DNA from: a virus
DNA length: 47,095 nucleotides
Virus record (IMG/VR): IMGVR_UViG_3300021959_000076
Coordinates: 1-47,095 of that record
Reading direction: 5' to 3' (one strand)
Shown here: positions 1-47,095 of the stretch, one piece after another
How positions within the stretch are numbered: position 1 is the first letter of the stretch
Layout of the letters: each line of letters begins with the position of its first letter
Translations under genes and position numbers: made by a program
Notes under the pieces: model-generated
Told to the model about the DNA's origin: nothing
The model's input: only the letters and a program-made list of their open reading frames with translations
Database searches by the model: none

Positions 1-13
1 ATCGTTTATCCAT
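1..13 (-). CDS. Start of a gene cut by the window edge
   Basis: An ATG on the minus strand at position 13 overlaps the stop codon of the preceding gene as TAATG, the same coupled junction seen at many places in this operon. Only four codons (M-D-K-R) are visible before the window ends. Nothing can be said about function; it shows that the leftward operon continues beyond the window. Confidence 0.45.
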
Positions 14-897
14 TAGTTTCTATATAAGTCCTCTCTAGTGTTTAATTGTTCAAATCCTACGTCATGCCTATTTATATTAGGGATGAGTCTTACCCATTGA
101 TTCATAAATGATTCGTATCTATCTATGTCTGGATAATTTGCAGCATTTCTAGCCTGTGTGCAATAGTACTTCCATTGTTGTTCTGCGTAAGAATAGTTAA
201 TACCGTTCTTTTTAAAATCAGGTCTAGATAATAAAACTTTTTTATATATATACCAAAACAATGCTTCAGAGTAGCTTATATCGTCTGGAACTAGCGGATA
301 ACAATCTTCGTCTGTAGGAAATGCTTTGTAACTTAAACATATTTTACCGCTTTCAAATGATGTTTTTATGTAATCATTATCTATAATATATGTATCTTCG
401 TAACTTACATTTTCATTTACACAATTATCACAATGCATACTTCTATGAAAATTACTTGCCCCATATTGTAGTGGCTGCATATTATTACTATTTTTAAAAT
501 ATACATTTTCTAATACTACTATTCTACTATTAATTTCATTTAAAACAGAAGTTGTACTTGAGTATTCTATTCCACTTGCTTGTGCGTCTGCTATTTCAGC
601 TTGTAATTCTTTTACTTTACTTATTAAAGTATCCAGTTCTTTAGAAGATACTGGAGACACTGAGTTGTTAATTGCTACTTGATTGATATAATATAAATCT
701 GTAGGTAATAATACTTTGTGATTTTTTACAGTTAATACACATTGTTTTTGTAATAACTGTGTAGAAGCTCCTATGTGTTCTAGTGCCTCTCCTATCCACT
801 CAATAGCATCATCAATCCAATTATCATCTTGAGGTTTTAAATCTCTAAAGATTTTTCTTATTATAGTTTTACTAGACTTTGTTTTATATACTGCCAT
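13..897 (-). CDS. Conserved phage structural protein, possibly neck or connector
   Basis: 294 residues, no signal peptide or membrane segment. The N-terminal 40 residues are basic and then acidic and helical (WIDDAIEWIGEALEHIGA), followed by a mixed region, a short coiled-coil-prone stretch around residues 85-115 and a C-terminal half rich in Tyr and Trp. There is a CDNC cysteine pair near residue 155. It lies at the far end of the leftward late operon with one base between it and the next gene upstream, and with another small structural-looking protein (1805-2497) two genes away. I do not recognise a named family. The genomic position and composition fit a head-tail joining or tail-tube-like protein of a podovirus, which is inference. 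Confidence 0.6.
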   Translation of the reverse strand: MAVYKTKSSKTIIRKIFRDLKPQDDNWIDDAIEWIGEALEHIGASTQLLQKQCVLTVKNHKVLLPTDLYYINQVAINNSVSPVSSKELDTLISKVKELQAEIADAQASGIEYSSTTSVLNEINSRIVVLENVYFKNSNNMQPLQYGASNFHRSMHCDNCVNENVSYEDTYIIDNDYIKTSFESGKICLSYKAFPTDEDCYPLVPDDISYSEALFWYIYKKVLLSRPDFKKNGINYSYAEQQWKYYCTQARNAANYPDIDRYESFMNQWVRLIPNINRHDVGFEQLNTREDLYRN

Positions 898-898
898 G

Positions 899-1375
899 TT
901 AGTGCTTTTTAAATTTTAAATAAGCTAAATCATCTTGTTTTAAAAGATTGATTAACTTTTCTTTATTCCCTTTTACGCCGCGAGTTGTGTCAAATCTATA
1001 CACTGATTTATTTGGTATCTTGCACTTACCTTTCCTCCAATAGTATTTGCAATAAAATTCATCAGTGTGATAGATATGCCACTTAACTCCTTTACCCGTT
1101 TCCGAGTTGTATAACAATTGACCGTCTTCTAGGAGTTCTTTCTTATACTTGTTGCTTTCTCCCCAATCTAATCTAGGTGATCTTGGATCTCTATCTCTTC
1201 TAATTATAGATAACGTAGAAAGATTATTCCCCATATTGAATTCTTTCCCGTCTAAGATGTAGTCCATAATCATGATATTAAATTCTTGTATTATATCTGT
1301 ATACAAGGCTTTTTCTATCTTTTCATTGTACTCTTTTTTATAATCTACATATATGTTTTTAAGAGTATAATGCAT
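899..1375 (-). CDS. Conserved phage protein, possible HU/IHF-like N-terminal region
   Basis: 158 residues, basic, without signal peptide. The pattern of a helical N-terminus, then an 'ILDGKEF..G..LSTLSI' segment around residues 40-57, then a Lys/Trp/Tyr-rich C-terminal half (YYWRKGKCKIPNK near residue 112) recalls small proteins found next to virion genes in Bacteroidetes phages including crAss-like ones, whose N-terminal part resembles HU/IHF. That likeness is from memory of the family and not proven here. A nucleic-acid-binding role would fit the strong positive charge. It sits one base from each neighbour in the late operon. Confidence 0.5.
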   Translation of the reverse strand: MHYTLKNIYVDYKKEYNEKIEKALYTDIIQEFNIMIMDYILDGKEFNMGNNLSTLSIIRRDRDPRSPRLDWGESNKYKKELLEDGQLLYNSETGKGVKWHIYHTDEFYCKYYWRKGKCKIPNKSVYRFDTTRGVKGNKEKLINLLKQDDLAYLKFKKH

Positions 1376-1376
1376 T

Positions 1377-1802
1377 TTATAAATCGTCTAAGTTTGGTGT
1401 TTTAGGTTCTAAAGTAAATCCTCCTGTTTTATACTTCATCATCTTTCCTCCCATACCTTTTTTATCTTTCATTGCTGTACCTCCGTACATTTTTTTCTTT
1501 TTCTTAACTCCACCTTTTTTTGCATCTTGTGGTATAGTACCGTTTTCTTTTTTCTTTAAGAAAATATCTGCTTGAGTAGTTTTTCCATCATTATTCATAT
1601 CAGGAAATCCTCCTTTTTTCTTTTTTAATTTCATTGTTTTATTTTTTAGTCCTCCCATTTTATTTTCATTGTTAATTTTACGTTCTTGTTCTAACATTTC
1701 ACTAGTAGGTTTTTTACCACTACCTCTATTTTTTCTAATGTTATCCCAAAGCCCTCGTTTTGAATAAGAGCCATCTGCTCTTTTTATTAATTTTTGTCCC
1801 AT
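1377..1802 (-). CDS. Lys/Gly-rich low-complexity protein with an EF-hand-like loop
   Basis: 141 residues dominated by Lys, Gly and Met. In the middle (about residues 68-79) is DMNNDGKTTQAD, which has D-x-N-x-D-G and a terminal D at position 12, the spacing of a calcium-binding EF-hand or dockerin loop. The rest is disordered and very basic, with repeated GG motifs (MYGGTAM, KGMGGKMM, KYKTGGFT). Similar 'D-N-D-G' plus 'KTGG' small proteins occur in marine phages, from general knowledge; the 966-residue virion protein in this window also contains KTGG motifs. Function is unknown; a DNA-condensing or virion-internal role is possible. Confidence 0.6.
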   Translation of the reverse strand: MGQKLIKRADGSYSKRGLWDNIRKNRGSGKKPTSEMLEQERKINNENKMGGLKNKTMKLKKKKGGFPDMNNDGKTTQADIFLKKKENGTIPQDAKKGGVKKKKKMYGGTAMKDKKGMGGKMMKYKTGGFTLEPKTPNLDDL

Positions 1803-1804
1803 TT

Positions 1805-2497
1805 TTAGTTACTTTTAGTTTGTGGTTGTGTGGTATCTTGCATACGATCATTAGTTGTATCACTCTTTGTGCTAGACAAAAGTGCTAATTCCCCACTTAA
1901 AATACCTTGATTAATTTGACTTAACATATCCATAGGAATTGGATAATCTGTATCGCTATCATCATAACAATTTTGACCATCACAGTCTCCAAAGTTTGAT
2001 ACTACTTCAGGATCTTCAAACACTCCTCGTACGTTAATGTATTCTAGTCCTTCTGCGTTGTAAATATACAAATAATTTTCAATCATGTACGCTTTCATTT
2101 TTTTATTTGTATATCTGTCGTAAGGTAAGAATTGTATAGTGTTAGATGATACTATAGGAATTGTTCCTGTACCTGTTACATCTCCTACATATGTAATAGC
2201 TTCTTCAAAATTATATCTTATTGTTTTAGGTATAGAGTCCATGCCTTGAGATACAATACATTCAGAAGGTAAACTACAACATTTAGTTGCATCTACTCTT
2301 TGCAGTTTAATACATCCAAGGTCTTGTTCAACATGCCTACTAACAAAACCATTTTTAGTATAATCTCTTCTTATAAACATTGCTCTATAATGTTTAATGT
2401 TAAACTTAATCTGATCTAAAGAGATATTCTCATCATTATGAGATCTACCTCCTCTAACAAGATTAAGTAAATTGTAAGCTATTTCATTTAAAGTCAT
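1805..2497 (-). CDS. Probable head-tail connector or ring protein
   Basis: 230 residues. The start MTLNEIAYNLLNLVRGGRS is followed by a helical segment and then a beta-rich core (residues 60-170) ending in an acidic, Cys-containing loop (DCDGQNCYDDSDTD) and a polar tail. The opening 'LNEI...LLN..RGG' is typical of a small structural protein in Bacteroidetes podoviruses that lies in the neck or tail-hub region. No signal peptide. Its stop is next to the Lys-rich gene, and its start overlaps the stop of the holin-like gene by one base. The structural assignment is by resemblance and context, not by a diagnostic motif. Confidence 0.55.
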   Translation of the reverse strand: MTLNEIAYNLLNLVRGGRSHNDENISLDQIKFNIKHYRAMFIRRDYTKNGFVSRHVEQDLGCIKLQRVDATKCCSLPSECIVSQGMDSIPKTIRYNFEEAITYVGDVTGTGTIPIVSSNTIQFLPYDRYTNKKMKAYMIENYLYIYNAEGLEYINVRGVFEDPEVVSNFGDCDGQNCYDDSDTDYPIPMDMLSQINQGILSGELALLSSTKSDTTNDRMQDTTQPQTKSN

Positions 2498-2889
2498 TAT
2501 TTTTTTCTTTTTTCAAATGACCTTCCCCCAAAATAGGCTCCAATCACTGTTATTAATACTAGCTGTAAAAGATCTACATATGAGTCTTTTACATTAAAGC
2601 TTAAATGTCCTGCATCTATAAATATTATTACTACAGTACACACAACTAAAAATATTAAAACCATAGGCCTAACATTTTTACTTAACCATGAGTCAGAATT
2701 CATATCTGCTTCCCATCGAGATGTAACATTCTTTTCCATCTCTGTTTCATAGTTAGCTATTATTTCTTTTATTTTTCTTTCTGCTTCTAACTTTTCTTCT
2801 TTAGATGTAGTTAAATTGTCTAAAACTCCTCCTACGTTTTTTACTAATTCTCCTGCGCCAGTACTAAATATTTTACTTAAAACTCCCAT
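2497..2889 (-). CDS. Holin-like protein of the GTA_holin_3TM type
   Basis: 130 residues. An amphipathic N-terminus and a charged helical stretch (residues 28-62) precede 'SWLSKNVRPMVLIFLV', the hallmark just before the first membrane helix in the three-helix holins associated with gene transfer agents (PF11351-type). Two clear hydrophobic segments follow (about residues 73-91 and 106-121) and the protein ends in a basic tail (RSFEKRKK). It would form inner-membrane lesions that let the endolysin out at the end of infection. It is translationally coupled to the small two-helix protein at 2889-3101, suggesting a holin pair. Confidence 0.8.
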   Translation of the reverse strand: MGVLSKIFSTGAGELVKNVGGVLDNLTTSKEEKLEAERKIKEIIANYETEMEKNVTSRWEADMNSDSWLSKNVRPMVLIFLVVCTVVIIFIDAGHLSFNVKDSYVDLLQLVLITVIGAYFGGRSFEKRKK

Positions 2890-3101
2890 TATTTCTTAGC
2901 AAATTTTTCTAACCCAGCAATACCAAAACAGCCTAGTACTACTAATACGAATGAATCATATACAAACTCGTTTATAGCTAAGTCTCTACCTAGCCATCCA
3001 GTAAGTAAATCTAGTACCATAACTGCGCACATTATAACAAATGCTACAGCCCCAATAATAGACTTTTCATTCCAATTATTATTATCTTTGAATATTTCCA
3101 T
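2889..3101 (-). CDS. Small two-helix membrane protein, possible holin partner
   Basis: 70 residues with two hydrophobic helices (about 14-34 and 46-64) separated by a short loop (GWLGRDLAINEF) and ending in a basic tail. It directly precedes the 3TM-type holin in transcription order, with one-base overlap, so it may be a second holin, an antiholin or a holin accessory protein. There is no diagnostic motif, so the role is inferred from topology and neighbour. Confidence 0.6.
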   Translation of the reverse strand: MEIFKDNNNWNEKSIIGAVAFVIMCAVMVLDLLTGWLGRDLAINEFVYDSFVLVVLGCFGIAGLEKFAKK

Positions 3102-3486
3102 TGTTTTCTTTTATAAAATTTATTATTACGTCAACTGAACTACTTCCATCATTTAGTTGCATCATTAAGTTAAACTCTTTTGCATTGTAATCAATTTCTC
3201 TAGGTTCTAAAACTAATGTATTATTAGAAGTAATTTCTAGATCTTTCATTATATATAAAATAGTAACATCATCTGGGATTGAATCCCAGTTTCCATCTGT
3301 TCCTGGAATGTGAAAATTTTGCTTTGTTCTTTTTAAATATAAATCTACATATGTAGAGTCTGTTACATGAGTATTACATATTGTAAATCCTGTAATATCA
3401 ATATCTTGTTGTGTGTCTCTTTCAACTAATGTTGTTTCACTAGTTCCACTTATACTTTTATGTATATATCTTTTTATACCTTCCAT
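3082..3486 (-). CDS. Small beta-rich protein of unknown function
   Basis: 134 residues, mostly predicted beta strand, with alternating polar and hydrophobic residues and no signal peptide or membrane segment. Its 3' end overlaps the two-helix membrane protein by 20 bases and its start overlaps the stop of the next upstream gene by one base. In similar marine phages such small beta proteins accompany fibre genes; a minor virion component is plausible. No family is recognised. Confidence 0.55.
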   Translation of the reverse strand: MEGIKRYIHKSISGTSETTLVERDTQQDIDITGFTICNTHVTDSTYVDLYLKRTKQNFHIPGTDGNWDSIPDDVTILYIMKDLEITSNNTLVLEPREIDYNAKEFNLMMQLNDGSSSVDVIINFIKENNGNIQR

Positions 3487-4163
3487 TACGCGTCTACTAT
3501 TTTATTTATACTCGCAGTTGCCACTTCAATTACTTTACCTATACTAGCTGATGCTAATCCAGCTACAGAGTTACCGTAACCACTAGTAGGATCTGTATAA
3601 ACTAAATTTATAGCACTACCAAAAGCTATGATATTACTTACATCACCACTTTCTTCTAATAAATCTTCTTCTTCTTCCCCAGCATCATGAGCCAAAAGTA
3701 ACGCTACATTGAAATCATTGTTGTTTATAATCTGAGTAGCAGCTGCAGCGTTTAAACTAAAAGTTACAGTACCACTAGTAGAAAAACTCGTGTCAGAAGA
3801 GTATACTGTGCTACGATCTATGTTATTAAAGTCAGCATTTGCAAGCTCACCACCATTACTAGTACCAGCTGTATGTTTTATTGCTCTTGTATTAGAATTG
3901 TTTCCACCATTTGCGCCAGCAGAAGTTAGTTGTAGTTCAAAATTAGAACCACCTGATATACTAGAGGTATCAAAATGTATAAAAGTTCGTATAAATCTAA
4001 ACGTACCACCACCTCTTCCTGTACTTTTAAAATATTGTATTGCAGTTTGATTAGTAGTTGCACTATCATAAGCTGTCCCAGTAGTAGCATTAAGCGCATC
4101 TGAATAGCTACTAGAGCTTGCCGCTACTATAAAACCTTTTCTATTTGATGCTAGTGTACCCAT
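3486..4163 (-). CDS. DNRLRE-like beta-sandwich fibre-associated protein
   Basis: 225 residues, Ser/Thr/Asn/Gly-rich. Residues 25-75 show a pattern seen in DNRLRE-type domains of surface proteins: an aromatic/Thr-rich strand, a G-rich turn (STGRGGGTFR) and 'RTFIHFDTSSI'. The remainder is beta-strand-like with an acidic stretch (GEEEEDLLEES). No signal peptide. Placed between the methyltransferase and small tail-associated genes, it is probably a virion decoration or fibre component that binds surface glycans; the binding role is inference. Confidence 0.55.
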   Translation of the reverse strand: MGTLASNRKGFIVAASSSSYSDALNATTGTAYDSATTNQTAIQYFKSTGRGGGTFRFIRTFIHFDTSSISGGSNFELQLTSAGANGGNNSNTRAIKHTAGTSNGGELANADFNNIDRSTVYSSDTSFSTSGTVTFSLNAAAATQIINNNDFNVALLLAHDAGEEEEDLLEESGDVSNIIAFGSAINLVYTDPTSGYGNSVAGLASASIGKVIEVATASINKIVDA

Positions 4164-4730
4164 TTAAAATTCTTTTTTAGGTAAGTAATAAGTAGTGTAA
4201 TTAAAGTAGCAATTAGATAGAGGATTTACTGTTATAGCTTCATAAATAACATTATCAATACTATAATAATTATTTTCACTATTAACGCTATTCCACCAAG
4301 TAACTTTAGATCCTGATTTTGTTAGACTAGCTAAAGAGTCTTTAAACTTATCCATATTATCATCACCAAATGTATCATAAAATATACCATCATAAGTAGA
4401 CAAAGAATCTTTAATATCATACCAATCGCCTTCTACAATTGTTACATTAGATTTTCCATTAGCCCAAGCTTTTGCTTTTTCTATTATTTGTGGATGATTT
4501 TCAACTATAGTGTGAGAAGTTATTGAGTTTGCTTGTATATAATTAGCAGCTATTCCCATACCAAATCCTATCTCTAATATATTACCACCATTTTCGCAAA
4601 CGTAATCAGCTGATTTTTTCATAACAGCATCTTCCCAATCCATCATTACTTCCATTTCTATGCTAGCATTAGCATCGTTATAGTAAATCTTACTAGCCTC
4701 AAATGTTAATATTTTATCTTTATAACTCAT
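4164..4730 (-). CDS. Class I SAM-dependent methyltransferase, GAMT/RMT2-like
   Basis: 188 residues forming a complete small Rossmann methyltransferase. Visible motifs: 'VMMDWEDAVMKKSADYV' (residues 27-43), motif I 'ILEIGFGMGIA' (51-61), 'HTIVENHPQ' (73-81) and 'YDGIFYDTFGD' (112-122). This combination (MMDWE, GFGMG, IVExHP, GIFYDT) is that of guanidinoacetate N-methyltransferase and arginine N-methyltransferase 2, which methylate guanidino groups. The substrate here is unknown: candidates are arginines of a virion or host protein, or a small guanidino compound. The gene lies between the 225-residue beta protein and a long fibre gene, overlapping the fibre's stop side by one base, so it is likely expressed late. 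Confidence 0.85.
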   Translation of the reverse strand: MSYKDKILTFEASKIYYNDANASIEMEVMMDWEDAVMKKSADYVCENGGNILEIGFGMGIAANYIQANSITSHTIVENHPQIIEKAKAWANGKSNVTIVEGDWYDIKDSLSTYDGIFYDTFGDDNMDKFKDSLASLTKSGSKVTWWNSVNSENNYYSIDNVIYEAITVNPLSNCYFNYTTYYLPKKEF

Positions 4731-6820
4731 TATGCTACTTCAACGTATGTGCTGTCTGGATTAAACCATAAATTACCGTGCGCTCCTCCTACTAAATATC
4801 CTACAAGTCTAACTATATGTCCACTAGTACTAGGAACTGTAGTAGATACTAAGCCATCAGTAGTACTTATATATAATGGATTACCAATACCACCTGGATC
4901 ATAATCTAAAGTAAACGTACCTTTTAACAACATACCATGTGTAGTAGAGTTAGTACCTAAAGCCATACCTAATAATCCGTTTGCATCAAGCTTTGTATCA
5001 GCGTTAGTTATTGTCCATGTACCATTTTTAAAACAATACATTTTACCTCTAACTGTAGTGTCATTACCATTTCTCATTATGTCTCCATAAAAATCATAAT
5101 GAGAACTGTTTGATGTTATAATATACTCTCTAGCTTTAATACTTGTAGGCTCATAATAAACATAAGTACTTCCGTCTACTGGAGATGTTATTGTATTCTC
5201 CATTTTTATAGCCATTCTATTGTGAGAACTATTTTGCCCTATACCAAAAGAATCGTCTTCAGCGTCATAAGACAAAATACCAGCACCTACTCCACTACCA
5301 CTATCATCTAATGCAGTCATTTTCATTTTGATAGGATTTCCATCTTCAGTACCTACCATTTTTAAACATATATTAGCCTCGTTACCAGCGCCTTGACCTG
5401 TAAGAGTCATTAAAGCACCACCATCCTTATTGTTTTCTACAATTGCAGCAACATCTGTTGTTAGTTTACCAGCTGTTAACGTTGACGTACCTGGATTATA
5501 GTTCCAAGAAGAGTGTGCTTTTAAAGCTCTAGAACCCGTTGAACCATCAACAAACACTGGAAAATGTGTTGCAGAACCAGTGTCACTAGCTATAGTTGAT
5601 GTTGCAGCTAACGTAGCGGTTGCAGCATTACCTGTACATGATCCTGATGATCCAGAAGCATTTCCTGTTACATTTCCTGTCAAGGCACCAGCAAAGCCAG
5701 TAGCTGTTAGTAATCCTGAGCTAGAATTAAATGTTAGGTTAGTACCAGACTTAGGCCCTAAGTTTCCTGTTGCTGCTGTAGTAAATAAAACGTTGCAAGA
5801 AGTATCACTAGACTCATCCGCTACAGTTATTGTAGTTGCAATAGCAGCAGTACCACTAGTATTAGCTGCATTGTTTGGTATATCTCCAGAAGCTAAACCG
5901 TAATTTGTTGCACTTATTGTTCCAATAGTTAACGTTCCTGATACATCACCGTTACCATCTACATCTAAACTACTACATTCTAATTCACCTGCAACATCTA
6001 CTTTACCAGAAGTCAATGTTATTAAATCTGTATCACTAGTATGTCCTATGTTTGTACCGTTAATTATAATATTATCAACTGTAAGTGTTGTTAGAGTACC
6101 AAGACTTGTTATGTTTGTTTGTGCAGCTGTTGTTAAAACACTATCTGTATAAGCTAATTGTTTTGCAGTACCCCAATTAGAAGCAGTAGCGCTTGCTTGA
6201 TAGTGATATATTTTCTTTTCACTTTTATCAAAAGCCAATACATTAGGATTACCACCAGAAGAATCAGAGTAAGAGCTAATAAATAAAGCGTCTTGCCAGT
6301 TACTACCAGTGCTAGTACCATCTTCTAAACCTTCTTTACTTGTGAAAAATATTCTAAAATCATCAGAGTATGATCTATCTTCAGGCGCCATATCTCTGTC
6401 GTCAATAGCATTTAGATTTGTAGCTTGATCAGCCACAGTTGCTGTTGCCGCGTTCCCGGTACATGAACCTGAACTACCTGTTGTGTTCTGGTTTAGTGTT
6501 GCAACTCTAGCTGCTGCAACAGTACCTGATGTGATTAAATTACCAGAGTGATTTGGAACAGACGTTAAAAAACTATTTTCATTATCAGCTATTAAATTTA
6601 CAATAGCTTTTGACGTCATTAAATGATCGTCTGCATTTGAATCTTCTGAAGTAATATCTACGTCATTAATAGTGTGACCCCCTATAATAAAATTAGTAGA
6701 CGTTACGTTATCTAACCCTGTTAAATTACCTGATATATCAGCATTACCATTAATGTCCAGTGAGGTACCTTGTACTTCACCATCAACATCTAAATCTGCT
6801 TTTATTTCGTGTGTAGCCAT
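4730..6820 (-). CDS. Long tail fibre with glycine/threonine repeats and a conserved tip domain
   Basis: 696 residues, extremely rich in Thr, Ser, Gly, Asn and Ala. It contains the 'LTGNVTGNASGSSGSC' fibre repeat and 'TGNAATAT' variants near residues 125 and 395, typical of beta-helical trimeric fibres in marine phages. The C-terminal 130 residues (from about 560) form a separate domain with 'GKMYCFKNGTW', 'LLGMALGT' and 'NLWFNPDSTYVEVA', a common ending of such fibres. It probably binds the host surface. It overlaps the methyltransferase start by one base. Confidence 0.85.
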   Translation of the reverse strand: MATHEIKADLDVDGEVQGTSLDINGNADISGNLTGLDNVTSTNFIIGGHTINDVDITSEDSNADDHLMTSKAIVNLIADNENSFLTSVPNHSGNLITSGTVAAARVATLNQNTTGSSGSCTGNAATATVADQATNLNAIDDRDMAPEDRSYSDDFRIFFTSKEGLEDGTSTGSNWQDALFISSYSDSSGGNPNVLAFDKSEKKIYHYQASATASNWGTAKQLAYTDSVLTTAAQTNITSLGTLTTLTVDNIIINGTNIGHTSDTDLITLTSGKVDVAGELECSSLDVDGNGDVSGTLTIGTISATNYGLASGDIPNNAANTSGTAAIATTITVADESSDTSCNVLFTTAATGNLGPKSGTNLTFNSSSGLLTATGFAGALTGNVTGNASGSSGSCTGNAATATLAATSTIASDTGSATHFPVFVDGSTGSRALKAHSSWNYNPGTSTLTAGKLTTDVAAIVENNKDGGALMTLTGQGAGNEANICLKMVGTEDGNPIKMKMTALDDSGSGVGAGILSYDAEDDSFGIGQNSSHNRMAIKMENTITSPVDGSTYVYYEPTSIKAREYIITSNSSHYDFYGDIMRNGNDTTVRGKMYCFKNGTWTITNADTKLDANGLLGMALGTNSTTHGMLLKGTFTLDYDPGGIGNPLYISTTDGLVSTTVPSTSGHIVRLVGYLVGGAHGNLWFNPDSTYVEVA

Positions 6821-6834
6821 TTAGTTTTTTTAAA

Positions 6835-7164
6835 TTAAGATTCTAATACATCAGTCATTAAACTGTAATCAGACAAAGTTTTCATATTATTATATGCCTG
6901 TCTAATAATGTTTTGCCCTCCAGCTGTAGTATTTGCAACTGAAGGGGTAAACATAAACTCTTTTTGATCGTAATTATCATTAGGATCTGCTTCATAAGTA
7001 TCTTTATCTTTGTAGAATTTTACTACATATAGAGCAGATAAACTTTTTGCACTGCTACCATCTATAGCTATATAATAACTAGTGTCGTGATTTGCTTTTG
7101 TGACAACAGCATGTGCATCACTAATTGTTATTCCTCTCCATGTTAATTCTCCTTTTAAAGCCAT
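6835..7164 (-). CDS. Small protein between two fibre genes, unknown function
   Basis: 109 residues, mixed alpha/beta, no signal peptide. It begins 'MALKGELTWRGITISDAHAVV' and contains a Tyr/Asp-rich middle (KDKDTYEADPNDNYDQ). Its position between two fibre genes, with 14-22 base gaps, and its size match small tail-associated proteins seen beside fibres in marine phages. It could be a fibre connector or chaperone. No recognised domain. Confidence 0.55.
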   Translation of the reverse strand: MALKGELTWRGITISDAHAVVTKANHDTSYYIAIDGSSAKSLSALYVVKFYKDKDTYEADPNDNYDQKEFMFTPSVANTTAGGQNIIRQAYNNMKTLSDYSLMTDVLES

Positions 7165-7186
7165 TTTAATTTTTATTTAGTTAAAC

Positions 7187-9727
7187 TTAGTCTACTTTAG
7201 CTATTAGTGCTATTATATCATTAGAAGCTGGTGCTGTGTTAAAAGTAACTGTAACATTATTTGCATCTGTTCTAACAACTTGTGCATATACAGTTTGATA
7301 TGAACTTGCATCATATAATTGAACAGTAACATCTCTTGTTCCTAATGAGTGTGTAATAGCTATTGCTGTAGCAGATCCATCACCAATTGTAGCTTTATGA
7401 CTTCTTGCAGCTAAACCTAAAGGTGATACATATCTAGCATCGTCAGTACCAGCTAAAGCTTCAGCAGGTGTAGCTCTTTCAACTTTACCAGCAGCTGTTC
7501 TACTTGCAGCATCTACAATAGCTGTTGCATTACCAGTATCTAGTGTACCTACAGTTGTAATTGCTAAACCATCAATATCACCTTTACTTTGATCTGCAGT
7601 TGCACCATCTTCAATATTTAATAATGATTGAACCTCAGCTTTAGTAATACCTGATTTAAACGCTGGAGTTCCAGAGTTGTCATATATAGCTGCGTTACCA
7701 GAATCACCAGAAACATTTGCTAAGTTTGTTAGTATACTAGCGCTATTTAAATAACCACTTAATACTGATACATCCATTTTTTTGACAGTCCCTGCATCAC
7801 TAATCATAAACTCATCAGTAGAAGCTAAACCAGAACTTAAAGCCCCTTGACCGGATATAATATCATCGTGCAGCATTCCATGATGAACTGCACTAGCAGC
7901 TATCGTTGTTGCTCTGTTAGAAGATGTTACGTCTCCAGTAAGATTACCAATAGTTGTTACAGTACCTGCAGATCCAGATGTGTTACCAGTTACATTTCCT
8001 GTTAAGTTACCTGTAAAACCATCAGATGCTTTAAATGTACCAGCCCATACATCTGCGTGATCATACCCAGTACCGCCAGTATTAACAGTTGTAGTAGGTT
8101 CAGCTTGATTACTATCAAAGAAAATAAATGGATTATTAGTTGCACTTACATCTCTAAATAGACCAGCATATTTTGTTGTTGACTCTTCTACATATTTAGC
8201 ATAAAAACCAATATCTACAGAGTCAGCAGAGTTACCACTAGCTAATACAATTAATGGATCTTCTACACTTAATGTAGCAGTGTTAACTGTAACAGTGTCA
8301 CCTGATACAAGTAAATCTCCAGTTACTGTTAAGTCATTACCAATTGTTACTACATCATTACTATCACCAATTGTAACAGCATTAGAACCAAAACCACCAG
8401 CTAAAGCTGTTTTTAAGTTTGCAACAGAAACATCATCATTTGTGTTTGTTGTAAATGTTAAGTTTGATTGTAAAAATGATTGTAATACACTAACATCCAT
8501 TCTTTTAACTGTCCCAGCGTCGCTAATCATTAGCTCATCTGTACTTGCTAGTCCTGATGTTAAAGCTCCTTGTCCAGAGATAATGTCTTCAGCAAGCATA
8601 CCGTGGTGAACAGCTCCAGCAGCAATTGTTGTAGCTCTATTGCTAGAAGTTACATCACCAGTTAAGTTACCTATACTAGTTACTGTTCCAGCTGAACCAG
8701 ATGCATTACCGGTTACATTACCAGTTACAGCTCCAGCAAAAACTGTTGCAGTTACTGTACCTGTAGAAGGATTATAAGTAAGAGTACCGTCTGATTCTAA
8801 ACCAAGGTTACCACCATCAACATCTCCTCCTGCTGTAAATATAATTGCATTGTCTTCATCTGTAGATTCATTATCAGTAATTGTAACTGTAGTTGCTACT
8901 GTAGCTGTTGATGCTGTTCCTGTAACGTTACCTGTTAAATTACCTGCAAAAGCAGTTGCTGTAATTTTTCCTGATGAAGGGTTATAGTGTGCAGTACCAT
9001 CTGTTTCTAATCCTAAATTACCACCGTCTGCATCAGCACCGGCAACGAATACAAGAGGATTATTCTCATCAGTACTTTCGTTATCTGTAATTGTTACTGT
9101 TGTTGCTATAGCTGCTGTTCCAGATGTATTTTGATTACCAGCTTGATTTACACCAGGAAGGTTAATACTACCTGACCCATCAAATGAAACCCCACCAATA
9201 TTAACAGCAGATGCTAAAGCAGTTGCAGTATCTGCATTACCTTCTAGTGCTCCATCAAATTTTGTAGCTTCAATTTCACCTGAAGCTTTCATTATAATTA
9301 CAGGTGTCTCGTTGTTAGTTTTAAACTTTATTTGGTTATCAGTACCAAAATCTATAAAGTTGTGTGCATCTCTACCAACTGTTAAAGAAGCGTTTGTAAG
9401 AGATGTTATGTTTGTGTTTGCAGCTGTTACTGCTACATCACCTGAGTTAACTGTTATACCGTCACCAGCACCTACAGCTAAAGACACACCACCTGAAGTA
9501 CCGCCACCTGTTAAACCGTTACCTGCTGTAACTCCTGTTATATCTCCAGAAGCTGAAGATAAAGAAACCCAAGAGGTACCATTATGAAATTTTAGTACAT
9601 TACTTCCACTATGGTAAAATAGACCACCTTCTGCGGCTGATGGGTCAGAACCAATATGTTGTACTATGAAGTTTGTAAGTTGATTTCCCGTTAAGTCTAT
9701 ATCAACTAAATAATCTATTTTTGCCAT
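7187..9727 (-). CDS. Long tail fibre with internal duplications
   Basis: 846 residues. The first 60 residues may attach to the virion; residues 60-660 are a repetitive shaft with several 'NLTGNVTGN' and 'VTITDNESTDE' units. Residues 208-270 and 278-340 are near copies, as are 332-415 and 572-655. The last 70 residues form a beta tip domain beginning 'AITHSLGTRDVTV' that recurs, diverged, as the stand-alone 81-residue gene just upstream in transcription (9757-10002). The protein is expected to be a trimeric receptor-binding fibre. The ATG has an A/T-rich leader and no Shine-Dalgarno motif. Confidence 0.85.
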   Translation of the reverse strand: MAKIDYLVDIDLTGNQLTNFIVQHIGSDPSAAEGGLFYHSGSNVLKFHNGTSWVSLSSASGDITGVTAGNGLTGGGTSGGVSLAVGAGDGITVNSGDVAVTAANTNITSLTNASLTVGRDAHNFIDFGTDNQIKFKTNNETPVIIMKASGEIEATKFDGALEGNADTATALASAVNIGGVSFDGSGSINLPGVNQAGNQNTSGTAAIATTVTITDNESTDENNPLVFVAGADADGGNLGLETDGTAHYNPSSGKITATAFAGNLTGNVTGTASTATVATTVTITDNESTDEDNAIIFTAGGDVDGGNLGLESDGTLTYNPSTGTVTATVFAGAVTGNVTGNASGSAGTVTSIGNLTGDVTSSNRATTIAAGAVHHGMLAEDIISGQGALTSGLASTDELMISDAGTVKRMDVSVLQSFLQSNLTFTTNTNDDVSVANLKTALAGGFGSNAVTIGDSNDVVTIGNDLTVTGDLLVSGDTVTVNTATLSVEDPLIVLASGNSADSVDIGFYAKYVEESTTKYAGLFRDVSATNNPFIFFDSNQAEPTTTVNTGGTGYDHADVWAGTFKASDGFTGNLTGNVTGNTSGSAGTVTTIGNLTGDVTSSNRATTIAASAVHHGMLHDDIISGQGALSSGLASTDEFMISDAGTVKKMDVSVLSGYLNSASILTNLANVSGDSGNAAIYDNSGTPAFKSGITKAEVQSLLNIEDGATADQSKGDIDGLAITTVGTLDTGNATAIVDAASRTAAGKVERATPAEALAGTDDARYVSPLGLAARSHKATIGDGSATAIAITHSLGTRDVTVQLYDASSYQTVYAQVVRTDANNVTVTFNTAPASNDIIALIAKVD
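7763..8734 (-). repeat. Two diverged copies of a fibre module
   Basis: Within the 846-residue fibre gene, the segments at 8483-8734 and 7763-8014 encode closely related 84-residue modules (both contain GNLTGDVTSSNRATTIAA, HHGML, DIISGQGAL and SDAGTVK). A second, shorter pair lies at 8918-9106 and 8708-8896 (both with VTITDNESTDE and DGGNLGLE). The copies have diverged at the DNA level. Confidence 0.75.
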
Positions 9728-9756
9728 ATTCTTTGTTTTTTATATTTTATATTCTA

Positions 9757-10002
9757 TTAATTAAAGAAAGCTTTTCCTGAAAAAGAACTTTCAAAGTCTA
9801 GTGTAATTTGATTATTACTATTATATGTAACCTGGCCCACTACTACCATGTTAGCAGAATTAATAACTACTACAGAACATTTTTTGTTTAAATTGTGAGT
9901 CACAACCCATTGTGTCGAAGGAACTCCTTGATCATGCACATAATTTGCATCTGTTGTGTAAATATTGTTTGTTAACTGCTGCTGCTTTATCCACTTTGCC
10001 AT
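9757..10002 (-). CDS. Stand-alone fibre-tip-like domain
   Basis: 81 residues. After a short N-terminus, residues 31-81 (WVVTHNLNKKCSVVVINSA...) align in spacing with the last 60 residues of the 846-residue fibre encoded next: TH-(N/S)-L-(N/G), VxVxxxxAS, a Q-V strand and a final 'TFN' or 'DFE' strand. It therefore looks like a separated fibre-tip or fibre-cap domain. It could co-assemble with the fibre or be a by-product of gene splitting. No signal peptide. Confidence 0.6.
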   Translation of the reverse strand: MAKWIKQQQLTNNIYTTDANYVHDQGVPSTQWVVTHNLNKKCSVVVINSANMVVVGQVTYNSNNQITLDFESSFSGKAFFN

Positions 10003-10003
10003 A

Positions 10004-10465
10004 TTAATCTAAATCTATATATTCTATTGTTACACCTTCATTTTCTACTGCCTCTGCTATAGAAGGATAAATTCTTTTATAAGCATTGCCAGAGCTACCT
10101 ATAAAACCATTTTTGTTTATTTGGTTATTTTCTTGACTATCACCCACAAGTAAACACCCTGCAGTATGCTCATCAGAATTGCCAACATGAATGAGAATGT
10201 ACTCAAAACCAGGTACATCAACAATATGCAACATACCCCTATGAATACTAGAATATTTTTTACCATATCTTTGATTAAATCCTCCTTCATTTCTTAATTT
10301 TATATTATAAGTTCCAGCAGGTATTCTAGTTTCTTTACTTTTTTTAGTTTTTCTATACTCATCTTCTAAAGTATAAGCAAGAAATTGTATACCTTCTGTA
10401 ACATTTAGTAATAATCCATTAGTAGAATCAGACTCACTACTGAATCGTAACACTTGTAATTTCAT
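10004..10465 (-). CDS. DUF5675 family protein, lysis enzyme candidate
   Basis: 153 residues that fill the DUF5675 family: 'TLEDEYR', 'ETRIPAGTYNIKLR' (residues 46-59), 'LHIVDVPGFEYILIHVGNS' (79-97) and 'TAGCLLVGDS'. The His in 'IHVGN' and Cys in 'TAGCLLVG' have the spacing style of the YkuD L,D-transpeptidase active site (HxG...GC). DUF5675 proteins are frequent in phages of Bacteroidetes and Proteobacteria beside lysis or tail genes and are suspected to act on peptidoglycan. The enzymatic role is not proven by the sequence. It sits two bases from each neighbour. Confidence 0.75.
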   Translation of the reverse strand: MKLQVLRFSSESDSTNGLLLNVTEGIQFLAYTLEDEYRKTKKSKETRIPAGTYNIKLRNEGGFNQRYGKKYSSIHRGMLHIVDVPGFEYILIHVGNSDEHTAGCLLVGDSQENNQINKNGFIGSSGNAYKRIYPSIAEAVENEGVTIEYIDLD

Positions 10466-10467
10466 AT

Positions 10468-10830
10468 TTATGCTTTTTTCCAGTATGCGTACTCTACATT
10501 ACAAGTAGCAGTATCTGCTCTAGCTTCTAAACCAGCTCCGTCATTTATAGCGAAGAAAGTAAATTCTCCTGGACCTACTCTAGCGTATTGCACACTAGCT
10601 GTAGTTTGAAGAATAACAAAATTTGTTGCATCTAAATTTTTAAAGTAAAAATAGAATACTCCACTTGTTCCTTCATCTACTAATTCTTGATTATCAGATG
10701 TTGTTATTGCTATTCTAGACAATCCTACACTAGGCGTAGTTGTTGACGCAGTATTTGTAACAGTAAGATTTAAAGCATCGCTTGAAATATTACTACTAGA
10801 TAATGTTAATTTTGCTGTTAATGTTGCCAT
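10468..10830 (-). CDS. Small virion-type beta protein
   Basis: 120 residues, Thr/Ser/Ala-rich and predicted all-beta, starting 'MATLTAKLTLSSSNISSDALNL'. There is no export signal, unlike its upstream neighbour (the T9SS-sorted protein), so it is more likely a virion or fibre-associated component. Similar short Thr-rich proteins are common among marine phage tail genes. No named family is recognised. Confidence 0.5.
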   Translation of the reverse strand: MATLTAKLTLSSSNISSDALNLTVTNTASTTTPSVGLSRIAITTSDNQELVDEGTSGVFYFYFKNLDATNFVILQTTASVQYARVGPGEFTFFAINDGAGLEARADTATCNVEYAYWKKA

Positions 10831-10837
10831 TTATTTT

Positions 10838-13108
10838 TTATTTTTTAATTATTATTTTTCTGTTTACGCTTCCATCATTATACCTATAAAATAGAAGCTG
10901 ATTTTTAATTTTAGTTACAGGTCTTCCTAATAAATCTGTAACTTGTATTAAATTTTTATCCCCTCTTTTAGGTAAAGGGCCTGACCAATTGTTACTACAA
11001 TGATTGTATGTTAATTGACATATTTCATCCCACTCGTTTTCACAGCAGTATTCATCTACTTCTATTACCCATGCATAACACTCATCATTTAAAAAGAAAG
11101 GATTACCAGATCCATTTATACACCAATCTGCTGCATACAAACAACCTAATGAGTCATGTCCTAAAACTACGTTAGCAAACGGATTATAGTTAAAAGCATT
11201 TGCATCCATGCATCCAATAATTGCTTCAATACACGAACCATTATCTGTGTTAGCGAGTGAATCAAAATTAATAGCCAAAGGATCAGTGCACCCATAGATA
11301 TAAGGAATGCAACTAAAATCTTCACTATTAGCCATTGGATTATAGTTGATACTATTAGGGTTAGTACAACCATATATAAAAGTAATGCAAGATCCATTAT
11401 CAACATTGGCTAAAGGGTTATAATTAAACATTGTGCTATCTGTACATCCATAAATTGGATTAATACAACTACCATCATCTGTATTTGCTAAAGGGTTATA
11501 GTTAATTGCTATAGGATTTGTACACCCTAATAAAATTCCTATACAAGTATTATTATCAGTATTAGCTGTTGGATCATAATTAAATGCTGTACTGTCCATG
11601 CATCCATATATAAATGGTATACATGAGTTATTATCAGAATTTGCTAAAATATCATAATTAAACATTGTAGGATCCGTACACCCATATATAAATGGTACAC
11701 ATACTCCTGAGTCTGTTGCAAGAACATTATAATTATAATATAAAGGATCTTGACAACCTATAATTTCATTTTCATCACAAACACCATCATTATCTATATC
11801 AAGTATACATTGATTATTACAATCATAATATTGTACTGGATACACGCAATTAGTTGGTGTATTAACATCCTCAGTATAATTACATGCTAATGTATCTGGA
11901 CATCCATATACTTTTTCTATACACTCATTACCACAATTTGTTATTAAAGGGTACATGAGATTTGGTGTAATAAAAGGAGGCATAATACTAATTAAAGTAT
12001 CTCCGTCTGGATTAATCATAGTAAATCCACATTCTATTGTTGTAAACTGTGCTAAAGCATCTATATTAAATACAAAAGCTATTGGGTCTGGTGCTGTTAT
12101 ACCAATTTGGTATTCATCAATAAATCCTCCAGTATGTGTAAAATCATAAAACGTATCAGGTAGTAATAATCTTAAATTAGATCCTACCCAACCATTACCC
12201 ATAAGATCGTGTAATATAAGAGTAAATTCACAAGTATCTACCATATCCATTGTATTAGCTAGTGAATCATAATTGTACATTGAAGTATCTATACAACCAA
12301 ATACTTTTAAAACAGAACAACTGCTATCATCAACAGTAGCCCAGTAGTTAAATTCTATATAATCATTATCTGTACATCCTAAAATTGGTGGGCATGAATC
12401 AGAAACAAAAGCATGTATTGAGTCATTACCAAAAGCAGGGTCTGTACCATATACTAAAGTATCGTTACATTGTTTTACAAAATAAGAACCATCGTTACCT
12501 TGCCATAAAGATCCTTGCAAACCATCTCCATAAGCATCGTTTATTTGAAAGTTTAAAGGTCCTTTAGGTATCCACACCTCTTCTTCTATAGTAGAATAAA
12601 TAGGTTGAGATCCGTATCCTGATCCTGCAGCGTGTACAGTACCATTTGAGTCTGATATGCTCCAAGAAGTTTCTGAAGGATATTGATCTAAGTTAATTAT
12701 AACTTTAGCAGATACTAATTGTGGTGGACTAGGAGGTGGACAAGGCATAATATTAACTGTAGTATCTCTTTGAAAAAAGGATCCTAGTACAGGATTCCAA
12801 TCTATTATAGGTCCCTGACATATATTACCCATTCTAAAAGAAGCAGGTTGAGATGACATCCAGCCATCCCCAAAACTATCTCTTAAACTTATAGTGTAGT
12901 TACCACTATAAATATCTATAATAGTATCTAAGTACTCATACTGAGTTGTTGGTTGAAAAAATATAGATGTATCTCCATTATTATCAGACACCATAAAAAA
13001 GTTAGATTCTGTTGGAGCGTAAAAATCAAATTGCACTTCAAATCTAACCCAAGAATCTTGAGCTGTTAAACATACTGGTAATAATAAGAGTATTAATAAA
13101 TTACGCAC
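10838..13108 (-). CDS. Secreted Cys-rich repeat protein with T9SS sorting domain
   Basis: 756 residues from a GTG start that overlaps the stop of the preceding 30-residue gene. A clear Sec signal peptide (RNLLILLLLPVCLTAQ) is followed by three 'D-x-x-GDGW'-like modules (near residues 77, 192 and 301), a calcium-loop-like 'DIDNDGVCDENE' (437-448), and eleven 'GCTDP...NY...A...DDGSC' repeats, six of them in near-perfect 26-residue tandem (about 474-632). The last 35 residues (TDLLGRPV, LLFYRYNDGSVNRKIIIKK) match the flavobacterial type A C-terminal domain that directs proteins through the type IX secretion system to the cell surface. A phage protein with this signal would be displayed on, or released from, the infected cell. 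Function unknown; masking receptors is one guess. Confidence 0.85.
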   Translation of the reverse strand: MRNLLILLLLPVCLTAQDSWVRFEVQFDFYAPTESNFFMVSDNNGDTSIFFQPTTQYEYLDTIIDIYSGNYTISLRDSFGDGWMSSQPASFRMGNICQGPIIDWNPVLGSFFQRDTTVNIMPCPPPSPPQLVSAKVIINLDQYPSETSWSISDSNGTVHAAGSGYGSQPIYSTIEEEVWIPKGPLNFQINDAYGDGLQGSLWQGNDGSYFVKQCNDTLVYGTDPAFGNDSIHAFVSDSCPPILGCTDNDYIEFNYWATVDDSSCSVLKVFGCIDTSMYNYDSLANTMDMVDTCEFTLILHDLMGNGWVGSNLRLLLPDTFYDFTHTGGFIDEYQIGITAPDPIAFVFNIDALAQFTTIECGFTMINPDGDTLISIMPPFITPNLMYPLITNCGNECIEKVYGCPDTLACNYTEDVNTPTNCVYPVQYYDCNNQCILDIDNDGVCDENEIIGCQDPLYYNYNVLATDSGVCVPFIYGCTDPTMFNYDILANSDNNSCIPFIYGCMDSTAFNYDPTANTDNNTCIGILLGCTNPIAINYNPLANTDDGSCINPIYGCTDSTMFNYNPLANVDNGSCITFIYGCTNPNSINYNPMANSEDFSCIPYIYGCTDPLAINFDSLANTDNGSCIEAIIGCMDANAFNYNPFANVVLGHDSLGCLYAADWCINGSGNPFFLNDECYAWVIEVDEYCCENEWDEICQLTYNHCSNNWSGPLPKRGDKNLIQVTDLLGRPVTKIKNQLLFYRYNDGSVNRKIIIKK
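11213..11689 (-). repeat. 78-base tandem repeats encoding GCTDP-type units
   Basis: Six consecutive diverged units of 78 bases encode 26-residue modules (Y-G-C-T-D/N-x-x-x-x-N-Y-x-x-x-A-N-x-D-x-x-S-C). Each contributes two cysteines, presumably one disulfide per unit in the exported protein. Further diverged copies flank the array (about 11,750-12,400). Confidence 0.8.
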
Positions 13109-13193
13109 ACTTACATTTTTTATTGTTACATAGTCCTAAACAAACATAACCAAAACTTATTTTACATATTAATTTACATATTTTCTTTTTCAT
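13101..13193 (-). CDS. 30-residue cationic Cys-rich peptide
   Basis: ATG-initiated small gene with six cysteines and nine lysines in 30 residues (begins MKKKICKLICKIS, ends NNKKCKCA). It fills the gap between the thioredoxin-like gene and the T9SS-sorted protein, and its last eight bases overlap the GTG start of the latter, so it may couple translation. Cysteines fall in C-x3-C, C-x3-C and C-x-C patterns, which would suit disulfide bonding or metal binding. It may be only a leader peptide. Confidence 0.5.
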   Translation of the reverse strand: MKKKICKLICKISFGYVCLGLCNNKKCKCA

Positions 13194-13204
13194 AGTATTT
13201 TTTT

Positions 13205-13564
13205 TTAAAAGTCACTCATTATTAATTCATCAATTACTGATTGCATTTCTTTTCTTGTTGCTTTCATACTAAAAGATATATCAGCTTGAAATCTTTTTAC
13301 TTCTTCTCCATCTTTAAATATAACAACTGTAGGTACAATTACTATATTGTGTTTCTTTTGTATCTTAGGTGCTTTAGCTATATCAACATAAACTATATCA
13401 CAATCTGTTAGTTTACCTATATAATCTACTTTGTTTGGATCATTCCAATCAGCATTAAAGTGTGTAACTACTATCTGACTAAAAGAAGAATTAGCAAGTA
13501 ACATTAAAAATAATATTAACATATACATACTAAATACTTTCCAAGACGTGTCAAATTTTTTCAT
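13205..13564 (-). CDS. Exported thioredoxin-fold protein lacking the CxxC motif
   Basis: 119 residues. An N-terminal hydrophobic segment (residues 10-30, SMYMLILFLMLLANSSFSQ) looks like a cleavable signal peptide ending at SFSQ. The mature part follows the thioredoxin pattern: 'VVTHFNADWNDPNKVDYI', a central strand 'DIVYVDIAKAP', then 'IVIVPTVVIFKDGEEVKRF' with the conserved cis-proline (VPT) and the KDG turn. Where thioredoxin has WCGPC this protein has WNDPN, so dithiol chemistry is lost. It is probably periplasmic and may act as a binding or chaperone protein. One-base overlap with the upstream membrane/coiled-coil gene. Confidence 0.7.
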   Translation of the reverse strand: MKKFDTSWKVFSMYMLILFLMLLANSSFSQIVVTHFNADWNDPNKVDYIGKLTDCDIVYVDIAKAPKIQKKHNIVIVPTVVIFKDGEEVKRFQADISFSMKATRKEMQSVIDELIMSDF

Positions 13565-13848
13565 TATCTTAAAGCATCAATTTTATCTTCTAATCTAATC
13601 ATTCTTTCTTCCATTTTTTCAACCATTGTCTCTGTATTTTCAATAGACAATCTTATATTAGCATCTTTCATGTTAAACTCCATCCTAGTAACTTCTGGAG
13701 ATGGTGGAACCGGAAGTTCTTTTGCTTCTGCTATATCTGCTTGTAATACAAACCACATACTTACTAATGTAAAAATTAAAGCTGCTATCCCTCCTAATGT
13801 TTTTAAGCTTAAGTTAAAAGTTGTGTTTTCGTTTAATTCTTTTGCCAT
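13564..13848 (-). CDS. Single-span membrane protein with C-terminal coiled coil
   Basis: 94 residues. A short polar N-terminus precedes one strong membrane helix (about 16-36), a Pro-rich linker (LPVPPSPEV), and a heptad-like helix to the end (residues 52-94, MEEKM/IRLEDKI). This topology is common for small phage envelope proteins near lysis genes and could be a spanin-like or holin-accessory protein, but no lipobox is present. It is coupled to the thioredoxin-like gene by a TAATG-type overlap. Confidence 0.6.
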   Translation of the reverse strand: MAKELNENTTFNLSLKTLGGIAALIFTLVSMWFVLQADIAEAKELPVPPSPEVTRMEFNMKDANIRLSIENTETMVEKMEERMIRLEDKIDALR

Positions 13849-13862
13849 CTTTATTTCTTGTT

Positions 13863-14945
13863 TTAAAAAATTATATAATTTATTCCTAATTTAAAATCGT
13901 ACCATTCTCTGTTCCAGTACTTATTATATTTACCTTCTACAAATGTTCCTAAATGTTTATTGTATTTATATCCAAATATTAATCCTCCTGAGTAATCTAA
14001 CCATTGTTTACCTTCGTATTTATGATAAGAGTATTCGTTACCGTCATCATAATGATACGGCATTACGTTACCCCAAGTGTGTAACCAAAAAGATTTAGTA
14101 TAATGATAAAAATCAAACCCTAATACTAAAGAGTGTTGAAGAGCCATATTTAAATTAGATCTTTCTTTTTCAGTATAATCTTTTAAAATTTCTGGAACTA
14201 TTAAAGCTTTCCATACTTCTGCATTAGTAGCTACAATATTACCATCAGGGTCTGTATATTCACTATTAGCAACATCTATATTATATCCTTCTTGTATTGC
14301 TAAGTATGTATAATGTATGTCTCCATTAGGTAACACCCATTGCTCTAAAGGATCATATCCATAAGGCTCAGCAAGCCTTTGTACAGCACCTACATTAAAA
14401 GATAGCTTACTAGTTATTTCATGTCTGTATCTTTGAGACACTTCAAAATATTTAATATCTGCAAAACCATCTTCTAAATATTCACCTTTAAAAGAAAAAT
14501 GTTTTAGGCACAAAATTTTATCACAATTATCATGCGCAGAGTAACGTATAAAATGATGTTGATCTAAATACTTATCACCTTCTTGACGTTTTATATCAAA
14601 TTGAAATTTATACTCTAAACCTCTAATTTTACCTATTGTAGCAGCATCACTGTAATTAGATTCTGATCCATCATAAAAAGCTTTAGCTTTATTTTCATAT
14701 CCAAATCTAGCTATTTTTCTTATACCTAGTGATACATTATAATCATAAGGAGTTTTAATAGTTACAGTTTCTAAGCCGTTATCTACAGAAAACACTTCTA
14801 CATCTGAAATAGAATTACCTCCGTTAGCAGCAACATAAAATGTAGAAAACTTTAATATTTTTTTAAAGTCAATTTGACCACAACATTTCTTAGGTGCAAT
14901 ACACCCTACTAATGTAATCAATATTATAATTAATACTTTTTTCAT
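13863..14945 (-). CDS. Predicted outer-membrane beta-barrel protein
   Basis: 360 residues from the ATG at 14945, chosen because it gives a clean signal peptide (MKKVLIIILITLVGC...) and does not overlap the upstream gene; an ATG 30 bases earlier is possible. The mature part is a succession of alternating polar/hydrophobic strands with many Tyr, Trp and Phe (for example SFWLHTWGNVMPYHY, LDYSGGLIFGYKYN), and it ends in 'YDFKLGINYIIF', a C-terminal strand with terminal Phe as in outer-membrane barrels. LVGC resembles a lipobox, so a lipoprotein is an alternative. A phage-made outer-membrane protein could alter receptors or exclude other phages. Confidence 0.65.
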   Translation of the reverse strand: MKKVLIIILITLVGCIAPKKCCGQIDFKKILKFSTFYVAANGGNSISDVEVFSVDNGLETVTIKTPYDYNVSLGIRKIARFGYENKAKAFYDGSESNYSDAATIGKIRGLEYKFQFDIKRQEGDKYLDQHHFIRYSAHDNCDKILCLKHFSFKGEYLEDGFADIKYFEVSQRYRHEITSKLSFNVGAVQRLAEPYGYDPLEQWVLPNGDIHYTYLAIQEGYNIDVANSEYTDPDGNIVATNAEVWKALIVPEILKDYTEKERSNLNMALQHSLVLGFDFYHYTKSFWLHTWGNVMPYHYDDGNEYSYHKYEGKQWLDYSGGLIFGYKYNKHLGTFVEGKYNKYWNREWYDFKLGINYIIF

Positions 14946-14961
14946 TTCTATTATTTTAAGC

Positions 14962-15783
14962 TTACCAAGGAGCATCGTCTTCAGTATCTAAATCAACATT
15001 ACCTTCTTTTGTAGAATTAAAGTTAACAGCACTTGCAGCTCCAACACCTGAAGAATCTTTATTTCCATCAGAAGTATCCATTGGGTACCAAGCTACAACT
15101 GCATGACTACTACTATAAGTGTTAGAATCAAAATTAGGATCTTTCGCGCTTTCACCTTCAGCATATAAATAAGTAACTTCTCCTGAAGTTAGTTCACATT
15201 TCCAAAGTACTGCTTGCATCATTTTACCATCATAATCAAAATTTGTATCATTCATTCTCCCAATTTTAAAACTAGCTGCCCCATCTTTCATGTCTCCTCC
15301 AGTACCATTAGAACTTTCTGTAGCTTCTCTGCTAACACCATTTAAATATATTGTTACACCACTATCAGGAGCACCATTATATGTTATAACCCAATGTTGC
15401 CAACCTGTTGTACTAACATTAGTTACTACATGCCTACTAAACGCAAGTACACTAGTATTATGTATATCAACATATACATCATCGCCTGTAAAATAAAATC
15501 TATATTCTACATTACTAGCTGGATCAAGATCTGTTTTAGACATTACACAATCATTTACATTATTAGCATCTCTTTTAACCCACACAGCAAAACTAAAATG
15601 TTGATCTATACCACCACCTGTAGCTGATGCTGTTGCAAAAGAAAATTCAGGATCATCTGGTACATCAAGATAATCTCCTGTACCATCAAATACAAAACCT
15701 CTTGCACTTTGAAGTGTAGCATTAACTGTAATAGGAAGAATCCTAGTGTCAAGCGTAGTTATTTGTGTGCCTAATCCTAACAT
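14962..15783 (-). CDS. LamG/concanavalin-like lectin domain protein
   Basis: 273 residues. From residue 29 there is a textbook LamG-3-type domain: 'FVFDGTGDYLDVPDD', 'FSFAVWVKRD', 'YVDIHNTS', 'GWQHWVITYNG' (about 127-137), 'VTIYLNGVSRE', 'KIGRMNDTNFDYDGKMMQAVLW', and a final 'HAVVAWYPMDTSDGN'. No signal peptide, so it is likely a virion component that binds host polysaccharide. It lies between fibre-associated genes and the envelope module, two bases from its upstream neighbour. Confidence 0.85.
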   Translation of the reverse strand: MLGLGTQITTLDTRILPITVNATLQSARGFVFDGTGDYLDVPDDPEFSFATASATGGGIDQHFSFAVWVKRDANNVNDCVMSKTDLDPASNVEYRFYFTGDDVYVDIHNTSVLAFSRHVVTNVSTTGWQHWVITYNGAPDSGVTIYLNGVSREATESSNGTGGDMKDGAASFKIGRMNDTNFDYDGKMMQAVLWKCELTSGEVTYLYAEGESAKDPNFDSNTYSSSHAVVAWYPMDTSDGNKDSSGVGAASAVNFNSTKEGNVDLDTEDDAPW

Positions 15784-15784
15784 A

Positions 15785-16069
15785 TTATTCTATATATGCT
15801 ACTATTGTTCCACTATCTAATTCTATAGATGTAAAATCACCATAAATTGTAACTCCTTTTGGAATAGTTAAAGTAGCTGGAATATCTGTTATATTAGTTG
15901 TACATTCTGAACTATCAATAACTGCATCTGTTAATGCTGTTATAGCAAAATAAGGTCCTGTATGTTCAACTGTATCATCTATAACTATTGTTGTACTAGG
16001 CTGTAAAGCTGATCTTGTATTTTTAACTACTGTGTTAAGAAGTGCATCTTGTTCTGTTCTTATTGTCAT
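15785..16069 (-). CDS. Small tail-associated protein
   Basis: 94 residues, Thr/Ile-rich, starting 'MTIRTEQDALLNTVVKNTRSALQPST' and ending in alternating strands (TLTIPKGVTIYGDFTSIELDSGTIVAYIE). Short proteins of this shape, with a helical head and a 'PKG...YG.FTSI.L.SG...AY' beta end, frequently stand next to LamG or fibre genes in marine phages. Probably structural. No catalytic motif. Confidence 0.55.
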   Translation of the reverse strand: MTIRTEQDALLNTVVKNTRSALQPSTTIVIDDTVEHTGPYFAITALTDAVIDSSECTTNITDIPATLTIPKGVTIYGDFTSIELDSGTIVAYIE

Positions 16070-16079
16070 TATTTTATAT

Positions 16080-16490
16080 TTAATTAAGTAATGTTAATCC
16101 TATTATTTGTTTAGCAGTAATTGTTTCAGGATACATTTCTTCTGTTATTTGTTCTATTCCAATTTCAACTTCTTCTGCTAATAATAAATTAACATCTTCT
16201 ATTTGTTTTTGTCTAGCTGCAATAACTTCTTTATATTCTTTTTCTAATTTTTTTACTGCTGTTACAGATTTTTTATCTGTTTTACCTTGGTATGCTTTTG
16301 CTTTTTCAGTTAATTCTGCAAACTCTGGGGTAGCTGCTAGTACACCTTCTAAGTGAATTAAATTTTCTTTAAGAATAGCTATATTCTTAGCTACTGCTAA
16401 TGCAAAAGTTTTACCTTCTACTTCTGTTAATTGTGGTAAATGGTTTGATAAATTTACCCATTCTCCGTTTTTTGCTTTAATTGTTTTCAT
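16080..16490 (-). CDS. Coiled-coil protein of the fibre region, unknown function
   Basis: 136 residues, highly helical, with an N-terminal beta hairpin (IKAKNGEWVNLSN) and long charged helices (about 30-120, with LEKEYKEVIAARQKQIEDVNLLL). No export signal. Lying between a fibre and small tail proteins, it could be a fibre assembly chaperone or a trimerising linker. No family recognised. Confidence 0.5.
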   Translation of the reverse strand: MKTIKAKNGEWVNLSNHLPQLTEVEGKTFALAVAKNIAILKENLIHLEGVLAATPEFAELTEKAKAYQGKTDKKSVTAVKKLEKEYKEVIAARQKQIEDVNLLLAEEVEIGIEQITEEMYPETITAKQIIGLTLLN

Positions 16491-16516
16491 CGTCTATTAT
16501 GATTTTGGTTAATAAA

Positions 16517-17962
16517 TTAATTGATCACTAAAAAGTGAATTTTACTACTTGTGGCTGATGTTGCTCCAGTAGCCGCTGGATTAAAGATTGATATTTTAAA
16601 ACTACCGCTTGCTATTGTATGTGTACATGCAGTTAGCTGTGCGTTGTTAGTTGTATTTTCATCTTGTACTGTTAACATAATAATTGAGTTAGCAGTTACT
16701 ATGTTATTTGTTACAGTAAATTCTGCATTATTTGCTGCAGATAATGCTGATGCTGCTAATGTTATTCTACCAGAAGTTGCATTAATTGTAACTCCTGTTG
16801 TATGATTTGATTCTTGTGTAACTGTTCCTGTACCTGTATGTACAATACCTTTATCTGCTCCAGTAATGACTAAATTTCCTGCATTTACTGTTACATCTTG
16901 CCCTTCTCTTCCAACAGTTAGTCCAGTTATTTCACTTGATCCGCTATAAGTTTTTAATTGTATTGTACCATCAGCACTTCCTGCAGTATCTCTACCTGCA
17001 CAAATTACTACATCTCCACCTGCTCCGTTTCCTGATGCCGTACCTCCTTTTAAATTTAAAGCACCAGCTGCTGCTCCTGCACTACTACCTCCTTCTATTG
17101 TTACAGCTTGTCCAGCTGTACTAGAAGTTGTAGCTGTTGGTTTTATTGTAGGAGCATCCGTATTTGTAAATCTAATTCCTCCTTTAATATTTAAACTATC
17201 AGCAAAAACTGCTGTAGGAGTTGATTGTCCTATAAATACTTTACCATCATTGTCTACTGTTAAACCTTCTGCAGTTCCATCTCCAGAAATAAATCCTGTT
17301 CCTGCAACTAAATCTATATTGTAAGTAGCATTATCTGCTGCATTACGCATATCTATGTTTGATTCTGCATTAGCTATTGAAGCTGCTAAAGTAATTGATC
17401 CTGCACCGTTAGTAATTGTTATACCTGTTCCTGCTGTAAGTGTAGCTACTGATGGGTATCCATTAGTTGCGTTACCTATTAGTATTTGTCCATTTGTAGA
17501 CATAGCTGATGTAGCTGCAATTGTATCTGTTGCACTTGCATACAACATTGCACCTTTAGCAATTGTAGCTAATCCAGTTCCTCCATTTGTTACAGTATTT
17601 ACTCCTGTAACAGTACCTGTAAAATCTACACCAGTTAAAAATCCAGATGTAGTATTATTACATAAACTAAGGTCTATGCCAGCTTCTAATACTGTTAAAA
17701 CTAAATTATTTGAAGTAGTACCTACTGTTAATAATCCTGTATCACCACTTTTTATACCTTTAAATACTATTTGATTTTTATTTGTAAGAGTTGCACTAGT
17801 GTACAGTGTCTCACTGCTAGTTCCTGCAGTTGATACTGCTGGAAACAAACTTTCTAATGTTATTTTTTTTGACTGTCCTGAAGCACTATTTGAAACAAGT
17901 AAAAAATCTGTACTTGCTGCGCTAGTTTTAGCTAAAGTTGATAAGTCTGTTACCTTTGCCAT
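16517..17962 (-). CDS. Tail fibre protein
   Basis: 481 residues, Thr/Ser/Gly/Asn-rich. The N-terminus 'MAKVTDLSTLAKTSAASTDFLLVSNSA' is a standard fibre attachment opening (attribute list followed by 'FLLVSN'). The shaft contains TGTV and GNATNG turns, a Gly/Ala-rich segment near residues 285-330, and a C-terminal beta domain (THTIASGSFKISIFNPAATG). It is presumably a receptor-binding or accessory fibre. Antisense open frames through this gene are composition artefacts. Confidence 0.8.
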   Translation of the reverse strand: MAKVTDLSTLAKTSAASTDFLLVSNSASGQSKKITLESLFPAVSTAGTSSETLYTSATLTNKNQIVFKGIKSGDTGLLTVGTTSNNLVLTVLEAGIDLSLCNNTTSGFLTGVDFTGTVTGVNTVTNGGTGLATIAKGAMLYASATDTIAATSAMSTNGQILIGNATNGYPSVATLTAGTGITITNGAGSITLAASIANAESNIDMRNAADNATYNIDLVAGTGFISGDGTAEGLTVDNDGKVFIGQSTPTAVFADSLNIKGGIRFTNTDAPTIKPTATTSSTAGQAVTIEGGSSAGAAAGALNLKGGTASGNGAGGDVVICAGRDTAGSADGTIQLKTYSGSSEITGLTVGREGQDVTVNAGNLVITGADKGIVHTGTGTVTQESNHTTGVTINATSGRITLAASALSAANNAEFTVTNNIVTANSIIMLTVQDENTTNNAQLTACTHTIASGSFKISIFNPAATGATSATSSKIHFLVIN

Positions 17963-17984
17963 ATTATATTTTTTTTATTTTATT

Positions 17985-20900
17985 TTATATTTCTAATCCA
18001 CTAATTCCATCTAGCGTTATTCCACCTCTTTTATTTCGTTTTTGATTTTTACTTCTAGGAGCTTGGATTACATTTTCATCTACAATATTACAGTCTACAC
18101 AAAAATTAGTTACAAATGTATTAAATCTATCTAAATAATTAACATTATTATTAAAAGAAGTTACATGTGCTTGAGGTATACACTGTTGCCAATGTCCAGA
18201 TTTTGCTCCTTGTGATGTTTCTGGATTCCAACATCCATTTGTACATGAAACAGGCGCTGGAGTTACTTCATAAACTAATCCACTTGGCATTTTAATTACA
18301 TCTCCTGAAAATAATTGAACTGTTGGTACAAAGAATAAAGCAGGATTTGTTATAGTAGTTCCTTGACCTGCTGTTATACTGGACCCTGGAGCAGCTTGAT
18401 CATTTAAACCTGTTGCAGGTCCTCCTGTTACCCATTTACCAGAACAACTAGTAAGTTGAGTTAATGCGCTTGTTGAGCTATCTGCACAATTATATATACA
18501 ACTGTTTCCTCTTTTACTTACAATATATTCTATTAATAATACTTTCCAAGCATTTAATACAGAACAATCGTCTGCTTGTCCTGTAACTAATTTATTATAA
18601 TATTGAAAACCATTTTTAGCTACACATGCTCGTAATAATTCTATTAAGTCATTTGTATATGTAGGAATACAAGGGTTTATTAATGCTGGATATACACAAG
18701 ACCCATCATCTGTAGATGCATTTGGATCATAGTTTAATGCATTTGCATCAGTACATCCAGGATATAAACAAGAGCCGTCATCTAAGACTGCTGTAGGATC
18801 ATAATTAGAAGCATTTGGGTCAGTACATCCACATTGTGCTGCACTACTTCCTATTGAAAAATTCACCGTTTCTTGACATCCAAAATTATCTGTAATAACA
18901 AAATAATAAACTCCTGCTGCAAATTGTGAATATGTATATGTATTAAAATGGTTTGGAGAATTTGCATTACTATGAACAGTTGGATCTGCAAATATTGATA
19001 CTCCAGCGTTTGTAAAATATTCTATTGTTTTACTTTGCCCTGACATTGACCCTTGAGTAAAAAATGTAGTTACTGTTATAGAGCCGTCAGAGTTTCCTCC
19101 CCCACAATTACCTGTAGCATCTGTTGTAACAAAAGTACTTGGAGCTGGCTGCACTGTTGGATCACAAGGATAGAAACAACATCCGTCATCTACAGTAGCT
19201 ACTACAGTTTGATTATTACAATTTTGATTATAGTTATATGCTGCTGTATCAGTACATCCTAAAACTCCATATAAACATGAACCATCATCTACTGTAGCAG
19301 TAGGATCATAATTTAGTGCTGTTGGATCTGTACATCCATATATAGGATAGACACATGTATCTGCACATGTTGCATTTACATTATAATTTAAAGCTGTAGA
19401 ATCCATACACCCGTATATACAATAAGTACATGAACCATCATCACATTGAGCACCAGCATAATAATTTAACGCAGTAGAATCAGTACATCCATAAACAGGA
19501 TCTGTAATACTAATAACAGCACTAGTTACTATACAAGGAGCTGCTACAGCATAATCTGATGTTAATGTTACTCTGTAATTTCCACTATATATAAAACTAT
19601 TTTGACCAGCTGAAGAAGCTTGCGTGTATATGTGTTGATGAGTAGTTGATGTTGGAGTTAAGTTATTTGAATTTACTACTACCCAATTATTTCCATCATA
19701 AAACTCTAAATCCCATCTTAAACTAATAGGAAGTGGAGAACAATTAAAATCTGTTACTATTTGATTAACATTACATGTCCCTGCGTTTGGATTTGTTAAT
19801 ACAGGTGGATCACAACAGAAATTATTTATTGTTTGGCAAATAGATGGATTTGAATGCCATAACCTAGGATCATTAATAACTAATGTTCCTGGAGGCGTAT
19901 TTGTATTTGTAAGTGCAGTAGCAAAATTATTACTTGGGTCTACACATACTTCAATTGGTATTATAAAGTAAAATACTTGGAAACACTCTTCTATTTCTAC
20001 TGCAGCGTCTGGATCGCTAATTGCTACTTTTACAGCATAGTACCCATAGTTTATATTTGCACCTAATGTAGTTGTATTATATGTATATGCCCAACCCATA
20101 TTACCATTATTATGAGCTGCTGCTTGAGAACTAAAATTTGTTAAATCATTAGGAGTTGTGCTACTTTGAGCATTATCCCAATCAAGCATAGTGTTAGCTT
20201 TGTAAAGCTCTAAAGTAAAATCTGCATTAATTACTCCTTGAGAATTTACAATGCTGTTTATGTAATTTTGAAAGGTTAATGTAGAAGATACATTCTGTAT
20301 TAATACAGAACCATCATTAGAGTTTGTTCTTTGCGTAGGTGTTGCAATAAATGAGTTATTTCCTGCTACAGCAATAGTTCCGCTTGTAGGAATAAGATTT
20401 CCTGCATTATCTATTAAAGTTCCATTAGTTGCATGACAATATTGACATGAACCATCATCTATTACAGCGTTTGCATTATAATTTAATGCTACTCCAAAGT
20501 TTGTCCCCGCACTATTATCTGTACACCCTATAACTCCTACTCCGTCAGCAACACAAATATCTATTGAATCAAAACAAGGTGTTGTTGCACCTCCTACAAT
20601 TGCACTTGAGTCATATACAAAAATTCTATAACACCCTGCAATTAAACCTGTGCTAAACGTTCCGTTATCAGTACTTGCAGGAACTAAAATATTTGTATTA
20701 CCTCCAACTGTTACATTTAAAGCGTTACTTCCAGCAAATGATGAATTAGCAGGACTACTTATAAGTGCGTCTTGAGCTATATTGATTCCAAACCCATATG
20801 TAAAAGTACCTCCATCGCCTGGAACTCCTCCTACTGGATGAACACCTGATCCTACAGTTACTGGAGTAGTTGTAGATCCTGTACCTATTCCTCCAATATT

Positions 20901-22583
20901 TTGACCATTTAATGCTTGCATAACATATGTGTAGCCTGCATTTCCTGTAAGGTTTCCATTACTGTCTGAAACAGTAACTTGTATTGCTCCGTCACTTCCT
21001 CCTTGAGTACTAACGTCTGTAACAAAGTCTAAACTTAAAGTTAAATTATTACAATCTACACAGCACGATCCTGCAATCCAAGTTGCTAATTGAGGATTAC
21101 TAATATAGTTAACTCCTCCTTGATTTGTTAAATCATTACTTGCGCAATCTACATATGTATATCCATAATAATCAGATGCAGTAGAATCTAAACAAGCTTC
21201 AAAAGAAACAGGTGCTGGAGGTGCTGTTGAACAGTCAGGTAAATTTTGTGCGTATATATGCACACTAGAAAACCTAAACATTTGTCCTCCTCCTTGATAA
21301 GGATTAAGAGCTTGAATAATAGATTGCCACGGAGGAACTTGTATGTTGTTTACTACGTAATCATATGCGTTTCCTACTATATTTTGATCTAACCAATCTA
21401 CAGGCTGTAGTGGACCTATTGTTTGTCCGTTATTAAGATTTCCTATAAATCCTTTGTAGTATTGTTCTCCTGCATAATTTTGTGTAGGCTGCCCTTCAAC
21501 TCCAAATTGAAAAGGCCCATCATTTGTATCATAATTAAAATCATACCATTTAAAATTATCCCATACATCATTATAAGTATATCCTAAAGCAGTAAAAGGT
21601 GCAAAGGCTGGATGACCAGGTAATGGTGATATACCATTAGCAATTTCTTCTTTAAAAAATCCTACATAAGCATACATATTATGTTGATTTCCACTATAAG
21701 TTACATAATTTTCAGAGAGAGATGTAAAAGCAGGACTTACCCCAGCTTTATCTCCTTCACAAGCATCTGCTCTTGTAAACTGACCATGGACTTGGTGATT
21801 AGAACTTCCCATTTCTAAAAACGCAGATCCTGGTAATACTACATCAAAAGTTTTATCATCTCCACTTGCCCATGTAACTCTTATTTTACGAGTAAATGCA
21901 AACTCTGGTAAAGCTGATGGGTTATTTTCATACTCAATAAAAAATTGATTTGTAAACGAGTTGTTAGAAATTGCGTTAACTTGTCCCCAAGCTAGTGATA
22001 AAATTGCAGTTTGAAATCCATCATCATAAATATTACCTACTGGTGAATTATAATAAATTTGATTTGAATAAGTATATCCTTGAGGGTCTGTATGATATGG
22101 AGCTCCTAATCCTGGTTCTGTAACATCTTCTAATGCTACTACTGTATCATAAGTATTATTTGCTACTAGTGCTCCTGTATTAAAATCTTGATCAACTACA
22201 AACTCATTAACATAAATTCTTATAAAAGAATTATTAGAGCTTACATTCATATGTGGACCTGCATGTAGATGTATATGTTTAGGTGCACTTAATGGAGGAG
22301 GTGCCCCAAATGATTGTCCTAATCTTGGTTGAGAAGGGGGTCCTACATAAGGTGTTGCCTTTAAATACTTTTCTCCTGTTCCTTTTACAGCTTCTCTTTT
22401 TCTAGTATCTTGATATTGTGGGCTTTGTGAATCACTTTTTGAAGTTGCACTTTCACTACTGCTTTCACTACCAACAGCTTGTCCTGTACCCTCTTCTGAA
22501 GATTCTGTAGATTCTCCACCTTGTCCCCCACCACCTTCTCCGTCTGGAGTTGCCATGTAAAATATTGGAAATTGTCTAAACAT
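17985..22583 (-). CDS. Giant Cys-rich virion or adhesion protein with GCTDP repeats
   Basis: 1532 residues, the largest gene in the window. The N-terminal 85 residues are disordered (Gly/Ser/Glu-rich); a start at residue 10 (22556) is also possible. There is no signal peptide and no T9SS signal. The body has a beta-rich region with many Tyr, Asn and Gly, then 'CTDSTALNY...CDDGSC'-type repeats in three clusters (DNA about 20,440-20,530, 19,165-19,500 and 18,690-18,830). Cysteines also occur in CCVDC, FCCDP and FCVDC motifs. It follows a small Cys-rich protein and precedes the fibres, so it is likely a virion appendage. Its repeats are the same family as in the exported protein at 10838-13108. 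Confidence 0.75.
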   Translation of the reverse strand: MFRQFPIFYMATPDGEGGGGQGGESTESSEEGTGQAVGSESSSESATSKSDSQSPQYQDTRKREAVKGTGEKYLKATPYVGPPSQPRLGQSFGAPPPLSAPKHIHLHAGPHMNVSSNNSFIRIYVNEFVVDQDFNTGALVANNTYDTVVALEDVTEPGLGAPYHTDPQGYTYSNQIYYNSPVGNIYDDGFQTAILSLAWGQVNAISNNSFTNQFFIEYENNPSALPEFAFTRKIRVTWASGDDKTFDVVLPGSAFLEMGSSNHQVHGQFTRADACEGDKAGVSPAFTSLSENYVTYSGNQHNMYAYVGFFKEEIANGISPLPGHPAFAPFTALGYTYNDVWDNFKWYDFNYDTNDGPFQFGVEGQPTQNYAGEQYYKGFIGNLNNGQTIGPLQPVDWLDQNIVGNAYDYVVNNIQVPPWQSIIQALNPYQGGGQMFRFSSVHIYAQNLPDCSTAPPAPVSFEACLDSTASDYYGYTYVDCASNDLTNQGGVNYISNPQLATWIAGSCCVDCNNLTLSLDFVTDVSTQGGSDGAIQVTVSDSNGNLTGNAGYTYVMQALNGQNIGGIGTGSTTTPVTVGSGVHPVGGVPGDGGTFTYGFGINIAQDALISSPANSSFAGSNALNVTVGGNTNILVPASTDNGTFSTGLIAGCYRIFVYDSSAIVGGATTPCFDSIDICVADGVGVIGCTDNSAGTNFGVALNYNANAVIDDGSCQYCHATNGTLIDNAGNLIPTSGTIAVAGNNSFIATPTQRTNSNDGSVLIQNVSSTLTFQNYINSIVNSQGVINADFTLELYKANTMLDWDNAQSSTTPNDLTNFSSQAAAHNNGNMGWAYTYNTTTLGANINYGYYAVKVAISDPDAAVEIEECFQVFYFIIPIEVCVDPSNNFATALTNTNTPPGTLVINDPRLWHSNPSICQTINNFCCDPPVLTNPNAGTCNVNQIVTDFNCSPLPISLRWDLEFYDGNNWVVVNSNNLTPTSTTHQHIYTQASSAGQNSFIYSGNYRVTLTSDYAVAAPCIVTSAVISITDPVYGCTDSTALNYYAGAQCDDGSCTYCIYGCMDSTALNYNVNATCADTCVYPIYGCTDPTALNYDPTATVDDGSCLYGVLGCTDTAAYNYNQNCNNQTVVATVDDGCCFYPCDPTVQPAPSTFVTTDATGNCGGGNSDGSITVTTFFTQGSMSGQSKTIEYFTNAGVSIFADPTVHSNANSPNHFNTYTYSQFAAGVYYFVITDNFGCQETVNFSIGSSAAQCGCTDPNASNYDPTAVLDDGSCLYPGCTDANALNYDPNASTDDGSCVYPALINPCIPTYTNDLIELLRACVAKNGFQYYNKLVTGQADDCSVLNAWKVLLIEYIVSKRGNSCIYNCADSSTSALTQLTSCSGKWVTGGPATGLNDQAAPGSSITAGQGTTITNPALFFVPTVQLFSGDVIKMPSGLVYEVTPAPVSCTNGCWNPETSQGAKSGHWQQCIPQAHVTSFNNNVNYLDRFNTFVTNFCVDCNIVDENVIQAPRSKNQKRNKRGGITLDGISGLEI

Positions 22584-22594
22584 ATATTATTTAT

Positions 22595-23125
22595 TTAGCA
22601 ATCGCATCCGCAACTATTGTCACAAACTTCTCTTGCTTTAGTGTATTTATTATGTGCGTCTGTAATGTAACCAGTTGCTAAGGTTGCATTATTAAAATTA
22701 TTTGATTGGTTTACTGAATATTCTGCTGCTTTTAATAGCAACATAACTTTTTGAGCTTTGGCTAATGTTTTAGAGCATCTTACACAATCGCAAGCGCAAT
22801 CAATTAGCTCGTTTGTTAATTTAGCTAGACAACAATCAATATCACAGTTTAATATTACTGTTTGTCTGTCTTTTTCTGCTCCATTTATATATGAAATTAC
22901 AGTTATAACTCCTTTATTTTGTGTTAAAGAAGTTGTATATAAAGGTATACTCATTACACCACTAGTAGCTGTAACATTAAAAGTTGGTGATGCTATTGCT
23001 AATATATTAGCGCCTTGTGCATTTATAACACCAAATGTTAAAGAAGTAGAAGTACTTGCACTATAATAATCTGCGATTATATTTATTTGATCGCATGAAT
23101 TAGATGCGGATATTTGTAATCCCAT
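22595..23125 (-). CDS. Cys-rich protein preceding the giant virion protein
   Basis: 176 residues. The first 95 are beta-rich and Ser/Thr-rich without signal peptide. The rest is helical with clustered cysteines: CDIDCCLAK, DCACDCVRC (about residues 94-121) and a terminal 'VCDNSCGCDC'. The pattern suggests a metal site or a disulfide-stabilised helical bundle. It is 11 bases upstream of the giant Cys-rich gene, so the two may assemble together in the particle. No known family. Confidence 0.6.
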   Translation of the reverse strand: MGLQISASNSCDQINIIADYYSASTSTSLTFGVINAQGANILAIASPTFNVTATSGVMSIPLYTTSLTQNKGVITVISYINGAEKDRQTVILNCDIDCCLAKLTNELIDCACDCVRCSKTLAKAQKVMLLLKAAEYSVNQSNNFNNATLATGYITDAHNKYTKAREVCDNSCGCDC

Positions 23126-23146
23126 AATGTATTTTTTTTAAATGTG

Positions 23147-23180
23147 AAAAAAAAAGACTAACAGGGGGACTTTGCCCCCT
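23147..23180 (-). terminator. GC hairpin followed by a T run
   Basis: On the minus strand, AGGGGG-CAAAGT-CCCCCT forms a perfect 6-bp stem (23163-23180) followed after seven bases by nine Ts (23155-23147). It lies between the head protein at 23204-23590 and the Cys-rich gene. The spacer before the T run makes it a partial terminator or an RNA-stabilising hairpin. Confidence 0.5.
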
Positions 23181-23203
23181 ATCAATCTTTTGTAAAATAT
23201 AGA

Positions 23204-23590
23204 TTACCCGATTAACGCGTATTCTACAATAATGTCTACGTCTGCTGTACCTCCAGTTAAAGCACCAGAAGCAATTGTTACTCCAATTGCAGCGTTAGTA
23301 GTTGTAATACTATCTGCTTGAAGATCCATATTTTCAGTGTACACATAACCTGCGGCAGCTAATTTAGTTTTAGCAATTGCAGAAGAAATAGTTTTACCAC
23401 CTGCTGTAATAGTTAAAGTTGCACTACCAGAAGCCGCAACAGCTCCTCTTGCAATAACAGTAACTCTTGTTACAGCTGCTCCAATAGGTAAGCTGCTAGA
23501 AGTTGCTAAAGCTGTTGCACCATTTGCTACGCCATCACTAGCTAAGTATCTTGCAGTTACAACACCTAATTGTATATTTGAATTTGCCAT
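23204..23590 (-). CDS. Small Ala/Thr-rich head protein, decoration candidate
   Basis: 128 residues, very rich in Ala, Thr, Gly and Ser, predicted all-beta (residues 35-125, with VTRVTVIARGAV and ADVDIIVEYALIG). No signal peptide or charge clusters. Its position downstream of the capsid and head-completion genes and its own short operon end (the hairpin at 23147-23180) fit an abundant capsid decoration or minor head protein. The assignment is from composition and context. Confidence 0.55.
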   Translation of the reverse strand: MANSNIQLGVVTARYLASDGVANGATALATSSSLPIGAAVTRVTVIARGAVAASGSATLTITAGGKTISSAIAKTKLAAAGYVYTENMDLQADSITTTNAAIGVTIASGALTGGTADVDIIVEYALIG

Positions 23591-23619
23591 GTTTATTTTA
23601 TTTTTTAAATGTTAGTAAA

Positions 23620-24555
23620 TTACAGTATTACAGCTGGGAAATGTCCAGTGAAATATGCGTTAAGTTTATTCTCTACAACTAAGCTATCAGCATCACCTGC
23701 TACTGCTGCTATGTTAATTTCAATTAAATTATCAACTCCGTGTATTTGAGAATTTGAAGATCCATCTTTAGTAGCTGTGATATTATACATATCATAGTTA
23801 GTACCTGTTACTGATTCTAAAGAAGGTTGCTTTGGTAAGTGTCCTCTCATGTAGAATCCGTGAGAAGTACCTTGTAAACTTTCTTCAAAAGCTCTTATTG
23901 CAAATCCTTCACCGTATCCTGGGTTTGCATCAGCAGTATTAGCAGCTCCAAATCCAGAAACTGCAGCTGTTAAACCTGCAGGCATTCCTGTTACAACAAC
24001 TTCAAAAGTAACTGGACCGTACTCCCAAGTGTTACCACTTTGAGCTACACCACCTCTAACTACTCCTGTAAATACATTACTGTTACCTGGCGCTGTACAT
24101 GTTAAAGCTAACCAATCAGGAAGATTTGCAGCAGCATATGCTGTTTGTACTAAAACATCTGCAGCTGTGTTAGCTACACCTGAAGCAATAGCTGTTGAAA
24201 ATTTAAAAAACTCTGGTGTTGGACCATCAGTTCTTACAAATTTAATATCTATTGATCCAGCAGCTGTACTAGTTCCTGTGTAAGTTGCTGTTTGTTGATG
24301 TGCTGTTGGTGCTGTGTATGAATTACCACCCCAGTTTATTACATCTCTACCATAAATCCAAGGAGTTACAATATTTTTACCATCTTTACCACCCCCTACA
24401 ATTCTAATTTGTGGAGCGTCTGCGAAAGAATCTCCTAGAGCTAATTCTGTAGGTCCTGATTCTGTCATTTTTTGTACAGAGATTGCACCATCATCAACTA
24501 ACCCATTAGTTACGCCAAATGTTGTACCATCTCCAATAATTAAATGTCTTGCCAT
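23620..24555 (-). CDS. Major structural protein, possibly head fibre or tail component
   Basis: 311 residues, beta-rich and Gly/Ala/Thr-rich, starting 'MARHLIIGDGTTFGVTNGLVDDGAISVQK'. Central segments such as DVINWGGNSYTAP and TWEYGPVTFEVVVTGMP indicate a folded beta protein. A helix near the C-terminus (DADSLVVENKLNAYF) may serve oligomerisation. It lies between the ring/adaptor candidate and the decoration candidate, as expected for a well-expressed structural protein. No specific family recognised. Confidence 0.6.
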   Translation of the reverse strand: MARHLIIGDGTTFGVTNGLVDDGAISVQKMTESGPTELALGDSFADAPQIRIVGGGKDGKNIVTPWIYGRDVINWGGNSYTAPTAHQQTATYTGTSTAAGSIDIKFVRTDGPTPEFFKFSTAIASGVANTAADVLVQTAYAAANLPDWLALTCTAPGNSNVFTGVVRGGVAQSGNTWEYGPVTFEVVVTGMPAGLTAAVSGFGAANTADANPGYGEGFAIRAFEESLQGTSHGFYMRGHLPKQPSLESVTGTNYDMYNITATKDGSSNSQIHGVDNLIEINIAAVAGDADSLVVENKLNAYFTGHFPAVIL

Positions 24556-24579
24556 TTTTTTATTTTTTTAAATTAATAT

Positions 24580-25701
24580 TTATTCATTCTTGTTAACCTC
24601 TATTTGGTGAGTTTGATACCTTGGATCTGAGATCCCTTCAAGTATACTACTCACTGTCATGTCCACTATCTCTTGATGACAGTGTTCGGGTAATTCACAA
24701 CTAATCCCCAAAGATAATGAAATCTGAGAGGGTTTTCTTATATATGTTATTTTTACTGCGTCTATTATAAATATACCATTCGTATAGAAGTCCATTGTAT
24801 TTCCACGTATAGTATATAATGGATCTGTATATTTTGTTGTATTAAAAGGATCTGTTAACAGTGTAAATATATCATCATGTTGTATAAATGTACTACCTGA
24901 CGAAATTTCTGTTGGATCTTCTAAAGTTCTTTTAGCTCCAAAAAATGCTTGAGAATATTGTAAATTTGCACTTGCTTGTACTACTCCTGAATTCATGTGA
25001 GCTAATGATGTTACTGCACCTACTGATAAATCCCAATTCAACCAAGGATGTACGTCTGGATTTGGAACTACAATAAAATTTCCTGGATAATTTAAGTCTC
25101 CGTATTGTTCCCAGTATACTTGAAAACCTATTCCTGGATTTTGTATAATATCTTCTCTAGCTGCATTTGTATCTTGAGGATAAACATACCCATTATCATT
25201 TTGCCATAATATAGCTTGACCTAAAGTAAGATTAGAAGAATCTTCAAGCATTACAAGTGAAGGCGCTATTGCAGTATTACTATTAAGTACAATAGTAGAA
25301 AAAGGTACAATAAAAAATTGTATTGGTTCTGCTTCTTCTAAATCATACGCAACAGGAGTACAATTAGCATTAATATGTGCTCTTGATAATGTACTTACTA
25401 AATATAAATAATCATAAGGCAACGCAAAAGTATCTATATCAAATTTATTTCCTAACTGTTCTTTATAGTTTACTGGAGCTTCATATTCTCTAACTAAAGA
25501 TCTAAGATCATCAATTCTTTTTTGACTCTCTTCAAATCCTTTTCTATATTTATTATTCTTACCATATTTAGTATTAATAAATCTCATTTGAGACTTATTT
25601 AATTCAATATCTATTTCTTGAGGTAAAAGCATATCAGCTTGGAGTGAATTTATTTTATCCACTCCTTGCTGTATTGCCAAATGCATTTCGTTTACATTCA
25701 T
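24580..25701 (-). CDS. Probable portal-proximal ring or adaptor protein
   Basis: 373 residues. A long helical N-terminal third (MHLAIQQGVDKINSLQADMLLPQEIDIELNKSQ with KYGKNNKYRKGFEESQKRIDDLRSLV, residues 5-70) is followed by a mixed beta domain and a C-terminal 'ISLSLGISCELPEHCHQEIVDMTVSSILEGISDPRYQ' helix. The LP-x-H-x-x-I-V-x-x-x-(V/A) ending is typical of structural adaptor proteins in Bacteroidetes podoviruses such as crAss-like phages. Located three genes after the major capsid. The assignment is by resemblance and synteny. Confidence 0.6.
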   Translation of the reverse strand: MNVNEMHLAIQQGVDKINSLQADMLLPQEIDIELNKSQMRFINTKYGKNNKYRKGFEESQKRIDDLRSLVREYEAPVNYKEQLGNKFDIDTFALPYDYLYLVSTLSRAHINANCTPVAYDLEEAEPIQFFIVPFSTIVLNSNTAIAPSLVMLEDSSNLTLGQAILWQNDNGYVYPQDTNAAREDIIQNPGIGFQVYWEQYGDLNYPGNFIVVPNPDVHPWLNWDLSVGAVTSLAHMNSGVVQASANLQYSQAFFGAKRTLEDPTEISSGSTFIQHDDIFTLLTDPFNTTKYTDPLYTIRGNTMDFYTNGIFIIDAVKITYIRKPSQISLSLGISCELPEHCHQEIVDMTVSSILEGISDPRYQTHQIEVNKNE

Positions 25702-25702
25702 A

Positions 25703-26515
25703 TTATACTAATGATAATTCTTTTAGTTTAGCTCTTAATAATGTTAGTTTACCAGAATTCTTTTTATCTTTTAAGTATATAACTGTATCTTCTGTTGTAT
25801 CTCCTAATGTTTCATCAATAAAAATAATCTGATTACCTATTTTTCTTAAAACTCCAGCTGAAACCATTTCTTCAATTTCAGATTTTAGTTCTAAATTTTT
25901 ATCTGTAGCAATTCTAACAAACTTTTTTGGATTAGAATTTTTAAGTTCGTACAAAGCATTTTCAATTTGTTCTAGTGTCATTCTATCAGGATTAGTACTA
26001 GACATTAGTCTTAATACTCTCTTCATAGATTTTTCATTAGAAGAAATTTTAATAAATTCTTTGTCTGCATCTTTTTTTACTTGGATCTCATTGTTCTTAA
26101 CTTTATCATCTCGTGTAAGGTCTTGAATATAAAATCTTTTATTAAAATCAGAATCCATTTCTTCTTTAGTCATAGCTACATGCGGATGTTTTAATGCAAA
26201 CCTATATTTAATATAATCCATTATACTAAGAGGATAGTCATTCTCATCCATACCTATTTCTAGCTCTACTCCTGTAAATCCTACAGGTATTGTCATTTCT
26301 GCCCAATATTGTTTAGAATGTTTTGGCCAATCATTGTGTTCTGGATTAACATCTAATATTCCTAACATATATTTTTTTTCTTCCGCAGGAGTAAATCCTT
26401 TTAAGGGCTGTCTATTTACATAGACACTACTGAGTTTATATACAGCCTCAGCTCTTACTGCTTTAGGCAAATGGTTTAATAGTTCCTTTTGTCTAAGTGT
26501 TACTTTTTTACTCAT
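25703..26515 (-). CDS. Conserved helical protein downstream of the major capsid
   Basis: 270 residues, charged and mainly helical, no export signal. Notable stretches: 'LNHLPKAVRAEAVYKL' near the N-terminus, 'MDYIKYRFALKHPHVAMTKEEMD' (about residues 98-120), and a two-helix region with a winged-helix flavour near 165-235 (DRMTLEQIENALYELK... ELKSEIEEMVSAGVLRKIGNQIIFIDE). It is two bases from the ring/adaptor gene. It may be a head-completion protein or an assembly factor; function unknown. Confidence 0.55.
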   Translation of the reverse strand: MSKKVTLRQKELLNHLPKAVRAEAVYKLSSVYVNRQPLKGFTPAEEKKYMLGILDVNPEHNDWPKHSKQYWAEMTIPVGFTGVELEIGMDENDYPLSIMDYIKYRFALKHPHVAMTKEEMDSDFNKRFYIQDLTRDDKVKNNEIQVKKDADKEFIKISSNEKSMKRVLRLMSSTNPDRMTLEQIENALYELKNSNPKKFVRIATDKNLELKSEIEEMVSAGVLRKIGNQIIFIDETLGDTTEDTVIYLKDKKNSGKLTLLRAKLKELSLV

Positions 26516-26590
26516 AATAATAGTTCTTTTAAAGTTTTAATTAAGTGGATGTAAAGAATAACTCTCCGTATAATAATTTAATTAAAGCTA

Positions 26591-26608
26591 TGGGGGATTG
26601 CTCCCCCA
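26591..26608 (-). terminator. 7-bp GC hairpin with GCAA tetraloop after the capsid gene
   Basis: The minus strand reads TGGGGGA-GCAA-TCCCCCA, a perfect 7-bp stem with a GNRA tetraloop, in the 142-base gap after the major capsid gene. No strong T run follows, so it may be a partial terminator or a 3' stabiliser that raises capsid mRNA relative to downstream genes. Confidence 0.5.
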
Positions 26609-26657
26609 CAACCTTAATCAAAAACCAATATATAGACGCAAATTAATGCCTATAAAA

Positions 26658-28112
26658 TTATGACGCTACACACGTAATATCAAGCGAAGTATCAAATCTC
26701 TTAAGAGCAATACCAGCTGTTTTTAACATATGTACCGAAGCACCGTCTACATCAGAAGCTCTAGCGGAAGTTGAATCAAATCCTCTAGGGACTACAGATC
26801 CAGCTACACACCATCTCATTGCTTCACGACCTTTCTTAGAAATCATTTGAAGGTTATTTTGACCATCATAATTTGATTGATCAACAAATACCATTCTGTA
26901 AGACTCTAAAGAGTATCCTGTTGTAGGGTGTTTTGCACGAGCTTGCGCCACGGCACCATGATCAAATAATGGTAATTTTACCACATTGATCGTGTGTCCA
27001 TCTACATGCTCATAGGAAGTGAAGTATCCAGTTAATCCTAGGCTACGTCCTGATCCTGTGATAAATCTGTTTTCTCCACCTACTTTCCAAGAACCAGCTG
27101 CTCCCGAAAAGTGATTTTTAAGAGCCTCATCGAATTCTCTTGCACCACCAGTACCAGTATATAAAGTTACTTGTTTAGTTGCTGCATCAGTCATTCCGTA
27201 GAATAAATCTCCGATAATGTTCTTAAGTTTAGTTTCAGTCATTGTAGAGTAAGTGTCAGTATTAACAATTTGCTCTAAAAGACCAGGACCTACGATTACA
27301 GGCTGACCATTTTCATCTTTCATGTAAGTCTGTCCGTTTGAATCATAAGTTTTTTGACCATACCAGTAGTACATTTCACACTCTTCTTTAAAGTCAAGCA
27401 TGTGTAAGTACTCTTCATAGTCCATCCAAAGTTTAGTAGTAGATCCTCCTTTAGTTGGTAAAGAAAATTCTGCTACAAAATCTTTAGCGTTTCCAGACAT
27501 GTGGTAAGATTTTCTAACTGTAGTTAGTTTGTTTCTTACTTTTCCTGGAGTTTCCCAGTTTGAAGCATTACCTCTAGAGAAATCAACTCCTACAGGTGCG
27601 TACATTTGAGCAAAAAGTGCTCCTTGTGTAACATCTGCTGCTGACATTGTTGCTGTAGCTGAAGGGTTAACTAATTGTAGAGTGTAAGTCCAAGCTGTAC
27701 CACCAGATGCCTGTACAGGCTCTTTCATAATACGTGCTTGAGTACCTGATTGAGATACTAATACGTATGGAAATACAAAATGCTTGTCTGGGAAAGTAAG
27801 CTCGAAGCTTGCTCCACCTAAACCAACATTTGCTGTGCTAGTCATTGTTACTGCTACTGGTCTCGTTCTCAATCTATGTGTTGCCACACGATATTCATAC
27901 TCCAAGCGATCAATAGACTTTGTGTTTCCAACACCTTCTGTTAAGAAAGATAGAGGGAATCTTTTGTCATCTTTACCTGCTAAATGAGTAATAATTGGAG
28001 ACAGTTCAGTAGGTTTAGATAACAATGCGTTTGATAGACTGTTCATATCAGTCATCTGCGAATCATTGTAAAACGTTTTTTGAACGCTTATGTTTGTTCC
28101 ATTTACTGCCAT
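26658..28112 (-). CDS. Major capsid protein
   Basis: 484 residues, no signal peptide. The identification rests on place (directly after a Glu-rich scaffold-like protein in the terminase-portal-scaffold order), on size, and on its composition: a balanced alpha/beta protein with less biased codon use and higher GC than neighbours, as expected of a highly expressed coat protein. N-terminal helical arm (residues 15-45), then a compact region with RLEYEYRVATHRLRTRPVAV, and a C-terminal 'SLESYRMVFVDQSNYDGQNNLQMISKKGREAMRWCVAGSV' segment. An HK97 fold is expected but cannot be seen directly. The leader is A/T-rich with a short hairpin (TACCTA...TAGGTA, about 28,133-28,155). Confidence 0.8.
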   Translation of the reverse strand: MAVNGTNISVQKTFYNDSQMTDMNSLSNALLSKPTELSPIITHLAGKDDKRFPLSFLTEGVGNTKSIDRLEYEYRVATHRLRTRPVAVTMTSTANVGLGGASFELTFPDKHFVFPYVLVSQSGTQARIMKEPVQASGGTAWTYTLQLVNPSATATMSAADVTQGALFAQMYAPVGVDFSRGNASNWETPGKVRNKLTTVRKSYHMSGNAKDFVAEFSLPTKGGSTTKLWMDYEEYLHMLDFKEECEMYYWYGQKTYDSNGQTYMKDENGQPVIVGPGLLEQIVNTDTYSTMTETKLKNIIGDLFYGMTDAATKQVTLYTGTGGAREFDEALKNHFSGAAGSWKVGGENRFITGSGRSLGLTGYFTSYEHVDGHTINVVKLPLFDHGAVAQARAKHPTTGYSLESYRMVFVDQSNYDGQNNLQMISKKGREAMRWCVAGSVVPRGFDSTSARASDVDGASVHMLKTAGIALKRFDTSLDITCVAS

Positions 28113-28158
28113 TTTTATAAAATTTTATAGGGTACCTATTTCCCTGTTTAGGTATTTC

Positions 28159-29235
28159 TTATATATTAAGATCTAAATTATCTAAATCAAAACTTTTAGT
28201 TCTCCTTGATTGTTTACGAGCACTTTTTACAGTTTCTTCGTTTTTAGATATTTTTTCTCTCAATGTCTTCGTAGCCTTTGTTTTAGCTTTCTTGTTAATT
28301 ATTTGCTCTAAATTAAATCCTTTGTACATTAAATAATCTATAGCTAACTTTTTTTCCATTTCAGCTTGCGAGTGATCTATATCACGTTGCGTGTAACCAT
28401 CTTTAGTTACTGGCTTCGAGAGATAATTAAAAAACTTTGCTTTTTCTCTTTCTGGAACTTGCAATCCTGCAAACTCTTTTGATTCTTTAATTGTCTCTTG
28501 CACTCCATTCCAAAACTCTACTTGTTGTTCTTGTTGTTCTTGTAGACTTTTTTGTTGATTTGCTACCAACTGTTCTTTTTCTTTTGCCTGTACTTTACCT
28601 AAAGCTTGTCTTGCTGCTTCAGCTTTATTATGTAATTTTCCAGAATCTTCATAATCTTCAAGCATTTCTTTAATAAAATTTTGATCATGTCCTTTTTGAT
28701 GGAAGTAATCAGCTAAAATTGCTTTTTGACTTCTAGAGTCATCTTCACTAATCTCCATAGTATTATAATCTAAACTTGGATCATAAGCTGTCATAAATTT
28801 TTGAGATTCACCTCCAGCTAACACATAATTTAAATGCTCTTTAACTAGTGGGAACTTTTCAAGAACTTCATCAATTCTATCATCTGCCATCTGAGAAGCT
28901 ACATCTTTAGTCATTTCTGTTAATCCTTCAGCTGTATCTGCATATTCACCTTCATAGCCTAAACTACTTAGTATTTCTTGCACAACTGTAGTTTCAGAAA
29001 CTTCTTCTTCTGTTTCTTCTTTTTCTTCTACTTCTTCTTTTTCTTCAGTTTCTTCTTCAGCCTCTTCTTCGTCATTGTCTTCAATGTCTTCAAGTTCAGC
29101 TTCAGGTTTTTCTACTTCTTCTTTTACTTCTTCAATAGGCTCTATTTCATCGATAGAATCCATTGCAACTCCATCACCTGCAATGACTTCGTCAAAGGTA
29201 ATATCGTCTAGTTGTATTTTTTCATTTGGGTCCAT
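28159..29235 (-). CDS. Scaffolding-like acidic protein
   Basis: 358 residues. Residues 1-85 are extremely acidic (runs of Glu with some Lys and Asp), followed by helical segments: 'VVQEILSSLGYEGEYADTAEGLTEM', 'DRIDEVLEKFPLVKEHLNYVLAGG' and a Gln/Lys/Glu coiled coil at about 215-250. The C-terminal 40 residues are strongly basic (KKAKTKATKTLREK, SARKQSRRTKS), as in scaffolds whose basic tail contacts the capsid protein. Its location directly upstream of the major capsid gene supports the role. Scaffold is not found in the finished particle in most phages. Confidence 0.75.
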   Translation of the reverse strand: MDPNEKIQLDDITFDEVIAGDGVAMDSIDEIEPIEEVKEEVEKPEAELEDIEDNDEEEAEEETEEKEEVEEKEETEEEVSETTVVQEILSSLGYEGEYADTAEGLTEMTKDVASQMADDRIDEVLEKFPLVKEHLNYVLAGGESQKFMTAYDPSLDYNTMEISEDDSRSQKAILADYFHQKGHDQNFIKEMLEDYEDSGKLHNKAEAARQALGKVQAKEKEQLVANQQKSLQEQQEQQVEFWNGVQETIKESKEFAGLQVPEREKAKFFNYLSKPVTKDGYTQRDIDHSQAEMEKKLAIDYLMYKGFNLEQIINKKAKTKATKTLREKISKNEETVKSARKQSRRTKSFDLDNLDLNI

Positions 29236-29248
29236 ATATATATTGTTT

Positions 29249-29263
29249 TAATTTACAAATTTA
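29249..29263 (-). promoter_or_regulatory. Promoter-like TAAATTTG element upstream of scaffold/capsid
   Basis: The minus strand carries TAAATTTGTAAATTA (29263-29249), whose first eight bases match the Bacteroidetes -7 box TAnnTTTG. The same 15 bases occur before the portal gene. No TTG is found at the expected -33 distance, so it may be a weak promoter or a phage-specific one. It sits in one of the few gaps (90 bases) of the late operon. Confidence 0.4.
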
Positions 29264-29325
29264 ATATTTAATTTACTTGGTTTTTAATTGTCTATAGTTT
29301 TACTTTTTCTTTTATTGTATAACAC

Positions 29326-32226
29326 TTACCAGCATCCATACTTACATTTTTTCTTATATCCTCCTGATTTAAAATTATATTTTATTCCTGCTTTGTATGT
29401 AGGTTTGTTTCCTGTTTGAAAATTTACCCCTGCATTAGCACTAAAATTATTTTTCACATATTGTCCTGATAGCCCAAAAGATCCTTCTAAATTTAAATTA
29501 GGAGTTCCATATTTAGAAAAACTTTTATTATTAGGATTCCATCCAATATTAGGATTTATTCCCATAGCAGCTTGTAGATTTAAATTTTTAGTATTTATAA
29601 GTGTAGGATTTGTATAATTATTAAATGCAGTTGAAATAGTATCTGCTTTTAATTCAAGTTCTGTTTTACGGCTTGGTTTTTTAGTCTTTTTTAATATTAA
29701 CTTACTAACTTTAAGATTTGGATCATTTTCTTCTGTAAAAATACCTCCTGTTTTAAATTTATTTTTAGTTCTAGCTTTCCATTTTTTTAATTCTAACGCT
29801 TTCTTATCAGCAGGTAATTTGTCATAAGTATATTTTACAGTTTGTTCACCTCCTCTTGTTTGAATTTTATAAACAAAAAGTCTTTTATGATTTTTTCCCC
29901 AAAATTCAAATATTTCATCTGAAGTTGGGGGAGTGCCATCATTTTTAACTAAATTATAAAATTCTTTAGACTCAGTTTTATTTTTATTCATTTTATCTCC
30001 TAAAAATAATCCATCTTGATCTTCTCTAGATAAAATTGAAAAATCTGGACTTTCTTTTTTAGCTTCAGGATATATAGTTGGGAATTCATTAAAAGTTCTA
30101 GCTATAGAATCTCTAGTAAAGTTAGCGCTTCTATTCATAGCACTACTAGCTGCTCGTTTTTTCCCCATTTCATATTGATAAGCCCCTCTTGCAGGACCAT
30201 CATAAAATCCAGTTTCTTTATCTCCTGAAACTTGTATTGCATCATCTACATTTTTAGATTCATGTTCTCCAATAACCTGCATTACATTATTTACATAATT
30301 AGTATCTACTTTATTTGTATTGTGTAGAAAATTCATCATGCTTTGTCTGAAGCTTGTTTCTTTTTTAGTAGTTGCTAATTTTTTCTTTTTTACTGGTGGG
30401 TTGCTATAATCAATTTCTAATTTTTCTTGCGGACCTTCAAATCCTCCTAATTTTTTTTCTGATACTGCTGCTGCTCCTCCAACTACAGGAATTATAGCAG
30501 GAAGTTTATTTAATTCGTTTGATAATAAATTAAAATTCTTTTTTGTACCTGACATAAAATCAAGAATACGCGTATTACTTGAAAAACTTTCTTCCATAGG
30601 ATTTAATACTCCAGAAGGTCTTATTTTATATATTGTTTTTGCACGTTCTAATAACTCTGGACTTATGTTTTGATAATACTTTTTAATTAATCCATCATCT
30701 AACAATTGTTGTCTTAATCCATGTATATATGCAGATGGTTCATGACCTGACTTTAAAAAATAATCGTATGACTCCTGATTTAATTTACTTAAATTAGATT
30801 CTGGGGTAATACCTTTAATAAGACGCTTGTCAACAGGTAATTGTCTACCGCTTTGTAGTCCATGCCCACCTATTTCATGCGCAGCAACTCTATTACCGCT
30901 TGTACCAGTAAATTTATTTCCTAGTGTTACTGATCCTGGATTTACTTTTCCTCCTTTTGTAATTGGTCTGGCAAAATAAGCTGGATTTGACGTATCTAAC
31001 ACAAGTTCTCCATTTTTTAAAAACACATCATCTGGATTTCTTTGTGCTTGCCTATAAACTGCATTATTAAAATGATAAGAATCTGATGCAACAGTTTTTA
31101 CAGTTTCACCTTTTGGAAAAACACCACCAGCAAACTCTGCATTTCTGTTTTCAGTAAGTAATATTTCTAATTCTCTAGATTCTGCATTTATTTTAGCTTG
31201 ACTTTTAATTATAGCTTCATCTCCGTTTCCAAAACCTATACTCCTTAAATAATCAGTTTCTTGGGCTAGTAATCTTTTTTTACCTTCTGCACTAGATAGA
31301 TTCTTTATGTACCTATCTTTAATTTTATCTATAGTTACAGCACCGTCTTCAAATTCTTTTAAAAATGCTTTTTGTCCTTCTTTTGTTTTAAGTAAGTTTT
31401 CTGCTGCTTGTTTAGATGTTGGATTTACTACTTTTACTTTACTAAAGTTTTTTGCACCAGGCATAAAATCTTGTAACGACTCTTTAACAAAGGTTGATAT
31501 ATCAGATGCCTTCTTTGTAACGTTTTTAACAGGAGCAGTTTTTGAAGCATTAGCAATAACCTTTGCCGCAGGACCTAAAATAACATCATCTATAAGTCCT
31601 GGTATTTTTGCACCTGATGATGATACTTTCATACTATTTAAGAAAGGAATAGGTGCAGCAAAACCTAAAATAGCTTCACCATAATCTTGAGAACTTTGTT
31701 TAGCCTTATTAGTAGCATACATTTGATTAGATGCTCCTGAAATCCATTGTTTATTAGGATTATTACCCATTGAAGGGTCGTAAATAGTACCAGTATTTTT
31801 TTGAGATGCTAATCTTATCATTCTTTCTTGATCAGTCTCAGCTTCTATTATTGTTGGGATATTTACAGGAGCAACAGCTGTAGAAGAAGCTTCTGCTGTG
31901 TGTAATCCTCCATGAGATTTTACTCCACCTGTTTTTAATAACTGTGGCTCTGCTGATCCTGTTGGTAAATCTTGTATTTGTGGGGATGTATTACTAAAGC
32001 TATTTACTAAAGAGTCTTGCCCTACCGGAGGAGTCTCCATACTTACATTATTAACTGGGGAAGGACTAGATGGCGGTATAGACGCAGGTTCTTGTTGAAC
32101 TTGCTGCTCTTGCATCTGTTCTTGTTGAGGTAAAACCGGTTGACCTTGAAGAGCTGCCATTATATCTCCAGATCCAGATGATTTTACCTGCTCTAGTATA
32201 GCTCTTCTATCTTGGTTTGTTAGCAT
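29326..32226 (-). CDS. Multidomain virion-associated protein with lysozyme-like domain
   Basis: 966 residues. N-terminal 130: Gln/Pro-rich and disordered, with LLKTGGVKSHGGLHTAE. Residues 150-450: helical region. Near residue 450 is 'AAHEIGGHGLQS', matching the HEXXGH zinc-peptidase motif of family M49 (not the HExxH of most metalloproteases). Around 640-800 is a transglycosylase/lysozyme-like region: 'VMQVIGEHESKN', 'GPARGAYQYE', 'RTFNEFP', 'IFEFWGKNHKRLF'. The C-terminal 110 residues are beta-strand repeats (ANAGVNFQTG, YKAGIKYNFKSGG) ending CKYGCW. Sitting between portal and scaffold, it is likely an internal protein ejected to open the envelope. Start overlaps the portal gene by 20 bases. 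Confidence 0.7.
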   Translation of the reverse strand: MLTNQDRRAILEQVKSSGSGDIMAALQGQPVLPQQEQMQEQQVQQEPASIPPSSPSPVNNVSMETPPVGQDSLVNSFSNTSPQIQDLPTGSAEPQLLKTGGVKSHGGLHTAEASSTAVAPVNIPTIIEAETDQERMIRLASQKNTGTIYDPSMGNNPNKQWISGASNQMYATNKAKQSSQDYGEAILGFAAPIPFLNSMKVSSSGAKIPGLIDDVILGPAAKVIANASKTAPVKNVTKKASDISTFVKESLQDFMPGAKNFSKVKVVNPTSKQAAENLLKTKEGQKAFLKEFEDGAVTIDKIKDRYIKNLSSAEGKKRLLAQETDYLRSIGFGNGDEAIIKSQAKINAESRELEILLTENRNAEFAGGVFPKGETVKTVASDSYHFNNAVYRQAQRNPDDVFLKNGELVLDTSNPAYFARPITKGGKVNPGSVTLGNKFTGTSGNRVAAHEIGGHGLQSGRQLPVDKRLIKGITPESNLSKLNQESYDYFLKSGHEPSAYIHGLRQQLLDDGLIKKYYQNISPELLERAKTIYKIRPSGVLNPMEESFSSNTRILDFMSGTKKNFNLLSNELNKLPAIIPVVGGAAAVSEKKLGGFEGPQEKLEIDYSNPPVKKKKLATTKKETSFRQSMMNFLHNTNKVDTNYVNNVMQVIGEHESKNVDDAIQVSGDKETGFYDGPARGAYQYEMGKKRAASSAMNRSANFTRDSIARTFNEFPTIYPEAKKESPDFSILSREDQDGLFLGDKMNKNKTESKEFYNLVKNDGTPPTSDEIFEFWGKNHKRLFVYKIQTRGGEQTVKYTYDKLPADKKALELKKWKARTKNKFKTGGIFTEENDPNLKVSKLILKKTKKPSRKTELELKADTISTAFNNYTNPTLINTKNLNLQAAMGINPNIGWNPNNKSFSKYGTPNLNLEGSFGLSGQYVKNNFSANAGVNFQTGNKPTYKAGIKYNFKSGGYKKKCKYGCW

Positions 32227-34489
32227 TCTGTTTTGCTATTTCTTTTTTACTTTCTATGTCTTCTCTTTTAAGTTGATTAGAATCCATGTCCCCTCTCATT
32301 TTTAATTCTAACTCTTGCTCTTTTAATTCTAATTCTCGTTTTTTAAGTTCAAAATCTTGAATCATTTTTTCTAAATTAAGAGAATTAGCATCTGTTTGAT
32401 CTTTAGACTCTGCACCTATTAAAGCAATTTCAATATCTTTTTGTCTATCTTTTTCATTTTCAATTTTATCAGCTTCTAATTGTTGTTGTTGTGCTTGTAA
32501 TTGTGCTTGCTGTTGTTCTTGCTGAGCTTGTTGTTGAGCTTGTTCTAATTCTGCATTTGCTTTGTCTGCAAGTTTAAGATTTCTTTTAATTTCAGTAAAA
32601 CTATCTGAATCTAACATTTCAGCTATGTCTCCTGGCTTAGCACCATTTTGCATCATAGCTTGTGTTAACCCTTTAATGTTTTGTAGTTTTTCTTGATCTT
32701 TACCTGCATCAGAAACAAATATACCGTAATTAGTTTCCATATGCTGCATGCTATTTACATCTAAAAAGTCTGTAGTACCATCAGGCATTACAAACATTCC
32801 TTTTTTACCAGTTAACCATGCTTCTTTAGAGTAGTCTAGTAAAGCTTGGAAATCTCTTTGCTCCATTCTTTCAAACTTTCTAAATAAATCTTCTGTAATG
32901 TGTGACGATTGTAATATAGCTTGTTGTGAAGATGCTTTACCTTCATATGCTCCAATTTCACCTTGTCTTTGTCTACTTACACCAGATATTTTTTCCCACT
33001 CCATTAATATAGAGTCTAGTAAAGTAATATATTGACTAATAGTTTTTATAGACATGTCCATAACAGATTGATGCTGTGGATTTAATTGTATACCCTCTTT
33101 ATTATAGTCTACCCAAGCAATACCTGTACCTTCTACATAGTACATAAATTTATCCATGTCCCATTTTTTAGGAATCATGTTAATATCAAATTGTGCAATT
33201 ATATCTTTACTTCTTGCAATAGCAAGCTCTAATCTGTATTTATATATGTTGTAATTTAACTGATAAGGTATCCCAAGCTTAACTAACGATATATTTTTAG
33301 AGTTTGTGTCAGAGTATCTTCTCCCATTAATAGGTAGTTTACATTTAGATGGGTTGTCTATAGATAATCTTTGGTTCAAAATAGGATTAATGTTTATATA
33401 AATTCTACCATCTATTCTTGTACCTTCCCATACTTCATTTACCCATTTCCATTCTAATTCTGCTCCTTGTTCTTTTAATTCTTTAGGCATTCTAAATCCA
33501 TCATCAACTTCTACTTCTTCAATGCTCCCAGTTTCTTGATCTAAGTAAGTTAAAAATCCTATTCTTTTTCTAGATTTCCAATATACATTTACAACTTCAA
33601 TTAATCTGTTTCTAAATGAGTTTGCATCTTTATTTGATGAGTTAGCGTATAAAAAAGAAATATCACCTTCAGAATGTTTTGGTTCTTCAAGTTCTAGTAT
33701 TTGTTGTTCTGATAAACTATCATAATATGCATCAATAACTGTAGATGCATGTACATACTTTCTAACTAGTGCCCAATCACCATCTTCTACAAATTCTAAA
33801 TCTGGATCAAGATCGTAATCTACATCTAAAGGATTTAGTACTGAATAATATGGCTCTCCATTTCTTACACCTCTTTGTGTATATGCTTCACCAGTTACTA
33901 AATAGTGAAACCAAGCTTTTTGTATTTTATCATAAACTTCTTGCTCTTGCATAACATAGTTTAAAGTTTTTTGCCCTAATATAGCTCTATTGTCTACATA
34001 AGAACTTTCAAACATGTCTGCAATATGTTTAGGAGTTGGTATTTCTTCCATATTAGCACCTACATCTACTCCTTGTGCTTGTACTTGCTGTAAAAAGCTT
34101 TGTCTTAAATTTTGTGCTATTGTTTCAGACTTTTCCATTTCTTTTAAAGTAAGGGCGTCTGAGTTTTGTACTGTAACAGTATAATTGAGAGGTCGTTTTG
34201 ATTTTTCCCCTAGAAGAAGGTCAATTATGGGTTTAATAATGGGGTAGTTACGCATTTCAGAAGGGAAATTCTTACGAGCTTTGCCGTAAGGTTTTAATAC
34301 GTAATTATAATCTGCCTCATCAATTACACCGTTATAGTAATCATATAATATTTTAAGGTCATTCTTTTGTTTAGAATGTGTTTGACCTGAATTAGAAAGA
34401 TCTATAAATGCCTCCACACATTCTTCTCCCCACTTCTTATTTTTCTTATTAATCGAGAGCTTTTGTCTCGGTATTTTATCGTATCCCAT
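32207..34489 (-). CDS. Portal protein
   Basis: 760 residues. The N-terminal 600 residues have the portal layout: helical start, 'RNYPIIKPIIDLLLGEKSKRPLNYTV' (about 98-125), 'KAWFHYLVTGEAYTQRG' (188-204), 'NPLDVDYDLDP', and a later 'ISGVSRQRQGEIGAYEGKASSQQAILQSSHITEDLF' segment around 500-535 that is characteristic of Bacteroidetes phage portals. The C-terminal 130 residues are a long Gln-rich coiled coil (AQQQAQQEQQQAQLQAQ...). It forms the dodecameric DNA gate at the capsid vertex and follows the terminase and SET gene in transcription order. Confidence 0.9.
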   Translation of the reverse strand: MGYDKIPRQKLSINKKNKKWGEECVEAFIDLSNSGQTHSKQKNDLKILYDYYNGVIDEADYNYVLKPYGKARKNFPSEMRNYPIIKPIIDLLLGEKSKRPLNYTVTVQNSDALTLKEMEKSETIAQNLRQSFLQQVQAQGVDVGANMEEIPTPKHIADMFESSYVDNRAILGQKTLNYVMQEQEVYDKIQKAWFHYLVTGEAYTQRGVRNGEPYYSVLNPLDVDYDLDPDLEFVEDGDWALVRKYVHASTVIDAYYDSLSEQQILELEEPKHSEGDISFLYANSSNKDANSFRNRLIEVVNVYWKSRKRIGFLTYLDQETGSIEEVEVDDGFRMPKELKEQGAELEWKWVNEVWEGTRIDGRIYININPILNQRLSIDNPSKCKLPINGRRYSDTNSKNISLVKLGIPYQLNYNIYKYRLELAIARSKDIIAQFDINMIPKKWDMDKFMYYVEGTGIAWVDYNKEGIQLNPQHQSVMDMSIKTISQYITLLDSILMEWEKISGVSRQRQGEIGAYEGKASSQQAILQSSHITEDLFRKFERMEQRDFQALLDYSKEAWLTGKKGMFVMPDGTTDFLDVNSMQHMETNYGIFVSDAGKDQEKLQNIKGLTQAMMQNGAKPGDIAEMLDSDSFTEIKRNLKLADKANAELEQAQQQAQQEQQQAQLQAQQQQLEADKIENEKDRQKDIEIALIGAESKDQTDANSLNLEKMIQDFELKKRELELKEQELELKMRGDMDSNQLKREDIESKKEIAKQNANKPR

Positions 34490-34503
34490 AATTTACAAAT
34501 TTA
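34489..34503 (-). promoter_or_regulatory. Promoter-like TAAATTTG element upstream of portal
   Basis: TAAATTTGTAAATTA lies directly before the portal ATG on the minus strand (its last base is the A of ATG), identical over 15 bases to the element before the scaffold gene. If TAAATTTG works as a -7 box, the transcript would be nearly leaderless. No -33 TTG is seen. Confidence 0.4.
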
Positions 34504-34566
34504 CCTATTTTTTTCTTCTGTTTTAGCCCTAATATTAATTACTACCCTAGTATTATAAATATACCA

Positions 34567-34902
34567 CTATAAGTAATTACAAATATCATAAAGACTATAC
34601 TTTAAAGTTAGTTCTTCCCCTGCTTCTATCTTACGTAATGTTTTTATTACTTTATAATGATAATCTTCATCTTTATCTAGTAATTCACAGTTAGCATTTT
34701 CGTTATGATTAATAAATCCTCCTAATGGAGTTCTAATATAATTGTGTTGAAAGCTTGGATCGTAAATATGTGTAACACCTATAACTACCTCTCCCGGAAT
34801 ATCTTCTTTTGCTAGGATCCCTGCTCCATGTATGTCTGATGGTCCAATCGCCAAGTATTCTGGTAGAGGGTTATAAGGTTCACAATCTTTTTTTCTATTC
34901 AT
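34567..34902 (-). CDS. SET-domain protein, putative protein lysine methyltransferase
   Basis: 111 residues forming a minimal SET domain: 'YLAIGPSDIHGAGILAKEDIPGEVV' (the opening SxIxGxGxFA-type strand), 'GGFINHNENANCEL' (residues 61-74, the NHxxxxNC cofactor/pseudoknot motif), and 'KTLRKIEAGEELTLKYSLYD' (87-106, the GEELTxxY motif with catalytic Tyr). It lacks pre- and post-SET domains. SET enzymes methylate lysine side chains using S-adenosylmethionine. Encoded one base from the large terminase and upstream of portal, it may modify a virion protein or a host DNA-binding protein. The substrate is unknown. Confidence 0.85.
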   Translation of the reverse strand: MNRKKDCEPYNPLPEYLAIGPSDIHGAGILAKEDIPGEVVIGVTHIYDPSFQHNYIRTPLGGFINHNENANCELLDKDEDYHYKVIKTLRKIEAGEELTLKYSLYDICNYL

Positions 34903-34903
34903 A

Positions 34904-36868
34904 TTAATAATAATTTTGTTCGAACCACTTATCTGTAGCTCTATCTTCTAATATATCTTTAACTTCTGCATTATACAACTCTCTTGTATGATACATTCCA
35001 ATCATTAGTGACATTACGCGGTCAAAGTTACCTTTATGATTAAATTTAATTAGTTCTGTCAATAAAGCAGGATCATATATTTTGTGTAAATTTAATAATT
35101 TTTTTCCTGACTCTTCTGTGCTCCTAACTGTGTTTAGCCAATCTCTTATATATATCTCACCTTGACGCTTCCTTGCTTCTGTCATATGCATACCATATTG
35201 ACGTTTTACGTTCTTACTTCTTAGTTCTTTTTTGTCTAACATCTCAAATTCTTCTTGTAATTTATGCATTTTTCTAAATCTTTTTGCATAAGCTATTACT
35301 TCTCCTCGATCGTTCTCAAATCCTATCTTACATCCGTAATAATCTGCTAACATAAACAAATTTCTGTTATAATCATCTTGTGTATGTGGTCTTCCTACAT
35401 ATGATGCTACAATTATGTCATCTGGTTGTGATAAATTGTTAGGTCTTTTTAGTACATATGCTGATCCTAAAGATGTACTATCTGCTGATTGATTTTGACC
35501 ATAAGGGTCATGACATATTACATATAAATTTACTGGAACTTGTTGTGCTTGGTTTTTATATGGTGATTCATATATAACAACTGCTCCTGTTTTATCATCA
35601 TCTTTTCTATGTGGAAATTTAGTTATAGGTTTTAGATCCCCATCTATTTTAAACTTAACTTCTCCTTTTTCATTGTGATAAAACCTTCCTGCTGTACCTA
35701 TTGCTTGTAAATTTCTTGCTTTTACATTATTATACTGTTCTTGCAAAGATGCTATGTCAAATAAATTAGCTGTTATTTGTAATGTAGCTTCTTGAGGTGA
35801 AAAAGGGTGTTCAGCTATATACTGATCTAAAGATTTTGCATCTGCAGCGCCTTTCTTTTTTTCCCTCATTGTTTCTTCGTATTCTACAGCTTGTTGTTCT
35901 TTAGAATTACCATTATCATCTATAAATCCATCTAAATTCTTTTGTATTGGAATAAAATAACCACATCTTGTTCCTATTGCTCCTTCATCCCACACATTTT
36001 CATAATCCATACAATCATATGCTGCTGGGTTATAAAATATTTCTTCCATAGCTTCAAAATCAGACCCTTCTGTACCACCTGTACCAAAAGCTACCATCAT
36101 TCCTAATGTTTTAGCACCTTGTCTCATTGTTGGCATTGTTACCTCCCATGCCTTTAATAATCCTGGGAATGAACCTGCTTCTTCAAAAAATACTAGCTCA
36201 CCTGCTTTACCCCTTACTTTATCTGGGTTATCTTTTAGTGATACTCCTATTATTTGAGACTTCATACCCATTTCTATCTCCATTCCATTAACTTTCTTTT
36301 TATATCCAGACATTTTATGCATTTCTCTGTCTCTTAACCTTGGTTGTGCCCATGCGGTATGGTCATCTATAAAAGATAAAAACTCCCAAGCTTTTGAGAG
36401 TAGTCCATCACCAATTAAAAATTCTTTAGAAGATGCAAATACAAAGTTTTTACTATTTCTAACAAAAAAGTAATTTCTAGCAAGCATAGATCCAGCTTTG
36501 TAAGAGTATCCTTTACGTCTTGCTTTTAAAACTATCATATGTTTATTTTGTGCTCTAGCTTTGTCTATTTCATGGAAATATTCATAATCTCCATCATAAA
36601 ATCTAGGGAATGTACGCTCACGTCTAGCTTGTATAGTACCATCTGGCATTATCTCATCTACAGCTCTATCAATAGGGCAATAATTTAAATAAAAATAATG
36701 AAATCCTGTAATATGCATTTCATCTACTTTATATCCGTACATACATCGTTTTTGCTCTTCATCCCAAAACTCATAATACTCTCTAGTTCCCGGAAGTGCA
36801 GATGTATAGTGCCCGCTCGCTATAAATTTAACGGCGGCAGGTCTGACTCTGTCTGTGTCTTTAAGCAT
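34904..36868 (-). CDS. terL: Terminase large subunit
   Basis: 654 residues with both halves of a large terminase. ATPase: a deviant Walker A 'LKARRKGYSYKAG' (about residues 114-126), Walker B with catalytic Glu 'ELVFFEEAGSFP' (224-235), and coupling motif 'AFGTGGTEGSD' (260-270). Nuclease: first Asp in 'VICHDPYGQNQS' (450-461), second region 'IGFENDRGEVIAYAKRF', and a late 'NFDRVMSLMIGMY' Asp, the RNase H-like arrangement. It pumps DNA into the prohead and cuts it. The N-terminal 'YEFWDEEQKRCMYGYKVDEMHITGFHYFYLN' is typical of Bacteroidetes phage terminases. Its start overlaps the preceding gene by 49 bases. Confidence 0.92.
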   Translation of the reverse strand: MLKDTDRVRPAAVKFIASGHYTSALPGTREYYEFWDEEQKRCMYGYKVDEMHITGFHYFYLNYCPIDRAVDEIMPDGTIQARRERTFPRFYDGDYEYFHEIDKARAQNKHMIVLKARRKGYSYKAGSMLARNYFFVRNSKNFVFASSKEFLIGDGLLSKAWEFLSFIDDHTAWAQPRLRDREMHKMSGYKKKVNGMEIEMGMKSQIIGVSLKDNPDKVRGKAGELVFFEEAGSFPGLLKAWEVTMPTMRQGAKTLGMMVAFGTGGTEGSDFEAMEEIFYNPAAYDCMDYENVWDEGAIGTRCGYFIPIQKNLDGFIDDNGNSKEQQAVEYEETMREKKKGAADAKSLDQYIAEHPFSPQEATLQITANLFDIASLQEQYNNVKARNLQAIGTAGRFYHNEKGEVKFKIDGDLKPITKFPHRKDDDKTGAVVIYESPYKNQAQQVPVNLYVICHDPYGQNQSADSTSLGSAYVLKRPNNLSQPDDIIVASYVGRPHTQDDYNRNLFMLADYYGCKIGFENDRGEVIAYAKRFRKMHKLQEEFEMLDKKELRSKNVKRQYGMHMTEARKRQGEIYIRDWLNTVRSTEESGKKLLNLHKIYDPALLTELIKFNHKGNFDRVMSLMIGMYHTRELYNAEVKDILEDRATDKWFEQNYY

Positions 36869-37119
36869 TTACGTTTTATTTTAACTAATTCTGAACATTT
36901 TTCGTATTCTTCTGTACTTGTAAAATATTCTATTACAATATCTATTATATCTGGAGTTCTACCGTCATCCATAATAGGATCAAAAGGTAAAGGAAAGCGG
37001 TCTATGCTATCACTCTCTAAATCATAATAAATATCATCAATAGTCTTTTTTTTAGTTATTATCATGTAAGCATTTTGCATTGCTTCATTGTAAAGCTCTA
37101 GATCTTCTAAATAATCCAT
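36820..37119 (-). CDS. Small acidic protein next to terminase
   Basis: 99 residues, acidic in the first two thirds (DYLEDLELYNEAMQNAYMII; SDSIDRFPLPFDPIMDDGRTPDIIDIVIEYF) and basic after residue 75. The 'LPFDPxxDDGxxxDIIDxxIEYFxxxEEYEKCxEL' pattern is recurrent upstream of terminase in marine Bacteroidetes phages, from general knowledge. Its 3' end overlaps the terminase gene by 49 bases. It may be a terminase accessory or small-subunit component; unproven. Confidence 0.6.
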   Translation of the reverse strand: MDYLEDLELYNEAMQNAYMIITKKKTIDDIYYDLESDSIDRFPLPFDPIMDDGRTPDIIDIVIEYFTSTEEYEKCSELVKIKRKCLKTQTESDLPPLNL

Positions 37120-37640
37120 TACATACTATATTTATTTACTTCAATTCCACCTCTATTTGTGTTGGCGGCTTGTTCTTCTTTTTTAACTATTTCTTCTAAA
37201 TTTCTAAGACCATCTACTACTTTACCCATTTTTTCTAAATTATTAATTAGATCTTTTGCGTGAAAAATTGGTCTTCCGTTATCATCTATTAAAGTTAAGT
37301 CTATATCTCTAAAGTATTTTTCTAATTTTATTACAGATTCTCTTGCAGCTCTTAATAATCTAACTGCAGATGTTTCTATTAACTTATCATACTTTTTACA
37401 TGCTGCTAATACTTTAGAATTAGGTGTAAACTTACTATCTACTCCAAATATACTATTTTTTACTTCAATTACACGTTGTTCCCATTCATATACAGAAAAA
37501 GGTGATTTATGATCTGTTGTAAAATATACAAAAGCAAGCTCTTTTGGTTTTAGATCTTTAAACTCTATTACAGTTAAAGCATACCCACTAAGAACAGCTT
37601 TATTGTCTACAATATGTATTAAATCATTTCTTAAACTCAT
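37119..37640 (-). CDS. Helical protein upstream of terminase, small-terminase candidate
   Basis: 173 residues, mostly helical after residue 55, with 'KYDKLIETSAVRLLRAARESVIKLEKYFRDIDLTLIDDNGRPIFHAKDLINNLEKMGKVVDGLRNLEEIVKKEE' like long antiparallel helices in its second half (described here only in part: LLRAARESVIKLEKYF and DLINNLEKMGKVVDGLR). This helical core and its place two genes before the large terminase make it a candidate small terminase subunit, though no helix-turn-helix is obvious. One-base junction with the 99-residue gene and 17-base overlap with the HU/IHF-like gene. Confidence 0.5.
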   Translation of the reverse strand: MSLRNDLIHIVDNKAVLSGYALTVIEFKDLKPKELAFVYFTTDHKSPFSVYEWEQRVIEVKNSIFGVDSKFTPNSKVLAACKKYDKLIETSAVRLLRAARESVIKLEKYFRDIDLTLIDDNGRPIFHAKDLINNLEKMGKVVDGLRNLEEIVKKEEQAANTNRGGIEVNKYSM

Positions 37641-37845
37641 TTTTTAATTTATTTATGTGTTTAACTCTGTTAGGGTTTACAGAAAATTTTCCAAAGTATG
37701 GTAATCGTACCATTTCAAATTTTCCTTCTTTCATAATCTTTTCTACAAACTTAAATTGATGATTTACTATTTGTTCTATCTTTTGTAATGGTAAATTATG
37801 CTTTGTTGCTAATATCTGTATTATTGTTTTCTTGTCTTTGGACAT
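37624..37845 (-). CDS. HU/IHF-like DNA-binding protein
   Basis: 73 residues. Two N-terminal helices (IIQILATKHNLPLQKIEQIVNHQFKFV), then 'IMKEGKFEMVRLPYFGKFSVNPNRVKHINK', where 'RLPYFGKFSV' matches the 'Lp.fGtF.v' beta turn of HU/IHF proteins. It lacks the long beta arm and is shorter than the 90 residues of HU, ending just where the arm would start. IHF-like proteins near terminase are a feature of crAss-like and related phages. It could bend packaging-site DNA. Overlaps both neighbours. Confidence 0.65.
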   Translation of the reverse strand: MSKDKKTIIQILATKHNLPLQKIEQIVNHQFKFVEKIMKEGKFEMVRLPYFGKFSVNPNRVKHINKLKNEFKK

Positions 37846-38119
37846 CTAATATTTGTTTTTTCCATCTTTCTGGTTTATCAGGACATGTTGTTGTTTTCCA
37901 TTTTGCTTTATGTTCTAATAAACACCCACACAACCCACATCTCATTTGAGGTTTTAAAATATGCTCACAATTATTACATGCTTCTAATCTTTGTACATAA
38001 TCTTCAGTTGTAACGTTTGGAGCACCTTGTTGTACATATGTAGTTAAATCTTTTGCAAAAGAACTAATCATCTTAAATAATGAAGGGGCTTGTAACTTAG
38101 GATCTTCTGGATTATTCAT
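37796..38119 (-). CDS. Zinc-ribbon-type small protein
   Basis: 107 residues. A helical N-terminal half (SLFKMISSFAKDLTTYVQQGA) precedes a four-cysteine site and further Cys: 'RLEACNNCEHI' , 'MRCGLCGCLLEHKAKWKTTTCPDKPERW' (CxxC ... CxxCxC ... C; about residues 45-85). This arrangement is common in marine phages as a small zinc-binding protein of unknown role. Its 3' end overlaps the HU/IHF-like gene by 50 bases and its start overlaps the 38-residue gene by eight bases. Confidence 0.75.
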   Translation of the reverse strand: MNNPEDPKLQAPSLFKMISSFAKDLTTYVQQGAPNVTTEDYVQRLEACNNCEHILKPQMRCGLCGCLLEHKAKWKTTTCPDKPERWKKQILDVQRQENNNTDISNKA

Positions 38120-38228
38120 AATAATTAATTTTAATAGTTAATAATTTACCGTTTGCATCTTGCAATATTACTATTTCCATGTCATCTAGTTCAAAATATG
38201 ATGGAACTATCTCTTCAAGTATTTTCAT
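38112..38228 (-). CDS. 38-residue acidic protein
   Basis: A short ATG gene (starts MKILEEIVPSYFELDDMEIV) that exactly fills the gap between the winged-helix gene and the zinc-ribbon gene: its ATG overlaps the upstream stop as TAATG and its stop overlaps the downstream ATG by eight bases (ATGAATAA). This double coupling makes it very likely to be translated. One possible helix followed by strands; function unknown. Confidence 0.6.
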   Translation of the reverse strand: MKILEEIVPSYFELDDMEIVILQDANGKLLTIKINYYE

Positions 38229-38575
38229 TAGTTTTTATTTATTATTACTTCTACAGAGGATGTATCAGGATTTAAAAATGGGTTTAACGAATATAAATTA
38301 TTATTTTTAGTTAAAACTCCTTTATCTTTAAATCTTTTTACGTAATTATTTAAAGTATTGTGATCTTTTATCCCTACTATCCTTGCAACTTCTTTTTTAT
38401 TCTTTACACTGCATATATTTTTTTCAGAAGTAATATTTTGCACATCTATAAATGCAGAAAGTATTTGCATACCTTTATCTGTTAAGTTAAAAATACCATT
38501 CCATAATTGTACGTACTTATACGTAGTATCTATATTAACAGTAATTTTTTTTCTAGTTTCGTTTTTCTTTGTCAT
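38228..38575 (-). CDS. Winged-helix DNA-binding protein
   Basis: 115 residues, basic. After a short strand (KKITVNIDTTYKYVQLWNGIF) comes a helix-turn-helix: 'LTDKGMQILSAFIDVQ' , 'NKKEVARIVGIKDHNTLNNYVKRFKDKGVLTKNNNLYSLNPFL' (about residues 60-103), where the recognition helix (HNTLNNYVKRFKDKG) is followed by a wing. Similar to small wHTH proteins of phages that regulate transcription or initiate replication. Located near the start of the leftward operon, it is a plausible regulator of late or middle genes. Confidence 0.7.
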   Translation of the reverse strand: MTKKNETRKKITVNIDTTYKYVQLWNGIFNLTDKGMQILSAFIDVQNITSEKNICSVKNKKEVARIVGIKDHNTLNNYVKRFKDKGVLTKNNNLYSLNPFLNPDTSSVEVIINKN

Positions 38576-38756
38576 TTTCTAGTATTTTAATTATACCATC
38601 TTGTGTATGTAAAGGTTTAGAATTTGAATATTTTCTATATTCTTCTGGAGAATATATTAATTTAACTTCTCTTATTAACTTTTTATCATCATACTTTACT
38701 ACCCATCTACTTGAGTAGTGCATTTTAGTTCTTTTTAGGTGTGATAAGTAACTCAT
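38553..38756 (-). CDS. Small basic protein, unknown function
   Basis: 67 residues, strongly basic at the N-terminus (SYLSHLKRTKMHYSSRWVVKYDDKKLIREVKL), then a short helical region with YSPEEYRKYSN. The 3' end overlaps the winged-helix gene by 23 bases and the start overlaps the upstream gene by four (ATGA). No known domain; its charge suggests contact with nucleic acid. Confidence 0.55.
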   Translation of the reverse strand: MSYLSHLKRTKMHYSSRWVVKYDDKKLIREVKLIYSPEEYRKYSNSKPLHTQDGIIKILENDKEKRN

Positions 38757-38992
38757 TTTTTTTGTATTTTAACTGTTCCGTTTGTATCTATCTCAATAAC
38801 GGAAGATTTAGATTGTTTATTAAATTCTACAATATATGGGGATATATCAGTACGAGTTACTATAAATGATAAGAATACTTGCAATTCTTTTAACAATATA
38901 TCGCTTTTTTCTTGTAATTCTAGAGTTTTTATCTTAGCATCTAATAGTGTATGATAATCCTCAAGATTCATAGTAACTTGACCTTTTACCAC
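38753..38992 (-). CDS. Small coiled-coil protein, unknown function
   Basis: 79 residues. A heptad-like helix (about 9-50: LEDYHTLLDAKIKTLELQEKSDILLKELQ...) is followed by a beta hairpin (SSVIEIDTNGTVKIQKK). Overlaps the GroES-like gene by seven bases and the 67-residue gene by four. It could be a small assembly or regulatory factor. Confidence 0.55.
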   Translation of the reverse strand: MVKGQVTMNLEDYHTLLDAKIKTLELQEKSDILLKELQVFLSFIVTRTDISPYIVEFNKQSKSSVIEIDTNGTVKIQKK

Positions 38993-39255
38993 TTCCCTAA
39001 TATTTGATGTTCTGAGATAACTAGGTATAATTGCCCGTCAATCTCTGTTCTTGCAGCTTCTGATCTAGGATCTACCATTACAATGTCTCCTTTTTCTACA
39101 AAGTTACAATGAGGCCCAACAGCAAGCGCCTCCAAAACGTTTGATCGCTTTGCATTTTCCTTAGCTGTAGTTTCATCTAAGATTATTCCTGATTCTGTTT
39201 CTGTAATTACTGGGTCCGGAAGGACTATCCAGCTTCCACTTGGTTTAAAATTCAT
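38986..39255 (-). CDS. GroES-like co-chaperonin
   Basis: 89 residues from the ATG at 39255. The frame stays open another 62 codons upstream, but that extension reads through a promoter and structured RNA and has no protein character, so I reject it. The protein follows the Cpn10 layout: 'PSGSWIVLPDPVITETESGIILDE' (opening strand and mobile-loop turn), 'LEALAVGPHCNFVEKGDIVMVDP' (VlaVG...GD.V motif, residues 43-65) and 'IDGQLYLVISEHQILGKW'. Phage GroES homologues (as T4 gp31) work with host GroEL in capsid folding. It is the first gene after the leftward promoters. Confidence 0.65.
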   Translation of the reverse strand: MNFKPSGSWIVLPDPVITETESGIILDETTAKENAKRSNVLEALAVGPHCNFVEKGDIVMVDPRSEAARTEIDGQLYLVISEHQILGKW

Positions 39256-39273
39256 ATCTATATATTTTTTATG

Positions 39274-39306
39274 CAAATATATAAACAATTTTTTTACATT
39301 TCCAAA
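39274..39306 (-). promoter_or_regulatory. Bacteroidetes-type promoter before the GroES-like gene
   Basis: On the minus strand, TATATTTG (39281-39274) fits the -7 box TAnnTTTG and a TTTG/TTG at 39306-39303 stands 21 bases upstream as the -33 element. The predicted start is about 10 bases before the GroES-like ATG. No Shine-Dalgarno follows, as is normal for Bacteroidetes. Confidence 0.6.
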
Positions 39307-39309
39307 TAT

Positions 39310-39560
39310 CTGTGGAGAAAATATAGCTCTCCCCCTTGAGGATTCTATTTCAAGTTGTGATTTCACTCTAGCAGTGCTCCGTTTTACGGGACCTAAGGAT
39401 ACTAAAACTGGTGTTAATTCACCGCACCTACCTGTGTGCATTGTATCCTAACTAGAGCTTATACGTTAACTCTTTTGCAACTACCGGAGAAAACTCTATC
39501 TCTATTTGAGACTACAATCCGATGTCTTTTCCCTTTTTTGGTTACCGAGGGATGAATAAT
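39310..39560 (-). ncRNA. Structured leader RNA or small RNA
   Basis: A 250-base non-coding stretch of higher GC with nested inverted repeats. Stems seen: CTCTAG 39366-39371 with 39452-39457; inside it GGATAC 39397-39402 with 39443-39448, which encloses hairpins GGTG/CACC (39410-39423) and GCAC/GTGC (39424-39439); CCGT/ACGG hairpin (39379-39389); TCTC/GAGA hairpin (39499-39511) within a 6-bp stem (39483-39488 with 39518-39523) that needs a G.T pair on the minus strand; and GGAGA/TCTCC near 39314-39333. Upstream lies a consensus promoter (39570-39599). It could be a regulatory 5' leader of the late operon or an independent RNA. No known RNA family, tRNA or riboswitch could be matched. Confidence 0.55.
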
Positions 39561-39569
39561 GTTGCAGTG

Positions 39570-39599
39570 CAAAATTAATAAAAATTAATTACATTCCAA
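39570..39599 (-). promoter_or_regulatory. Strong Bacteroidetes-type promoter for the leftward operon
   Basis: Minus strand: TTG (39599-39597), a 19-base spacer, then TAATTTTG (39577-39570), a full match to the Bacteroidetes -33/-7 consensus with the classical spacing. Transcription would begin near 39565 and read through the structured RNA into the GroES-like gene and beyond. Confidence 0.7.
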
Positions 39600-39660
39600 C
39601 TAAAAATGCAAAAATCATTATTAGTATGTATATTATTGGTGATAAGTCTTGTTTTTTCAT
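39589..39660 (-). CDS. 23-residue single-span membrane microprotein
   Basis: ATG frame encoding KKQDLSP followed by a 14-residue hydrophobic helix (IIYILIMIFAFLVG). The A/T-rich leader is like that of other genes here. It is at the very start of the leftward arm and overlaps the promoter at 39570-39599. It may be a real microprotein or a chance frame in AT-rich DNA. Confidence 0.35.
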   Translation of the reverse strand: MKKQDLSPIIYILIMIFAFLVGM

Positions 39661-39840
39661 ACTATAAAAATAAACATACTCTTCTCTAGTAATGTTAAGG
39701 TATTGTTAAATTTTAAAATAAAAAAAATTTTTTTAACAGTGTTTGTGAACGTGTGAACCAACACAATCAAAGACCCCTGCTATGCTACGCACTTAAAACA
39801 CCCCGCATTGGGTTGTTGGTGTTAATACATATTTTGCCTT
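39661..39840. other. Divergent intergenic region, candidate control or origin region
   Basis: This gene-free stretch separates the leftward and rightward arms. It contains a run of pure A/T (about 39,704-39,735, with A8 and T9 tracts), a tandem GTGAAC-gt-GTGAAC (about 39,745-39,758), one copy of CACAATCAAA and a GC-richer segment before the first rightward gene. AT-rich DNA plus short repeats at a coding-strand switch fits an origin of replication or a divergent promoter region. No Bacteroidetes -7 box with exact match was found for the rightward gene; TTG-N19-TATTTTG before 39841 is a weak candidate. Confidence 0.4.
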
Positions 39841-40095
39841 ATGGATACTCCAATCTCAGCGACGTTCATTCGTCCTACTCAATCTCTTAACCACATATTG
39901 ATTAAGTATCAAGTTAACATATTCTCTACTAACATGATTTATGCTTATGTAAGGAATAGTGACTTTTTCAAAGATTTTGAAGCTGGTAAAGAGTTTAAGT
40001 TACCAGCTAATCCTCGTCCTGTCTTTCGTTTCAAAGAAAACGGCGATAGATATGAATACTCTGACGGTGAGCCTCAGTTGTATTTAGAGTGGTAA
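39841..40095 (+). CDS. First rightward gene, unknown function
   Basis: 84 residues, no signal peptide. Begins MDTPISATFIRPTQSLNHILIKYQVNI in part; the middle is aromatic and charged (YAYVRNSDFFKDFEAGKEFKL) and the C-terminus is beta-like (PVFRFKENGDRYEYSDGEPQLYLEW). It has its own strong terminator 4 bases after the stop, so it is a single-gene transcript, as expected of an early-expressed small protein. No family recognised. Confidence 0.6.
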   Translation: MDTPISATFIRPTQSLNHILIKYQVNIFSTNMIYAYVRNSDFFKDFEAGKEFKLPANPRPVFRFKENGDRYEYSDGEPQLYLEW

Positions 40096-40098
40096 TTT

Positions 40099-40120
40099 AA
40101 GGGACTTTGTCCCTTTTTTT
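40099..40120 (+). terminator. Rho-independent terminator
   Basis: AAGGGAC-TTT-GTCCCTT forms a perfect 7-bp stem and runs directly into a tract of Ts to 40120. It ends the transcript of the 84-residue gene. The GGGACTTTG core is shared with the opposite-strand hairpin near 23165. Confidence 0.85.
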
Positions 40121-40271
40121 CTAGCACAATCAAAACAAATACGAACACACAATCAAAAACGCTTACTATTCTATGCGTAAGTTTGTCAATGCGTGTGTCA
40201 GGCTCTATTCACCACTTTTCACCACAATTTGACAATTAATCTAATCAATAACATTAATACAATATAACACT

Positions 40272-40706
40272 ATGCTTACTATGAACGCACCAGTTGGACA
40301 AATAACTAAACTATCAAATGGTTTAAAAGTAGCTAATTTCAGTTCACCTCATCCATTTACATTTGATGATGGGAGTGTAATACCTGCAGTAAATGATAAT
40401 GAAAGCCAAAGATTAAAAGTAAATTTCATTGAAACTGTAGTTGAAGTTGACAATGAATCTGCAGTTGAATTTAAAACAATATCACTTAATTTTGAATTAA
40501 GTAATGATGTTTTTAGTTCTATGTCTCTATGGCATAAACTATGGGAAGATAGAAAAGTTGACATAGTTTTATGTCCTTTACCAATGATACAAGCTTTACA
40601 AAAGACTAATGATGATTTACAATCATTAATAAATAGTCCATTTAGAGCAATAAGAATGAAAGATAGAATTAAGAAATTAATATCTATTGATACATTTACA
40701 ATATAA
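40272..40706 (+). CDS. Conserved phage protein of unknown function
   Basis: 144 residues, alpha/beta. An N-terminal beta region (ITKLSNGLKVANFSSPHPFTFDDGSVIP) is followed by acidic strands (FIETVVEVDN...ISLNFELSND), then 'LWHKLWEDRKVDIVLCPLPMIQAL' (about 87-110) and a basic helical end (FRAIRMKDRIKKLISI). The 'VDIVLCPLPMI.AL' pattern recalls a protein common in marine phages near replication genes. No catalytic motif. The structured region starts at its stop codon. Upstream, 40096-40271 holds the terminator and two repeats but no gene. Confidence 0.65.
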   Translation: MLTMNAPVGQITKLSNGLKVANFSSPHPFTFDDGSVIPAVNDNESQRLKVNFIETVVEVDNESAVEFKTISLNFELSNDVFSSMSLWHKLWEDRKVDIVLCPLPMIQALQKTNDDLQSLINSPFRAIRMKDRIKKLISIDTFTI

Positions 40707-40778
40707 TTATAATGTGTAGTTAAGCGCCGGGGTTGCCCTTCGTTGGAGTAAGTAGGAAAGGCTAAGCCACATTATAAT
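40706..40778 (+). ncRNA. Long-stem structured RNA element 1
   Basis: An 11-bp perfect stem (ATTATAATGTG 40706-40716 with CACATTATAAT 40768-40778) closes a 51-base GC-richer interior that can form GGG-gttg-CCC and a GCC/GGC pairing. It starts at the last base of the upstream stop codon. First of a series of such elements in this arm. Confidence 0.55.
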
Positions 40779-40823
40779 TTTAGAAATAACAAACGGAGGT
40801 TTGCAAGCCTCTTTAGAGTAAGA

Positions 40824-40932
40824 ACTGTCGCTAATACTTGTGCTAGCAAGAGTAGACAGTAATATGTAGTCATCCAGACGAATACATGTGAACAAATGTT
40901 CATGTGTCACTAACTTAGCAGTTAGACATATT
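40824..40932 (+). ncRNA. Hairpin plus four-way-junction RNA element
   Basis: A hairpin ACTGTC-GCTA...TAGC...GACAGT (40824-40860) is followed immediately by a cloverleaf-like element (40861-40932): a 7-bp closing stem AATATGT/ACATATT, a small GTC/GAC arm, a 10-bp arm ACATGTGAAC/GTTCATGTGT with AAAT loop and two G.T pairs, and a 5-bp arm CTAAC/GTTAG. The shape resembles a tRNA, but the TTC T-loop and CCA end are absent, so it is not a tRNA gene. Confidence 0.5.
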
Positions 40933-40950
40933 AAAAGTATATAAACAACA

Positions 40951-41040
40951 AACAATTAATCTATTGTTAGTATGATACTAAACTATCTATGAGGTCACGC
41001 CTTTGACTTATGGTAGTATGCTGTAGCTTGTAGTGAGCTA
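40951..41040 (+). ncRNA. Run of hairpins in the 550-base structured region
   Basis: Consecutive stems: AACAAT/ATTGTT (40951-40968), TAGTA/TACTA (40968-40980), a 13-pair bulged stem (40983-40997 with 41004-41016, containing two G.T pairs on the plus strand), and TAGCT/AGCTA (41024-41040). No open frame longer than trivial crosses it on the plus strand. Confidence 0.45.
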
Positions 41041-41090
41041 TTCAATGTAATTATAACATCCAAGTGGACTAGTAATTATAAGAGTATATC

Positions 41091-41228
41091 GGGAGATGTA
41101 TAGTAAGTATCGAGATTTGCAGGTGTTAAAACCTGATGGTTATACTTTGGAACTGATAATTCCCTTGCTCGTGTTTAATGCAGCAATACTGGTCACAAGC
41201 CCAGTTGAGAAATGCAGAGTGGACACGA
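41091..41228 (+). ncRNA. Two nested stem elements closing the 550-base structured region
   Basis: First element: GGGA/TCCC (41091-41094 with 41161-41164) encloses GTATA/TATAC (41098-41102 with 41141-41145) and hairpin CAGGT/ACCTG (41120-41135). Second: TCGTGT/ACACGA (41169-41174 with 41223-41228) encloses ACTGG/CCAGT (41188-41205). The region ends 27 bases before the next gene. A direct repeat GTAATTATAA precedes it (about 41,047 and 41,071). Confidence 0.45.
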
Positions 41229-41255
41229 ATAAATTAATTTAACAAATAACTAAAC

Positions 41256-41366
41256 ATGAAAGAAAGAGAATTAACAGCAGAAGAATTAAGTATGGTAGTA
41301 AATATCATATTAAATGAAGGATTAGAGAAAGGGATTAATTTATATACTAACCTTAAAAATAATTAA
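41256..41366 (+). CDS. 36-residue acidic helical protein
   Basis: ATG frame (begins MKERELTAEELSMVVNIILN) with an A/T-rich leader (ACAAATAACTAAAC) like other genes here, ending two bases before the next ATG. Predicted one amphipathic helix. Real translation is likely from the leader and spacing; function unknown. Confidence 0.55.
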   Translation: MKERELTAEELSMVVNIILNEGLEKGINLYTNLKNN

Positions 41367-41368
41367 AT

Positions 41369-41641
41369 ATGGAAACAATAATCTTTTTATGCACTATTTT
41401 AAGTGCGTACATCTTTGGCATAATGTCAGGGATAATTATGATGCGCAAAACAACTAGAACGCATGAACAATGGCGTGATCAAATGTTACAAGCGACATGG
41501 TTAGCTAAAACTAGGAAGAATAAAACTCCTAGACCTATTAGTAAAAAGAAAGTATATGATTTACATGATGAAAGATTACCAGCTGGCTTTGGAACATTTG
41601 GAAAAGGTAACAGTAATGGTCCATCTACAACAACAATATAA
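41369..41641 (+). CDS. Small membrane-anchored protein
   Basis: 90 residues. One N-terminal membrane helix (IIFLCTILSAYIFGIMSGIIMM, described in part; residues 4-25) then a basic cytoplasmic tail (RTHEQWRDQ, KTRKNKTPRPISKKK) ending Gly/Asn/Ser/Thr-rich. No catalytic motif. It may tether something to the inner membrane during early infection. The stop is directly followed by a long-stem RNA element. Confidence 0.6.
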   Translation: METIIFLCTILSAYIFGIMSGIIMMRKTTRTHEQWRDQMLQATWLAKTRKNKTPRPISKKKVYDLHDERLPAGFGTFGKGNSNGPSTTTI

Positions 41642-41644
41642 AAT

Positions 41645-41698
41645 CCAGCGGTGATGGGTTTTATATCATAATATATTTGTCCCTTGTTACACCGCTGG
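41645..41698 (+). ncRNA. Long-stem structured RNA element 2
   Basis: CCAGCGGTG (41645-41653) pairs perfectly with CACCGCTGG (41690-41698). The interior adds GGG/CCC and TATAT/ATATA pairs to make one extended hairpin. It begins three bases after the upstream stop. There is no T tract after it, so it is not a standard terminator. Confidence 0.55.
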
Positions 41699-41707
41699 TA
41701 ACACATA

Positions 41708-41775
41708 AAAAGACTCACAAACTCTACTTATTATTACTACTTTGATAGATGATAAGAGTATGATAAGAGTCTTTT
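41708..41775 (+). ncRNA. Long-stem structured RNA element 3
   Basis: AAAAGACTC (41708-41716) pairs with GAGTCTTTT (41767-41775), and inside it CTTATTAT pairs with ATGATAAG (one T.G pair on the plus strand). The 3' side ends in TTTTATTT, so a terminator role is possible. It lies 9 bases after element 2 in the gap before the 221-residue gene. Confidence 0.5.
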
Positions 41776-41848
41776 ATTTACATAAATAAGGTTGGTGATA
41801 TACCTTTTTAAAATCACTAAATTAACCCATTTAAAACCAATTAAACAA

Positions 41849-42511
41849 ATGGCAAATCAATTAAACAGTGGTAGTCTTAACACTCTAAAATTAGACCAAA
41901 CTTTACTATCTCATGTACAAAAAGCAGCTAATGATTCATATCAAGCTTGTTTTATCGAGAGAATTGACCGTAATGGTGCACCAAAAGCAGAAGCAAACAA
42001 TGACGAAATAGATGCATTGTCTATTCTAAATTATGGTGACGCAAGATTTCAACAAGGCAGTGTAACTTATGTGTATACAAGAATTACACCAGAAAGTTTA
42101 GCTTTAATGGATATTAAAAATGCTGATGGAACAGCTTTTAATCTTGACGCAGCTGAATTCTCAGCTAAAACTACAAAAGCAGGTAAAGTTGTACAAGCAT
42201 GTGATTTGAATATTTTAAATCCTACAATTGCTGATGCTAATCATCAAGCAACAGGAATGAGATACAGAATCAAACTTGTAGAAACTCATGAGCCAACACA
42301 ATGGCAATTAGACAACAGTGCACACAAAATTAATCCTTCAACTAAAGAAGAATTAACTGTAACTGATTTAACAACTGGCGAAGTTAAAAGAATTTACAGT
42401 GGACACAAAATGGTACTAACTACAAGTAGTCCAAGTCATGCACTTATTGCGCATGATAAAGTAGCAGTAACTACAGCTAATGTTGCTAAGGAGGCAATGA
42501 GCATGATGTAA
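41849..42511 (+). CDS. Replication-module protein of unknown function, ssDNA-binding candidate
   Basis: 220 residues from the ATG at 41849, chosen over an earlier in-frame ATG (41792) because the leader before it (TTTAAAACCAATTAAACAA) is typical here and the extra 19 residues look like untranslated AT-rich DNA. The protein is acidic to neutral, beta-rich in the middle (SVTYVYTRITPESLALMDI) and ends MSMM. It has well-balanced codon use, which suggests strong expression. Its position upstream of the DNA polymerase would suit a single-stranded DNA-binding protein, but no OB-fold signature or acidic tail is clear, so that is only a guess. Confidence 0.6.
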   Translation: MANQLNSGSLNTLKLDQTLLSHVQKAANDSYQACFIERIDRNGAPKAEANNDEIDALSILNYGDARFQQGSVTYVYTRITPESLALMDIKNADGTAFNLDAAEFSAKTTKAGKVVQACDLNILNPTIADANHQATGMRYRIKLVETHEPTQWQLDNSAHKINPSTKEELTVTDLTTGEVKRIYSGHKMVLTTSSPSHALIAHDKVAVTTANVAKEAMSMM

Positions 42512-42610
42512 ACAGACGGCAAATCTGTGTATTGATATAAAATAAGGGAGGAAAAGCCAAGCTTGTGAGAATAACTCACGTAATTAGCACAGTGCTCCCT
42601 TGTTTTATAT
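42512..42610 (+). ncRNA. Long-stem structured RNA element 4
   Basis: A short hairpin ACAGA/TCTGT (42512-42528) is followed by a 16-pair stem: 42535-42550 (ATATAAAATAAGGGAG) with 42595-42610, including one T.G pair on the plus strand. It encloses a GTGAG/CTCAC hairpin. Interior GGAAAAGCCAAGC resembles GGAAAGGCTAAGC in element 1. It fills the gap between two genes. Confidence 0.6.
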
Positions 42611-42628
42611 TTAATTTAAAATAAGTTT

Positions 42629-42880
42629 ATGACAAAACGATATGATATAGAAATACCATCAGTTGTAGAGACAACTGCGGTACAAGAAGAGATTATATTT
42701 CAAGGAAAGAAAATAATCAGAGAAAGAATTGAAAAGAAAATAAAATTACCTAAAATAATCACGAATGATTATGGTTATGAAATGATGACAGGATTTAAGC
42801 CTGGTATACCAAGATATGGGAATAAAAATACAGGGATAAAAACAGTTACTGTTAACATGGACAACAACTTAATCATTTAA
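42629..42880 (+). CDS. Small basic protein, unknown function
   Basis: 83 residues; alternating charged stretches (VQEEIIFQGKKIIRERIEKKIKLPKI) and a Gly/Tyr region (YGYEMMTGFKPGIPRYGNKNTG) before a final strand (KTVTVNMDNNLII). Lies between two structured or membrane-type small genes in the operon feeding into the DNA polymerase. No domain recognised. Confidence 0.55.
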   Translation: MTKRYDIEIPSVVETTAVQEEIIFQGKKIIRERIEKKIKLPKIITNDYGYEMMTGFKPGIPRYGNKNTGIKTVTVNMDNNLII

Positions 42881-42896
42881 TTAAAAGAAATTAAAT

Positions 42897-43007
42897 ATGG
42901 ATACAACAAGGGAAATAGTTATTAATATAGCAGAAGTAAAATTACTGTGGTTATGCTTAGGCATGATATTTGGTTTTATATTTTGTGAAATAAAAAATAG
43001 ACAATAA
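42897..43007 (+). CDS. 36-residue single-span membrane protein
   Basis: ATG frame with a polar N-terminus (MDTTREIVINIAEVK) and a hydrophobic helix (LLWLCLGMIFGFIFC) ending in a basic tail (EIKNRQ). Its stop overlaps the next ATG as TAATG, so translation of the two is probably coupled. Function unknown. Confidence 0.6.
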   Translation: MDTTREIVINIAEVKLLWLCLGMIFGFIFCEIKNRQ

Positions 43008-43264
43008 TGGGACAAATGAAATGGATATTTAGTCTTGCAGAAGATGGGAGACTAGAAGACTATGCAGAAACATATTATAAAAACCTAGCTAATAATTGTG
43101 CTGGGTTTACATATGATGGAAAGTTTTTAACTATGGTACGGGCAACAGCAGTATTAAAGTTATTAAAAGATGCTAGTGTAAAATATAATTCGTATCTTGA
43201 AGAGCAAGCTGACCAAGCTGAAGCAGAACGAATATATAACAATAAAATAGACGTAAGAAAATGA
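43007..43264 (+). CDS. Small helical protein before the polymerase, unknown function
   Basis: 85 residues, helical and acidic with Ala/Glu-rich C-terminus (SYLEEQADQAEAERIYNNK). Its stop overlaps the polymerase start by four bases (ATGA), so it may be a translational partner or accessory protein of the polymerase. No family recognised. Confidence 0.6.
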   Translation: MGQMKWIFSLAEDGRLEDYAETYYKNLANNCAGFTYDGKFLTMVRATAVLKLLKDASVKYNSYLEEQADQAEAERIYNNKIDVRK

Positions 43265-45159
43265 TTTATTTAGTAGATGGATCAATAAAAACGATACCTT
43301 CTCCGCATTATCAGTTGGCAACGATTGATGATGTGGTTAAGTATTGTGAAAACAAAGAAATACTTGGTGTAGACACAGAGACTGAAGGTTTTGACTTTAC
43401 TTGTAAAAAGATGATCATGTTTCAAATTGGTGATAATGAAGATCAATTTGTAATTGACACTCGTATTGTTAGTATTGAGCCTTTACGTAATCTACTAGAA
43501 GACAAAACAATCACTAAAATATTTCATAACGCAAAGTTTGATTACAAGTTTATTAAACGATGGTCTAATATATCTTGTGAAGGTATTTATGATACTTTCT
43601 TAACTGAGCGTGTTCTTAACTGTGGTAAAGACAAGTATGGCTATGGATTGAAAGATGTATGCAAAAGATATTTGAATGTAGATTTAAATAAAGATGTGCG
43701 TAATCAATTTATAGGACTTACAGGTCAACCATTTAAGAATGATCAAATTGTGTACGGCGCAAAAGACGTAGAATACCTTATCAAAATACGTACGCATCAA
43801 CTACCTCTTATAGATAAGTATAAACTACATAATGTAGTTGAACTTGAAAATAAAGTAGTATCCTCATTTGCAGACATAGAATACAATGGATTAGAACTAG
43901 ATGTAGAACAATGGTCAAAGTTAGAAGCTATTAACACTGACAATGCTAATAAATTAGAACAAGATCTAGATACTATGATTAGAAATGATTACAGAGTTAA
44001 ACACTTTGTATCTAAGTATGTGCAAACAGACATGTTTACTCCAATTGAAGAGATAAGAGATATAGATATAAAATGGACATCACCTAAGCAGGTGTTAGAA
44101 GTATTTCAATGTCTTGTTCCTAAGCTTGACAATGTTAATGGTAAACAAATGTATAAATATAGATTTAAATTTCCTTTGATAGATAAGTATGTAAAATATA
44201 AAGAAGCTATGAAATTATGTACATCATATGGTGATGCTTTCTTTAAAAACTTAGCAGCTGATAATAAAATACATACAAACTTTCATCAGATACTAGACAC
44301 AGGTCGTGTTAGTAGTAGTAAACCTAACATGCAACAGATACCTGCAGATAATGTGTATAGAAATTGTTTTACAGCTCCAAATGGTTGGAGTTTTGTAAGT
44401 TCTGACTACAGTTCACAAGAATTAAATGTAATTGCATTTGGTTCTAAAGATCCTGTATGGCTAAAAGCATTAGAACAAGAACAAGATTTACACTCAACAT
44501 GTGCAGAACTAGTTTATGGGAAGGAATGGATTAACGTAGCTGAAGAGAATTGCCTTTACATGAGTAAAAAACAAAAGTGTAATTGTCCTTCACATAAAAA
44601 ACTAAGAACAAATGTTAAAACAATCAATTTTGGTCTTGCTTATGGTATGGGGCCTAATAAGCTTGCTGATACCCTTAATATTAGTATCGATGATGCTAAA
44701 ATTCTTATTGAAAAGTATTTTGAAGCTTTCCCATCAATTAAAGGGTTCTTAGATAAACTAGGTAATTTTGGTAAAAAATTTGGATACATTAAAACATTTC
44801 CTCCTTATAATAGGAAGCGATGGTTTAGTAACTGGTATCCAAAGATTTGGATCAATAAGTCATCTATGATGGAACTTGGTAGCATCGAGCGTGCTAGTAA
44901 GAATACGCCTATACAAGGTGCATCTGCAGATATGACTAAACTTGCACTTATATTAATGCGAGACTATATAAAAATAACTGATTGTCCTGTAAAACTAGTA
45001 ATGACAGTGCATGATCAGATAGATACTATATGTAAGAATGATTATATAGATACGTGGACAGTTAAGATGCAAGAATTGATGGAGCTAGCTGCAAATCAAA
45101 TAGTAACAAATGGTTTGTTGAAAGCAGAGGTAACAGTTAGTAACTGCTGGGAAAAATAA
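43261..45159 (+). CDS. polA: Family A DNA polymerase with 3'-5' exonuclease
   Basis: 632 residues. Proofreading domain: Exo I 'GVDTETEGF' (D38, E40), Exo II 'FHNAKFDYKF' (N90, D94), Exo III 'YGAKDVEYL' (Y165, D169). Polymerase domain: 'TGRVSSSKPNMQQIP' (347-361), motif A 'SSDYSSQELNVIA' (D382), motif B 'RTNVKTINFGLAYG' (R449, K453, F457, Y461), motif C 'MTVHDQID' (D585). There is no 5'-3' nuclease domain, as in phage enzymes. The residue equivalent to E. coli Phe762 is Phe (F457), which in virioplankton surveys goes with virulent life style. Odd: motif C has HDQ instead of HDE, and a Cys/His-rich insertion (KQKCNCPSHKK, 437-447) precedes motif B. It replicates the phage genome. Confidence 0.95.
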   Translation: MIYLVDGSIKTIPSPHYQLATIDDVVKYCENKEILGVDTETEGFDFTCKKMIMFQIGDNEDQFVIDTRIVSIEPLRNLLEDKTITKIFHNAKFDYKFIKRWSNISCEGIYDTFLTERVLNCGKDKYGYGLKDVCKRYLNVDLNKDVRNQFIGLTGQPFKNDQIVYGAKDVEYLIKIRTHQLPLIDKYKLHNVVELENKVVSSFADIEYNGLELDVEQWSKLEAINTDNANKLEQDLDTMIRNDYRVKHFVSKYVQTDMFTPIEEIRDIDIKWTSPKQVLEVFQCLVPKLDNVNGKQMYKYRFKFPLIDKYVKYKEAMKLCTSYGDAFFKNLAADNKIHTNFHQILDTGRVSSSKPNMQQIPADNVYRNCFTAPNGWSFVSSDYSSQELNVIAFGSKDPVWLKALEQEQDLHSTCAELVYGKEWINVAEENCLYMSKKQKCNCPSHKKLRTNVKTINFGLAYGMGPNKLADTLNISIDDAKILIEKYFEAFPSIKGFLDKLGNFGKKFGYIKTFPPYNRKRWFSNWYPKIWINKSSMMELGSIERASKNTPIQGASADMTKLALILMRDYIKITDCPVKLVMTVHDQIDTICKNDYIDTWTVKMQELMELAANQIVTNGLLKAEVTVSNCWEK

Positions 45160-45160
45160 T

Positions 45161-45231
45161 TATGAGTGGGGCCCTAACCTAACCGGATGTATAAGAGCGT
45201 CCTTAATATTAAATGTTTTGCCTCACTCATA
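45161..45231 (+). ncRNA. Long-stem structured RNA element 5
   Basis: TATGAGTGGGGC (45161-45172) pairs over 12 positions with GCCTCACTCATA (45220-45231), one being G.T on the plus strand. Inside is a GGATG/CGTCC hairpin (one T.G pair) and a TTAATATTAA palindrome. It starts one base after the polymerase stop. No T tract follows. Confidence 0.6.
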
Positions 45232-45244
45232 TTCACACAAGTAA

Positions 45245-45333
45245 TTACGGCGGGGCAGACATAAAAGATTATAACTACACGAAGTAGGGACTAATCTACA
45301 ACCAGGTTAATACTCTTGGCTGCCCCGTGGTAA
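45245..45333 (+). ncRNA. Long-stem structured RNA element 6
   Basis: CGGGGCAG (45251-45258) pairs with CTGCCCCG (45320-45327), extended by a G.T pair, one mismatch and TTAC/GTAA to about 13 pairs. Inside, AGATTA/TAATCT (45266-45271 with 45292-45297) encloses CTAC/GTAG (45275-45287). It lies 13 bases after element 5 and 22 bases before the next gene. Confidence 0.6.
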
Positions 45334-45355
45334 ACTAAAATAAAATATAATAGAT

Positions 45356-45754
45356 ATGAATGAAGATACAAAAGCGTTTATAGCAGACTATAAACAAAAG
45401 AAATATTTAAAAGAGTTATATAATCAAAATACACTAGAGTTTGATTTTTATTTTAAATACAGTGGTAAAATAGAATATAAAAATACATATACAAAAAACT
45501 TTCAATTAACACCTCCTGAAGAACTTGGGTGTAATGGAAATGCATATAACCCTTTGTATTTTAATGATATGTCTCAATATCAATTAAATCATAAATCTAA
45601 TGTTGGATACACTAAGTATTTAAAAACTAATAATTATAAAAATATAAAACCAAATGAAAAAAATAAGACAGACTCAAGTAGAGTCTCTAAAAAAACTCTC
45701 AAGTACCTTGGGATCAAAACAAAAAACTGTTTACTCAGTGATACAATATCTTAG
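45356..45754 (+). CDS. Basic Tyr/Asn-rich protein overlapping the next gene
   Basis: 132 residues, no signal peptide. Aromatic and charged (FDFYFKYSGKIEYKNTYTK), with 'LTPPEELGCNGNAYNPLYFND' in the middle and a strongly basic C-terminus. The last 101 bases overlap the winged-helix gene in another frame on the same strand, which is unusually long for this genome; the C-terminal third may therefore be constrained by the other gene, or a frameshift may exist here. No family recognised. Confidence 0.5.
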   Translation: MNEDTKAFIADYKQKKYLKELYNQNTLEFDFYFKYSGKIEYKNTYTKNFQLTPPEELGCNGNAYNPLYFNDMSQYQLNHKSNVGYTKYLKTNNYKNIKPNEKNKTDSSRVSKKTLKYLGIKTKNCLLSDTIS

Positions 45755-45914
45755 TCCTGCTACTAACAGAAATATAGCTAAACATTTAGGATGGGATATT
45801 AATAGAGTGACAGGTAGAGTAACTGAACTTGTAAATATGGGGAGAGTTATGGCTAGCGGAACATTTAAAGATAAAGAAACTAATAGAACAGTTACCTTAT
45901 GGAAGACATTATGA
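45654..45914 (+). CDS. Winged-helix DNA-binding protein
   Basis: 86 residues. After a basic N-terminus the protein forms a compact helix-turn-helix with wing: 'KTVYSVIQYLSPATNRNIAKHLGWDINRVTGRVTELVNMGRVMASGT' in outline (first helix 25-32, recognition helix around DINRVTGRVTEL, wing after GRV). The next Met is far inside the domain, so the ATG at 45654 is the only sensible start. Small wHTH proteins of this kind stand next to helicase or replication genes in marine phages. Its stop overlaps the helicase ATG (ATGA). Confidence 0.75.
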   Translation: MKKIRQTQVESLKKLSSTLGSKQKTVYSVIQYLSPATNRNIAKHLGWDINRVTGRVTELVNMGRVMASGTFKDKETNRTVTLWKTL

Positions 45915-47059
45915 GTAAAATAAATGCAGTAAGAGATAAAGAACAAAAGGCTGCCTTAAATGCATGGGCAGGACAAAACTTTATTGGTTCTATAATTGCA
46001 GGTACAGGCTTTGGTAAATCTAGATGTGGTGTGTTAGCAGTAGAATACGCACTTAAAGATGGAGGAAATGCTTTGATACTTGTTCCTACTGTACAACTAC
46101 AACAACAATTTGTAGAAGAATTTGAAAAATGGGGAGTGTCTACAGATAATGTAGAAATACTTTGTTATCAAAGTGCATATAAACTAAAGAGTAAAAGTTA
46201 TACTATAGTTGTATGTGACGAGATACATTTAGGTTTGTCTCCAGAGTATCGTAAATTCTTTGAGAATAATGCTTCTAAAATGCTATTGTGTATGACTGCA
46301 ACTCTTCCAGAAGAGGTAGAATACAAAGACATACTCTCTAAAATGGCACCAACAGCATATAAAATTACATTAGATAAGTGTGTAAAATTAGGGTTTGTAA
46401 GTCCTTATCAAATTACTTGTATACCGGTTAAATTAACTAAGCAAGAACAAGCTGATTACAAAAAAGCAAATAATTCTTTTGTTTATTGTAAATATCAATT
46501 GGGACAATTTAATGCATTTGATGAGGCACAAAGAATAATGAGAACTAAAGACGCTAGCGGAGCAGAGAAAAAAGCTGCAATATTGTTTTATAAAGCTATT
46601 AGAGATCGTAAGACTGTTATAGATTACGCACACAATAAAATAAAAAAGTTTCAGAGTATTTATTATAAGAATACAGATAAAAAAATATTAGTATTTGGTG
46701 GTGCAAATGATTTTACAGATCAACTATGTGATTCTATAGCTCCATATGCAATGGCTTATCACTCTAAAAAGACTAAAAAACAAAGAGATGTAGCCCTTGA
46801 ATTATTTAAAACAGGGGATATAAATGTGCTTTGTTCAACAAAAGCTCTTAACCAAGGATTTGACGTTCCTAATGCAAACATGGGTATAATTTGCGGTATT
46901 ACAAGCAAAGGTTTGTCTATGATACAGCGTGTAGGACGATTAGTAAGATTTCAAGAAAATAAAGTAGGAAAAATTATAATCTTGTATGTTGCTGATTCTC
47001 AGGAAGAAAAGTGGCTAAAGAACGCTACAAAAACATTAAATAATGTTGTGTGGAAATAA
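45911..47059 (+). CDS. Superfamily 2 DNA helicase (DEAH-like, UvsW-type)
   Basis: 382 residues from the ATG at 45911 that overlaps the winged-helix stop as ATGA; an in-frame ATG four codons earlier is less likely. Motifs: Walker A 'AGTGFGKSR' (30-38), Ia 'ALILVPTVQLQQQF', II 'VVCDEIH' (DEIH, 103-106), III 'MTATLP' (128-133), V 'STKALNQGFDVPN', VI 'IQRVGRLVR' (about 339-347). This set is that of nucleic-acid-dependent ATPases that unwind or remodel recombination and replication forks (as T4 UvsW). It follows the polymerase and winged-helix genes, forming a replication cluster. The remaining 36 bases to the window end hold no gene. Confidence 0.9.
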   Translation: MSKINAVRDKEQKAALNAWAGQNFIGSIIAGTGFGKSRCGVLAVEYALKDGGNALILVPTVQLQQQFVEEFEKWGVSTDNVEILCYQSAYKLKSKSYTIVVCDEIHLGLSPEYRKFFENNASKMLLCMTATLPEEVEYKDILSKMAPTAYKITLDKCVKLGFVSPYQITCIPVKLTKQEQADYKKANNSFVYCKYQLGQFNAFDEAQRIMRTKDASGAEKKAAILFYKAIRDRKTVIDYAHNKIKKFQSIYYKNTDKKILVFGGANDFTDQLCDSIAPYAMAYHSKKTKKQRDVALELFKTGDINVLCSTKALNQGFDVPNANMGIICGITSKGLSMIQRVGRLVRFQENKVGKIIILYVADSQEEKWLKNATKTLNNVVWK

Positions 47060-47095
47060 TTATTTAAAATATTTGTACATAATAACAGAATTTAT

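Follow-up and report, generated by a model that had tools for sequence, protein, structure and literature searches.

A large ornate phage RNA that ends in a twister ribozyme, apparently of an undescribed class

To our knowledge, no more than a handful of giant ornate RNA classes have been found, and their jobs remain open. GOLLD and ROOL are often located near tRNA islands. ROOL occurs in phages and prophages and exhibits extensive covariation (PMC12286853). In GOLLD, a palindromic loop (L21a) switches from GC to CG, which was treated in a cryo-EM paper as the signature of homotypic kissing loops, and the palindromic loop by which OLE dimerises likewise switches its sequence (PMC12286853).

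The window analysed here was a viral record of 47,095 nucleotides (IMG/VR IMGVR_UViG_3300021959_000076, positions 1 to 47,095). Its phage was assigned as crAss-like by DNA polymerase and terminase, and the portal and major head protein families were also matched. Called genes covered approximately 95% of the record, and the gap at 40707-41255 was the longest in the window at 549 nt. Its GC content of 0.355, compared with 0.323 overall, ranked second among the gaps, behind 45160-45355 (0.383). A preliminary description of the sequence had singled out this gap as exceptionally long (about 550 bases) and more GC-balanced than the others; the length was borne out, and so was the GC balance with the exception of one gap. 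Compared with dinucleotide shuffles, the plus strand of the gap folded more stably (z = -3.28; 0 of 100 shuffles were as good), and no excess stability was found for the minus strand (z = -1.21).

To collect homologs, 80 loci were retrieved based on PolA. By blastn, several of these loci matched window positions 40779-41254 with 67-91% nucleotide identity, and their upstream genes differed. The RNA was present in 8 of the 80 (one copy cut short), and several loci were too short upstream to judge. The set was then enlarged by iterated nhmmer searches and by pattern scans for which the twister core, an internal loop and the 5' hairpin served as anchors. Further full-length copies were found in 20 virus contigs, giving 21 contigs with the window, and four partial copies (L037, L022, L170 and L024) were found besides. 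As L015 was a duplicate of L016 and L003 nearly so of L040, 19 distinct full-length sequences were aligned, the window among them. Over the RNA body, the members were 50 to 92% identical to the window. With a covariance model of the 5' domain, members scored at least 87 bits and everything else about 20 bits or less. An additional pattern scan yielded no further divergent members, and none of 13 pattern matches in bacterial genome contigs was a family member by nhmmer. Annotated phage records contained no relative of the RNA body, the single match, to L174, spanning the twister only; a match to a Lak phage was rejected as an AT-rich chance alignment outside the RNA. No description of this RNA was found in the literature, of which subscription papers were mostly not covered, and an earlier description cannot be excluded.

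The conserved RNA with its 3' twister occupied 40786-41226 on the plus strand. The preliminary description had placed a structured RNA at 40706-41255; the structured RNA was upheld but its limits were not, the first 80 nt falling outside. The anatomy of the RNA in window coordinates is as follows.

40786-41226, plus strand: whole RNA with the 3' twister, defined by nhmmer, the alignment of 19 distinct members and covariation counts
40795-40812, plus strand: 5' hairpin, 5 of 5 pairs altered on both sides
40801-40806, plus strand: invariant palindromic loop of the 5' hairpin, UUGCAA (UUCGAA in L077 and L093), from the loop listing
40816-40822, plus strand: 5' strand of the long-range closing helix (partner 41164-41170), 100% paired, 4 of 7 pairs altered on both sides
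40825-40859, plus strand: two-tier stem-loop (helices 3 and 4)
40860-40933, plus strand: three-hairpin junction (helices 5-8), the second hairpin with 10 covarying pairs and a loop region that contains an invariant AAU
40934-40941 with 41141-41148, plus strand: helix
40974-41111, plus strand: central multibranch domain (helices 10-17 and alignment)
41059-41068, plus strand: optional hairpin in the central domain, missing from L187, L077, L093, L174 and L213
41120-41135, plus strand: hairpin
41149-41163, plus strand: hairpin beside the closing helix, 100% paired, 4 of 4 pairs altered on both sides
41164-41170, plus strand: 3' strand of the closing helix, followed by the twister with zero linker
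41171-41226, plus strand: type-P1 twister ribozyme (RF03160 match at 41172-41225), P2 and P4 covarying

The first 80 bases of the gap (40707-40785) hold a hairpin at 40705-40779 that was specific to the window, with no match among the fetched loci. In some other phages the same slot is occupied by small hairpins, each having a long outer stem rich in AT around a structured interior. One of these, at 4575-4649 in L101, was identical in L126 and in L086; the latter lacks the large RNA in its available stretch.

The fold was initially derived with RNAalifold from 12 members, which gave 118 predicted pairs, 60 of them with compensatory change. Across these members the predicted pairs were 98.2% paired, compared with 86.7% in shuffled and 34-42% in slid controls. 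For the 19 members, this fold was projected and two helices were added from inspection and a covariation scan, resulting in 22 helices and 125 pairs, with 94.1% paired as against 78.4% (shuffled) and 35-42% (slid). Changes on both sides were seen at 87 of the 125 pairs, where shuffles gave 50.4, and the covariation score was 0.484 compared with 0.205. The shuffles ignore relatedness and sliding favours a structure derived from the same sequences; the margin was wide on both. The structure also held in members that were only 50-55% identical. The earlier count of at least nine stems was therefore right about dense structure but too low, and random substitution in the stems, which would have refuted the proposal, was not what comparative folding revealed; extensive covariation was found instead.

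No conserved reading frame was present in the RNA on either strand, the longest stop-free runs varying in frame and length among the 19 homologs, and a protein-coding reading of the region was rejected for both strands on this basis. The proposal that the gap contains no credible protein was thus supported, and encoded proteins, the other observation that would have refuted it, were looked for and not found. The window RNA is conserved, non-coding and structured.

At gathering scores, Rfam matched nothing in the region. The gathering and permissive searches together yielded only the twister, so that a known-family identity for the RNA body was rejected; snoRNA and IRES-like matches were at chance level and were discarded. 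For GOLLD, ROOL, OLE and HEARO, no Rfam 15 covariance match was obtained with E up to 10 and permissive filters in three divergent members (the window, L093 and L040). The RNA is similar in kind to these families, being large and ornate, and GOLLD and ROOL are also phage-borne. That it is a divergent member of one of the four is nonetheless highly improbable, since Rfam 15 was blank for all of them even though the 54-nt twister was detected, and no tRNA genes were found in the window. The absence of tRNA and tmRNA genes also excluded these as the identity of the RNA. The suggestion of a possibly different class of large ornate RNA was supported by these results, the fold being covarying, phage-borne and without a match to the four families. 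The terminal twister and the exchange of the RNA as a cassette had gone unnoticed in the preliminary description.

The permissive search of the region revealed a type-P1 twister (RF03160) at 41172-41225 that matched the full model with 43.7 bits (E = 2.4e-8), below the Rfam gathering cut-off of 67.2 bits. In every full-length copy the twister followed the closing helix without a linker. Its P2 and P4 covaried across the 19 members and the conserved core was invariant, with P2 solved as UGCA/UGCA, AUCA/UGAU, UGUA/UACA, AGUC/GACU and others. Based on characterised twisters, the cleavage site presumably lies between U41176 and A41177. With E up to 1, a twister was found in 7 of 50 contigs searched whole, and all seven carried the RNA; four of them had been listed because of the RNA. 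A circular or cut-out RNA between two twisters was rejected, as each full-length member carries a single twister, located 3'. Contigs with two twister-core matches do exist, none of them family members.

The lack of any linker in the window between twister P1 and the closing helix could also be explained by a cis-acting aptazyme or leader, in which the large domain would sense a ligand or protein and gate the stacked twister, cleavage controlling the gene approximately 35 nt downstream. The recognised downstream frames, which mostly start about 30-50 nt past the twister, fit this explanation. It remains doubtful, however, as members differ in their downstream gene and likewise in the upstream gene, and standalone phage twisters also have a stem beside P1 without any large domain.

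The surroundings of phage twisters outside the family were surveyed for hairpins of at least 5 pairs and -6 kcal/mol ending within 4 nt of the P1 side. Such hairpins were present at 36 of 46 twisters, compared with 29 of 178 control positions in the same contigs. Some of the 46 contigs are interrelated, so that their independence is incomplete, and coding DNA is among the control positions. The surveyed twisters often sit behind a gene and a stable hairpin ending 0-4 nt before P1 (e.g. L166, L172, L185 and L192). The excess of hairpins next to P1 is consistent with 3'-end formation by phage twisters and suggests a general role in cutting behind a stable stem, leaving a protected 3' end in place of a terminator. 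The hairpin-plus-twister layout offers a testable answer to what twisters do in phages, namely making RNA 3' ends.

That unrelated phages show this layout behind genes would also suit a reading in which the RNA is an exceptionally large 3' untranslated region and shields the upstream mRNA by its fold and twister end, and in L016 and L052 the RNA begins at or just past a stop codon. This was considered unlikely. A short hairpin would suffice for such a purpose, conservation of the 390-nt fold far exceeding the need, and L101 and L126 have no same-strand upstream gene of at least 60 aa within 900 nt of the twister.

The genes up- and downstream of the RNA varied from member to member. In crAss-like members with PolA on the locus, the RNA lay approximately 1-3 kb upstream of PolA among changing small genes. 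The closest phage relatives lacked it: L047 has a different 118-aa gene at that position, and the two flanking genes, of 84 and 90 aa, are next to each other in L048. The RNA of L128 was 91.7% identical to that of the window, compared with 54.9% for PolA (partial), whereas L187 had a TerL 95% identical and an RNA only 60% identical, in a different slot. L174 and L213 belong to a different phage type, with no match to a window protein near the RNA and no capsid gene of the window phage's family in their whole records; a sigma factor, a RecE-like exonuclease and a primase surround the RNA in L174. RNA similarity disagrees with phage similarity; together with the differing neighbours and the absence of the RNA from close relatives, this is the behaviour of a cassette exchanged between phages. 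The varying neighbours and the relatives without it further argue for an element that stands alone and against a regulator tied to a single gene.

The patchy distribution and the exchange between phages could be accounted for by a selfish or mobile RNA element of no benefit to the phage. This was judged quite improbable, as each record searched carried a single copy, with no encoded enzyme and no second flanking twister, and the loops are finely conserved as well as the stems.

Other conserved elements were observed near the RNA. A second structured RNA of about 250 nt lies on the minus strand at approximately 39318-39570, near a divergent promoter region. By blastn it was matched with 71-97% identity in over 40 of the fetched loci, and it seems near-universal in the window's phage group. 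Its 56 pairs were 96.1% paired, compared with 88.2% (shuffled) and 34-50% (slid), and 24 were altered on both sides. No Rfam family matched it, and no relative was found in the annotated phage collection; it may equal the large RNA in interest. The GroES-like gene on the minus strand (38986-39441) was called too long, its N-terminal part overlapping the second RNA, and translation probably begins at the ATG of ATGAATTTTAAACCA, close to 39256. A small element of about 60 nt, GTGGATAAAT ... CACCACACTYGGTAAYAGAGA, was found at 4807-4876 in L029 and also in L008, L101, L106, L107, L109, L216 and L217. It may form a pseudoknot (GTGG with CCAC). Some phages have this element just ahead of the large RNA, and others have it without the large RNA.

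The loop of the 5' hairpin was UUGCAA in 17 members and UUCGAA in two, both of which are palindromes. As this reflects a single switch event, and UUCGAAA also fits a T-loop, the switch is a lead and not proof. The sole candidate in the window for an intramolecular partner of UUGCAA, near 41115, was rejected because it is not conserved in the alignment. Self-assembly through the loop is plausible, no assembly data being available.

Taken together, the large RNA was postulated to be a trans-acting, non-coding ornate phage RNA that is matured by its own ribozyme, an explanation that we consider rather probable and to which the aptazyme, the protective 3' region and the selfish element are less likely alternatives. 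Conservation of the fold, presence of the twister, absence of any conserved protein and exchange between phages were shown; transcription, cleavage, release, self-association and phage benefit are inferred. The RNA would be transcribed together with the early operon on the plus strand, and its body would form a ring shut by the long-range helix. Directly behind the ring, the twister is predicted to cut at U41176/A41177, which would leave an RNA of approximately 390 nt (391 nt) ending shortly after the helix with a six-base tail, and free the downstream mRNA by the same cut. The released RNA may then work as a structural RNA, potentially as a dimer or larger homo-oligomer via the palindromic 5' loop, and could benefit the phage during early infection. 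Points against this explanation are the twister score below the gathering cut-off, the loop switch that rests on one event and could reflect a T-loop, and the unexplained origin of the 5' end, which in some members (L016) coincides with the stop codon of the gene before it. More tentatively, the family may represent a self-processing ornate RNA class of crAss-like and other phages, released by the twister, self-assembling via the palindromic loop and forming an RNA-only complex for early infection.

With cleavage still a prediction, the RNA would add a self-processing class to the few giant ornate phage RNAs, distinguished by its compact size, many covarying pairs, crAss-like home and a built-in ribozyme that would set the 3' end. 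Given these features, maturation and self-assembly are each testable in vitro. Compared with other type-P1 twisters (RF03160), the P1, P2 and P4 helices and the conserved core are shared, but the window's copy forms the 3'-terminal module of a large and conserved RNA, with minimal internal loops and a score below the gathering cut-off. Like GOLLD, the RNA is a large, many-helix phage RNA of unknown function with a palindromic loop switching GC to CG (PMC12286853); it differs in its length (about 390 nt, GOLLD often exceeding 800), its terminal twister, the lack of a sequence or covariance match and the absence of tRNA genes from the window. ROOL is likewise a large phage RNA with extensive covariation (PMC12286853), whereas the window RNA is shorter, has the twister attached, gives no covariance match and lies in a window without tRNA genes. 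OLE is also large, with a switching palindromic loop through which OLE dimerises (PMC12286853); the window RNA, in contrast, is phage-borne, carries a twister and has no Rfam covariance match to OLE. The RNA, with its twister attached, apparently forms a class of its own among the large ornate RNAs of phages, one not described so far.
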